64,000 nt of DNA, from the NCBI GenBank assembly GCA_025201345.1, contig JAIXMG010000016.1, positions 248,001 through 312,000 on the forward strand, read 5' to 3'. The position numbers were made by a program, and so were the translations under genes. Origin of the DNA: Thamnidium elegans (Eukaryota; Mucoromycota; Mucoromycetes; Mucorales; Mucoraceae). Positions within the stretch are counted from its first letter, which is position 1. Each line of letters starts with the position of its first letter. Below the pieces are notes generated by a model, which saw only the letters and a list, made by a program, of their open reading frames with translations, was not told the DNA's origin and made no database searches. Shown in pieces: positions 1 through 64,000 of this stretch.

Positions 1-1496
1 TCATCTGTTAAATCAATTTTTATGATTTTTTTTGGTCTAAGTAAAAGATGGCTTAATTTATATATCTAGTGGCTTATTAAGGGGGACTTACCGTGAAGAA
101 GATGTAGTCTCATCATTATCAATAGATACATTTTGTCTTTTAAAGGGTCGTCTGCTAGTTCTACAAACATATATATATATATGTATATTAGCCCCGAGCT
201 GAGTTAAATCGACTTTATATACTTACGAAGGTACATGTTCCTCCACGACAAATGCCTCGTCTTCACTGATAGTTTCAGGAAATAGTAATCTACAATACAT
301 TATTAGCTTAGGAAATAATATAGTAAAATAAACACTTACGCGATATCATCTTCTGATACTTCATCAGGTCGAATTTCATCACGTTGAATTTCACCAGGTC
401 GAATTTCACTAAGATGAATTTCATCAGGTCGAATTTCACTAAGATGAATTTCATCAGGTCGACTTTCATCAGAGCGAGCTTCATCTCCTTCAGCAAGCTC
501 CTGTCCTACGCTAAATCGATCATTTTGGTTACGGCCATCATCATCGTTTTCATCTTCATCTTCTATATCAGAATCTAAAACGACAACATTGCGTCGTCGT
601 ACTCTTGGTCTAACGTTACCGGCTCTTCTTGGCAAAGAACGGCTTGATTCGATATGTCTGATGTGGTCGTGTAACTGTTCCATTCTGTCTCGTAAATCTT
701 CATTTTCTCTCTTCTTATTTTCGCAGAGACGTGAAATTTTATAAATCTCGCTACATGCGAATAAATAAATTAATATGATGCTATGATTAAAATTATACAT
801 TATTACTTACTTTTCAGCTCTCATTTGACGAGCACGGAGAGCACCAACATGTACATATAAATTTGAGGGAGTTAAAGTTCTAACTTTTCCTAAATATTCT
901 TGCATGTGCGCGCTAGATAAATCGTTATCCAATTCAACAACTCTATTAAATTTAAGGAGCGTGAGTGATTTTATGATTTTACTGTCATGTCTGTTGTTTG
1001 TAGTATATATATGCAGTATACATCGTTTACCTTTTAATAATTTTAACATAACTTCTTTGGTTACGAACACGGCTAATTTCAGTTCGAAGATGGGCGATTT
1101 CTTCTTTGGCTTCATGAGCTTCTCGATTAAGTGTTCCAATTACTAATTTTAACTCCTTGTTGTTTTCTTCCAATTTTGCAATTTTTTCATGTGCTTCGGA
1201 TGATTCTTCTACAACTGTTTCACCATTACTATCAGAAAAGAAGAGTGGTGAAATAATTTTAGTTTTAGATATTGTTTTTTTACAGAGTGGACATTGTGGT
1301 GGAGAGCTGAAATTTATCCAGCGATTAATGCTATTTTTTTTTTTTTTTGAAAAAAGTTAATGAAATACTCTTTATAAAATACAAATAAAAAAAAAAGTTA
1401 CCATGGCTTATGGAAGGTATGTCCACATGCTAAAGCAGAAATAGGATTTGTAGAGGAAACCAAAGATTCAAAGCAAATTGAGCAGTTATAGGTCAT
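1..1496 (-). CDS. TRAIP: TRAIP-like RING-type E3 ubiquitin ligase (partial, runs off left edge)
   Basis: The protein opens with a RING-H2 finger in its first ~50 residues: CSIC, then CGHTFHKPC, then CPLC; the finger is split by an intron near 1325-1402. A coiled-coil-like acidic/basic stretch follows, then the segment SNLYVHVGALRARQMRAEK (near 810-870). The RING-plus-coiled-coil order matches TRAIP/NOPO ligases, which act at stalled replication forks; the family assignment is from domain order and is not proven. The next exon (about 340-740) carries an acidic tract and pentapeptide repeats built on RPDEI and HLSEI. Further short exons near 240-290 and 95-170 end in a basic stretch, and the C-terminus lies beyond base 1. 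The start at 1496 is the only ATG just ahead of the RING. Six exons are visible, all with GT-AG borders. Confidence 0.75.
355..482 (-). repeat. 15-bp coding minisatellite in the TRAIP-like gene
   Basis: Near-perfect 15- and 30-bp units (core gaatttcatcaggtc on the plus strand) encode alternating acidic pentapeptides DEIRP, DEIHL and SEIRP. At least nine pentads can be counted from DEARS to DEVSE. The units stay in frame, so copy-number changes would only lengthen or shorten an acidic linker. Confidence 0.85.
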
Positions 1497-2137
1497 TTCG
1501 AGATAAGGTAATAATAATATAACAAAGAAAATAGAGAACAACAACAGCAACAAAAAAAAACAAAGTAACCGTGCGTATGACTGTCAAATTTTAGCTCTGC
1601 GCAGCGCGTTTTTTTTTTTTATATTTTTTTTTATACGCGACGCCAACATCACGTAAAACAATCCAAAAAATACAAAAAAACGCTCTCGGGCACAATGAAA
1701 TTTTTATCACTGAAAATATAAATACGACAATAGTAATAAAACTATAAGATAATAGGTCGCATAGCATTAAAATAAGTATCTGAAACTGGTCTATAGTGAT
1801 ATTTCAGGGTCTGAATAGTGATGATACAACTATAAAGTATGGATCAAGTGCTGTCTACAATAATTTAGACTGTGTTATTTCTAAATCAGTTTATATAAAT
1901 ATTTACATATTTCACTTACACCTGCTTAGGCTCTTGGTCCATGTTTTCAAAATCATCAAGATATTGTTATATAAAACGTTTTTCTAAAGGACCACTGAGT
2001 TAATTCTTAGGGACCAAAGGGGTGTACATAGGGTAACCCAGGATTTTTTTTGTACAACGTATGTTTTAGAGCTCTGGAAAAAGCAATTAAAAAAAAGGGG
2101 TAGGTGGGCTAGAGCTCTATGACTAAACATTCCGTTT
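1497..2137. other. Gene-poor spacer upstream of the TRAIP-like gene
   Basis: AT-rich sequence with A and T homopolymers (for example around 1545-1630). No reading frame in it shows recognisable protein similarity. The first ~100 bases should contain the promoter of the leftward TRAIP-like gene. Confidence 0.5.
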
Positions 2138-2461
2138 TTACTCGGTTGGTATATCATTGGTATTGTCTATCGAAATAAGTGAACGGGATATTGACATCTC
2201 AAAAAGGGTTATTGCCTGCTGATCTATCCAGGAAGACTGGTCGAATATCCATCGCCAAATAATTTCAAGAACGGTACCAAGCGACAGAAAGATGTCCTTA
2301 GGGATCTGCTGACAAGCATTGTCATGCAAAGTAAAGAGAGCAATCCACACCGCTTCTGGAGAAGGAAAAGTGTTATTAAGATTCGTATCTTCTATTGCTT
2401 TTTTCCAGAGAGTCCATTTATGAAAGCAGGAAACAAAGAAGTGGTCATTTTGGTAAACCAA
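2138..2461 (-). pseudogene. C-terminal relic of a LINE-type reverse transcriptase
   Basis: The open frame of 107 residues contains DHFFVSCFHKWTLWKKAIED followed by SPEAVWIALFTLHD and FLSLGTVLEIIWRW. This resembles the zinc-binding (zf-RVT type) tail found after the reverse transcriptase of plant and fungal non-LTR elements, where an HFF-x2-C-x3-W pattern is typical. No polymerase motifs lie upstream, so it is a 5'-truncated copy, as LINE insertions often are. A second diverged copy of the last ~120 bp lies at about 24436-24560. The family call rests on motif recall and is moderate. Confidence 0.5.
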
Positions 2462-2929
2462 CCTGTAGAAAATTATGGTGCTGATTTGCGTATGGATACC
2501 ATGCTATGACATCTGAAACCAGTCTATTTAATGAAATCTTTCTGGGTACAAAAGTCAAATTTTACTAGTATTATTATATTTAGTTATTGAGTGTTAGTTA
2601 ATTTTAGCTCAAATTGAAGAAACATAACACCGTTCTATCCAAAAAAAAGTATGATGTATTATTTTTTTGTTTAACCAATTTCATGTGACAAACGAAAAAA
2701 AAACATGCTAAATGTGCTTACCAAGAGTTTTATACGTTTATTAATAATTTAAAGTTGGAAGTAAGAAGATATCATATAATTTTAAAAGCATTATTTAAAA
2801 CATTTATTTGAAAAAAAAAGTAGTTTTATTTATTTAAAGCGTGTTTCTCTTGGTTCTCAAAGCAGACCTTTTTATACATGTATAAAAAAGAACACTTTGG
2901 TACTAACAGGATCAGCCACGGGAAGGCGG
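2462..2929. other. Spacer without recognisable gene
   Basis: AT-rich, with short A runs. It sits between the reverse-transcriptase relic and the left arm of the large inverted repeat. Nothing recognisable is seen. Confidence 0.4.
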
Positions 2930-3499
2930 AAACACACCTGATCCCATCCCAGATGCTACTGCGCTGTACATGAACAGTGTACCCTAATTTGAGCTGAGGA
3001 CTGGCTATAAATATCGCAGGAAAACTAGAGCTGCCAGATAGAAGCATACAGCGCCAAAGTATGTTACACGTAAGTACACGACAGCACTTCTTCTAGTTGG
3101 CTCACCGTCGATCACCACGATGGTTCTGGGATGGTACACACTTCCTCAAGTTAGCAGGAGATACGCAATTCGGGTGGACCTAAACGACTCCTGATAACCT
3201 AACCTTATTATACAAGTTATGCTTCAGTACCAGTGACTCCTTTGTACAGATGCGATAAATCGAACCACCATGGCTTCACGAAAAGACACCTAGATGCAGA
3301 CAATCTTTCCAACCTTAACCCCACCTTCAGATCTGGAACCACCTGTTTCCACTTACGATTTCTTGACATGGTTTTCAAACTATAATTACCCAATCCTCAC
3401 CAAGGATCAGGGAACACCGTCACCAAGATTTACGGCCAACCCAAGTTCTTTCTTACCGATCCAGTGTCGACTATAAGAGGGAGACCAAAGAATACCAGC

Positions 3500-3500
<1 letters not shown>
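2930..3500. repeat. Left arm of a ~570-bp diverged inverted repeat
   Basis: The reverse complement of this arm aligns along its length with 4031-4605. Shared blocks include atcaggagtcgtttagg, gcgtatctcctg, aacttgaggaagt, gtgatcga and, at the inner edge, the tract reading ccaaagaataccagc here and gctggtattcttt in the other arm. Identity is clearly partial, roughly two thirds to three quarters by eye. No transposase-like frame is seen in it. Confidence 0.75.

Positions 3501-3536
<36 letters not shown>
3501..3536. repeat. Poly-T tract beside the inner end of the left arm
   Basis: An uninterrupted run of more than 30 T residues directly abuts the inner end of the left arm. A similar T run (about 3987-4030) abuts the right arm. 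Both read T on the plus strand, so they are not themselves inverted copies. Confidence 0.9.
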
Positions 3537-3538
<2 letters not shown>

Positions 3539-3579
3539 CTTATTCAAAATTTGTCTATCAAAATTTTTTCTATCGGTCT

Positions 3580-3720
3580 AAGTGACCAGCACCAAAATTT
3601 TCTTCGTGACCAGCACATCAAAACTGTCTATGGCCAGCACCGTCAAAATTTTTAAGTGGCCAGCACCATCAAAACTGTCCAAGCGACCAGCACCATCAAA
3701 ATTTTTACGTGACCAGCACA
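3580..3720. repeat. Tandem repeat, ~25-30 bp units with core ccagcac
   Basis: Six copies of ccagcac are spaced roughly 25-30 bp apart. Each is followed by an A-rich then T-rich stretch such as catcaaaattttt or catcaaaactgtc. This is the first half of the core between the inverted-repeat arms. Confidence 0.8.
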
Positions 3721-3737
3721 ATATATACAGAAGACAA

Positions 3738-3965
3738 AGTATATACAGGAGATGTCAGAGATGCCAGAGATGCCAGAGATACAAGAGATACAATATATAC
3801 AATAGATGCAAGAGATACAAGAGATACAATATATACAAGAGATGCAAGAGATGCAAGAGATGCAAGAGATGTCAGATATGCCAGAGATACAATAGATACA
3901 AGTGATACAATAGATACAATATATACAGAAGACAAAATATATACAAGAGATATAAGGATATACCG
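3738..3965. repeat. 9-bp minisatellite, agatgcaag/agatacaag units
   Basis: About 25 consecutive imperfect 9-bp units (agatgccag, agatacaag, atatataca variants). All six frames stay open for long stretches because 9 is a multiple of three, so the ORFs here (RDARDT or SLASLV repeats) are most likely artefacts of the repeat. Confidence 0.85.
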
Positions 3966-3978
3966 ACAGAAGAGACAG

Positions 3979-3986
<8 letters not shown>

Positions 3987-4030
<44 letters not shown>
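3987..4030. repeat. Poly-T tract beside the inner end of the right arm
   Basis: A run of more than 40 T residues sits directly against gctggtattcttt at the inner end of the right arm. Confidence 0.9.
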
Positions 4031-4034
<4 letters not shown>

Positions 4035-4605
4035 GTATTCTTTAGAATCCTCAAATAGAAGACGCTTTCACAGTAATAGGAACTTGAGAAGGGAGTAAAC
4101 CAAGGATCAAGTGAACCCATCACCAGGGATCAGATCAAGTAATTACAGTTAAAAAACCAGAGGTCAAGAAACCAGGGAAACAGACAGAACCATCACATCC
4201 AGTGAAACCAAGGTTAGAAAGAAAGTCTACACCTAGGGCTTTTCGATCCACCACAGCAGTAAGATCACCACATCCATACGCCAGAGCCACCAATACATCC
4301 ACATAACAAGCATAACAAGGCGTCGGTCATCAGGAGTCGTTTAGGCTCACCCGAATCGCGTATCTCCTGTTAACTTGAGGAAGTATGTACCATACCAGAG
4401 CCACCGCGGTGATCGACCAGTGAGCACAACCAGAAGAAGCGTTGTCGTGTACCCCGCGCACACTTATGACGGCGTACGCCCTACCAGACAGCCTAGAAGA
4501 CGCGGTATAAAGAGCATCAATCCATCACAAGGCTTCAAAAGCGCCCATTTCGAGTACAACCGCGCCTCCGACAGTAGCACTTGGGATATATAAAAAAAGG
4601 TGTGA
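4031..4605. repeat. Right arm of the ~570-bp diverged inverted repeat
   Basis: This arm pairs in inverted orientation with 2930-3500. The outer end shares the pattern tagca-ct-tgggat followed by ggtgtg. A 72-residue open frame at 4375-4593 lies inside the arm, but the matching position in the left arm is not open, so I do not treat it as a gene. Confidence 0.75.
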
Positions 4606-5016
4606 GTAGTAGGCCGAAGTAAAAAAAACTATTATATACGTTACCGCTAGTTAAAAAAAAAAGGGTTAAAGAATTAGATCCCCCAGTTGAAGATTTGAGT
4701 AGAAAACAGCCATTAGAATACTTTTAGTAGAAACCATAGTAACACTATAGTAAAATGAAATACAAGGAGACGAAAAATACCAGATATAGTTATTTCAAAG
4801 TAATGTACTTTAAATGAATAGCTTGAGCAGCATAATGTAAGATGTCAGGCATTTGTAAGATTAATAAAAGACGTAAGAAAAAAAAGTGGATTCTTATGTC
4901 TACTCTTTAGGCGAGGTAAGAGTAAACACGGCTGCGTCATCGACTTAAGCCAAGTGACTTTTTTTCGCATTTTACTTGTGAATGCCTCGTAAGAAAAAAG
5001 AGCATACTCATCAAAT
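4606..5016. other. Spacer without recognisable gene
   Basis: AT-rich sequence with short A runs between the inverted repeat and an F-box-type fragment. No feature recognised. Confidence 0.4.
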
Positions 5017-5040
5017 ATGCGGTATTCATGCTTTTTTTTT

Positions 5041-5259
5041 CAAAAGGATATTCAACTGGCGACGAAAGAAATTATTGGTCCAGAAATGAAGCAGTTAATA
5101 TCGTATTTTCCAAACGTCGAAGAAATTGAAGTACGCTGCCCGCTCCACATCGATTATCTCCGTCTTTTGTTAAATGCTGAATTGAAAACCATCAAAAAGA
5201 TTTCGTATGAACCTGAAACTCCCAAGTATGATTTACAATGGAATTTTACCTCATATTAA
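5041..5259 (+). pseudogene. Fragment related to the nearby F-box protein
   Basis: The short frame reads QLISYFPNVEEIEV, then YLRLLLNAELKTIKKI. The same pattern occurs in the minus-strand F-box pseudogene at 6746-7355 (LMIYFPNIEEITV and YLRVLLNIEMKTIKKI). Only this middle segment survives, with no F-box in front and a stop soon after. It is a partial, inverted paralogue of that gene. Confidence 0.55.
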
Positions 5260-5969
5260 TGCGATACCTTTACGTGTCAATTTCATAAACTCATATTTAT
5301 TTCAGACTAAATGTGCCTGTGGTAGACAGGTAAAAAAAACTAGTACCAGTTCAAATATAAGCTTCACCGCGTATGGAAAAAGAATGTCAATGATCTCTAT
5401 TCATACCTAGGTTTAACGACATAAGGTGTTCCTTTTACAGTCAAAAACAACTAAATGTAATTATAAAATAAAAATTAAAGAGATCTAGTAATGTTACAAG
5501 TAAACTAATACAATTATAATAAGGATAAATAATAAGAAGAGTTGAACTAAAAGAAGAAAAGCCAATAAAAATAAATGCAACGAAAATGTGTATAACAGAA
5601 TGAAAAATAATGAAATTACATAATAAATGAAGTGATCAGGTAAAATGTGAAGATTGGATCTTAAAGTAGTACAATATTCTTTGACGTAAACGACACACAG
5701 AAATGGTCATGCAAAAAAAAAAAATAGTTAATATCAAAAAGAGAGGAAGTACATCTAGTACTGATGTCAGGCCTAGTTTCGCGCACATTAAGTCCACGGA
5801 CAACTAGTGTAGGTAACTAGGCCATAGGGAATACAGCCCTATTAGCACTACTGCAGTGGTCTAGTTTCCCACATGTCGTTGTCTATCCTTCCTCAATACT
5901 TGAAATCATTTTCGCCTCTTATATAGGCGACCAAAAACGATAACAACTCAAATTGTGGTTCAAATTTTC

Positions 5970-6001
<32 letters not shown>

Positions 6002-6270
6002 ATACGTCAATGCAAGTACTTTATTAGAACAGATCGTACGAACTCGATCTTTTCTATTTTTTGTGTGTAAAGATATAACGTGTTTCTTTTTCTTTATAAA
6101 GACCTTTTGAGTATAAAGCTATTGACGTAATAATTGCAATTTAATTGGTTTTTTTTTCTTTTTTTGGATTAGGTCTAAAATTTTACTATGGCAGTTTATA
6201 AAAAAATCTGTTTCAGGAGTGTTTACTGATTAAAAAGAAAAATAAAAGAAAGGTACTGGCGATACCGAGC
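5260..6270. other. AT-rich spacer with long T tract
   Basis: The stretch contains a moderately GC-rich block (about 5760-5900) of unknown origin and a T run of about 30 at 5971-6000. A solo LTR is conceivable because a gag-like knuckle follows, but no terminal repeat pair was found. Confidence 0.35.
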
Positions 6271-6486
6271 GTGGATTGGTCTCCTACGGACGTTGACGTG
6301 AACGCACAATTTAAAAAAGGTCGTCAAGACTCTAGTAGGGATCACAAGATTACTTGTAGTGTATGTGATAAAGCTGGCCATATCATGAAGGACTGTTGGG
6401 TTCTACTAGAAGCGAAGAAAACTCTCGATCGTCAAGATAAGAAGATAAATCCCATTTTTCTCTTACAATATCTGTCAGATTTTTAG
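6271..6486 (+). pseudogene. Gag-like CCHC zinc-knuckle fragment
   Basis: The 71-residue frame holds CSVCDKAGHIMKDC, a CX2CX4HX4C knuckle of the kind found in retrotransposon Gag nucleocapsids and some RNA-binding proteins. A stop follows 37 codons after the knuckle, and no protease, reverse transcriptase or integrase follows. It is probably a retroelement remnant; a small cellular zinc-knuckle gene is the alternative. Confidence 0.4.
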
Positions 6487-6745
6487 GTTCAGCATAATTG
6501 AACTTTTCATATAAAGAGTTACACCATTAAAGGTACAAATAGTACGCTGTCAAAATCAGACAAATACCAGTCTATTTGGACTAAAGTATTACCAGCACAA
6601 ACAGCAGAGTATTTTTTTTTAAGTGTAATGCATAATGACGTTAACTCAATTCATTTTTTTTTTATTTGACTGCATAGTAACCTGGAAGAACTTCTACATT
6701 TGGCTGCTCACTGGGGGTTTTTTTTATGTCTTTAACGAGGTCCGC

Positions 6746-7355
6746 TTAGAATGATGGTTCGGTTACTTTTTTAAATGTGCTTGGTAATGTAGAAAGATCA
6801 ACTGACTGGCTATTTTTAATACCACTATGTCTTGTATAATGAAAGTCCAGACTGGTTATCATATCTTTGTGCTTTAAGCAAAAGTCCATGTATAAATCAT
6901 GCGTGTCATAGTCACAACTATTTATTCCTTGGTTAGCCTCAATCTTTTTAATTGTTTTCATTTCTATGTTTAATAGGACGCGAAGGTAGTCTTTGTAGTA
7001 TTCATATTTGACTGTAATTTCTTCTATGTTTGGGAAATAAATCATCAAATGAATAGTATTATTTTCATCATGCATTTTGTGTTCAAAACCGCTGTCATAA
7101 CCAAAGGTATCTGGTTCGCCTATTTGAAGCCCCATTTTTCGCATTAAGTGTCCATACTTGAAATATTTTTCGCGTCCGTCTTCGCTCAAAAATTCTTTTA
7201 ATCGTCTATACCAATAGAGTGAATAGCCACATTTTCCCAGTACAATTGATTCGCATACGGATGCCAATTTTACATACAAGAATACATTCAGAAAATTCTT
7301 TCCCTTCGAGATACTTGAATATACTTCGGTGAATTTCTGCAGGTAGTTTGTTCAT
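6746..7355 (-). pseudogene. F-box protein gene with two single-base frameshifts
   Basis: The frame opens with an F-box, MNKLPAEIHRSIFKYLEG, continuing to SECILVCK. It then shifts twice. In the shifted frame the sequence reads WHPYANQLYWENVAIHSIG, and after a second shift RLKEFLSEDGREKYFKYG and an LRR-like tail to 6746. The shifts lie near 7264-7274 (a short A run after the VCK codons) and near 7200-7207; one missing base at each place restores continuity. F-box proteins of this kind recruit substrates to SCF ubiquitin ligases and are numerous in Mucorales. Whether the breaks are real or base-calling errors cannot be told from one sequence. Confidence 0.65.
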
Positions 7356-7677
7356 AACCAAACGAATATAAGGTTTTGCGAAATAAAAAAAAAGAGAAAT
7401 CTTCATATGTTACAAACCGAAAAAAAACTTCTTTCAGGGTTTAATCGTGGTTATTCGTAATTGCCCTATTATTAGACCTGGACGATATAGATATTCTACA
7501 GAAGTTACGTTGTCAGCTTTACTTCTTTTATATCTTGGAAACCATCGTTAGACACACCAACTGTTAACTACGGTAGATACCCATTACAATCTGTATCAAG
7601 ATATATGTTAGTACCTGATGAGGTGATAGGGTACAAATTAATCATATTCTCTTATTTTCCGTTGGATCAACGCCAGG

Positions 7678-7711
<34 letters not shown>

Positions 7712-9094
7712 CTTCGACCTATACTTGTATTTTTCTTGGAATCATTAAATATTGCATTAGAGTATATACCTCAGCAGAGCTATTATTACTATTTTGCTGT
7801 GCCAATCTCATACCTATTCTTTATCAGAAGAAATTAAAATAATCATGCAGAATTTTGGTTGGGATTTTTTGTTTTTTTTCTTTACCATGAACAGTTTCAC
7901 AACTCTGTGTAAAAAGTAACCATAAGCTTTTATAAATAAACTACATTCTTCAAAGTCCGGATTTAAATACATTGGAAAACCTTTGGCACCTTTTAGGTAG
8001 AAAAATTGGAAAGAGAAGACATGAATATACTAATTTGAAACAATCGGATGCTTTTATCCAAGAAGAACGGCAAGACATTTGCTTAAAATTTACAAGCAGT
8101 ATGCACGAAAGATGTACGGCTATAAAGAAAAAAAAAAGCTAATAGTGGCCATACCAAATATTAAAACATAAATAAAATTTAACGACCATTAGTTGTATAT
8201 TTCAGCAACCTATATCTAAAATTAAAAGTTATCTGGTTAAAGTTTTATTATCAAGTTTCTTTCTTTCAAAGATGCTATATCATATGGATAATTGTTTTTG
8301 TTGATCGGAGTAGTATAACTTAAGAAAAGAATCACGCCTGTACCCAGAAAGAATTCATTACTTTAAATGTAGAATATCAAATTGTATGAAACTAAAGCAT
8401 AATGACATTTTACTTTTTATGATAAAGCGTCGTTTTTTTCAATCCGATCGATGTGTAAGTTAAAAATGTGGAGAGAGAGAGAGAGAGAGAGACTAAAAGT
8501 ATGCGCGATACTTTTTTGTTTATATTATCATACACTCAAAAAAAAAAAAATCCTATACATATTTTTTTTTTTGTACGTATAAAAGCTATGACCAATGTTC
8601 TGTATATATAACGCTAGGCTATAAACAGCAATTCGTTTTTTTCATGTACAATATATTTGACATATTTTTTTAAGGTTTTATAAAGCAAAAAATTCACCTC
8701 GACGTCATTGCGAATGCTATAAATATGAAAGTGCCATGTGATGCATCGCATATCAATGTTAATACTCTATTTATCTAATTATGGTGATCTTTTCTATAAT
8801 TCGTCCCCCCTCCCCCATTGGCATGTATAACATCGTATAAACGTCTACATTGGATGATTAGGCCAAAAAAAAAAAAAAAAAATGCCTTTTACCGAGCCTA
8901 AAATAAAAAGCAAGGGGGATAATCGTTATCAAAAAAAGATAGTTTTAAAATTGTATTTGAGGGAGAAAAAAGCAAAAAGACCATTCAATTGAATGTCAGC
9001 ACCATGGTATGTAGAAGAAAAAAGGGGACGGAAAAATATACCCCCATTTTTTTTTTTTCCCTTTTTTTGTTTGTTTAATCTTATTTCCGTTGTT
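7356..9094. other. Long spacer without recognisable gene
   Basis: The stretch contains a T tract at 7680-7709, a GA microsatellite at 8471-8490 and several A/T runs. No recognisable coding sequence is seen. The last few hundred bases should contain the pyridoxal kinase promoter. Confidence 0.4.
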
Positions 9095-10450
9095 ATGGCT
9101 ATAATGGAAGATGAACACGATTATAGAGTATTGAGTATTCAATCGCATGTGGTAAATATATATAATTTAAAAAAGTTTTTATTTTTTTTTGTAATGTATT
9201 AACTAAACGTATTTTTTTTTAAAAAAAAAAAGGTGTCCGGTTATTGCGGTAAATTATATATATAAAGTAAAAAACAAAAAAAAAAAAACAAAAAAAAACT
9301 TACGCCATGATAAGGTAACAAGGCTGCTGTGTTTCCACTTCAAACCCTTGGTTTTGATGTAGATATTTTAAATACGGTCCAATTTTCCAACCACACGGGT
9401 AAAAAAAGTACAAAAGGGAAAAAAAAAAATCTATTTTGAGTGAATCTAAAAAAAATAAAGTTTAGGTTACCCATCATGGACTGGTAGTAAAATGACAGCA
9501 GACCAAGTACAAGAATTGTTTGATGGATTAGAAGCAAATGGTTTAACAGACGACTATACGCATATTCTTACAGGTAAACAATAATTACGCACAAAAAAAA
9601 GGTGCGTTTTTTTTTTTAAAAAAACGAGTAAAAAAATAGGTTATATTGGGAACTACTCAATTTTAGAGAAGGTTGAAAATATGGTTCGAAAATTAAAGAG
9701 CAAAAACCCTAAACTCATTTACGGTAAGTTCTTATCGTAATTTTTATATATAATGGTTTATTAAAAATATATATAACAGTTTGTGATACTGTGATGGGAG
9801 ATGAAGGAGCACTTTATGTTGCGCCTGAAATTGTTCCATTGTATAGAAACATTTTGCGTTTCGTTGATGTAGTGACGCCAAACCAATTCGAAGCAGAGCT
9901 GTTATCCGAAATGAAAATAAGTTCGTTAAAAGATGCGTGTACGGCCGCCTCCAAACTACACGATTTAGGTGCGCCCAACGTAATTATTACGACATTATGC
10001 GTACCTCTAGTGGATGTACCAAAGGATATTCAATTAGAGTCTAGTTCCGATCAATCATTGTATTGTTTCACTAGTCAGACTTTACCAGATGGTTCCATCG
10101 AACAACACTTGATTTCGTTTCCTACTTACCCCGCTTACTTTACTGGTACAGGTGACCTGTTCTCTTCGCTTGTGGTTGCTAGGTTACAAGAATCTATCAA
10201 TGCATCAGTTATACCGTCGCTTAGTGATGCTGCATACCGTGTTGTCTGCAGTGTCAATGCGATTGCAAAAAATACGTGGTTACATCAACAGAAAAAAATT
10301 GAGAATCTTCAAGATATTAAATCTAAACCCGATGCAGCTAAAATAACTAGACAATGCGAACTACAGTTAATTAAAGGCAAGAAAGAGATTGAATGTCCCG
10401 AGCGTGTAGGCTTAGGTGTTATAAAGAAAACTAGAATTTCTCAACCATAA
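9095..10450 (+). CDS. BUD16: Pyridoxal kinase
   Basis: The enzyme phosphorylates pyridoxal, pyridoxine and pyridoxamine with ATP in vitamin B6 salvage, in the cytosol. The predicted 339-residue protein has six exons: 9095-9151, 9233-9248, 9315-9398, 9466-9573, 9640-9723 and 9780-10450, summing to 1020 nt. It shows the family order: SIQSHVVSGYCGNKAA at the substrate end, [34 protein letters not shown], and the ATP/anion-hole motif [11 protein letters not shown] near residue 230. Exon 2 is only 16 nt, yet it encodes the expected VSGYCG core. Another ATG three codons downstream (9104) could also be the start. The glutaredoxin gene follows about 100 bp after the stop. Confidence 0.9.
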
Positions 10451-10550
10451 ATCAGAACCAATCAAAAAAAAAAAAAGAGTGGGAGAGAGAAAAAAATAAA
10501 ATTTCTTTTTTCTTATAAACTATCCCCCCGACTTCCCTTAATTGTTCAAA

Positions 10551-11282
10551 ATGTCTAGCTTACCATTTACAGTACAAGACGATATTGAAGCGAAAGAAAA
10601 ATACGCATCTACGCAACAAAAGGGTTTGGGATCGCGTAATTGTAATTCTCGTCGTCTAAGACTATGGTTTTTAATAATTATTGCCTCCTTAACTACACTT
10701 GGTTTGGTTACTTATTTCGGAAAATCAGGCTTTGCTACTAGTATTCAGTTGGAGGATGAAGTAGTCACTATAGCAACGGCACAAGCTGAGCCGGTAGATA
10801 CTGCAGTAAAAGAATCTCAAAATAAGCCTTTGGATTTAAAGGATGAGATAACGCAACTTATCAATGATAACGAATTAATTGTTTTTTCCAAAACTTATTG
10901 TCCGTAAGTAAATGTAAAAATAGTTTTATACTTTATAAGTGTATTAATTAACGGGAGGAAAAAAAAAAAAAAAAAAGATTTTCATTAAAAGCCAAGAGAA
11001 TTCTAAGCTCATATGAATTCATTACACCAGTAAAAGTGGTTGAAGTAGATTTGAGAGGTACAGTGACTAAGTTAAGCACACATACATAATATAACTACTA
11101 ACTAGACGAAAATCTTAGATGATGATTATAAGGTCAAGATGGTATTAAAAGAAATTTCTGCAAGAGAAACATTTCCCAACATCTTTCTACATGGTAAAAC
11201 ATTAGGTGGTTCGGATGATCTTGAAGAGTTACATGAAACCGGAACACTAAAACAGTTATTTAATAACCTACTGTTACATTAG
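10551..11282 (+). CDS. Membrane-anchored glutaredoxin (Grx6/Grx7 type)
   Basis: Three exons (10551-10903, 10978-11057, 11119-11282; 597 nt) give 198 residues. A short cytosolic head is followed by one membrane segment, LWFLIIIASLTTLGLVTYFG (about residues 38-57), then a linker and a glutaredoxin fold. The active site is C-P-F-S, split by intron 1, so it has one catalytic cysteine, as in yeast secretory-pathway glutaredoxins Grx6 and Grx7. The glutathione-binding end is recognisable as FLHGKTLGGSDDLEELHETG. The last acceptor chosen (cttag before ATGATG) keeps the frame; the nearer ctag would create a stop. A lumenal ER/Golgi thiol-redox role is inferred from topology. Confidence 0.85.
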
Positions 11283-11392
11283 TCTCTATTAATTTAAACA
11301 CAGATTACAAGTATTTAAATAAAAAAAAGGAACGAAATTTTTTTTTTTTTCTTTTTGTTATATATATTATTTTTAAAAAAAAAACAAAAAAA

Positions 11393-12504
11393 ATGTGGCA
11401 TCGTAGATCTTCTCGTGTAAAGCTTATTTCTATTCAATTATTGGAACCTATTATATTTATCAATCCTGATCAAGATACAGCACCAGTTGTAAGAGGAACA
11501 ATTCATGTCATGTTAGATAAAACAATGATACTTCAAAAATTAAATATTCACTTTCGTGGTACAATTAAAACGCAATGGAAGAAAGGTACATTTTAACAAA
11601 CGAACAAAAAATAACTAAAGTAAACGTTTGCTAAAAATATATTTATTATTTAGAGGGTAAAGTAATTAACTCTGAAAAACAGCTGGTATCTGAAGACCTT
11701 TCATTTTCTTCATTGGGTTCAACAGACAAATTCCCCTTTGAAATGCCATTACCGTCTGGAATACCCGAAACAGTCAACTCAGCAGATATCCATGTTCAAT
11801 ATACGATGACAGTTGATATGGATTATAAAAAGATGAATACTATCTTACATGAACAAGCAACAGAGCAAATCATTTTAGCTCGTTTACCAGATCAATACCC
11901 GATTCGCATGGAACCATTACAAAAGCAATTTTTAGACTGGTGCAAATACTGTATTACCATTGATAAAAAGACAGCTGCTTTAGGTTCTAGACTTCCTGTC
12001 AAAATAGAAATCACTCCATTTGTATCAGGATTTAAATTAAAGCAAGTCTTTTTACAGTTATTGGAACGTCGTACAATAATCAAAAACAACACAGAAAAAA
12101 CAAATCAGTCATGTTACTTTATTTATCCCGCCAAAAATTCGTTAATGCTGTTACCCACAAGGCCTTTAACTCAACCTTGGCAAGCGTCTTGTTACTATCA
12201 ATTACCCGATAACAGCAAATTATCACATTCGACAATGGAATATTCAAACTTTAAAATATCTCATTCCGTACTCGTTTCTTTAATTGTGTGTATACCAGAT
12301 AAGGGTAGACAATTAACAAAGACGATATCATACCAAGTAGATATTGATTTACTTTCAACTCAAGTAAATCAATTAGATGAAAGAGAATACCTTAAATTAC
12401 CCGCCTATAATTGTACTATGACTGGTGAAGAATTAGAAAAGTTAAATCGACATGGACTTGGTATTACTTGTCCACCTTCTTATGAGGAATCAATTGCCGT
12501 TTAA
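11393..12504 (+). CDS. Arrestin-domain trafficking adaptor with PPxY motif
   Basis: Two exons (11393-11585 and 11654-12504; 1044 nt) encode 347 residues. The N-terminal half has the arrestin-N pattern (PVVRGTIHVML, LQKLNIHFRGTIKTQW, FPFEMPLPSGIPETV) and the second half the arrestin-C pattern (GSRLPVKIEITPFVSGFKLK). The tail ends TCPPSYEESIAV, a PPxY motif that in arrestin-related trafficking adaptors recruits Rsp5/Nedd4-type ubiquitin ligases to plasma-membrane transporters. This protein is shorter than many yeast ART proteins and closer to ARRDC length. The cargo cannot be predicted. It is convergent with FANCL, 80 bp away. Confidence 0.8.
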
Positions 12505-12584
12505 AATTATATATATACATATATCTATTTATTATTATTATTGTAGCACTGCCTTGACGGTAATTTTCTTTTGTAAATAAAAAA

Positions 12585-13950
12585 CTATTTTAATATATCT
12601 ACTAAATTAATGTATATAATCAAAATTACCTCATTACAATAAGGACATTTTCCAAATAATATATTAAAACTCTGAGTTGTTGTCGGATTAGAACGTAACC
12701 ACTAAATAAGGAAAAAGAGTCAGTAATTTTAGTTAGTTAGTTTATATGACGTCATATTGCATTATTACTTCATATAGGCATAAGGAATGAAAACCGCGAC
12801 TGCATTTACAAATGACTTGTGGTAATTGATTATTTAAATTATAAGAATAACAAATACCACACTCAATATCGCTTGTATTTGTATAATCTATTGTTGATTG
12901 AACTTGAAACACATTCAATAAATTTTGATGTATACTTTCTTGTTTACACCTAAAAGAAAAACAAGTTTTAGATTTTAATCTAAACAATAAAAACCGAGCC
13001 TTTTACCACTGATAAGATTTCCAATTTGATTTTAATTCTTGTACATTATTTTGACTACCAAAGAACCTAATATGCTTTGGTTTACCGCCTTGATATTCTA
13101 ATTCAAATTGAATATAAAACGAACAATGATTACCCAATGCAATTCGTCTGTAAAAATCATTTCTTTTAGGTTGTTCAGGTTCAATAATATTCATATTCTT
13201 ATCAAGATCATCTAGACAATTAAAAATGACTTGGTACTTTTTGACAATAGTTTCATGTTCTAATAAAACTTGACTCATTGAATACTTTTCCGTCATTTCA
13301 TTTGGTAATTCACATGATATCTGAAGTGGTACAAACGGATACTCTGTTGGCACCATCACCTTTAATAAATGATCTCGATTGGCATCATCTCTTTATATAT
13401 ATATATATATATATTAATTACATGCACAATACAAGATAACAAACTATTTACCTTGTTTTAAATATAATCTCTTCCATCGTATCAGACATTGTTTCAATAC
13501 GATCAAATCCAACTTTTATTAGTTCGGAATAAATGTTGGACATTCGTTCAGAAGAATACTGAAACCCTCTCTTTGTTGTCAATGCTTCCTTTTTTTTTTT
13601 TTTTTTTTTAAAGAAGCTTATCAGATACACTTAATTATTTATATTTGTAATGTATATACCAGTATTTCTTTTAGTTCACTTAAAAATGACATGATATCAG
13701 TAGCTTGTTTCAACTTTATTTCAATTACTTTTTTGCATTGATTGACAAGCTGTTCAAGTTCAGGCGATCCAACTAAATGGTGTCCTAATTGTACCTGAAT
13801 CAAGTACTCTTTATTCTATCATTTTTATTATTATTACAATAGTCATTTTGCCAAGTTCGTGTTGGTATTTACATGAATAGGTATATAACCTTTATAAATC
13901 TTATTTTCTTCATCAACTGGTACAATTAAAGGGAAAGGTACATTACTCAT
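12585..13950 (-). CDS. FANCL: FANCL, Fanconi anaemia E3 ubiquitin ligase
   Basis: Six exons with GT-AG borders give about 340 residues, near the usual ~375. The middle region (URD/DRWD-type) reads VMVPTEYPFVPLQISCELP and FYIQFELEYQGGKP. The C-terminal RING-like domain begins ECGICYSY, continues with CKCSRGFHSLCLYE and WLRSNPTTTQSFNILFG, and ends KCPYC. The phrase TTTQSFNILFGKCPYC is highly characteristic of FANCL. In animals this is the catalytic subunit of the Fanconi core complex and monoubiquitylates FANCD2/FANCI during crosslink repair. Ascomycete yeasts lack it, so its presence supports an early-diverging fungus. The gene diverges from the SANT/Myb gene with only 171 bp between start codons, suggesting a shared promoter region. 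Confidence 0.88.
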
Positions 13951-14121
13951 TTACTATATAAAAAAAAAAGAATAAAAAAAAACAAAAAAAACGCGTTTAC
14001 CTCAAAAATAGAAAAAAAACGCGACGTGGTAAAAATAATTTCAAAGTCCCCGTTTGTCAAAAAAAAAAAGCAATATTTTTTTTTTCTTTCTTTCTTTCTT
14101 TTCTTACGGCAAACTTATAGA

Positions 14122-15128
14122 ATGTATTCAGCTAAACCACGTAGTATGACAGCAGGAGCACGTAATGTGCTCCGGTCAAACGATTCAGCAAGTCTTTGGA
14201 ACTGTACATTATCACCTGGCTGGACCGACGAAGAATCCGAAACCTTAAGAAAGGCTTTAATGAAGTTTGGTGTTGGTAACTGGGCAAAGATCATTGAAAG
14301 TAATTGTTTGCCTGGTAAAACCAATGCACAAATGAATCTTCAGTTGCAACGTTTATTAGGCCAACAAAGTACAGCAGGTAAAGAAAAGAAAAACATAAAT
14401 ATTTTTTCGTGTACTGATCCTCCTTTTTGCAGAGTTTGCAAGTCTTCATATTGATCCCAAAGTTGTTGGAGCAAAGAATGCTAAAATTCAAGGACCACAT
14501 ATTAAACGAAAGAATAATTGTATTGTTAATACAGGAGGAAAGCTTTCGCGTGAGGAATTAAAACAAAGAGTGATCAGTAACAGAGAAAAGTAACGACAAT
14601 AACAAAGACGGGTTGAATTCGACAACTAATATTATTTTTTTGTAGATACCAACTTCCCGATGCAGACTGGAAAGATATTGTTTTACCTAAAGTAGCCGAT
14701 GTAAGTTTTTTTTTTATGTGTATGTATAGAAATGATGGTAGTTAAACAAAAAGGGGGGAATGTAGCCTGTAGTGACGCTGGAATTAAAAAAAGAGGATTT
14801 GAAACGCTTAAAATTAGAATTAGAAAAAGTACAAGAATGTATCGTAAAGATCAAGGGTGCACACCCAACTCGTATTGATAAATTAAAGAGTAATTTGCTG
14901 TCTACATTAAACTCACCTCAGACACCTGGTACACCTACGCCTGAACCTATTGACAAGATCGAACCAATTGAAGAAGATCAAGATTTACTCTTGGCCATTG
15001 AATTACAAAAGGAAGAAGATGCAAAGGGTATTTATGAGCTAGATACAGAAGAAGAAGATGAAGATGATGATTTTAGCCATGCCAAGAAAAGAAAGCTTGC
15101 TAGTAAAAAAAAGGTTACACGTAAATAA
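14122..15128 (+). CDS. Single-SANT/Myb domain protein
   Basis: Four exons (14122-14377, 14433-14589, 14646-14700, 14766-15128; 831 nt) encode 276 residues. Residues ~35-85 form one SANT/Myb repeat with the three spaced tryptophan/hydrophobic positions (WTDEESETLRKALMKFG, NWAKIIES, then LPGKTNAQMNLQLQRLLG). The middle is helical and charged, followed by a TP-rich stretch, an acidic run (EEEDEDDD) and a basic C-terminus (KKRKLASKKK) that could be a nuclear localisation signal. One SANT repeat alone is more typical of chromatin-complex subunits than of sequence-specific Myb factors. I do not recognise a named orthologue. Confidence 0.75.
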
Positions 15129-15223
15129 TAAAGAAACGCCTCACCAGCCTCAATTACAAGTTTTATTTACTAAGCCAAATATAATTTTCCCTTTTTTTTT
15201 TTTCCCTTTTTTTCTCTTTCTTT

Positions 15224-15254
<31 letters not shown>

Positions 15255-15266
15255 CTTATATATAAT

Positions 15267-16146
15267 ATGGATTGTTGTGGTTCTTCAAGTGACGAAGCTC
15301 TCAAGAGAAAGATTGTTATTGTAGGTGATGGTGCGTGTGGAAAAACTAGTTTATTAAGTCGGTTTAGTCGAGGAAAATTCCCAGAAGTAAAATAATAAAA
15401 AAAAAAAAAAGAAAAAGATAATATCTTAAACCTCTTTTCTTTCCCTTTTTTTTTTTTTTTGGCTGTGTAGGGTGACTATATTCCAACTATTTTCGATAAT
15501 ACTGTAAAAGATATGATGGTAGACCATAAACCGGTAGTGGCAGAGCTTTGGGATACTGCAGGTAATAATGATAATACAAAAAAAAAAAAAAAGTAATTGT
15601 TATTGATCAGCCCTTTCCAAATATAGGCCAAGAGGATTTTGATAGACTAAGAACATTATCATATCCTGATTCTGATGTAGTTCTTATCACTTTCTCTGTT
15701 GATATACCTGAATCATTAGAGAATATTACAGAAAAGGTTTTTTTTTTATATATATATATATACTTTTTATTTATAACTGTAACTAAATAAACTCAATTAT
15801 GTATAGTGGATGCCTGAAGTCAAGAGATACTGTCCTGGTTTGCCTATACTTTTAGTTGCTTGTAAAATCGATTTAAGGAATCAATCACATATCTTGCAAG
15901 AACTAGAAAAGCAATCTCTGCAACCTGTTACTTTCCAACAAGTAAAGTTAACAAAAATCAATTGATCACACTTAATGATATTAACTATCTCTCTCTCTCT
16001 CTCTTTAGGGTTCTGCTGTAGCAAGAGAAATTGGAGCATATAAATATATTGAGTGTTCTGCATTAACTGGTCAAGGAGTACCTGAGGTATTTAATTCGGC
16101 TATTAGAAGTACAATGAAAAAATCTTCTAGTTGTATCATCATGTAA
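15267..16146 (+). CDS. Rho-family small GTPase
   Basis: Five exons (15267-15386, 15471-15561, 15627-15736, 15807-15941, 16009-16146; 594 nt) encode 197 residues. G-box motifs are present in order: GDGACGKT (P-loop), effector loop [22 protein letters not shown] (switch II), CKIDLRN (Rho variant of NKxD), and ECSAL. A Rho insert-like segment lies after CKIDLRN. The C-terminus is CIIM, a CaaX box predicting prenylation and membrane targeting, and the N-terminal MDCCGS adds two cysteines, a feature shared with Rho3-type proteins where the N-terminus is palmitoylated. A role in actin polarity or exocytosis at hyphal tips is inferred from the family. Rho1 type is the alternative. Confidence 0.88.
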
Positions 16147-16591
16147 TCTCTCTCTCTCTATCTATCTCTCTATCTTGTTTTGTGAAAGTGTGTGATGATG
16201 CCCACACTTTATTTAATAAGCTCTTTTTGTCTCTCTATCTCTTTCATTGACTAAATATATATATATATAATAATAATAATCATAATAAACTCTCTTTCAT
16301 AATACCGAAACATGTAGTAATCTTTTCTTTTTCGGCCTAATTCACGGCAAATAGGCTTTCTGTGTACGTGTGTGCGTGCGTGCGTATTTGTCAAGACAAC
16401 TGAATCAGGGTCGGCACTACAAGAAAAAAAAAGTGTCCTCCTCTGTATATATATATATATATATACATGTATAAACGCAAATTTGATTCATCTCATAAAA
16501 TATTTACAACATTGTCTCATTTAACATTATATAATGTATGTGAAGGTTTCAAATAAAATTTATTTTAGTTATTTTATGATCTGAATTGAAT
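16147..16591. other. Intergenic region with pyrimidine microsatellites
   Basis: CT/CTAT microsatellite tracts (16145-16175), TA runs (16256-16270 and 16447-16465) and a gtgcgtgcgtgcgt tract (16372-16385) lie between the convergent Rho and P1 genes. No gene is seen. Confidence 0.6.
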
Positions 16592-17052
16592 TTAATCAAA
16601 GAGACCTAATATATATAAAATGGTTAGTCATTAAGCTATTTTCAAAAAAAAAAACAATCAACTTACCGAAACCCATATCATCGTCGGACTCTTCCTTCTC
16701 TTCGACCTTCTCCTCTTCAGCAGGAGCATCGGAAGAGCTGGCAGCGGCACCACCAGCAGAGACAGCAGGTCCAGAACCAGGGGCACCAACGTTTAAGAGA
16801 AGGGCCTTAAGGTCTTGACCAGCGAGAGCCTTAGCATAGAGGGAGAACCAGATGGGTTCAACTTCAATACCGGCAGCAGCGACTAAAGTCTGGAGCTTAT
16901 CAGCCTGTATATATATAAAAAAAAAATGTTAAGTTTTAGTATGTAATCTTTTTTTTCAATCCGTTTCCAAAAAAAAATCTACGTACAGTGATTTCAACGT
17001 TATCATCTTCAAGGATGAGAGCAGCATAAACAACAGCGAGTTCGGCGGACAT
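16592..17052 (-). CDS. RPP1: 60S acidic ribosomal protein P1
   Basis: Three exons: 17052-16987 encodes [20 protein letters not shown] plus IT, a middle exon ends MGFG after the acidic hinge, and a short last exon supplies LFD and the stop at 16592. The protein is about 110 residues, as usual for P1. It has the N-terminal dimerisation helices, an alanine/glycine-rich hinge ([15 protein letters not shown]), an acidic run, and the nearly invariant DDMGFGLFD tail that recruits elongation factors to the ribosomal stalk. Codon use is that of a highly expressed gene (GGT, GCT, GCC, AAG). Confidence 0.92.
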
Positions 17053-17732
17053 GATAAAAGGTATGGATGTCGCAAGTAACGATTTAACCCGAGGGATACA
17101 AGACGATTAAAGAGCTTTTTATATTTCGCCATTTTGAAATTTATTATATTCATTTTCGCTTTTTGGCTCTTTCTTTTTTGGTAGTGGGTTTGGGAGGGTT
17201 TTTTTTTGGTTCGGTCCGGAAAGTATTCTCGAACAAGTCGCTCAAATTGTAAACGAGTTAAAAATCGCTCTCAATTTGAAGAGAGGCCCTGAAAATTATC
17301 TTTTTATCGAAACTTGAGTATGGCGTTACCTACTATACATATGTAACTGATAAAACTCGAGTACATGTTTGTGTAAAGAAATTTTTTTTTTTTGATCAAA
17401 GTCTATTTGCATAGACTTTTAGATACAGTAACATAAATCCACGTGTTTTATAAAGCTATTTAGCAGTTTACCGGGGAGTTCGTTCTGGTACAGTGAACCC
17501 TGTAGTGCGTCTTGAAAAGAAAAAAAGGACATGCAAATATATTAAATTTGTGTTATTTTTAAAAAAACATGTTTTATTTTATTATTCACTCTAAAAGAAA
17601 GTCAAAAAATAAGATGAAATAACACTTTGGGAAAATACAAAAAAGATAATGGAGGAGGAAGAGGGAGAGGAAAAAAAGGAAAAGACACAAAAGTTTATAG
17701 AAAAAAAACTAATTCTTTAACTTACAAACAAA
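17053..17732. other. Intergenic region between P1 and ATP2
   Basis: The stretch contains the leader of the leftward P1 gene and the 3' end of ATP2. No reading frame in it is convincing. A-rich polypurine sequence (17640-17700) precedes the ATP2 stop on the plus strand. Confidence 0.5.
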
Positions 17733-19555
<1,823 letters not shown>

Positions 19556-20097
19556 TTTTTTCTTCTTTGGGTGGAAAAAAAAAAAGAGAGAAGGGTTAAA
19601 AAAATAAAAGAAAAAAAGTTTGTAGAAATTATATACACGCCCCCCCCTGGGGCTTTTTGCTGATGTTTAAAATTTTCTTTCTTACGCGCACACCCTCATT
19701 TTCGCCCCGCTTTAAAAGTGTAATTGTTATTCGTGACGTATATCTTTTTTTTTTTCGCTGGCTGAGCTTTATTTTATTTTTTCCCAGAGCTGTCAAAATT
19801 TGTAGGTATAATTTCAATGCCTGGTAAATTAAACTGTGGGGTATTCAAATACAAATTGGTCCGTTTTGGTTAGTGGTTTATGGAGAGTTGGAGTAAACTG
19901 ATCTTTTTTTTTTACCTCGAGTAGCAAGTACCTTGTTCAAAAAAAAAAAACTCCCCCCACAATCTTTTTTTTTTCTGGGAAGAACTTAGTATAAAATCCT
20001 CAGGGGGGTCGTTCAATTTTTTTCACTTCAAAAAAAAAGAAAAATGCTTTTACCGCGCAAATATATCTTGTGTCTGCAAATATATTAAACAAGAAAA
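19556..20097. other. ATP2 upstream region
   Basis: AT-rich with short A/T runs and a few CCCC tracts. It should contain the ATP2 promoter, but no specific site can be named. Confidence 0.45.
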
Positions 20098-20448
20098 TTA
20101 GAGCTTCTTTTTACTTCTAACATGTCTTTTTATTTTAGTAGAAAAAAAAATCGTTGAAACAGTTAAAGAGCATTCCTTTGATAGTTTTGTAAATATGTGT
20201 AATTGAATTAATAAACCTCTTTCTACTGAGCGAGCGTAACTAGAAGTGGAAACTTTGGTCCACGATTCAGTTATCAGCTTGCATCCACCGATATCAACTA
20301 ACGCCTGAAATATAGAGTTAGAATTGTTATTTTTACATACACAGAAACTTGGGCTTACCGTTCTAAATGATATCATATAGCTCTTAACTACCTTTTTCTT
20401 CAGAAATATATCATTTGTATTTAAACGTATTTTTTTTACTAACAGCAC
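20098..20448 (-). CDS. Small hypothetical ORF with possible intron
   Basis: The frame stays open for 116 codons. A GTAAGC...TTTCAG segment (about 20304-20357) looks like a 54-nt intron of length divisible by three, so the frame is open with or without it. The spliced product would read ISFRT then ALVDIGGCKLITESWTKV. I recognise no family. Codon use is rather random and the gene stands alone in a gene-poor stretch, so it may be a transposon remnant or a chance frame. Confidence 0.25.
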   Translation of the reverse strand: MLLVKKIRLNTNDIFLKKKVVKSYMISFRTVSPSFCVCKNNNSNSIFQALVDIGGCKLITESWTKVSTSSYARSVERGLLIQLHIFTKLSKECSLTVSTIFFSTKIKRHVRSKKKL

Positions 20449-22641
20449 TGCATTCTTGTTTAATATATTACGTAGCGATTTATGTAAAACACTTGAGCTA
20501 TTCCCGGATAGTTAATTCGATTATATAAATATCTTTTAACATACCCATACCTGATTTTATATAAAATAACGTCTTATACAAAGTTTACGCATAATGTTCT
20601 CTAACCTTACTCTATTTGTACTTGGTGCTTTAGTAAATACTCTACTGCTGTCGCTTCAGCGAAATTAAAAGAAAACGCTTTGCTTAGACTGCAAGTGCAT
20701 GATTTTTTAGTTTTTATAAAATAATTAAAAAAAAATTGCTGGGCGGGGTATGGTCTCCAGATTATATCCCCATTGTTTCAATTATATGGGAAATGGTTAA
20801 CTACTCCTGCATCATTGATATTTAGGCGAAACAGTAATGTTATTTTTTATATACTCTTATTTTCTATAGAGTACCTATCAAATCCATTTAAAAGATCTGA
20901 TAAGCGGTAAATATCTATTCTCAAACTACAAAAAGTTTATATAAGGCGTAGTAAAGCATATTACTGGTGCTAATAGTTACTAAATAAATACTACAAAAAA
21001 AAAGGGGGGGGGGACGCATAGTTGCAACATATTCTCACAGTAAAAAATATACTAGAGGATAAACATTAAAAATACATACGATTTTCATTGCAAGTACTAG
21101 AAACTTGTAAAATCACTATAATTTTTCAGCTGTACAGTTTTAAACTAGTGCTAGTCCGAGGAGGATTTCTTAATATTCTAAGCGTCGTGATTGCTTAATT
21201 TTAATAACTATAATCTACCTCGTAGTACCAGATACTAGCAGTTCAAACAATTGTTGTGGCGCTGAATATTACGTTAAACTCTCACAAATATACGTTAATT
21301 CGATATAAATAACCTTAATAGCAGTGAACAGTTGCGAAAAAAGCGGCATCTATCAAAATAAGCTTATCAGTAAAATTATTTTGACATTATCTAGATGATT
21401 TTATATGTCTTTATTTGCCAGGGTTTTCAGTGTTCATGCTTACAAGATTTTACAATATACTGACTTGACACCCCTGAAAAAAAAAGCTGTCAAATCTTTA
21501 GTTACTTGTTTTCCTTCTCTAGCATAAAAAGCAAATATCTCCAACCATGCAGGTAGTGTTATTAGAGAAGAAGAAGAAGGTCATATTTGCCGGTATAACA
21601 ACAAGACACTTTTTTTCAGTGCGGCGAGTCTGATTCAAAAGAGCAGGATAATATTATCAGGTATTCCTTCCAGACCACCTTGTTTATTACGTAGTAGTAA
21701 TTTACTCGGATAAGATATAAGTAGAAATCTCTATGCAACCGGCTTTTCTTAGAAAACGAATCCGCGATACAAGTAAAACTATCAATTTAATATCCCGCAT
21801 TTTTTTTTTTTTTTATCTTTTGCATCAGTGGAGGGGAGTTTTTTATGTATAAATGTTTACAAAAAAAGACGCACTGTTACCAAAATTACGCGGTATAGTG
21901 TCATAATATTAATAGGATCGGGGTACTATACTTTGTAAAAAAAAAAAAAGTACTCACACAATTCAAAACTAGTGATGAAACAACATTTTTATGTGCTCGG
22001 CCGAGAGAATGCATTGATGATAAATATTTATACAGACTTAACCTAGCGTATAAGACGAATCGGACGTTTCTTTTTATAAAGTATATGCATATACAAAGGC
22101 AAAAAGTACCATGGCCCATTTGGTGATTCGATATTTTAATTAGCCGCTCATTTTTTCATGACGCAATTTAAAAATCAGGTTTTTTTTTTTTGTTCACTTT
22201 AAAACTATTAGATGTTATCAGTAATTCTGATATAATCAATATTAGTGTAATCATTTGACTTTTATTTATGTTTACTTTACTAAGAAAAAGGTAAAGTAAA
22301 AAAAAAAGGCAGAAAAAAAAAAGAGGTCGCAAAAAATAAAATAAAATAAAAAAAAAAAGATTAGAAAATAAAGCTTTTTGAAAGCACATGAAATTTATTT
22401 CCTTGGGTTGTATTTTACGCGTTTTTCAAATAAAATGGTTGGGAAAAAACGTGTGAATCCGAGTCCATCAAAAGTCATCAACCAATGGATGGATTCAGAT
22501 TATTAGAGGAGATCGGATTTCGCTTAAAGAAAGCTAAAATTTTGCGAGTCATGGATTTTTGGAAAATATAAAAATCCCCAACCCGTCTTTTTTTTTCTAA
22601 TTCTTCTTCTTTTACTTCATTTTCATAGAACTATATCAATA
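20449..22641. other. Gene-poor region upstream of PGK
   Basis: Over 2 kb of AT-rich sequence with many stops in all frames. Homopolymer runs occur, including a ggggggggg run near 21004 and T runs at 21799-21815. The last ~250 bp contain CT-rich blocks (22585-22625) just before the PGK start and probably include its promoter. Nothing else is recognised. Confidence 0.45.
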
Positions 22642-24163
22642 ATGTCTTTGTCCAACAAACTTTCTATTCGCGATCTTGACCTTAAGAACAAGCGTGTCCT
22701 CATTCGGTAAAAAAAATCGATTTTTTTATTTTAAAAAGCAGCTTGTTGTCGCTTTAATACTCATATATACATTTTTACGTGTAGTGTTGACTTCAACGTC
22801 CCTCTTGATAAGGAAGGAAACATCACCAACAACAACCGTATTGTTCAAGCTCTTCCTACTGTTGAATATGCTCTTAACCAAGGTGCTGCTGCTGTTATTT
22901 TGATGTCTCATCTTGGTCGTCCCAATGGTGAAGTTGTCGCCAAGTACTCTCTTAAGCCTGTTGCTGCTGAAGTTGAGAAGCTCTTAAATAAGTCTGTTGA
23001 GTTCCTTAACGATTGTGTTGGTCCTGAAGTTGAAAAGACCTGTAAATCCGCCACTGGTGGTAAGGTTATCCTTTTAGAGAACCTCCGTTTCCATATTGAG
23101 GAAGAGGGTTCTGCCAAGGTTGATGGTAATAAGGTCAAGGCTGATCCCGAGGCCGTTAAGAAGTTCCGCGCTTCTTTAACTTCTCTTGCTGATGTCTACG
23201 TTAACGATGCTTTCGGTACCGCTCATCGTGCTCACTCTTCCATGGTCGGTGTTGATGTTTCTCAACGTGCTGCTGGTTTGCTTATGCAAAAGGAACTCGA
23301 ATACTTTGCTAAGGCTCTCGAGAACCCTGCTCGTCCTTTCCTTGCCATCCTCGGTGGTGCCAAGGTCTCCGATAAGATTATGTTGATTGAAAACATGCTC
23401 GATAAGGTTGATGCTTTAATCGTTTGTGGTGGTATGGCTTTCACCTTCAAGAAGACTCTTGATAACGTCAAGGTAATTATTAGTTTTTTTTTATTATTAT
23501 CGGGAAGTTTTTTTTTTTTTTTTTTTTTTTTTGTAAAAATCATGGGTTTCACCTACGAAAAAAAAAAAAAAAAAAAAGAACGCGTGGTTTATTTGATTTT
23601 CCTGAGGCACACTTTTGCATTAAAATACCGATTATACTAAACTTTTTTTTTAATTTACATAGATTGGTACTTCTCTCTTCGATGAATCTGGTGCCAAGTT
23701 GGTCAAGGACCTCATGAAGAAGGCTGAAGAAAAGAACGTCAAGATGATCTTCCCTGTTGATTTCATCACTGCTGATAAGTTCGCTTCTGATGCCAAGACT
23801 GGTTATGCTACTGATGCTACCGGTATCCCTGACGAATGGATGGGTCTTGACTGTGGTAAGGAATCTTCCAAGATCTTCCGTGACGAAATCTTGAAGGCAA
23901 AGACCATTGTCTGGAACGGTCCTTCCGGCGTTTTCGAATTCGATGCTTTCGCTAATGGTACTAAGGATGTCCTTAACGCTGTTGTCGATGCTACCAACAA
24001 CGGTGCTACTACTATCATTGGTGGTGGTGATACCGCTACTGCTGCCCTCAAGTGGGGTGCCGGTGAAAAGGTCTCTCATATCTCCACTGGTGGTGGTGCC
24101 TCTCTCGAACTTCTCGAGGGTAAGGAACTCCCTGGTGTCACTGCTCTCTCCAGCAAGAACTAA
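22642..24163 (+). CDS. PGK1: Phosphoglycerate kinase
   Basis: Three exons (22642-22706, 22785-23472, 23663-24163; 1254 nt) encode 417 residues, matching fungal PGK (~415). The glycolytic enzyme transfers phosphate from 1,3-bisphosphoglycerate to ADP. Visible motifs are RVDFNVPL (substrate basic patch), [52 protein letters not shown] and [13 protein letters not shown] at the nucleotide site. The second intron (~190 bp) holds T and A homopolymers of 15-25 bases. Codon use is very biased (GGT, GTT/GTC, AAG), as for an abundant protein. Long antisense open frames over this gene are shadows. Confidence 0.97.
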
Positions 24164-24435
24164 ATTGTTTTTCATATAAACTCCAAAGAAATTTCATGTA
24201 TCATTTTTAAAATAAATTCATTTGTTAATAAGTATTCTATGTATATATACACATATATAAATTGATGTCTGTCCTTGCTGTACTATGTGGGAAAAAAGAG
24301 ATGGGGCCTATACGTACTACCAGACTAATTCTCTAAGAGTATTTAGTCCGACTCTATACCAGGTGCTACATAACAATCACTAGCGAATCAGCAAGAGTAA
24401 TTTCAGTATCTGGTGAACAGGCTGAAAAGATCATA
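24164..24435. other. PGK 3' region
   Basis: Starts with the PGK 3' end, including an aataaa-like signal near 24210. No gene is seen. Confidence 0.4.
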
Positions 24436-24560
24436 TATTCCAACTGAAGTATCGTACAAGCAATGTACCTACGACCAGTTTTCCTGGATAGATCAGCAGA
24501 CTTTAACCCATTTTGAGACGTCAATATCTCGATAGACAAGATCAATGATACCTCGATCTA
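24436..24560 (+). pseudogene. Second relic of the LINE-type reverse transcriptase tail
   Basis: The bases encode YDQFSWIDQQTLTHFETSIS and then a stop. This matches FDQSSWIDQQAITLFEMSIS of the minus-strand relic at 2138-2461, and the DNA match continues past the stop into cgatagacaa and caatgatac. A short deletion separates the two copies after SIS. Only the last ~120 bp of the element remain. Confidence 0.6.
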
Positions 24561-24715
24561 TTAAAAACACTAAGTTTAATTACTTCTTGTCCCCCTTTTA
24601 AAACGCTTTTTCTTTCTCTCTTTTAGTTAACACTCTCCTTTCAATACAAAACAGATACAAAATTGGTCAACTCATTTCGGTATTCTGCAGTTTTATCTTT
24701 TAGATATAACTCATT

Positions 24716-25303
24716 TTGACCTACTTTGGCTTAAAAGAGCTTCAAACCTTTATTTCCAGTGAACCAGAGCCTGAATTTAACATGTTTATTAGCGAAAACA
24801 AGAATAACATTGCAATATGGTATTCCTCTACTAATAGTGTTTCTGCTCTTAACTTGTTTACGTTGTGGAAAGGGAGGCGCCAAAAAGCTTGGAATTCAGT
24901 ATTTGCGGAGAACAAGAAACGGCGTCCAATTGAAAGTATGGTTAAGCAAATAGTAAGTTAATAATGGAAAGTTTTAAACTAGTTATGTTAATAACTGGTG
25001 ATATTATTTATAGAGATTTACAAAAGATGGATATGAAGTACAAGCTATGAATATATTACGAAATATGAGCATACATTTTATTTGGAGCAATAAAGCAAGA
25101 AATAAGGTGAATAGATGTACTATCTAATCGACAATCCTTATAAATTTTATGACTGAATTTTATTCTTTTAATAGCTCAAAAACAATAAAAATAATGACCC
25201 AGCTTGTTCGATGGGTGTTCCCCCAGATGCTGATATACTGCCGCTGCCTCATCGAAAAAATCATGAGCTCGGCAGAATCATCATATCTGCTCGAAAAAGA
25301 TAA
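24716..25303 (+). CDS. Hypothetical protein, three exons
   Basis: The frame joins across two canonical introns: exon 1 to 24952, exon 2 25014-25106 (93 nt, phase 0 on both sides) and exon 3 from 25175 to the stop TAA at 25301-25303. The start may be 24716 or a later ATG at 24782. The product is about 150 residues, basic, with WSNKARNKLKNNKNNDP in the middle and PLPHRKNHELGRIIISARKR at the end. I recognise no domain. Retention of frame through both introns argues for a real gene; lack of similarity and position beside a retroelement relic argue for caution. Confidence 0.4.
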
Positions 25304-25677
25304 TATTCTTCTTCTGTTCAAAATAGGTACATAATTGCTCGGTTTGATGTTTTCTTGGCATTATACACTTTCCAACTAATTGCAACGAACAACTTTGATA
25401 CGCTGAATATCGAATCAAATGCTTCACATATTCTGTAGGTATGTTACGGAAGAAAAGAAGACAGAATTACTAACGCCATTTCGTCTCAGTGCGGGTTTGA
25501 TTCCTTTTTCGGATTCGAAAAAACTGTTAAGCCCACGTCATAAAACCGTCACGGCAACAAAACCTTTTTTTTTTTTTTTTTTTTTTTTTTCAAGCTAAAG
25601 ATTTTTTAGGCGAAAAAAGAAAAAGATTTTTTTTTCTGCTTTATTTCTTTAATCACTAGAAAAACATATAACCGAAA
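25304..25677. other. Intergenic region before DRG1
   Basis: Contains a T tract at 25565-25590. No gene recognised; the last ~100 bp are the likely DRG1 leader. Confidence 0.4.
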
Positions 25678-27273
25678 ATGAGTTTAGTCGATAAAATCAA
25701 GGTACCATCTCGCGTTATAAAACAATTGAACAAGTTACTAAAAAAAGAACCCAATTTTTTTATATATTTTTTTTTTTAGGAAGTTGAAGTATGGAATAAG
25801 TTGGAGTACCTAGCAATTTTTTTGTTTTGCAACGGAAGCACTAACTTTTGATTTTTTTTATAGAATGAGATGGCTAAGACCCAAAAGAATAAGGCCACTT
25901 CTTTCCATTTGGGTCAATTGAAGGCAAAGCTCGCAAAGTTGAAGCGTGATTTGCTTACTCCTTCCAGTGGTGGTGGAGGTGGACCAGGTGGTAAGTTGAA
26001 AAAAGAGCAGTGAAAAAAAAAAAAAAAAAAACGTCAAATATTTATTTTTCGATTTATAGTTGGTTTCGATGTTGCCAAAACTGGTGTTGCCCGTATTGGT
26101 TTTGTTGGTAAGTTTTTTATTGTTATTTATTATTTATTGTTTGGTGATATTGAATTTATTTTGATAAGGTTTCCCTTCCGTCGGTAAATCCACCCTTATG
26201 TCTAAGCTTACCGGTACCGCTTCTGAAGTTGGTGCTTATGAGTTCACAACTCTTACTACTGTTCCTGGTGTTGTTCAATATAAGGGTGCTAAGCTTCAGG
26301 TAAATTGAAAATAGTAAAAAAAAAAAAAAAAAAAACGTGGGGGTACTAAATTAGAAAACAACTACAGATTCTTGATCTTCCCGGTATTATTGAAGGTGCC
26401 AAGGATGGTAAGGGTAGAGGTCGTCAAGTTATTGCTGGTAAGTTATTTATTATTGGGAAGTTTTTTTTTTTTTAAAAAAAAAGAGAGTAATTACTTACGT
26501 TGTCTTGATTTTTTTTTTTAGTCGCACGTACTTGTTCGCTCATTTTCATCGTACTTGATGTTCTTAAGCCCATGACAGATAAAAAGCTTATTGAAAAGGA
26601 ATTGGAAGGTTTCGGTATTAGATTAAACAAGAAGCCTCCTGCTATTATTTTCAAAAAGAAGGAGAAGGGTGGTATCAACATGACACATACAGTTCCTCTC
26701 AATAACATTACATTTGATGAAGTCAAGGCTGTTTTACACGAATACCGTATTCACAATGCTGATATTACATTCAAGGAAGATTCTACCATTGATGATCTTA
26801 TTGATGTTGTTGAAGGCAACCGGTAAATATACGAGTGACATATGAGATATTTAGCTTAGTATCTAATTATTTTTGTATACAGTATCTATATTCCCTGTGT
26901 TTATGTTCTCAACAAAATTGATCAAATTTCCATTGAAGAATTAGATCTTATTTACAAGATTCCTAACGCTGTTCCTATTTCTTCAAACCACGAATGGAAC
27001 TTTGATGAATTATTGGAAGTTATGTGGGAAAAGCTGAACTTGGTCAGAATTTATACTAAACCCAAGGGTCAATTACCAGATTACGATCAACCTGTTGTCA
27101 TGACACAACAAAAGAACTCGGTTGAAGATTTCTGTAACAGTATTCATAAGTCTATTATGGATCAATTCAAGTGCGCATATGTTTGGGGTTCTTCTGTTAA
27201 GCACAATCCTCAAAAGGTTGGTAAAGAACATATTCTTATGGATGAAGATGTTGTTCAAATTGTCAAGAAGTAA
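25678..27273 (+). CDS. RBG1: DRG1/Rbg1 developmentally regulated GTP-binding protein
   Basis: The protein aligns end to end with eukaryotic DRG1 (about 365 residues), a ribosome-associated Obg-family GTPase. Motifs: [28 protein letters not shown]-loop GFPSVGKST, switch region [29 protein letters not shown], and NKIDQIS; the TGS domain begins around [13 protein letters not shown]. Translation starts with a 24-nt exon (25678-25701) followed by a 9-nt micro-exon, GAAGTTGAA at 25780-25788, then the main body from 25864. The micro-exon supplies EVE of EVENEMAKTQ, matching EIEAEMARTQ in animal DRG1, so it is likely real. The stop is taken directly after IVKK, as in orthologues. Confidence 0.93.
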
Positions 27274-27275
27274 GT

Positions 27276-27307
<32 letters not shown>

Positions 27308-27462
27308 GGAAAAGAAACTAATTATTTTTCTTTTTTCTTTTTTTTTTAAAAAAAAACTAGGGTTTAGATTGGCCTCTCATATAAATAAAAATTACAAATT
27401 TAAATCAAAAATAAAGAAACCATCAATTAATACAATAAAATGTAGTCAATTTGTACATACAT

Positions 27463-29812
27463 TTATTGCTCTTTTTCATCAATGTTATCACCGTAGACAT
27501 TAGCATATTTACCTAATGCCCAAATACTGAAAGCAAACTTGTAGTTGGGATATGAAATCATACAATTCTTGTTGAATACACCTTCAATGCTTTCTTGTAA
27601 CCATTCTCCGTTAGCTTGTTGTCTCTTCATAATAAACTCAATACCACGACGAATAGGCTCTTTATGAGGATACTTTGCTTCCAATAAAGCCATAACAGAG
27701 AATGCTGTGTTTACTACTTGAGATGTCTCATTATGAGAATAAACGTGTGTTTCACATGATTTATAAGTTTCACCCCAACCTCCATCAGCTTCTTGATGAG
27801 CAATCAAGAAATCACAACCTCGTTTAGCATGGTCAGAAGTTTCATAGTATTCTTCAACACTAGCTAAACTTTGAAGTGCAAACATGGCAGCATAAGTATA
27901 ACAAATAGCCCAAGCACCGTACCAGGAACCATCTTGATGTTGTACTTTCTTAATGTACTTAAGACAACGACGACTGGCTTCTTCGATTTCTTCGCGACGG
28001 TATTCCGGATCAATCTTGACAAAACTACGGAGACCCATAAGGGCAGCAGTAGTACATTCAGGATAACTGTACTCTATCATAATATTAGCAAATACTTCAG
28101 CAGGGTTTAAGTATTCTAAAAGGCGAGGACCACGGATAGTTTCATAAGAAGCGAAACCGTCATCAGCGTTTTGCATAGTCAAAAGAACATCGACGGCGTC
28201 ACGTAAACGAGAGATATCAATTAAAGTAGGTAATCCAGGTGTTCTTTGAAGCGCGATGGTTGCTTTCATACCTTCGGCAGTACAATCAGAAACAGTGTAA
28301 CCTTGATCTCTAGTACTAAAAGGCCATGCTCCTTTAGAGATTTGACGATAACTTTCTTTCCAGAATGGGGGGTTACGACGGATTTGTGAGATATCAATAA
28401 ATTCCAAGGTTTTAATCATATTTTCACGGTATTCAAGATTTTCAGCAAGTTTTGCTTCGACACAAGCTTGTGCAATAAAGGTAGCGTCCCAAAGTTGACT
28501 ACCATTTGTACCGTTCATCATCATACCTTCTGGACCCATCCACATAAAATCGGCATTACGCTTTACATGCTCACGGAACTCATGAGAATCTTTACCGTAA
28601 TGGTAATATACAACAAGCCAATTCATAGCCTTGTTGACTGGTCCAATATCAAGATAGAAAGTACACTCGTCTTCCATTTTGATTTGATCGATTGTAAGTT
28701 TAAGTGCATAGTCACGAAGCCAAGGAACTTTGGGTGCAAGTGCTTCATAATAAGTCAAGCCGTAATTAAGAACATCCATGATTTTAGAATGAGGGGTATA
28801 TAAATCGACTTCAGCGATATTATTTCTTTGCTTATCCCAGTTGATAGAATCGTAAGGCTCTACGTATAATTCTTCGCGCAAAGATTGAGTAAAAGTTGTT
28901 AAGGGAGCACTTAAACGACGAGCATAGATGTAACCCATAGGAAGGTAAACCATACGAGTATGAACCCACCAGTTACCAGGACAGATAGGAAGAGCCTTGG
29001 GTAAAGCCCATAACTCGGGTGGGATAGGATTAACACCCTTCCATTCGTAAACACCTAATGCAGCTAACCAGAATTTACCCCAAGCAGGAATTGCACTAGC
29101 ACCGCCATATTTATGAAGTGTACCACGAGCTTTGACCATGGCAGGATGGTCAGGACCTAAACCTAAAATACGGAGCGCTACATAGTTTAAAGCAGTACCA
29201 AATACGGTAGAAACACCTTCAATATGAATACCCCAGCCACCATCTTCGGCATGAGCTCTGTTTAATATATAACGGATTAATTCTAATCGCATGGCTTCAG
29301 GAACTGGAACACCTGTAATGTAATAAGTGATCATTAAACCCGGGATCAAAAACCTATATAAAAAAAAGGGGGTGGAGGAATGTAGGTCAGTTATCATGTG
29401 AAAACTTGTTCTTGGTAATAGTTTTACATTGGTCCACCGTATTCTCCTCCCCAATGACCATCCTCTGTTTGAAGACGACGATAGAATTCAAATCCATTTC
29501 GTGCTGATTCAAGTGGTGTAGTTGGTTTTTCTAAATCAGGTACATTCTATATAAGAGAGAGAGAGGGGGGTTCCGAATTTAGTTTAATTATGTTTTCTCA
29601 AAATAAAAATAAAATATTACAATAGGAAGACCTAAATGGTATTTGTCCCAAACAGTTTGAGGCCATGCTTTACGTTCCTCATCAGTGTTTAAATAATGCC
29701 ATGTCTGCGCACCCTCTTCTACCCTGAGACGCCAATTGGATAAATCAGTGAATGCAGGTGTTGAATCTAAATTTAAAGTAGCAGAGCTATATTCCTCCAA
29801 TGTAATAGTCAT
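27463..29812 (-). CDS. ERG7: Lanosterol synthase (oxidosqualene cyclase)
   Basis: Three exons (29812-29621, 29546-29428, 29353-27463; 2202 nt) give 733 residues, the normal length. The enzyme cyclises 2,3-oxidosqualene to lanosterol at the ER or lipid droplet, in ergosterol synthesis. It shows the catalytic SDCTAEG motif, the [14 protein letters not shown] segment, and several QW repeats ([52 protein letters not shown]). Lanosterol rather than cycloartenol is inferred from the fungal setting. The gene is convergent with DRG1, leaving 190 bp between stops. Confidence 0.95.
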
Positions 29813-31119
29813 AGTGTAAGAAAGAGATACAAAATGCTTTAAAACTCTCGTGGCAGTCCACTATTTATGTGAAAATAACCGGTGTGGGTGACAGCAAACA
29901 ATATGCTTTTTTCTTTTTTTGCACGGCCCCTAAAATTGCTTGGTCACACGTGAAGATTCAGGGATTTTGGGATTTTTCGATTTATCCTGTTTTTGACACT
30001 ATCGGTGTATGAGGCCGGTTGCAATCTGCCCAAAGTAAATAATAACTGACTAATATATATATTTACTTTATATAAACTCGTCAGTTGATGTACAAGAAAA
30101 TCGCTTTGTCTGCTAAAAATGCCCTTTATGTAGCAATAGAAATTACTTTTTATCTTTCTGCTAAACAACCCCTAGTTTAGGGCTGTCACACTAGTTCCGT
30201 TTTTGTAAAACAATCAGCAAAACCTTGAGCAAAAAGGGACAGGACAAACAGTAAATTGGTTAGCTGAGCAATATTTATAATCCTTTACAATAAACAGATT
30301 GATTAATATCAAAAGTGGATAGTCGAGGAAAACTAACACTCGTATTGATTCAAGATGGGATGTAAAAAAATAAAGTTAACCATGTATTTGTGTTGTATAT
30401 ATCCTTTATTTCATAATATAAAATGTGACGTATAAATGCGACAAGACAATTACAAGTTCTTAAAAAAAAAATCTGGAGTTTTAAAGGTTGTTTGTAAAGA
30501 ACTTGTCATACTCAAAGATAAAACTGGTAAATATAGTCAGGATAGTTTACTACTCCTAACTATCCATCATTAATACAAGACAAGCTTTATCTCTGTTATA
30601 CGATGACAGTAATATAACATAACGTAGAATAACATAGTATTTTTTTAATGATAGTTATAATAAATATTTGCGCCAAAAGAAAATAAGGAAAGAAAAAAAA
30701 ATAACCATAGGGATATTTTAAATGTCTAAATCGTCATTATCATCATTACGTACTGTTGCAAGAATAAACTTTTATTTGACAAGTATTGCTCAAATAAGTT
30801 TGACAATAGTAGACTGTTCAGAACATTTTTTTTTTAGGTAATCATTGGAAAGCGTATAGTTACGAATGGATAAGATGACATTCCAAACTTAATTTCACGT
30901 AAAGGTTAGTTATAAACTTTACTAGGCATCTTACTGTTTGATGGTTACATTATCAATATAATTTCTTTTGAATTTGATGTCATTTAAAGTAATTTAAAAA
31001 AATGGTTGACTTACGGTCATGTTTGGTAGAAATAATATACCAGAAGAGATAACAAGAGCCAATTTCTCATGACTGATGACCATTGATTTTTGGTCGAGAT
31101 CTTCAGCTATCTTAATATC
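29813..31119. other. Gene-poor region upstream of ERG7
   Basis: The part nearest 29813 is the ERG7 leader. The rest is AT-rich with no recognisable gene. Confidence 0.4.
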
Positions 31120-31590
31120 ATCAACAATTGTGATCCTGGCCCTTTAATTACCACCGAGTCTGCCGAAAGAATTTCAGACATGTTCAATGGAATTCCAATC
31201 AGGTATTTAAGTGGGCCAGTAACCAAAGCATCTGATAAAATGGGGGGGGGGGGTTTCGATCATGTTGTATAACCTCCTGTACGGCGGGTAGCTCCATTCT
31301 CTTGGAATATGAAATCCTTGTCCTCCTTTTCATTTAATTCCTGAAGCCAAGGATGAAACCTAGAAGACAGGATGTCTACGCAGGTGTTTTGATTTACAGT
31401 GCCATCAATAAATACCAAAGGCCCAAAACCATTAGCCCAAAACCAGCTCCAAATCAAAGCACTATATTTATCCTACTTTGTCGTGAGCACAATATTTTTT
31501 TTTTATATTTTTCATTTACCATACGGAATATTCTCGTACCCCTCATCATTATCTTCTATGGCAAATCGCGACCCATCAGACCGTACTAGT
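31120..31590 (-). pseudogene. Tc1/mariner-type transposase relic
   Basis: The clearest part (about 31260-31457) reads WSWFWANGFGPLVFIDGTV, then DILSSRFHPWLQELNEK, then DFIFQENGATRRTGGY. Tc1/mariner (IS630-like) transposases have WGCFW, GPL-FIDGTV and FQ(E/Q)DGA-x2-H here. The catalytic aspartate of the QDGA block is replaced by asparagine in this copy. Downstream on the minus strand the remnants FGYWP and IPDWNSIEHV, interrupted by a stop and a G run, mark the usual W-SPDLNPIEH block. The relic is dead, and no terminal inverted repeats were identified. Confidence 0.7.
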
Positions 31591-33256
31591 TTTTCACGGT
31601 ACAGCTGACTCGTTATTTGGCCCAATGAAGTCTTGACTTTTGATATTCGACTCATTGAGAATTTTTCTTTATTAAGTCAATAAACGCGTGCTGCATATGT
31701 TTTGTGTGCACAAAAATCAACGATACCGTGACTGTAGTCTGTAGGTTGATAAAATGGGATGGGCCGCTTTTATCCATAATAAAATAGATGGATATATTTA
31801 ATGTATGTATACACTTGTTGCTCCAATTTATTTCATTCAAGAAGTTTACTTTTTCTTTTTTTTAGAAAAAAATACATCACACTTCTTTGCCTGAACGTGT
31901 ACCTAATTTAATGGCGATAAAACGAATAGAAAGTATCTAGCAAGCTGTGAGTTAGATGGTTTCCCGCTAGTACAGCCTTTTAATGCAAACAAAGTGCCAC
32001 TTTTTCTTTTTTTTGTCCTCCTGGAAACTTAAACGGAGCTTCCAGTTTAGGGACAATAAATCTTTGGTAACTCTTTCTAAACCTAAATGGTCTTTAGATG
32101 TACACCAAGATCGATGTTTTCAGTACGGTATCTGTAAATAATACCTAAGCGAAGTATATAAAATTTTACTTTTCCCTAGCAATTCGTATAAAATAATTAC
32201 ATAAACGACTTGTTGCTCTGTTAAGAATATATAAGACACAATAGCTGTTGTTGTTATTTGGACGTTAATTTCGACGAAATAGATAACCAAGTAGAGCTTA
32301 AGCACTCTATGGTTTATGTGTGCGTTTTCTGCCAATCGAAAGAGTAATATGGCATATTCTATGCATTTATTTTTTTAATGTCTTTAAATTCTATAAATAT
32401 CGTTTAGTTTATACCTTATTTACAAGGTAGTTGCATTACTTTGCAGATATACAATAAATAAAATACTTGAAGAGGTAGGAGCTCCGTTGCTAAGTAGGAT
32501 CATATTAGGATATTCTCCTCTACAGTTACAAAACCACTCCTGTGATTTATTTCTCAACTATACTTGTTTGATCCAATAGATCAGCACCAATACACTTTGC
32601 TTGAGTTTACCTAATAGTTAGAGCAGATGAAGCATGTAACTGCATATTCTGATATCAAGTCAAACACAAAGTGTTTGACTTGATCTTTACGGCAGTTAGG
32701 GCTTACTCCCTATGCTATTTTGGTATCTTTATAACAATATAGTTATAAAGGACATATTTTTTTTTGTTGCTGTTGAGAATATAGACTTAAAATACTGTAT
32801 AAAGTCTCGGGACATGCTATGCAGCATCTATTTTATTTATATGTATACGCAACTTTTTTTGCTTTTAGTGAATAAATAACTTTGAACATAATCAAAACGT
32901 GATCAAGTGAATAAAAGCCCTTGTTTTTTATTTTCAGAAAAAAAGGATTTACTAGTTTATTCTAATTGAGGGACGGAGATAATTACTCTCTTGGCATAAA
33001 TATTATAAGTTAATATGACATGATGTTCTTGTTTCACAGACAGAGTGGCACCTTTTTCTCTTTCTTGCATTGAAAGCCAGAGTGGCTTCTCATCGAAACA
33101 AATGGACCGGCTGTTTGTACAACGTTTAACCCCTAAAAAAAAACCCCCATTTAAACACTGGCCCGATAAAAAAAAATTCTTATGTTCACGATGCACCTTT
33201 CTTCTTCTCCTCTTTTTCTTCTTCAACTTATTTTTTCTTTTCTATTAACTCCAATT
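31591..33256. other. Gene-poor region upstream of the CaM kinase
   Basis: AT-rich, with no gene found. It holds a perfect 14-bp hairpin at 32654-32684 and a weaker one at 32727-32750. The last ~100 bp are pyrimidine-rich and are the likely leader of the kinase gene. Confidence 0.45.
32654..32684. repeat. Perfect 14-bp inverted repeat with 3-nt loop
   Basis: Arm atcaagtcaaacac, loop aaa, arm gtgtttgacttgat. Both arms are perfectly complementary. A second, weaker hairpin (ctttataac-aatata-gttataaag) lies at 32727-32750. It could be the tip of a small foldback element or a chance palindrome. Confidence 0.7.
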
Positions 33257-34819
33257 ATGGGACTCTTTAAAGCATTTGACACTATTGTTCATGGAGGTGT
33301 AGCACAGCCACCTTCTTATGAGAAAAAAAAGGGTTATACTTTCTCTGAAGTTCTTGGTAAGAATCTCATTCCATTAGAATCACAACAAGTCTAATTTTTT
33401 TTTTAATAGGCAGTGGTTCTTTTGGTGCAGTAAAGAAAGCAATTAGAATTAGTGATAAAAAAGAAGTCGCTATTAAAATTATTCCTAAACGTAATGTAAA
33501 GGATCATTTGGATATGGTAAAGGATGAAGTAGATGTTTTGACTAGTTTAGATCATCCAAATGTCATTGGATTTTATGATAGCTTTGAATCAAGGTAGAAA
33601 AAAAAAGGGGGGAATCATCTTTTTTTTTTTATATATGTATATACTGATGATCATTTAATTACAGAGACAAATTTTATCTTGTTTTTGAACTGTAAGCGCG
33701 TGCTTGTACTCTCGAAATTCTCGACAAACTAACTTAATATTTAAAATACATGTAGTGCAACAGGCGGTGAATTATTTGATCGCTTATTTGAAAGAGGAAA
33801 ATTCTCTGAAAAAGATGCAGTTCAAGTAATTAAATCAGTTTTAAAAGGTCTTGAATACTTACATAGTCATGATATTGTACACAGAGGTATATAAAGAAGA
33901 CATGGTTAAATGTATGACAATCTATTAATTAAAGACCTAATATAGATATGAAACCGGAGAACCTTCTGTTCAAAACGCCTGAATCTAGTGCGGACTTGGT
34001 TATTTGTGATTTTGGGTAACGTACAATGTGGCTGGTACAAACAAACAAAGAAATTAAATACGTGTAAATATAGAATCGCTAAAACTAACTCAAGAACATC
34101 TGCATTGGAGACTGTTTGTGGATCACCTGGTTATGTCGGTACGTGCATCTTTTTTTTTTCCTGTTAATCTTCCCTTTTTCTAACACATAATTTTAATAGC
34201 CCCTGAGGTGTTAACTCAAAAAGGGTATGGCTCAGCCATTGATATGTGGGCAATTGGCGTCATCACTTATACTTTATTATGTGGTTACCAACCATTTCAA
34301 GCTGAAGATCAAGTAGAATTAGTAGATGAAATTACAAATGCTAGATATGACTTTCATGAAAGATACTGGAGAAATATTTCAATTGAAGGTAAAAAAAGGA
34401 AAAAGAAAAAATCACATGTAAACAAAGACTAAAATTTATACTTTTTTTTTTCTTTCTTAAAAGCCAAGGATTTCATTCGCGCTCTTTTAACTTTAGATGA
34501 TAAAAAGAGATTAACTGCTACACAAGCAATGAAGCACACATGGATGACAAGTAATGATATTAACGACATTGATATTTTAGAAACAGTTCGAGAAAACTTT
34601 AACCCAAAAAGAACTTTGCAAAGTGCTGTAGGTGCAATTCGTGCTATGAATAAATTAAAAGTTACTGCAGATAAAAAAGGCGACACAAATGCCGCTTCTG
34701 CCTTTTCTAGGGCGCTTGAAAATGCTAAACTTAAAAAGCAAAAAGAGCAACAAGCAGGTGCTATTGTTGTACCAAAAGAAACCAAGCCAACTACTGCAGT
34801 AGCTGTTGCTGCTGTATAG
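33257..34819 (+). CDS. CMK: Calcium/calmodulin-dependent protein kinase
   Basis: Eight exons sum to 1122 nt, giving 373 residues. The serine/threonine kinase domain spans about residues 28-290. It has a glycine loop GTGSFGAVK, the VAIK lysine, [12 protein letters not shown] (catalytic loop), CDFG (Mg-binding), GSPGYVAPEVL (activation loop/APE) and [15 protein letters not shown]. The tail carries [20 protein letters not shown], which resembles the autoinhibitory and calmodulin-binding region of CaMKI/II, followed by a lysine-rich and Thr/Val/Ala-rich end. Exon 3 is only 27 nt. Regulation by Ca2+/calmodulin is inferred from this tail. The gene is convergent with COQ3, 91 bp apart. Confidence 0.92.
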
Positions 34820-34910
34820 TTGTCTTATTTATTCATTATTATTCTTTATTATTATTACTACTACTATTATTACTTCATTAAAATAACATTTTTTTTTTTT
34901 TATAAATATA

Positions 34911-35911
34911 TTATTGTGTCATTTTTTTGGAAGCTCTCAAGATATAATTCACTTCTAATTCTTCAAGTCCGCCATATCCAACTAATCCATTTCTTTCAGT
35001 AAACTTCCATTTTCTGTAAATGGGGTCCCAAAAGATACCACGAATATCTTTAACATCCCATTCATTACCAAAAGATTCAATAGCTTCAGTTAACTCTCTA
35101 CTTTTAATATATTTACTCCAGTCGTGTGTACCCTCATGAACCATACCAAGTACTTTTTCGGCTAAAAATACTGTTAATCCATATGAAATGGGTGTACGAG
35201 ACATGGTAGAAATAAACAAATCTCCGCCAGGGCGAACAAGATCGGCACACGTTCTTAAAAACTCAAGCGGCTCATTTACGTGTTCAATAATTTCCATAGC
35301 CAATACAACATCAAATTTTTCACCATTAGCCAAAATATCCTCTATATGATATATGAGTATATACCTTTATTATTATCACTATCATTAGTATTTACCTGCA
35401 GTTGTATTACGATAATCAATCTTTCCAGGTCCTCTCCATAAACTAGGGTCTTTACGAGAATGTAGCTTTGCCATTTGAATATTATCATACGAAGCATCTG
35501 CACCTACAACATCACCACCGAGTCGTACAAGAGACTGTAATTTTGTTTTTTTTTAAAAAAAAAAAATCGTCTGTACCAATATATTCAATCTTAATTTACC
35601 TCTGATAAAAGTCCACCACCACTACCAATATCCAACATTTTAATTCCTTCAAAAGGTTTTCCACTTTTAGCCAAGTCACTTCCTTGTCCTACTATTTGGT
35701 CTCGAATATAAGACACGCGACAGGGATTCAATAACTGTAACATGGAAAAATCGCCTGAAGGATCCCACCATTCAGCTGCCTTGTCACTAAACTTTTGTAC
35801 TTCGGCTTTATCAATAGTTGTAAACGCAGGCTTTGTATATTGACGTGACATTAATTTAATAGGTTGCATGCGTGTTGACCTTATGGCCAAACCAATGACT
35901 GACTTGAACAT
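34911..35911 (-). CDS. COQ3: Ubiquinone biosynthesis O-methyltransferase COQ3
   Basis: Three exons (35911-35600, 35534-35396, 35341-34911; 882 nt) encode 293 residues. The SAM-dependent enzyme methylates two hydroxyls during coenzyme Q synthesis at the mitochondrial inner membrane. The N-terminus (MFKSVIGLAIRSTRMQPIKL) is a likely mitochondrial presequence. Family motifs include EWWDPSGDFSMLQLLNPCR, SAM motif I MLDIGSGGGLLSE, VVGADAS, FDVVLAMEIIEHV and the tail MSRTPISYGLTVFLAEKVLG. The length is typical. Confidence 0.93.
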
Positions 35912-36261
35912 GGTTGTTGACTTTGTATTTATGGGGAAAGTATAAAATAAATAACACTAGACTTTTTTTACTTGTCGCTAATGCTGTTGCACCCAACCCC
36001 CGCTAAAAAAAACACTTTCAACAGTCACTCGGCACTCATTGCTTATACTTTATTTTCATAGGATATTGAGAAAAAATAGGGTAGTGTTTTTGAGAAAAGA
36101 TAAATATAGTTATTGAGGAAATTTGATATAAAAATATGTTAGTAAACAGTTCAAAAAGAAAAAAAGAGAAAAAAAAAAGTTATAGTTAAGAAAAAAAGAA
36201 CTTACTAAAAGTAAATAAGGGTTATCCAAATGTTATAAAGGATATAAGTTAAGTTGAGGGA
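35912..36261. other. Spacer between COQ3 and the Fanzor relic
   Basis: AT-rich with A-rich blocks at 36155-36200. It includes the COQ3 leader and the 3' flank of the Fanzor fragment. No terminal repeat or guide-RNA-like structure was identified with confidence. Confidence 0.4.
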
Positions 36262-37068
36262 TTATGTCCTCCTAAAGGCTTCTGGGCGATTGTAGTTATC
36301 TTGAGCCATATAAAGAAAAACGGAACGAATATTCATACTAGCCATATGGTCTCTATTCCACCGTGTATCACAAGTAGAGCATTTGAGTACAGGATGTATT
36401 TTTAAACCGGAACTGTTTTTTTCGTTCGAGGTTGTTCTGGTTTGGCACCTAGGGCATATTTGTGAAGTCAGATATTCATCAACCATTACAACATAATTTG
36501 GTACTTTTCTGTTTCTTTCGCGAGCAAGTTTAATGAGAGAGTCTTTAACGACTTTGGTAGGAGCAGGTACGTTTCCTTTCAAGTTACCAAACATGGCAGC
36601 GCCAAAAGCAAGTACAACAGGTTTGTTTGATTCTTTTGGTCCATCTCCAGGGGAAAGCTGCTTCCACTTCTTGTTACTATCTTCAATCACCATATGTCTG
36701 GTAGGATCATACTTTCTACTGCCAGTTATTAGACGTTTGGATATTTCTGAGAGTGTTTGCTGTTTTTTAATATAGTTACGAAATTTAAGCTTGTTGAATT
36801 TTAAATCACGGTCATAATATAGAGTTATATTAACAAAATTATTAAATATATATATTGCAGCAGCATTAAACAGATCTAAAGAGCTAGCCTTTAAGGATGG
36901 TGTAGCGGAAATTATAGCTCTTTCCTCAGTATCACCTCTACCAATCTTTCCTCGAGTAATTGTAGCTTTCTTAAAACCGGCAAGTTGATAATATTTGGCA
37001 GTTGTAATTATTCTTATTCTATGCCTTTCCAGATGATTACCATCAGCAGCGACAAACACATCTCGCAA
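36262..37068 (-). pseudogene. Fanzor (eukaryotic TnpB-like) nuclease, 5'-truncated
   Basis: The open frame of 268 residues has the C-terminal TnpB architecture. Near the start LRDVFVAADG follows the place where the RuvC-I Asp-Pro-Gly should be. Then comes KKQQTLSEISKRLI. VVMVDEYLTSQICPRC holds a candidate RuvC-II glutamate (E198, about 36475-36477) next to a four-cysteine zinc ribbon (C205, C208, C230, C233). Finally WNRDHMASMNI holds the RuvC-III aspartate (D240, about 36349-36351). The frame opens at a perfect splice acceptor (ttttttag, then codons for A-G-L-R-D), with an in-frame TAG just before. No upstream exon supplying the first catalytic aspartate or the N-terminal lobe was found up to 38077. 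Such proteins are RNA-guided DNA endonucleases related to Cas12; this copy is probably incomplete. Confidence 0.8.
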
Positions 37069-38077
37069 ACCTGCCTAAAAAATAACCATAAACAGCTATT
37101 TTATCATTTCAGAAAAGAAAAAAAAGTTGATGATAACAAAGCCTTTTATAGTATGCTCTCGAATCTGTTGTAACAACTGTCTATACATGTATTTGAGATT
37201 ACTTGTATCATTGTGCTATTTCGATAAGTAAGCTGTAATAGGTAAAATCTTGTTTGCACACAATTGTTTTTAATTTATATAGTTGTTTATAATAAGAAAG
37301 AGACCTAATTAATACGTAGATAATATTATTGATGTATATAATTTTATGTAACTTGATATATGATAACATCACATTTGTATAAATGATGTATACTTTATTT
37401 CTACTAAATATCCTAAATAACAATGATTCTTATACTTTTAATATACTCATAAAAGAAACTCTATTTGTATTAGGGTTTATCTCAATTAAATTTTATTTGT
37501 ATTTCAGTAAAAGATTTATGTATCAACCTCTCTTCTATAGAAGAAAAATACCAACGCTCAATATGCATCACATCTTAAAAACACAACTTTTTATCCAACC
37601 GACAAAAACCCTCATATCACAGTCTTAAGATAAACGGAGTTAAAAGTCATAATGAAGAAGGAAATACATTGCTGTACATTTAACTTTTAAAATAATATGT
37701 CTCTTTTTATATGCTACTTATACAAAAAGAATTTCAATAATTGTATTTAAACTTTCCCAAATATTCACTTATTCTTTCTTAATAACCTGTGAAAATACAG
37801 TAAAAAAAGAAACATTTTTAAAATATACGTTAGCCATAATAGACATTACTCGTTTTAAAAATGCTTTTGGTCATAAATAGCCATAGGCCAAAAAAAAAAA
37901 CAATAAAGAAAATATTATACTGGTAATAAAGTATCACAGAGCCGTGCTTCTTGCTGTTTTCCCTTTCTTTATACTTTACTTTATTTTTTATAAACATTTT
38001 ATTCCAAATTATCACAGCAGATATACCTTTGAATTATTTATATAAAAGAGATATTTTTTCAAGCTAACTAGGATCTA
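37069..38077. other. AT-rich region 5' of the Fanzor fragment
   Basis: Stops are dense in all frames. This is where the missing Fanzor exons should lie if the gene were intact, but no TnpB-type N-terminal sequence can be read. One short minus-strand stretch (YRQLLQQIREHTIKGF, about 37130-37180) could be a remnant; that is speculative. Confidence 0.4.
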
Positions 38078-39470
38078 TCAGTTTGTTTGCACATGTCGAA
38101 TATTTAACTTTTCTTCAGTATCTTCCTGCTTAATTTTTACTTCTTTCACATTATGTAAAGTAGCCAAATGACGCAAATAATTACGTCTATCTGAGTAAGT
38201 TCTATTGCATGAAGCACAGTGATCATTTTTATCGAGAATGTCGGGAATAATATCGCGATTCGTCTGCAGTGCTTCCTTCCTTGGTCTAGGTAGTACGATG
38301 CCGTGAACATCACACAAATGGGCTCGATATGTTGTCAATGATTTATATGTTCTATCACAGACATTACAATACTTTTTTAAAAAGTCCATAACAGGTTCTG
38401 TTCTTCTAGCTATATTACGTTTCCTAAGTATAGAAGGTATAATAAAAATATGTATTCTATATAGATGCCGTTCATAAGACCTATAGGAAGAATATGTTCT
38501 ATTACATAAAGTGCAATGGTTATTTGGATCGTCAACACCTGGAAAGTATTCGAGTGGTTTGATGCTATGAATTTTATTCATATGAATTCGAAGTAAACGT
38601 TTGGACAGGAATACTTTTTGGCAATCAGCGCAAGACTTCGTATACATTAGGTCTTTCCCGCTAAAGCTCTCACAATCTAATCCTTGATAAAGTTCTGGCA
38701 TTTTGTCAAGATGGACGGAGGTCAAATGTTCTATAAAACTATGTCTCCCGTTAAACGTTTGATCACATGCAGCACAATAATTATTTTGATCGGCAGAGTT
38801 TGGTATAATATCAGAATGAGAGGTTGATGTTATATGATGTACATTGATCAAATGTGTATTGTAGCCGTTTCGTGACTTGAACATATAACTACACGAACTA
38901 CAGTAATTGTTTAGATCATGGGTGTCAGGTATTTTCGACAGGTTTCGTTTTGGTTGGATAGGTGGGATATGGATATTACATTGATTGGTCATATGCTTGC
39001 GATATAATTTAAAAGTTCTAAATCGTCTACTGCATATATTACAGCAGCGGGTTTTGAGGTCGATAATAGGTGTGTCTTTAGTTTTATGGGAGTGAAGTTC
39101 GTGATCAAGATAAAGCTCTCTAAACCGAAAATTGATGTTACATATACTACAGTGTCTGTTTTTGGTATCTGTCGATAAATCTATATGTGTATATCTAGTG
39201 AGTATCAGACTGTATAGAAGGTCCTTTCTCTGCCCCCCCACCCTCTCTCCCTCTCTCTATATATAAATTCTCTTTTCAGCGCTTACTACTGTCATACTCG
39301 CTTATTTCTGAAGAAGGTGATTCAATCTTCACGGAAGAATACAAAGCGCATTTCGAAGTTTCTTTACTTTCTTCTGCTTCTTGCTTAATATAAGCTCTAG
39401 TTCTTGGTTTGTATATTTTCAAATCGCGATTAGACACGTCAATTTTAACATCTTCGGTTTTTCGTTGCAT
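38078..39470 (-). CDS. Multi-C2H2 zinc-finger protein
   Basis: An upstream exon (from 39470; acidic and basic, containing YIKQEAEESKE) joins across an intron of about 105 bp (GTAAGC...ATATAG) to a long exon ending at 38078. The long exon holds eight finger-like units of pattern CX2CX12HX4H, for example CSSCSYMFKSRNGYNTHLINVH, written here only as C-C-12-H-4-H, plus NHCTLCNRTYSSYRSYERHL and DHCASCNRTYSDRRNYLRHL. The second unit has a cysteine near the last histidine position. Linkers are long and carry IIPD motifs, unlike the TGEKP linkers of classic DNA-binding arrays, so DNA binding is uncertain. The tail KIKQEDTEEKL resembles a SUMO-site motif. A decayed relative lies at 59434-60420. Confidence 0.75.
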
Positions 39471-40776
39471 ATTATTGAATTAAGGGGAAGAAAAAAGTTT
39501 TTTTTTTTGTGTCAAAGGTATTTCATTATATCAGATTCAGTCACATATGAAACACATTAAGGGGAGAGCTAGATACCAACCTAAGCATAAATCTATTATG
39601 TATATGCTTTTGATGTATATTAAAATTGAATAGATGGGGCTTCTCCTTATATATGAAATGTGTATAATACGTCAACTTGCGCATATTGTTGTAACAATCT
39701 AAAATTAAGCGAATATAGAGCAGCCCGATCGAACGGAAAGCCCTCTCCCTGTTTTGTATAATTTTTCAGCCAAAAGACAATCGTTATTTTCTAGATAAAA
39801 ATAGTGGCCATCATTTAATACCCATGAGCTGACGTATCATACATGGATAAAATACATCTATTTACTTTTAGAATCTGTAAAAACTAATTGTAAATAATAC
39901 AACATCTTAAGGTTTTTGTTATTACTTATGGCTATTTGTGTATTAATGGTTTCTTGGTGGTGATTCCGTACTACATGACTACGTCCTATCGATGGGCTTT
40001 TTTTTTACAGGTTGGCATTCTTTTGCAGGTTGGCTTTTCTACTGTCTTGCTGCTGATGTTGGATGGTGTGGTAATGTACTTGAACTAAGGACTGACCTTT
40101 GATAAGGCTTTCCTCGTTGATAGTGTTTTTCCTTGTTGGTAATGTCGTCGCTTGATGATATTGTCCTCTCTTGGTGGTAAAGTCTTTCCTTACTGGTAAA
40201 AGTCCTCGCTTGTTTGGTGGTGTCTTTGTTATATGGTTGGTGTAGCAGTATTTTTGAGCAGATACTTTACTGCTGTGTAATCTTTTCCTCCTTTCTGCAT
40301 ATTTTTTCCCTCTAGAAAGAATTTTTTTTAAAGGGGTTGTTACTGATGCCGGCGTTTCGTATATGCAAACACGGATAGTTTACTTGCCCCTCTGCTCATA
40401 ACGTATGTATATCGAAGATAAGTAATCATATATACGCATTGATATATTATTTCTGAATGACTTGGCTAACTACTTTAAATGTTTGCTTGTATGGTAGAAT
40501 AATATTACAGTTGCCGGATCAAAGTGTACATACAACATTATAATCAAATGAAAAACTTGTAAAATATACAGAACTATTTTTTTTTTGGGACCTGATATGT
40601 TTACGAAAAAAAAAAAGATAAACACTTTACTTTATACAATAAGTAAATAAATAAATGTATAACTACATTATATCATGTCATTTATGCTTTAGAATCTCGA
40701 TGATTAAGATCGTCAGTATTTATTGTTTATTTAAACTGTTGTCTTGTAACTAGTTTGCAGAAAGTATTATAGATAA
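39471..40776. other. Gene-poor region with degenerate ~20-bp repeats
   Basis: Between about 40106 and 40225 imperfect ~20-bp units with a core like ctt-ctggtaa-gtc recur at least five times (cttgttggtaatgtc, cttggtggtaaagtc, ttactggtaaaagtc). Elsewhere nothing gene-like is seen. Confidence 0.5.
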
Positions 40777-42214
40777 TTAAAAGGTTCTTCTCTTTCTTGG
40801 AGGAAATTTAATTAAAGGTGGAGTTCGTCTAAGAATACTTTCATCGTTTTCTTCCTTGAACCGTATGTGTTTTCTTTTATACGAGTGTACGGAGTCTCTG
40901 CAATCAGCATAGTAATCGAATGAATCCTCGGACGGGACTTCCTTGTCTGATGCTCTATTACTAGGCACGTTAATTGCTTTGATGGGAGTACTTGAGCGAA
41001 GTATATGCTTTTCAATGTTAATACTACTGCTATTATCTTTATAATTATTGACTACATTTTCTTCTAAAGTTACTCTTGTAATAGCCTCTTCATTTTTGTT
41101 ATTAGCTTTTGTTTGATTACTGCTAGTGCCATCTTTGTTTTGATTACCGAGGTCTTTCTTTTGATTTGTAGTTGTTACCTTTTCAATTTCATTAGTACTG
41201 GTCTCAATAATCTTTGGTACTGATTTATAATATACAGGTTTTGTTTTATCGAGTCGTATTGGAGACATATACCCTCCTTCTAAAAGAACTCGTTCCATCT
41301 CGAGCATAGAGTCATTTGTATTACTTTCTTCAACTAAAGCTCCAAATCCTTTTTTTTCACAATCATCCTAAACAAACTTTTTGTCAGAGTTTTTTTTTTT
41401 TTTTTTTTTTTTTTCTAAAAAAAAAAAGAAAGAGTTTCACCTTAAATCTAACAAATTCATCCTTGCTATCAAAGCATAACCATGAGAAGTCATTATTCAA
41501 AAATGATTCCCGGAACTCTGATAATTCGACAAGCCCTTTACAGGTATTATTCTCCCCTTTATTATCTTCTGCATTGAGCAAATCGGATTGATCGATCATC
41601 TTTAAGTCATTACTCTCCTCACGCTCTTCTTCTAAACAATCAATGACAATAGAGTCAAAGTCTAGTTCAAATTCAACTAATTGTTCTTCATTACCCGGTT
41701 CTAAAAGATTGATAGGTGATTCAATAGGAAGATTGGAGCCTGTTACTTGTTTTGTTGGATCAGCTTCTCTTCTTGGTTTCTCTACACGACTTTCATCATC
41801 GTCCTCATTATCTATCTCAAGCTTCAGGTCATCACTATTAGTATTAATTTTATATTCTTCTTGTTGGTGTTTATGAATGATATCAGACACAAAATCTAGA
41901 AATGAAGTATCATAAAACTCTTTTGTAGGTGGAGGTAATTGAAGTGAGGGCGGGTCACGCGTAATTACAGTTTCTTTTTCCTGCGCCTTTTTTAATTCCT
42001 TTTTATCTGTTGTATCCTGATATCTACTTTTAAGTTTCTCCTTTAGTTGATAAAATGTTTCTTGAACACCTTGATGGCATGATTCCTTTTTTTTGCCCTT
42101 ATCGTTACATTTAGGCCCAGGTGCAGTACTTGGACTAGAAACCTTAGTATTTATCTTCCTAGGTATTAAACTAGGACGACTACTAATTTTTTTTCTTGTA
42201 TTTTTAGACGACAT
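40777..42214 (-). CDS. Hypothetical, largely disordered protein
   Basis: Two exons (42214-41441, 774 nt; 41367-40777, 591 nt) join in phase 0 over an intron rich in T/A runs and encode 454 residues. The protein is charged and low in hydrophobic content. Features are a basic N-terminus (SSKNTRKKISSRPSLIPRK), an acidic middle (EIDNEDDDESR, then ELDFDSIVIDCLEEE), a short segment with aromatic residues (FLNNDFSWLCFDSKDEFVRF), an N/T/K-rich stretch and a basic end (KFPPRKRRTF). These suggest a nuclear protein with short linear motifs. No domain is recognised. It diverges from the helicase gene. Confidence 0.65.
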
Positions 42215-42948
42215 TTTGTATAAGTAAAAGAAAAGGGTATATTACAATAGCGTCATATTTTGCTTTATTGCAAAAAAAAAAATCCATTATGTTATATTAA
42301 TACAATATATTTGTGACAGTTATGTCGAACACTCATAATTTCTTCTGATCAAACCCTAATTAACGTTACTTATTCTTCAACATACCACAGTGAAGGAGTC
42401 GCATTATTTACAAAGAGAGATGGCGAAAAAAATATTTATATAAACTTTGTATATTATGCGCCTAATAACCGGTTTTACTAATAATTGAAACGGTTATCAG
42501 CCTGTTTTTTTTTTTGGATTACAATTTTTTTTTTTCAATGTATACGTACATTCCCTTTGTGCCTTGTATGGTTAAAAAAAAAAGGAAGGAACAAAACTAA
42601 AAACGGCAAACCGTCGATATATATATTTATATGACTCAATACAACCATACAAAGACGCACTCTCTCTATATATTCGTATAGTTTCTATAATTGGTTCCAC
42701 ACGCTCTTGTTATAATATCAATTGATATCATTGGTTTTTCATGCGAAATTATTTTTTGTTACACAGTCATATATAGTAAAAGCATGGCGTAAGCTATTCA
42801 GTTAACAGGTTTATCAAGCATCGTGGCAGTCACTGATGTAAAATAAAAAGAAAATTGTTATAACTCTCTCTTTATTTCTTTCTCTATCTTTTTTTTTTCT
42901 CTTTCGTGTGCAGGTCTTTCATAAAAAAAAAAAGAAAGAAAGATAAAG
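42215..42948. other. Divergent promoter region
   Basis: About 730 bp lie between the divergent hypothetical and DBP5-type genes. The stretch is AT-rich, with a CT-rich block at 42866-42905 ahead of the helicase start. Confidence 0.45.
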
Positions 42949-43624
42949 ATGTCAAACTGTAAAGTACCTGGTGTTTCATTGTATATATGCATATAATTAA
43001 CCTTCTTCTACAGACCCTGAAAGACCTACGGTCAACATACGACTACACGAAGGTAATAATAATATATATACGTCTTTCTTTTCTTTTTCTTTTTTTTGTT
43101 TAATATTTTCTTTTATAGAGAACCCACAACCACCAGTGATAAACTTAAGCTTGTTTGATTTATGTAGCGAGCCTATGTCGATTGACACAGCCTCCCAACA
43201 ATTGTTTTCAAGTAACTACATAAGACCACAGGAAAAAAAGAGACATATACTTATACTGTTTGTTTTTCAATAAAGATACTCCGCAGCAATATAATTTTTC
43301 ACCTGCCCAACAAAGCACAAGTCGTATAGGTAAATACATCTTATATCGGAACACCAGATAAACTTATTCTTTTTTCTAACTTATTTACCCTAGACTCAGA
43401 GAAACCCTTTATGTTAGAACTTGAAGATCCCGATTCAGATATATCATTTGAAGAACTGTTGGGGTAATATAAATAATAAGATATATGTATTCATCCGTAC
43501 CTATACAAACTATTTTCTTATTTTATAGGAATGAAGGTTTATTAAGAGGGTTATATACTATGTCTTATACCAAACCATCAAAAATTCAAAAAATGGCTAT
43601 TCCTTTAATATTGGCTAATCCGTA

Positions 43625-43683
<59 letters not shown>

Positions 43684-44872
43684 AAAGACACTTTTAAAAA
43701 CATCCCTCTCATCGGATTTTTTTTTACAATAGTCCCAGAAACCTTATTGCACAATCTCAAAATGGTACTGGAAAGACAGCAGCGTTTGTATTAGCTATGT
43801 TAAAACGCATCGACCCAGATTTGAAACAAACTCAAGCGATCTGTTTAGCTCCCTCTCGTGAACTAGCGCGACAAATGCTAGATTTTATTCAAGAGGTTTC
43901 AAAGTACTTAACTATCACCTCAGCAGGCATATTAAGGGATGTGTTTAAACCAACCGCAAGAGCATCCCTCAACAAGAACCAGATGTTAACCGATCACATC
44001 GTCGTCGGAACCCCCGGTACCATCTTAAATTGTTTGCGAAAGCGCCACACAATTAACGTAAACCATATTAAAATGTTCGTATTGGATGAAGCAGATAATA
44101 TGTTGGATTATCAAGGTTTGGGTGACCAAAGTATTCGTATTCGAAACTTAATTCCTGTTCAGCCCCAAATCTTGCTGTTCTCTGCGACCTTTCCCGATTA
44201 TGTATGTAGGTTTGCTCGTAGGTTTGCTCCTGATCCACATGAGATTATGTTAAAAGTTGAGGAGTTGAGTGTATCTAGTATCGGGCAATGCTATATGGAT
44301 TGTATCAATGAAGAACAAAAGTATAATGTAGTTTGTAATATTTACGACGTATTAACGGTTTCTCAAAGCATCATCTTTTGCAAGGTAAAATTATTAAAAA
44401 AATATATATTATATACAATATCTATTACTAACCAATTCTTATAAAGAGACGTAAATCTGCTGATGTTATTGCAAGAAAGATGAGAGAACTGGGACACCTT
44501 GTAAACTGCATTCATGGCGAAATGACACCAGACGAACGTGATGTAATAATTGACGACTTTCGTCGCGGTATATTCAAAGTATTAGTGACTACAAACCTAA
44601 TCTCTCGCGGCATTGATATTACTTCCGTCTCGTTGGTTATAAACTATGACATGCCTTTGGATAGATATGGTAATCCTGATGCCGAAGTTTACCTTCATCG
44701 AATTGGCCGTACAGGTAGATTTGGACATACAGGAGTTAGTATTATCTTTGTCCATGATGAAACTACCTACCGTCACATGAAATACATTGAAGATTATTTC
44801 AAAGTCAAGATAAGAAGAATCCCTACCGAAGACTGGCAAGAGATTGAAAAGATTTTTAAACAATATATCTAA
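42949..44872 (+). CDS. DBP5: DBP5/DDX19-type DEAD-box RNA helicase
   Basis: Eight exons sum to 1437 nt (478 residues). Family members remodel mRNPs at the nuclear pore during mRNA export. Motifs in order: KPSKIQKMAIPLIL (Q motif region), AQSQNGTGKTAAF (I), LAPSRELARQ (Ia), VGTPGTI (Ib), VLDEADNMLD (II; the DNMLD is typical of Dbp5), LFSATF (III), TTNLISRGIDI (V) and HRIGRTGRFG (VI). Exon 1 is only 10 nt (42949-42958, encoding MSN plus one base) and joins in phase to YPERPTVNIRL. The N-terminal region before the core is short on conserved sequence. The initiator is inferred because this tiny exon gives the only in-phase ATG I could find. Confidence 0.88.
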
Positions 44873-45293
44873 TTTCTATCAAAGTATTGCTTGTATAAAT
44901 ATTTTAAGGATTATTGCTACAATAAATAAGTAAAAAAGTATTTGGTCTTACTACAGAGAGTTAGATATGTGTAACTGCTCTATAAGTGCTCTTGATTAGC
45001 TTATTCGATACTTTGCAATTTATTATAATATTTAAATGTACTATGCTTTTCAGACACTCTTATGCTATGAATGGCCATGACACCTCTTTCTACTTTCGAG
45101 TGACGGTTACTTGTGTCATGTTATAAAAAGGGGTAAGGTTTTTTTTTTTTTTTAAAAAAAAAAAACGTTTGGCCACGGCTCTTTTTGTACAACGATTCAC
45201 AAATAGATTTCTGTTTATATTTATAATAATAAACAAGATTTTCCTTTTTTTGTTTCCTTTTTGTTTATATTTTTTTTTTTTAAAAAAACATAA
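44873..45293. other. Intergenic region between helicase and HSPA12-like gene
   Basis: Contains adjacent T and A tracts (45139-45166 and 45271-45289); the second lies directly before the next start codon. Confidence 0.5.
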
Positions 45294-48200
45294 ATGCAAA
45301 ATATTCAGTTCACTCACGTTATTGGAATAGGTAAACTTTATTTGATCTTTCAAAAAAAATATAGGTGTTGACATTTGTTTAGACTTGGGAGCAAAATTTT
45401 CTTCTGCAGGATATTGTATTAAAGAAGATGGATTTGAAAAAGTAACTGATATACGATGGTAAAAAATAAAATAAAATAATACATCGTTGAAAAATAAACC
45501 ATTTTTTAATTGACGATGGATTTGTTTTTGCTGCTTTTTTTTTTTAGGGATTCAGATAATTCATCGAATGATTTTCCTAAAGTACCTACAGCAATTGCAT
45601 ACCACAGGACAGATCCCCGTAAGCTAAAGTGGGGCTTATCAGCAGTTAATATGACGGAAGACGAAAAAGAAGAATACGAAGAAGTAATTGAACTCTTCAA
45701 ATTACGTTTAGACGAAGATTTTATCAATAACCCCGGAGACGTACCTGATTTGCCAGACGGTACCTCAGCACTTACGATTATTTCAGATTACCTAAAAGAA
45801 CTACACAAGTGTATCTGTGAAGAAATGAGACTGTCGATGGACGACGGTCAGGATTTTAACAGCAAAAAGGAATTATTTCAGTATTGTTTAACCGTACCTA
45901 GCAAATGGTCCACCAACGCTCGAAATAATATGATTCGAGCTTCTATACTAGCTGGTATTATCAGTAGAGAGGATCCACCAGAGCGATTAATTATTATTTC
46001 AGACTTGGAGGCTGCTATTTTGTACACTGAATTATCACCGGACGGAATTCACGCAGAGTCAGGTGAGAGTATACTGGTGTGTGATATTGGTGGATCTTCG
46101 GTAGATATAGCGGTTTTTACAAAGTTTGTGGAGGGCTCAAAACGGATATTAGTAGAGACTACCCCACGGTACTTTAAATATAACTGTGTTTCGGACGAAC
46201 TGGATGCACGTATGGAAGAATCATTGAACCGGAATGCTACACCGTATGGATTTGATCAAGATAGAAAAGAAGCCATGTCTCAAGAATTTTTAAAAAACTT
46301 TACTACAGAATTCAAGGTAAAAAAAAAACAACAACAATGCACATACATGATGATTATTTACATTTTTATATCAGTCAGTATTCGGAAGTGATTTAACATT
46401 TCTAGATAACCGATACGACGTTAGTACTGGGTACTTTACATCTGGCATAGAAGAATTTGTTATTCCACCATCCATGATTCACGAACAGGTATTTGAGCCA
46501 GTTATATCCGAGATTGTAGACGTCATGGATTATCAAATAGACGAATTAAATGAAAGAGGATCACATTTAGATTATATTGTTTTAACGGGTGGGTTTATTC
46601 CTAATTTTTATCTGGTTAAAAGCATAAAAGAAAGGTTTGGTGATAAAATAAAAGAGATTGTTTCTCCACCAAAAGGAGCTTCGCTTACATTATCTCGTGG
46701 GGCCACGTATTCTGTGTTACTGGACCCTTATGACGAAGTAACTCATTCTCATTATCTTCCAATCGATCTCCCGGAAAATAAGGTACACTTGTTTTTTTTA
46801 GAAAGAGAGAGAAAAAAGCTAAATATTTATGTAGGTGCTTGTTATGGATGCAGAAACTAGAGTCGTAAATAATCTTGTAGAGTATAATAAACGTCGATTT
46901 GTAACCATAGGAATAGGTAATGTAAATACGTTTTTTTTTTTTTGGGGAGTTTTAGTCTAAACATAGTGTTAGATCTCGGAACCCTGTTTTCTACTGCAAG
47001 CTATGCACTTACTGGGGAAGATAAACAAGCCGATGATGTTCACGATATTACAAAATGGTATAGTAACCAAGATTATAAAAATAATAATATTATACTTATT
47101 TGAAACTTTTAATTCAAATTTTTATTTTTTTTCTCCCCCCCCCCTCCTCCTCTTATATTTATTTATTTATATTATTTTTCAATAATATTAAGCATATTTA
47201 CATTTACCCTACTATATATAGGCCAAAAAACCGACTTCATCTATCGTCCAAGGTACCCTCAGCTATTCGATACCATCTCACCGATTCTACCCTGTACAAG
47301 TGTGGTTATGAAGCTCTGTTGATGTCCGACACCGAAAAAGAAGAGTACGGCGAGGTTATACAGCAATTTAAGCTGTACCTCGATGAAGACACGTATCAAG
47401 ATACCATGGAACCTTTACCTGAAGGGCTAACCATACTCAAAGTATTTTCTGATTACTTGACGTACATGTACAGCAATATATGTACACAAATTAAACATTC
47501 ATCCAATTATCGATCCGAAGGTATTATGCAACGTAAATTTCTGTATTGTTTAACAGTACCAGCTACATATTCGAATAAAGCAAAGGCTATTTTACGAGAG
47601 GCGTGTATTCGAGCAGATATGATCAGTAGATACGATCATTTTGATAGACTGATTATGGTCAGCGAGTCAGAAGCTGCTGTACTATATGCAGAGAAAAAGA
47701 CGAGCCGGTTTAATGCAGATGATACTATGTTGGTTTGTGAAGCGGGATTTTATACTACCAATCTAGCTTTGTTTAAAAAAAGTACGTTTGAAGGGGGAAC
47801 CAAGTCCTTTCAAGAGCTTTTGGATGGTCGCTCAATTCCGTTTGATTCAGAGCAGGTGATCAATGAGTACTTTATTAAGTATGTTACCGATGTATTGGAC
47901 GGATTTGAGTATGAGCTTGAAGAAGAGTGGGCATGGAAAAGTTTGTTAAAGCACCTTCATTACGCTGTCAAGGTAAAAATAATAGAAAAAAATAGCATAT
48001 TTTTTTTAAATTATTAATAAGGGAATTTTTTTTTTTTTTTTTTTTTTTTTTTAGCCTGTTATTCTAGATAATAACGATGATGAAAACGAAGTATTTGATT
48101 TCTTATTATCTCTTCCAGGCGCAGAAATCGAAACGGACGGATTTAGTTTAAACGAAGAAGGATTAGTGATTGAATCCAGGCTTTTACGACAACATGTGTT

Positions 48201-48429
48201 TGATCCAACCATTGAAAATATCTTGTCGATGATTGAATTTCAACTTAACCAAGTACATGATACAGAACTAAATTATATTATCTTGGTGGGAGAACTTGGA
48301 CAAACAGATTATTTACGTACAAAAGTAGAAGATAGGTTTAGTGAATATGTAGGAAGTATATGTGTTCCAGAACGAGGAGACCGTGCAGTTGCTCGAGGGG
48401 CTGTTTATCATGCATTAAATTCACACTAG
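45294..48429 (+). CDS. HSPA12-like Hsp70-type ATPase with two tandem modules
   Basis: Eight exons (45294-45330, 45365-45458, 45548-46316, 46375-46782, 46835-46916, 46973-47057, 47222-47972, 48055-48429) sum to 2601 nt, an open frame of 866 residues. It holds two actin-like ATPase modules. Module 1 (about 1-436) has DLGAKFSSAGY, TVPSKWSTNARNNMIRA, DIGGSSVDIAVF (D223) and YIVLTGGF. Module 2 (about 455-866) has GIDLGTLFSTASYAL, TVPATYSNKAKAILREA, then CEAGFYTTNLALF in place of the phosphate-2 motif (E665 where D223 stands) and YIILVGEL in place of the adenosine motif. Each module has introns at the same place and phase: after IGI (phase 1), within W (phase 2) and after the later K (phase 0). Two adjacent genes is the alternative, but only a 52-bp in-frame intron separates the modules. 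The function is unknown. Confidence 0.8.
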
Positions 48430-49649
48430 AAAATGTAAGCTCGATTAGGTTCTATATATGAATATGTACAAAAAAATAACAGTACTGGGTTTATCCTTCC
48501 ATTTAAGCACTCTGGAAAATAAACCATTTTGGTCAAGGGTGCAAGATCATATCTTATTTCAGTGTGGGCCAAAAAACAATATAGCTAACAGCAATAATAC
48601 ATTACAAATTAAACATAAATAAACTGATATTGTTCTTTTTCGTTTAAATTCTGTCAACATTTCTATTGTCTTACCATTTACAGCGAACAAAATTAGTTAA
48701 TTTAAAAACGTGGGCCAAAAAAAAAAAAAGATACACGTTTGCCCACTAGTATCTACCCGCTAAATAATACATGTTCAATTGCCAACGATTAAGAAAGAAA
48801 GAAAGAAAGAAAAAAAAACACCAGGGAAAAAAGTTCATATATTAACCATGGTTCACAAAGAGCAGCTACAATTTGACATTATCAATTAATAACTAATAGT
48901 ATTTGGTGCCTGAAAAATAAAAACAGTTGTCAATGTGGCACATGGTAATACAAACATTTAAATCATTTTTCTTTTTGTTGTAAAAGAGAATTGAAATATA
49001 GTCTTTTTTTTTTTAAAACGCGTCAAGACCAGCTAATCTTTTTTTTTTATTATATAATACTTTTATTGATCTTCCAGTTGTACATTCCCAGTTACCTACG
49101 TGGGTAATAAAAAGTAGTTGTGTAACATTGTAATAAAATTCCATTTTAATGCAACCATAAATTAAAAAAAAGGTCTTGACTATATAAAACTCATTTGCTA
49201 TTCATTAAATCAACAAATAGAAGTCATCTACCTTACTTTTTTTTTTTTTTTTTTTTTTTTACTTTATATTTATATATAGGAGAAGCTATCAATATACAAT
49301 CTAAATACTTTCAAAAGTTATACACCAAAAGAAAAACGTAGTACATAATAAAAAATGTAACCTACTGTAAAGTTTATTTTAAAATAAAAGAGTTTGATTT
49401 TTTGGGTTAATAAATGTAATTTCGAGCCAATAAAAAGTTGCCATCAATTAAAACCTTGGACATGTTTTATTATTGGTTGAAAATTCAATAAGCATAACTC
49501 TTGTTTGCCACGTCAATTTGAGTTTACGCAGGGGAAATAGGAACTCAGATATATATATATATAACGGTTTCCCCCTTTCTTCTCTCTCTCTTTTTTTTTC
49601 CCCTTTACTTTCTTTTACATCTATTTTTTAAAAAAAATAAAATAAAAAA
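48430..49649. other. Gene-poor region upstream of calreticulin
   Basis: AT-rich. A GAAA microsatellite lies at 48794-48812 and a T tract at 49239-49260. The last ~100 bp have TA and CT-rich blocks and an A-rich leader running into the calreticulin ATG. Confidence 0.45.
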
Positions 49650-51068
49650 ATGAAGATTCCTACTATTGCCGCTGTTTTAGGTCTTGCTGCCGTTGCCACT
49701 GCTGAAGTTTTCCTTTACGAAACCTTCTCTGATGGAGAGGGATGGACCGAACGTTGGACACCTTCTGCTCATCGTGAAGATCTTGGTAAGCTTGAGGTCT
49801 CTGCTGGTGAATGGTACGCTGATCAAGCTGCCAACGCTGGTCTTCGTACCACTGAGGATTATCGTTTCTATGCTACCTCTACCAAGACCAAGCCTTTCAA
49901 CAACAAGGATAAGGATCTTGTTATTCAATTTGATGTCAAGAATGAACAAAATATCGATTGTGGTGGAAGTTACTTGAAGGTAAAAGATAATTACGCGTTT
50001 TTTTTTTTTATATATCGCATATACTGATATAAAATAATTTCTTTTTAGATCTTTGATGCTGAATTAGATCCCAAGGCTTTCAACGGTGATAGTAAATACA
50101 ACATTATGTTTGGTCCTGATATTTGTGGTCCCAAGGCTATTGTTCATGCTATTTTACAGTACAACGGTACCAACTATGACTTGAAGAAGACAGTTCTTGC
50201 ACCCAAGGACAGTTTGACCCATACCTATACACTTACCGTCAAGCCTGATCAAACCTATGAAATCTTGGTTGATGGAAAGTCTCAAGCATCTGGTTCTCTT
50301 CTTGAAGATTGGGATTTCTTGCCTCCCAAGACCATCAAGGACCCCTCTGCCTCTAAGCCTGAAGATTGGGTTGAGGAAGCCATGATTGACGATGAGACCG
50401 ATGAGAAGCCTGCTGGTTATGATGATATTCCTGAATTTATCGCTGACCCTTCTGCCAAGAAGCCTGAGGATTGGGATGATGATATGGATGGTGAGTGGGA
50501 AGCTCCTTCCACCGTCAACCCTGAATATTTAGGCCCTTGGACACCCAAGAAGATTGCTAACCCTCTCTATAAGGGTGAATGGGAACATCCTATGATTGAT
50601 AACCCCGAGTACAAGGTTGATAACGATATTTATGCTTATGACTTTGGTAATGTCGGTATTGATGTCTGGCAAGTTAAGTCTGGTACCATCTTTGATAACA
50701 TTCTTATCACTGATGATATCGAAGAGGCTCAAAAGGTTCGTGATGAGACCAAGGCTTCTCGCTCTGATGAAGAGGCTGCTTTAGCTGCTTATACTGAATT
50801 AAAGGCTGCTGAGGCTAAGGCAAAGGCTGATGCTGAAAAGCCCGCTGAAGAAGAGGAGGAAGCCCTTGAAAAGATCGATCTTGAATCTTTCGAAGCTCCT
50901 GTTGAAAATGTTAAGGTGCCTGAAGCTGCTGCTGATGCTGTCAAGCAAGCTGAAGCTGAAGAAGCTGCTGTTGTTATCGAAGAACCTGTTGCTGTTGTCG
51001 AAGAAGCTGTCGTAGTTGAAGAACCTGTCAAGGTTGAATCCAAGAAGCCTATCAAGGATGAGTTATAA
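49650..51068 (+). CDS. CALR: Calreticulin, ER lumenal chaperone
   Basis: Two exons (49650-49979 and 50049-51068; 1350 nt) encode 449 residues. A signal peptide (MKIPTIAAVLGLAAVATAEV) is followed by the lectin domain: GDGEGWTERW-like start, NEQNIDCGGSYLK and YNIMFGPDICGP. The proline-rich arm has P-type repeats (IKDPSASKPEDW, IADPSAKKPEDWDDDMDGEW) and G-type repeats (NPEYLGPW, NPLYKGEW, DNPEYK). Then IYAYDFGNVGIDVWQVKSG leads into an Ala/Glu/Val-rich tail. The C-terminus is KDEL and there is no membrane segment, so it is calreticulin rather than calnexin. It binds Ca2+ and monoglucosylated glycoproteins in ER folding. The tail has fewer continuous acidic residues than animal calreticulin. Codon bias is strong. 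Confidence 0.95.
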
Positions 51069-51895
51069 ACAACTTAAAAACCTAAAAAAAAAAAAAAAAA
51101 AATCTCTATAATGCTCTTAATCTCCCATTCCCTCCCCGAAATTGTAATTGCTCTTTTCTCTTTTTTTTTTTTTCTCCCACTCGCAATTTCTCATTATTCA
51201 TATTGTAATTAAATTAAAATAAATATTCCATTTTTTTAAAAAAAATAATAATAATCTTGTAAAATCTATTTCGTATTAATGGTTTAGTTTTCTGTAGCAG
51301 AAAGAATATGCTGTTAGAGATAAATTGACTCATAATATTATGATGGTAATGTAGTTATCAACTATGTTGATAGTTGAAGAACAAAATAACAGGATACAGA
51401 AAAAAAAAAAAAAAGGCTTGCTATCCGGCATTATGCTTTTATTGAAAAAAAAAAAAGACTAACACATGTAAAAAAAAAAATAGCTTTCAAACCAAATTTG
51501 GTAAAAACACGTAAAAAAAAATAGCTTTCAAACTAAATTTGGTAAAAACACGTAATCCGTGTGATACAAAGATTCGAAAGAATGGTAATAGGTGACGAAT
51601 TTTTCGGTAGAACGAATATACCGAAATGTTTACATTAAGTACAGAACATCATATAATGCCTCCTTAGAGAACAATATAAAGAGTAATATAAGCGATAAGT
51701 ATAGTATTTGAACAATTCATTGTAGAAATAAAATGTGCAAGCGATCTTTGGTGCATACAATTGTTATTGTTTATTGCATTTTATTTTTATTTTTAATGAC
51801 AGTCCAAAAAGGTATTTAAATGAGAAATCTTAATTACGATTTCCTTTTTTTTTTTCATTTTCTTCTTCTACATACACATATATAAAATACAAAAC
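51069..51895. other. Intergenic region with a short tandem duplication
   Basis: Includes the calreticulin 3' end (aataaa-like near 51220) and a 41-bp tandem repeat at 51481-51554. No gene is seen. Confidence 0.5.
51481..51554. repeat. 41-bp direct repeat, two copies
   Basis: The unit tagctttcaaaccaaatttg plus gtaaaaacacgta occurs at 51481-51513 and again at 51522-51554 with one C/T difference, separated by an A run. Confidence 0.9.
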
Positions 51896-53092
51896 ATGTT
51901 GGAATTATTCTCTAAAAGAAACTTTTCATTCGAACAAATTCCTGATTTAACTGGCAAGGTTGCTATTGTTACCGGTAGTAACACTGGTGTAAAGTATTTT
52001 TATCTTGTCAAAAAAATATATATATATTTGTGTATGCTCATTCCCGTTTTTCTAGATCGGTAAAGTATGTGCCAAAGAAATGGCTAGGAAAGGTTGTACT
52101 GTGTAAGTAGAATAAAAGCGCCTTTTTTCCTTTAAAAAAATTCAAACTGACCTGGTTTTTTTTTAGGATCCTTGCTTGTCGTAATCAAGAAAAGACCAAA
52201 GTTGTAATTGACGAAATTAAAACGGAGACAGGAAACCAAAACGTTGAATTTATCGCACTTGATTTAATGAAACTTGATTCAGTTACCAAATTTGCACAAG
52301 AGTTTAAATCTCGCTATAATCAACTTAATATCTTGATAAACAATGCAGGTGTCATGATTTGTCCCTTTGGTTTATCCGAAGATGGTAATGTGTAAATATA
52401 ATATATATGAATCCAAAAAAAACTAAAACTTGCTTTTTTTTTTAAAAGGTATCGAGACACAATTTGCTACAAATCATGTTGCACATTACTACTTGACCAT
52501 GTTGCTGTTACCCATTTTAGAGCAATCTGGTCCTAGTCGTATTGTTACTGTTAGTTCCTTGGCTCACAAAATTCCTTTTAAAAAATTGAATCTTGAGTCT
52601 ATCAGTGATCCTAAAAAGTATAACAGAGTGATTCATTACGCCAAATCTAAAGTAACTTTTTATTATTATTATTATTATTGATAACATGTATAACTTAAAC
52701 ATGGTTTTATGTAGACTTGTAATATTTTATTCACCAAAGAGCTCAGTAAACGTTTAGAAAACAAGGGATCCAATGTATACGTCAACTGTAACCACCCAGG
52801 CTCAGTTCAAAGTGAACTCTCTCGTCACATTGTAGGTCCCAGTTCAATTGGAGAATACATTTATAACAAGTTCTGTATCAGTACTGAAGACGGTGCTCTT
52901 ACACAACTTTATTTGGCTACCAGTCCTGAAGTCGAGGAAAAGAAGATTAGAGCTCAGTATTATGTTCCTTTCGCTAGTCCTGCAACCCCCGTGGGTGTTT
53001 CATCTCAACCTGAAGCTCCTTTAGAGTTATGGGAATTTACTGAGAATTTATTAAAGGAAAAGGTGGATGGATATACTGGTGCGCCTATTTAA
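51896..53092 (+). CDS. Short-chain dehydrogenase/reductase, retinol-dehydrogenase type
   Basis: Multiple exons with short introns encode about 315 residues. The Rossmann cofactor motif is TGSNTGIGK (split by intron 1), followed by ACRNQEKT, ALDLMKL, NNAGVM and TVSSLAHK; the active-site pair is Y-x3-K in HYAKSK, and the NHPGSVQSEL block follows. This arrangement matches the NADP-dependent retinol dehydrogenase/WWOX-like group, which acts on lipophilic alcohols or ketones. The substrate in this fungus is unknown. The first exon contains the N-terminal LFSKRNFSFEQIPDLTGK. The gene is convergent with the ATG11-like gene. Confidence 0.87.
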
Positions 53093-53209
53093 ATTTTTTT
53101 TTTCTTCTGTGTGTTTAATAAAAGGGTTTATTTAAAAATACAAAAAAAAAAAAAAAAAGGACTAAGATATTACAATATAATAAGATGTGTGTGTATGGTA
53201 TTTTTTTTT

Positions 53210-55061
53210 TTAGTATCCGTATGAAGACATCAAGTAAGGTGATTCCATAGACTAAAAAAAAAAAGAAGTTAAATCACATGTTTAACATACATATAAAAAG
53301 TGCTTACCTCCATAATACTAGTACGTGTTTTAAGACTAGAAATATTTGATAAAGCCTTTCTTAATAAATCAGGCAACGGGATATTAGGATCGAATTTTTG
53401 ATGGTCAGAATCTACTGAAACAGATAGTACATCATTTGCGATACGTTTAGCCGTTTTAAGCTCTTGTTGCAACTATATAAAATCATGTGAGTTAAAAGTA
53501 TACATACACATATAAAAGAGGATTACATTTGTTAATTCCTTTGTTTTCAACCTAGTTTCCTTTTTAAAGTTTGTGTATTCCAAAATGATCTTTTGATTTT
53601 GTTTATTCAATAAACTCAACTTTTGATCCCAATCCAATTTTTGGTTTGTAAACACACGATTTAATTCCTCAAAGGCAGTTTGATGTTTGATACGAACCAC
53701 TTGATTTTCATTTTCCAAGGTATCTGACAACTCTTGCAAGTTATTTTGGTGTTCAGCGATCAAGTTTTCGATTTTAGCTTGACATTGCATGGTCAATTGT
53801 TGATTCTCATTCATAAATAAGGATTTCAGTCTAGATTCACTCTTTTGAAACTTTTCTGTCAGTTGTAACAGTTTCGTTTGGTTGGTTTGTTTTAAACTCT
53901 CTACTTCTTGTTTTAAATCTTGCAGCATGGTTTGATGTAATTCGAATTCCTTGGTTCTGTCGAGATCCATTTGGCCCTTGAGTGCGTCAAAATGTGATAA
54001 TTTTTCAACATACGATTTCTTTTCGGATTCCAATGCGTGTATTAGTAATAGTAGTTCTTGGTTTTTACAAGTGTGTTCTGATTGTAGAGCGTCGGCTACT
54101 TGTTTTAACTGAGCTGTATGCTGGTTTTGTAAGGTAGATGTGATTTGACTGATCTCTGTTGATTTTTGAGACTCGAAATGTGTTAGTTGTTGTTTGTGGT
54201 CGGTACGTAACTGCTTTATTTCCTGTTGCAGCATACTGATGTCATGATCGTATTGTTCTTTGGAAATAACTGGCGGAGATGGCTGGTTACGAAAACGACG
54301 TCTATTGTGCTGAGGAAACGATTGAGGAAAAGTAGAAGAAACAGGTGAAGAAGGAGCACTCTTTGTTTCACGCAAAATAGATTCTTCTAATTTAGCAAAT
54401 TCTTGATCTTTTGCATGCATACGTTGATGAAATCCATTTAACCTTCTATCATACTTTTCTTGTTCGGTTTGTAAAGTCGCTTCGTATTGTTGTTTCCATT
54501 CCTGCTCCTTAATTTTATGATATTTTTCGGCATTTTGAATCTTGCTTTGGAATTCCTGAGTCTAAAAAAAAAAAAAAAAAAAGACGCTTTGATTTAAAAT
54601 GATGTTTTTTTTTTGTAAAGAATGACTTTACTTGATTGGCGTAGTTTCCCTCTATTTCTTCAATACGCTGTTCTTGTAATTGCAATTTACGCAATAACTA
54701 TGTAATTAGAATGTTTAATGTTACGGTTTTTTTTTTTGCATAGGCCCTAAATTAACTTTTTTTTTAATATATATTTACACTCTGCTTGTCTTTTTCATGC
54801 TTAATATTCAACTCTTCTATATATTTTCGATAATCTTGAGATGGACGCAATATCTAGTAAAAAAAAGGTAAATAAAAGATATATATAATTTCTGTAATAA
54901 CTTACAGATGTCTTTTCAAGTTCCCAATCTTTTGGTTGTTGATAAAAGAGGTTTGTATTCATATGACTAGTAGAAGATGCAACTTTCATGTCAGGTGTAA
55001 AATAATGCGAAGAAGTAGCGGAAGAAGGGAAAGAAGGAGAAAATCCCTATTTTTATATTCC

Positions 55062-55095
<34 letters not shown>

Positions 55096-56880
55096 TAAAC
55101 AGTTAAAAGGTCATGCAAAAAAAAAAAGAGATAAATATTGTGGCGTCTATGTAAACAGAAAGATATACATACCTTGGCACTTTCATTTTGATTGGTTTCA
55201 TTCAGTGATGAATTAGGCAAACCTTTTTCGATTGTTAGTTGTTATAAATAGATGTAGAAAATAAAACACAAAATACCTAGTTTAGATAAACCTATTCGAA
55301 TCCTTTTTGCCTCTCTTTCTAAACGTTGCGTTAATAGATTGGAAACATCACGAGTTGTTTGTTCGGTTGTTAATTTATTTGACTTTGATCGCTTATTCAT
55401 ATTTGATATACTACCAGCATAAAACGAGTGTACTATTTGAATATACTCTGATAAAAATGTTGACGTTAATTTATCTATATATTAAGCTTTTTTTTTTTAA
55501 AAAAAAAAAAAAAAATTACCTTCTACTTTTGCTCTGGTTACCATAACAATATTTTCCTCGGATTCATATATAGTACCAGTTGTGCAGATGATAGGTGGTT
55601 CATCCATATCTGCATAAATAAATATCAGTTTAAGGTGTTGAAATTTTATAGCGAAAAAAACTCACTTTGCATTTGAAAGGGTAAAATGACTTGGCTCTCT
55701 GTCGATAGCATATGTTGCTTATCTACGCATACTATTTCTTGTTCAAATCCTTTTCGGTAACTTTGTTCTAATTGTCCAAATTCACTAAATAAAGTCTGCA
55801 GTAAATTTGCATTTCCCTTGACTATCTATGACAAATTGTTTACCCTTAGAAAAAAAAATATACATCATTGTATGCATATTATTACGCTTTTTTTTTTTTT
55901 TTTTTTTTTTATAAATGTATATATATATAATATATACCTCTGTGTATTTATCTCTTCGCCATAATTCGATTAACAATATACCCTACAGTGTATAAATAAG
56001 AGTACCCTTTTTTTTTAATATGTATATATTTATATATACAAAAAAAAAAAAAAAAAAAAAAAAACGGAAACAAGGTTTAAAAAAAGACTTACATAACCAA
56101 CGATCACTCTCCTTGCAGTTGTACCGTTACCCTTTTCTATATCTCGTCTCAGTAACTTTATTTCTTTTTCCAACTCGGCTAATTTCGGATAAATTTTAGT
56201 TACAGATTCCTCCACTTGACTTATAGACTGCATGCAATGAATAAAGCTAGTGATGGAATCTTTCTTTTCTTGTCTGACTGATACCTCTGCTTGTTCAATA
56301 AATGCTTGATGAAAATAAAGAGTCTTTACTAAATCCATTAATTTATTCTTGCTTTGTATTGTAGAATATCGAATTGTGGTACTGTCCATCGATCTTGGAG
56401 GGCTAGGAGGTCCATTTAATTCCAAATAGAGCGAATCCTTTTTTTTCACCCTTTTTATCTGATGCAATATTTTCTTTTCGATCTCACACACAGTTTCTGT
56501 ACCACGACTGACTTCATTTTTTATTTTGGTTGCGTGTTGAATGGATAATTGCGATGATGCAAGTTGTGTGCTTAAATTGGTGGTCTGCTGATACAAATAG
56601 CTTACCTTGTTTTTTTGTTCCAGCGTCTCACTCACAAGTTGGTCATATTTTGTCATTATCAGATGCTTGCATTTCTCGAGCTCCTTGATTGGTACTAATT
56701 TACCAAGCGTCGTATTGGGATCAAGTTGTGTACTGTTACTGATATGGCATGCGCGAGGGTGCAATTGAATCGTTTGTAATAACTCAATATCTAAATCGAT
56801 ACTGGCTATTGAAATAGCGTGCTTTGCAAATTCTCTTTGTGCGATTCGATCAAATTTACTAATATTTTGATGTGCTGCTC

Positions 56881-56914
<34 letters not shown>

Positions 56915-57596
56915 TGTTATTTTACCAAACGACCCTCCTTTTTTTTTTATGTATAATTAATTAATACCTAATATGAGATTCTAGATTATTGAACGCTGCG
57001 TTTAGAGCTATTGTTTGCGCATTAATTTCACTTGTTAACTGGTCAATGGTAGAATATCGGCCGACGCAAACCTATTATATGGTGATTATTAAAGATAAGG
57101 GAGATATCTTTATCCTGTAAAAAAAAAAATACTTTCCTGGGTAATACGATGAACAGTATCTATAAATACTTGATCTTCATACACGGACATACTTTCTACT
57201 TGTTGTAAAGAAGGTAAATCAATATTTGGAGTTAATTTTATAGACCCAACGAGTTGTTGTACGCATGCAGGATTCTGCAATAGACGGCGATTAAATACGA
57301 CAATGGTATCATAAGTGTCACTTATTTTGGTATCTGATTCTTTTAATTGTACACCAGTGGCAGAGATAAATATCTGTTCCGAGTACTTGATATTGACCTT
57401 GACTTCTACTTTTTTCTTTATACTGTACAGTCTATTTTATTTATTTATTTTTTTAAAAAAAAAAGGTTAAGTACATGCGCATGTCAATGAATTAAAAAAA
57501 AAAAAAAAAAAAAAAAAAGTCTTACTCATTAGGCTCTGTTAAACTAGAGTTATCAAGTTCAAACTCGGTACCAGTTTCAGCTAATATAATTCTCAT
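53210..57596 (-). CDS. ATG11: ATG11/FIP200-like autophagy scaffold
   Basis: A many-exon gene (start 57596; last exon SMESPYLMSSYGY, stop at 53210). The N-terminus is ubiquitin-like with MRIILAETGTEFELDNSSL, KVEVKVNIKYSEQIF, then DTYDTIVVFNRRLLQNP, the segment where Atg11 and RB1CC1 read YDRRLL-like sequence. An Atg17-like helical region follows (RYSTIDQLTSEINAQTIALN; DRIAQREFAKHAISIASID). Long coiled coils then extend from about 55000 to 53500 (QEIKQLRTDHKQQLTHFESQ and similar). The protein would organise the autophagy initiation complex and selective-autophagy receptors. The junction near 57070-57160 does not splice cleanly: either a donor after EDQ (gtattt) is used or one base is missing. 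The C-terminal Claw/ATG11 domain is not obvious. Confidence 0.7.
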
Positions 57597-57717
57597 TTGT
57601 ATAATAAAAAGGCTTTTATTAAAGAAAGAAAAGAAACAAAACAAAAAAAAAACAAAAAAAAAAGATTTAATAGGATAAAGTCAGGTGTTTGCATGATTTT
57701 ATTAGTCCAATAAAAGA

Positions 57718-58949
57718 CTAATAAGATGATACAAAAAGATTATCCTTTTGAGCTCTTTCCAATTTACTTTCTCGTAAATGATACACTTTACGAAACTCTC
57801 GGAATTGTTTAACAAAACTCTCGTTATCCAAATTTCCATCCAAAAAGCTTTGCGCTACTGATTCTGATAACTCGTCTGATTCGTATGCACTGGCTTTAAG
57901 TCTTGTCAAGACTGTAGCAGCTGAAAATCTCTATTCTCGGGAGGACAGTTGATTAGAAAAAAAAAACTTATTTACATATGCACACAATAACAAAAACTTA
58001 CATGGAATGCTTCGTTCTGTAATTTCTCTTTTCTTTCAAATTCGAGTTTATCCATTTTAAATTTACTCTCTAAGCTTTCTACTTCTGATCGTAACTTAAG
58101 CAGTTGATCTTCTCTGCTCAAGTTTTTATCTATTACCGTAGCAACTTAGTTTATCCTTTACACTACATATATATATATATTTTTTAAAAAAAAAGACTTA
58201 CGTGCAAGTGTCTCGTTTCCACTTCTTAATTCCTCTTGAAACGTCTTCAAGTTCTTGACTCTATCTAAAGACTCGAAAAATATCTCAAACGCAGTTTCAT
58301 TTTGAACCAACTCTTCCATTTCTTCAGGACTACGAAAAATAAAAACATTATTACATGTATACTTGATTGTAAAACTCTTATTATTTTCTACCTCAATCTT
58401 GCAATAGTATTATACTCGGGATTACTAGGTATATTTGCAGGAATAGGTGGTGGTGGTCTAGAATTATATCTACACTTTAAAAAATTAATAAAAAAAAACC
58501 CCTCTTACATATTTTAATTATTACCCCTCTGTTGGCTGTTCGCTATTATTATTCTTTTTAGCTGGAGGTCTCGCCATAAACTCTTCTCGAATTTTCTTTA
58601 CCAACAAGCCTAAATTGGATTGCTGTGGTTGCCAACTAGGTAATGCGTCATGCATAATAACATCGCCTTCTACCCACGGATGACGCATACCGGTAGGTGT
58701 AAGGGTGATCACAGGTGGTTCTTCGGGGAAATGAGCTGGTAAATTAATCAATAGAAACGTATTATCCTCTGAACTCAATGGGACTTCATAAATTTGTCCA
58801 TCTACTGCTACATGTGTAGTGGGATTATGTGCTAATAAAGAATTTATTTGTTGTCTCTTCCTATATCGTTATTAAGTTTTTTTTTTATTTGATTGGGTAT
58901 ATATATATATATATATATATATTTGCTTTACTTACTGTTCTTGTGTCAT
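57718..58949 (-). CDS. VPS37: ESCRT-I subunit VPS37
   Basis: A multi-exon gene starting MTQEQKRQQINSLL, with a 14-nt first exon at 58949-58936. The N-terminal part (VDGQIYEVPLSSEDNTFLLI, PAHFPEEPPVITLTPTGMRH) is a UEV-like fold as in VPS37A. A proline-rich link (SRPPPPIPANIPS) follows, then the Mod(r) domain: EEMEELVQNETAFEIFFESL, VKNLKTFQEELRSGNETLA, FLDGNLDNESFVKQFREFRK and a C-terminal VYHLRESKLERA. The ESCRT-I complex sorts ubiquitylated cargo at endosomes. The gene lies 121 bp upstream of the ATG11-like start on the same strand. Confidence 0.85.
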
Positions 58950-59433
58950 GGTGTGTTAAAAGAAAAAAGGTAAAAAAAAAAAAAATACACCTGAACTTAA
59001 AATGAATATATATCAATGAGATTGCTCAAAATTTATGCGCGTCATAAAAAGAAGCAGCATACGATGAAATGGTTTATATTCCTAGCAAAATTCACTAAAA
59101 ATTATAGTTACCATAGCATTTAAATACATATCTTTTTGCGTTTAGAAAACAATGGGGTGATGCTTTTTGAACCATAAGTTTTGGGAGACGGTTACTACTT
59201 GATCATGTTGCAGCAGATATAATAATTTATTAAAAGCTGGGTTTTTGTACAATAATACAGAGTAAACACCAGGATCCTATATTATAATCAAAGAACAAAA
59301 TATAGATATACTTACATTAAAATAATTTACGTAGCTTAATATTAAATTTATTTATAAAGACATATATGTATTCAAGTTAGGATTCTAATAATCAAAACTG
59401 TAAATAACTACTTTGTTTGCACAAATCAAATAT
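58950..59433. other. Spacer between VPS37 and zinc-finger pseudogene
   Basis: Contains the VPS37 leader. No gene is seen. Confidence 0.4.
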
Positions 59434-60420
59434 TTAACGTTTCCTTCGTATCTTCTTGTTTAATCTAGCTTTTTTTTTTATCAAATGTATTTTCGCCAAG
59501 TGATACCTATAATTAGATCTATTCGAGTAAGTTCGGTTACATGAGGCACAGTAATTGTTTTCATCATCCCTGTCCGGAATAATATCGCGGTTGATCTGAA
59601 TTGCTCTATTCGTCAGTCTAGGCAGTACGATGCCATGAATCATGCACAAATGTATTTTATATGCTGTTTTATTCCTGTATACTTTGTCACAGGCTGTGCG
59701 ACGTTTGCCTATTTCGTCAGTAACTGATGTTTCGTTACGATGAACATAAATTGACAATACTTCAGCTGAAGGGAATTTTATATTGAGACAGCGAGACATA
59801 TGGAATCGATAGGAAGACAATGCTTTATAGGTTTGATTACAAACATTACAACGCTCGTTTAAAAGATCTGAAACAGGCGCGATATTTCTATTAACCCGTC
59901 GTCTCTAGGGTAAAGTCAAATTATGAAAATGAATGATATGGTATCGAGAACTTCTTCTGCTACAATATGTTTTTATCACATAAATTAAAATGATTATTTG
60001 GATCACTAATGTCTGGATTATCAGCATTCGACACATGTTTGACTCGTTTAGTGCCATCGATTTTATCGATATGAATTCGATGTAAACGTTTCGACAGAAA
60101 TACTTTTTGACAATCAGCGCACTATCTCTTATACTTCAGGTCTCTCTTACCTGAATTCCTACAATCTATTCCCTTGATAAAATTATGGATTTTCGTCAAG
60201 ATGAGAGGAAATTAAATGACATAAATAGGCTTTTCTGTGACAAAATGTTTTGGCGCATGTAACGCAATAATTATTGCGATCAGCTATCTTTGGTATCAAA
60301 TAAGAACAATAGGGGTGGTATTATATGATGGGCATTAGCCAAGTGTCTATAGTAGTTGTTCTTCGACTTGGATTTATAATTACATAAGGTACAGTAATTG
60401 TTTGGATCTTTGACATCAAT
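59434..60420 (-). pseudogene. Decayed copy of the C2H2 zinc-finger gene
   Basis: The longest open stretch (59434-59820) matches the 3' part of the gene at 38078-39470: AYKIHLCMIHGIVLPR, INRDIIPDRDDENNYCASCN and RTYSNRSNYRYHLAKIH. Upstream on the same strand the pieces CADCQKVFLSKRLHRIHIDK (near 60060-60125) and DPNNYCTLCNYKSKSKNNYY (near 60350-60420) match fingers 5 and 3 of the intact gene but are broken by stops and shifts. At least five fingers are recognisable in order. It is a non-functional paralogue. Confidence 0.8.
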
Positions 60421-61134
60421 AAAACATTAGACATTATAATACTGTAAAAACTTCAAATATACCAGGGTGTACATTCATGATAAATATAGCCAAAGTGGTG
60501 AACTTCTAAACTTTTTTTTCCCTTTGGAATATGTATGTTGACAGTCTAGTAAATAAACATATTAAACAAACAAACAAATAAAAGATGGGGCCACTATGTA
60601 ACATTAGGCCATAAACGACGGAGCTAGGACCTTGACTGGGTAGAATTATTTATCAGATTCGGATATTGTAAATTATCAGATCCAACAACTGGTGTTAGTA
60701 ACACATTATCTTTCTTTGATATCCTAAAAAAATGAGGGGATTATTTGTGCGTATAATATTGTGTATTAGAACTTCAATTGGTAAGTGATTTTATAGAAAA
60801 TAAAAAGTTACAACAAACTAAATGACACAGATAAATCGCACTATAATTTTATAAATATTACACCACACAATCTTTTTTTTTTTTTTTATGTACAGTCAAG
60901 CGATATGGTAACTCACACGGGCCAGTGTTACACAGTTAAAATACAACATGAAATGTGGATTCATATTTTCGTTTTATGATTAGTAAAGATGAATATAAAG
61001 CCGCAAATAAAAAAAAAATACAGATTCATTTTTTTAAAGTTAGAGTCGGCAACACAAAAAATAAATAATGGATAAATAAAATGACTCAATTTTTTTTTTT
61101 TTTGTTCTTTCCACTTCTTACTTTAAACTAAAAA
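60421..61134. other. Spacer before the MAPR gene
   Basis: AT-rich, with T runs at 60870-60888 and 61090-61103. No gene recognised; the last ~60 bp are pyrimidine-rich leader. Confidence 0.4.
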
Positions 61135-61613
61135 ATGTCCACGTAAAGTTTAATTTTACGAAAAAGAAATGCGTTATTAATGATAATTGTTTTATAGTCA
61201 ACCCCCTCAAACCACACCTATTACTGTTTCTGAACTTGCCAAGTACAACGGTTCAGATCCTTCTCTTCCTATCTACGTTGCTATCAAGGGTGATGTTTTC
61301 GATGTATCAAAGAACACTAGTTCTTACGGTCCTGGTTCTGGTTACAGTGTTTTCACCGGTAAAGATTCTTCCAAGGTAAAGTATATATATATATATATAT
61401 AAGAGAGAGGGAGAAAAGAAAGAGTATATAAAGCTTACTTTTTTCTTTTTTCTTTAAAAAAAAAAGGCACTTGGAAAGTCATCTTTGAAGCCTGAAGATT
61501 GTATTGCTGATTACAGCGATCTCACTGAAAAGGAATTAGAGACATTGGAACAATGGCACGCTTTCTTCTCCAAGAGATATAACATTGTTGGAAAGGTTGT
61601 TCCTGATAATTAA
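61135..61613 (+). CDS. MAPR-family cytochrome b5-like heme-binding protein
   Basis: Three exons (61135-61142, 61198-61375, 61467-61613; 333 nt) encode 110 residues. Exon 1 is just 8 nt (ATGTCCAC) and joins in phase to TQPPQTTPITVSELAKYNGS. The core has IYVAIKGDVFDVSKN, SSYGPGSGYSVFTGKDSSKA and YSDLTEKELETLEQWHAFF, the pattern of PGRMC1/Dap1 proteins, including the YGP-x3-Y region that holds the heme-ligating tyrosine. There is no membrane segment, unlike PGRMC1. Dap1-type proteins support cytochrome P450 steps in sterol synthesis; a similar role is inferred only from family. Confidence 0.87.
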
Positions 61614-62358
61614 ACTATTTATTTTTTTGGGCTTTAAGCACTGTGTTATTTATTTTTATTTATTTTTTCGTTTTTTTTTTTTTTTTTTTTTTTTTTTCGG
61701 CTCCATGTAACTGGTTGGATCGTAAGTTAAAAAAAAGGTGAGGTGTATGATAAAGAACTTGGGGTTTATATGGATTGTAACGCCATAACCCTGGATGTTT
61801 TATAAACTAAGTTTTATTTATTTTTATTTTGGGAGGTTGCATATAAACGGCACGCACCTAGTTTCCACGGTAAAAAAAAGGGGGTCTGATGATCGACCTT
61901 TGTCTCTCTTATGTGTTTTAATCAAGAGAGAAAAAAAAAAACTACAATAATACCAGTTATTAAGTGGATTGTCTTGGGTGATGATAACATAAGTAATTTA
62001 CTGGAAACGGTCAGAATTACTATACCAACCTAAGGAATAAACAATTCATTTCACAGCAGTACACACATTACATCATTATCTACAGAAACTAAAAAAAAAA
62101 AAGAAAGATGGTGTAATAATCGACTAACTAGACCTTTTATTAAAGGTAGATAGTATATTATCGTTTCCAGTATTCCTTTTAAAAACGCTTGTTATTGTAT
62201 TCAATATTTGAAGTAAACGTTACTGGAGAGCCAATTAAAAGTAGTGCATTTTAAGTACAATTTCGATAACACTAGGTTTTTTTTTTTACTTTCTCTCTTT
62301 TTCTTTTTTCTTTTTTTCTTTTTTTCAAAAAAAAAAAAAAAAAAAAAAAGTATACAAA
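61614..62358. other. Intergenic region before EI24
   Basis: The last ~80 bp are a striking CT/T tract followed by an A tract (62278-62349) running to the start codon. A T tract of about 27 lies at 61671-61697. Confidence 0.5.
62278..62349 (+). promoter_or_regulatory. T-rich then A-rich tract before EI24 start
   Basis: Tttttctt-type pyrimidine tract of ~50 bases switches abruptly to about 23 A residues, then gtatacaaa precedes the ATG. Similar T-then-A switches lie before the starts at 11393, 45294 and 49650. A core-promoter or leader role is inference. Confidence 0.35.
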
Positions 62359-63585
62359 ATGGCAACTTTAGCTAATTCTCCTGCATCTCAGCACTGGAGT
62401 TACTTTTTAAATGGTCTTGAACATGCTTCAAATTGGCCAAAAACTTTTATATCATTTTACACGTAATGATACAAAAATTTTCTCACCATCCTGAAATGTA
62501 GCTCATTATTTTTTTTCTGTACCGTAGTTCCTCGAGCATTCAAAAGGCCATGTTGACCATGTTTCTCTTAAACGGGGTCTTTTTCCTGGGTGCAATCGTT
62601 TTCTTGGAAACCGTTTATCCTACCGCCACGTTTTTAGGCTGTACCTGGGTTGTAAGTATTATTGTCGCAGATAAAAAAAAAAAAAAAAAAAAAAAAAAAA
62701 TGAAGAAAGGTCTAAAGTTTGTCAAGTAGTCCCTGTTAGGTTATCCAACATATATTGCATTACTTGTTATCAACGGCAAGTTTTTAGATATTGTAGCTTT
62801 AAAATCATATCATATTCAAGCAAAGCAACAAAAGCAAAAGACAACAACAAGCGTTGTAGAAACAATGGCTTCAACTATTTTAACCATTATTTTATATCTT
62901 AATGCTGGTATCTTTGCTGCTCTTTTGTATAAACTTCCTTTTATCGGTTTGATCTCTTCTTTCTTAATGAACTGTATCATCAGTTCATATTATTGTTTCG
63001 AGTAAGTTTTTAAATATTATTATTTTTTGGGTAAATATGAAAATAATAACGGGGATGTACCTAAAATAGGTATCAATGGATTTATCAAGGTTGGAACCTC
63101 GAAAAACGTTTATCTTATATGGAAAAGCACTGGGCATACTTTTTAGGATTTGGTAAATAAACATAGTCAGTCGTAAAAGAAAAAAGGATTAACACATGAA
63201 TATTTAGGTTTCCCCGCTACAGTGATTACTTTCTTTCTCACATTTCTTCGCTCAGGTGCCGTATTCTCTATCATTTATCCTTTCGTAAGTTACATATTTC
63301 CATTTTTAAAAATGATAAAAGTCATACTGACAATATATATATATATATATATAGTTCATCATTATGTCCATGATGGCTGTTCCCAAGGCCACTACCACTT
63401 ATAGTCAAACATTAGCTTCAGGTGCTAAAGCCCAAACTGAATGGACTTTACCCAATAGAATTCCATTCTTTTATCCAGTTAGAAAAATGAATGATTTGAT
63501 TATTTTAGTTGTTCGTCTAGTCGGTGGTGTTCATGCTGATTCTATTGTTAGTGAAAAAAAGTTGGCTAGTTTAAAACAAGAATAA
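62359..63585 (+). CDS. EI24: EI24-family ER membrane protein
   Basis: Six exons (62359-62462, 62528-62651, 62730-63001, 63070-63152, 63208-63284, 63355-63585; 891 nt) encode 296 residues. Several hydrophobic segments are visible: MLTMFLLNGVFFLGAIVFL, ILTIILYLNAGIFAALLY, LPFIGLISSFLMNCIISSYY, GFGFPATVITFFLTFL and an FSIIYPFFIIM segment. The conserved block YCFEYQWIYQGWNLEKRLSY, then MEKHWAYFLGFGFP, matches animal EI24 ([20 protein letters not shown]). EI24/EPG-4 is an ER protein required for autophagosome maturation in animals. The N-terminus differs from animals. Confidence 0.87.
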
Positions 63586-64000
63586 ATATACTCGCTTCTT
63601 TTCTTTTTATTTAAATAAAAAATCCTTTGTCTCTTTGTTATTGTCCAACCCGAATACATAGTGTGAATAATCATCTTACGGTCATTCGGATAGAAGATCT
63701 CAGTTTTTTTTTTTTTTTTTTTTTTTTTCTAACCATCAAAAACAATATTATGTATGTTGGATACAAAAGCGATATCAAAACTATTGTAGTGTGTGTGATA
63801 AAAACGCAAATCAAAACAAGCGATTATTAACGAGTTAGAATATCAATTTAGGGAGAGTCAGTGACATACATTATACCCCAACAATTTTCATTGTGCTTGG
63901 TGTAACAAAAAATAACACGCTAAAGAAAAACAGATTCTATATTTTCCAATATCTAAATAGTTGTATAAGAGATAGTTTCGTTTCAATGGTTGAGTACATA
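63586..64000. other. EI24 3' flank
   Basis: Contains an aataaa-like signal near 63614 and a T tract at 63704-63728. No gene is seen. Confidence 0.45.

Follow-up and report, generated by a model that had tools for sequence, protein, structure and literature searches.

A predicted fused pair of HSPA12-like nucleotide-binding domains in Thamnidium elegans, with altered pockets in both modules

Introduction

How could two Hsp70-like ATPase heads come to lie in a single chain, and what might such a chain do if neither head has the pocket that is usual for its family? This question is raised by a locus at positions 45294-48429 (+) of a stretch of 64,000 nucleotides from the genome of the fungus Thamnidium elegans (hereafter the window, G000:C8:248001-312000; the genome scanned amounts to 34.1 Mb in 64 contigs). 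One paper describes HSPA12 as the most diverged group of human Hsp70 proteins, with homologues found only in vertebrates among the genomes searched there (PMC2266713), and for a TCDB class with the name Hsp70 another reports occurrence chiefly in Glomeromycotina and anaerobic chytrids (PMC8778642). In a third, nucleotide binding by HSPA12 is introduced as uncharacterised, and HSPA12A is then reported to bind SorLA in an ADP/ATP-dependent manner (PMC6345817). Within the open-licence literature, we found no paper on HSPA12 proteins with two nucleotide-binding domains (NBDs) or two modules.

Gene model and the case for a single gene

Eight exons, all with GT-AG borders, join in frame from an ATG at 45294 to a TAG at 48427-48429 and encode a predicted protein of 860 aa (plus stop) that comprises two modules; the features given below all lie on the forward strand. 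Exon 1 (45294-45330) covers the N-terminus of module 1 up to an intron of phase 1 that interrupts the Asp codon of IGIDLG, exon 2 (45383-45458) the phosphate-1 region DLGAKFSSAGY, exon 3 (45548-46316) the core of the module 1 NBD, and exon 4 (46375-46782) the end of this NBD, with LTGGF at 46582-46596, together with the linker VTHSHYLPIDLPENK (46738-46782). Beyond the junction intron, intron 4 (46783-46834; 52 bp), exon 5 (46835-46916) contains the remaining linker and the first part of module 2, as far as the same phase-1 intron position, exon 6 (46973-47057) the phosphate-1 region DLGTLFSTASY, exon 7 (47222-47972) the core of the module 2 NBD and exon 8 (48055-48429) the end of module 2 and the stop; a substrate-binding domain (SBD) is absent downstream.

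The earlier note on this locus had read eight exons without a frame break and 866 codons. The exons and the open frame stand, and the length becomes 860 aa via the acceptor at 45382 for intron 1 (exon 2 from 45383), which we predict as the best one: it yields VIGIDLGAKFS, with VIGIDLGAKFSSAGY as the first motif of the family, and puts intron 1 at profile column 19, phase 1, matching the counterpart in module 2. The alternative acceptor at 45364, which adds GVDICL, is taken in the Helicostylum pulchrum prediction P0001 (VIGIGADMCLDLG). Combined with the end of intron 5 at 46972, acceptor 45364 would give the 866, and with 46966 it would give 868 aa, the length of a first gene model that was superseded by the present one (acceptor 45382, intron 5 end 46972).

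Could the two modules be neighbouring separate genes that were merged by the gene model? Module 2 does have an in-frame ATG of its own, at 46844, and with intron 4 unspliced module 1 would run to a stop at 46858-46860. Two such genes would, however, need to overlap by 17 nt, and the comparison with other fungi makes this reading very improbable. The predicted H. pulchrum protein P0001 (851 aa) is annotated as fused and matches at 94% identity over its full length. The predicted Mucor mucedo protein P0002 (534 aa), in which roughly the first three quarters of module 1 are missing, spans the junction from the last quarter of module 1 through the linker and module 2. Across the position of intron 4, VTHSHYLPIDLPENK-VLVM aligns with ATHSPYLPAHLPNNK-VLIM of M. 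mucedo; the P0001 prediction uses another donor, and the 15-residue linker is missing from it. Because the gene is predicted as fused in H. pulchrum, and a M. mucedo protein crosses the junction with the linker conserved, a fusion artefact is unlikely, and the sequences strongly support a single fused gene. Thus, the joining of the modules into one chain, as proposed in the earlier note, is borne out, and the search of related fungi suggested there recovers double-module proteins in H. pulchrum and M. mucedo (predicted) as well as the single-module relatives P0056 (H. pulchrum) and P0057 (T. elegans); in two of the three protein-database comparisons, scoring was confined to the 7,995 or 8,000 candidates with the most words in common. 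Given that retention of intron 4 would yield module 1 alone plus a short tail, alternative splicing could make a one-head form of the protein.

Domain content and fold

Each module is an Hsp70/HSPA12-like NBD, with scores of 286.6 and 339.1 bits, respectively, against a family profile built from 21 single-module proteins (557 columns). The description of two complete ATPase-like modules holds for the NBDs and fails for the C-terminal domain, which is missing from both modules because profile coverage ends at column 406-408 of 557 (columns 9-406 for module 1 and 14-408 for module 2). A beta substrate-binding domain, absent from both modules, is present in the closest single-module paralogue, P0057 (BDF21DRAFT_426055), which matches locus L011 on contig C15 (98.7% over the 77 last residues, 9 mismatches in the main exon); another T. 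elegans protein, P0092, matches locus L020 exon by exon at 95-100%. The modules are 31% identical to each other over 431 alignment columns (E 2.5e-54) and 35-39% identical to P0057 and P0056. The latter two, which are HSPA12A/HSPA12B-like, consist of a single NBD and a beta SBD with an intact pocket, whereas the focal protein has two NBDs, no SBD and altered pockets.

The cut-off of the Pfam family HSP70 (PF00012), 20.6 bits, is not reached by P0001 (14.1 bits), nor by the single-module P0057 (18.8 bits); Pfam gave no PF00012 match in P0002 and sub-threshold matches only on the raw exons. Module 1 alone had only weak phmmer matches in the PDB (DnaK, E 0.28). Since these raw-exon and module 1 matches were weak, the family alignment was used for the PDB comparison, and it matches DnaK with E 5.9e-18. 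In the predicted structure (pTM 0.58), module 2 matches the Hsp70 NBD fold over the whole NBD, the structural matches lying mainly over residues 441-851 and including Ssz1 NBD structures (4gni, 5mb9, 7x3k) and the Hsc70 chain of the Hsp110:Hsc70 complex (3c7n); an Hsp110 NBD (6gfa) matches the paralogue P0057. The model of module 1 is of low confidence, with pLDDT <50 over residues 1-58 and much of 254-332 and 400-440, and for this reason we claim no contact between the modules. Structure prediction, a check named in the earlier note, thus identified the fold of module 2, and the relative placing of the modules was not obtained.

Nucleotide pockets

The pocket motifs were compared with those of 35 single-module proteins, using DnaK numbering from a profile alignment to DnaK. 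Several of the family motifs (DFGTT, the catalytic Glu, DAGGGTVD and VGGFG) are missing in each module, and the full set is present in neither. Module 1 retains the first Asp and the Lys; its phosphate-2 motif keeps the Asp and two glycines, and its adenosine motif the GG. The residue equivalent to E171, which is Glu in 35 of 35 single-module proteins, is Asp in each of the five module-1 sequences that extend over it (T. elegans, codon 46002-46004 in ISDLEAA; H. pulchrum; P0053; P0054; P0055). The phosphate-1 TT is AK in T. elegans and H. pulchrum, the other three module-1 pieces stopping short of the site, and GGGT is replaced by GGSS, GGST or GGAT, with GGSS in the T. elegans motif CDIGGSSVD (46080-46106; family CDAGGGTVD).

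In module 2 of T. elegans, H. pulchrum and M. mucedo, the Asp at D194 has become Glu, the second and third phosphate-2 glycines FY (AE in M. mucedo) and the second adenosine glycine E (I in M. mucedo); E171 and K70 are retained, and TT is also kept in M. mucedo. The loop GxGxxCGS is lost in both modules (RYKYNCVS and GRSIPFDS). The degenerate motifs of module 2 are as previously noticed: CEAG in place of DIGG (47736-47747, within CEAGFYTTN at 47736-47762), seen in all three species, and VGEL in place of the family VGGF (48286-48297). The idea of an ATPase joined to an inactive pseudo-ATPase accordingly survives for module 2, which is degenerate and conserved as such, and finds no support for module 1 as an ordinary ATPase, given its AK, Asp and GGSS.

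The loss of motifs in both modules could be taken to mean that the gene is decaying toward a pseudogene. However, the frame is unbroken, and identity between T. elegans and H. pulchrum (95.0% in module 1 and 96.3% in module 2) exceeds that of the two single-module pairs that served as the only controls (79.4% and 80.4%), so that decay is hardly credible.

Origin of the two modules

Three introns recur in both modules: one of phase 1 that splits the Asp codon of the first motif, one of phase 2 within a Trp codon and one of phase 0 after a Lys, at family-profile columns 19/19, 43/44 and 293/289 (module 1/module 2). The third pair matches exactly in the direct alignment of the modules and lies 4 columns apart on the profile. 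The claim of three repeated positions and phases is therefore upheld by direct alignment and reduced to two of three under a strict profile rule (within one column and in the same phase). Under this rule, in a crude control of 200,000 draws of three random introns, two or more matched 24 times and all three never.

Do these introns speak for internal duplication, as was originally argued? The same introns are found in single-module paralogues and are old within the family. The P0057 locus has the phase-1 position in common with the focal gene; an acceptor at the phase-1 Asp-codon position is present at four of the seven loci where the motif was found by pattern, among 12 loci scanned; an exon break near column 44 occurs at L011, L012, L013, L015, L020 and others; and one near column 292 occurs at L013, L018 and L020 and is absent from L011 and L012. 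For this reason the repeated introns do not date the duplication; what they imply is that both modules go back to complete genes of the family, each to the 5' part of one.

When all modules were placed in one tree, a single clade with support 100 united module 1 (n=5), module 2 (n=3) and the single-module proteins P0056, P0057 and P0074, so that P0057 and P0056 fall with both focal modules; within it, the grouping of module 2 with the single-module proteins has support of 57 only. Constrained trees gave p-AU of 0.725 for module 2 with the single-module proteins, 0.463 for module 1 with them and 0.074 for the two modules as sisters, the least likely of the three arrangements, which is not rejected. 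Thus, internal duplication is left weakly supported, and fusion of two sister paralogues appears to be at least as good an explanation of the sequences. Taken together, the tree, the introns and the domain ends suggest that, most likely, two closely related HSPA12-like genes were joined by their NBD-coding parts, without the C-terminal beta domain.

Possible function

The most likely function, which we put forward tentatively and by analogy, is that of an SBD-less pseudo-chaperone regulator, with NBD1 holding nucleotide and NBD2 a pseudo-NBD, that would act in trans. NBD1 may still be able to hold nucleotide, with poor hydrolysis or none; little turnover with nucleotide held would be expected because the Lys, the Asp and GGF are kept but Thr-Thr and the Glu are lost. 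NBD2 would be unable to bind nucleotide in the usual way and might pack on NBD1 or on a partner NBD, and because there is no SBD, a client grip of the Hsp70 style is not expected. The pair could then act on SBD-bearing single-module HSPA12-like proteins, for example the nearest paralogue P0057.

The models for such action are the pseudo-Hsp70s Ssz1 and Hsp110, which work on partner Hsp70s in trans. Ssz1, the pseudo-Hsp70 of the ribosome-associated complex, is said to bind and not to hydrolyse ATP; it combines a single NBD with a short SBD, has a J-protein partner and lacks a tandem NBD. Hsp110/Sse1 is an Hsp70 relative that acts on another Hsp70 via their NBDs; unlike the focal protein, it is a separate partner in trans that has an SBD and no fused second NBD. 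Within HSPA12 itself, one paper reports that HSPA12A bound a receptor tail via the SBD (two-hybrid) and in a nucleotide-dependent manner (pull-downs; PMC6345817), so that an SBD-less relative could plausibly tune SBD-bearing ones.

Two other readings have to be weighed. If the protein were an active head with a built-in inactive partner, module 1 would hydrolyse ATP and module 2 would regulate it in cis. The pocket residues that module 1 keeps, and the greater losses in module 2, are compatible with this scenario, which we nevertheless hold unlikely in view of AK for Thr-Thr in module 1 and of the change of the catalytic Glu to Asp, fixed in 5/5. Somewhat less unlikely, if doubtful, is a pure scaffold in which nucleotide is bound by neither module and the conserved NBD folds provide a rigid platform for double docking: both pockets are altered, the GxGxxCGS loop is lost in both and conservation between genera is high, but each module keeps several pocket residues and module 2 of M. 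mucedo retains TT.

Further fused pairs in the same genome

Could the fused gene belong to a larger set? The genome contains no fewer than 14 other adjacent pairs of HSPA12-like modules, six of them A-B and eight C-D; this recurrence of fused pairs in T. elegans is new here and was absent from the earlier reading. First modules of type A gave six strong genome matches (all with E of 5e-52 or below; nine stops lie in the one on C28), each followed on the same strand by an HSPA12-like module match 0.8-1.3 kb on. Second modules of type D gave eight (E 4e-70 or better; two weak D-like matches on C30 are excluded from this count), and all eight sit 1.0-1.2 kb downstream of a C-type match. Junction DNA was read at eight loci, that is, seven of the 14 pairs (A-B at L069, L070, L071 and L072; C-D at L071, L072 and L035) and the A-B-like L019, the other pairs resting on order and strand. 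At all eight junctions one exon carries the end of the first module and, without a change of frame, the opening residues of the second module; an intron and the next exon follow, as in ...KSKDDFDFIVGIG, intron, DFGTTFTGCSY and in ...NTLICLG, intron, DIGYLSTSCSF; the NTLICLG end is also found in two more C-type exons (L036 and L038).

Like the focal gene, these genes encode two NBD-like modules in one reading frame, one of them degenerate, and their second modules have the same exon break before the Asp-Phe/Ile-Gly motif. The B modules of L069-L072 (n=4) keep every motif residue compared; for that of L019 the first motif was not captured in the motif table, and the DNA reads DFGTSFS. In the A-type modules tabulated (n=5, with that of L019), the second adenosine glycine and most phosphate-2 glycines are gone. 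Among the C modules (n=3), that of L071 is intact and those of L072 and L035 carry substitutions, and a D module is a significant relative of the family (hhalign probability 98.4%, E 9.6e-15, 288 columns). Unlike the focal modules, which end at columns 406-408, B modules extend into the C-terminal domain (to column 532, 541 and, weakly, 545; only 439 at the fourth locus) and D modules extend to column 445. The A, B and C modules branch outside the focal clade; tree rows needed 150 filled columns, the single D row had 114 of 400, and the A branches are long.

A wider hypothesis, improbable as a whole, would be that HSPA12-like NBD genes have been fused repeatedly, with a more intact and a degenerate NBD, perhaps throughout Mucorales, and that the focal pair is an SBD-less regulator that acts on single-headed HSPA12-like chaperones by setting their nucleotide state. 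For these fusions we go no further than two lineages at the least, probably three, since the tree covers the A, B and C modules together with the focal ones. If true, the hypothesis would provide, for the control of an Hsp70 head by a pseudo-NBD in cis, a natural series of chains with the first head degenerate, the second degenerate or both eroded. Covalent chains of NBD and pseudo-NBD, repeated in one genome, would allow the study of such pairing in cis and would also offer a handle on the HSPA12 branch.

Two-module genes of the A-B and C-D types also occur in same-strand mixed clusters, at G000:C34:829000-858000 and C26:122000-130000.

A locus at G000:C15:339565-342907 (L023, L073) is a single frame of 1114 codons with an HSPA12-like module in which DAGGGTVD and GGFG are intact. 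By eye it had been a candidate two-module gene, intact then degenerate, and it was rejected as such: the profile score was -2.9, phmmer against a D module failed, and hhalign gave E 0.19 (0.36 for a shuffled sequence and 0.055 for an unrelated protein). For the approximately 600 residues after the HSPA12-like module, no relative was found by profile search, phmmer against a D module or hhalign. A second copy, whose frame is shorter (530 aa), lies 10.9 kb away and is 97.7% identical over 1.9 kb.

Many weak matches (about 22-30 bits) to HSPA12-like frames of approximately 245-260 residues, often on small contigs, are scattered over C15, C16, C42-C45 and others, possibly a separate and very divergent family array. 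One such frame (L074, C43:73000-82900) lies beside opposite-strand frames that by eye are reverse-transcriptase- and recombinase-like; Rfam gave no match at this locus.

Other features of the window

Elsewhere in the window, an open frame of 270 residues at 36262-37074 (-) contains a Cas12f1-like TNB domain (PF07282, 41.8 bits) and ends in CPRC...CSTC...WNRDHMASMN; it resembles a Fanzor/TnpB-type nuclease of a eukaryotic transposon. Two zinc-finger-like repeat runs of similar wording (NRDIIPD, CNRTYS) are located at 38078-39256 (-) and 59434-59904 (-), the former of which matches C2H2 zinc-finger families.
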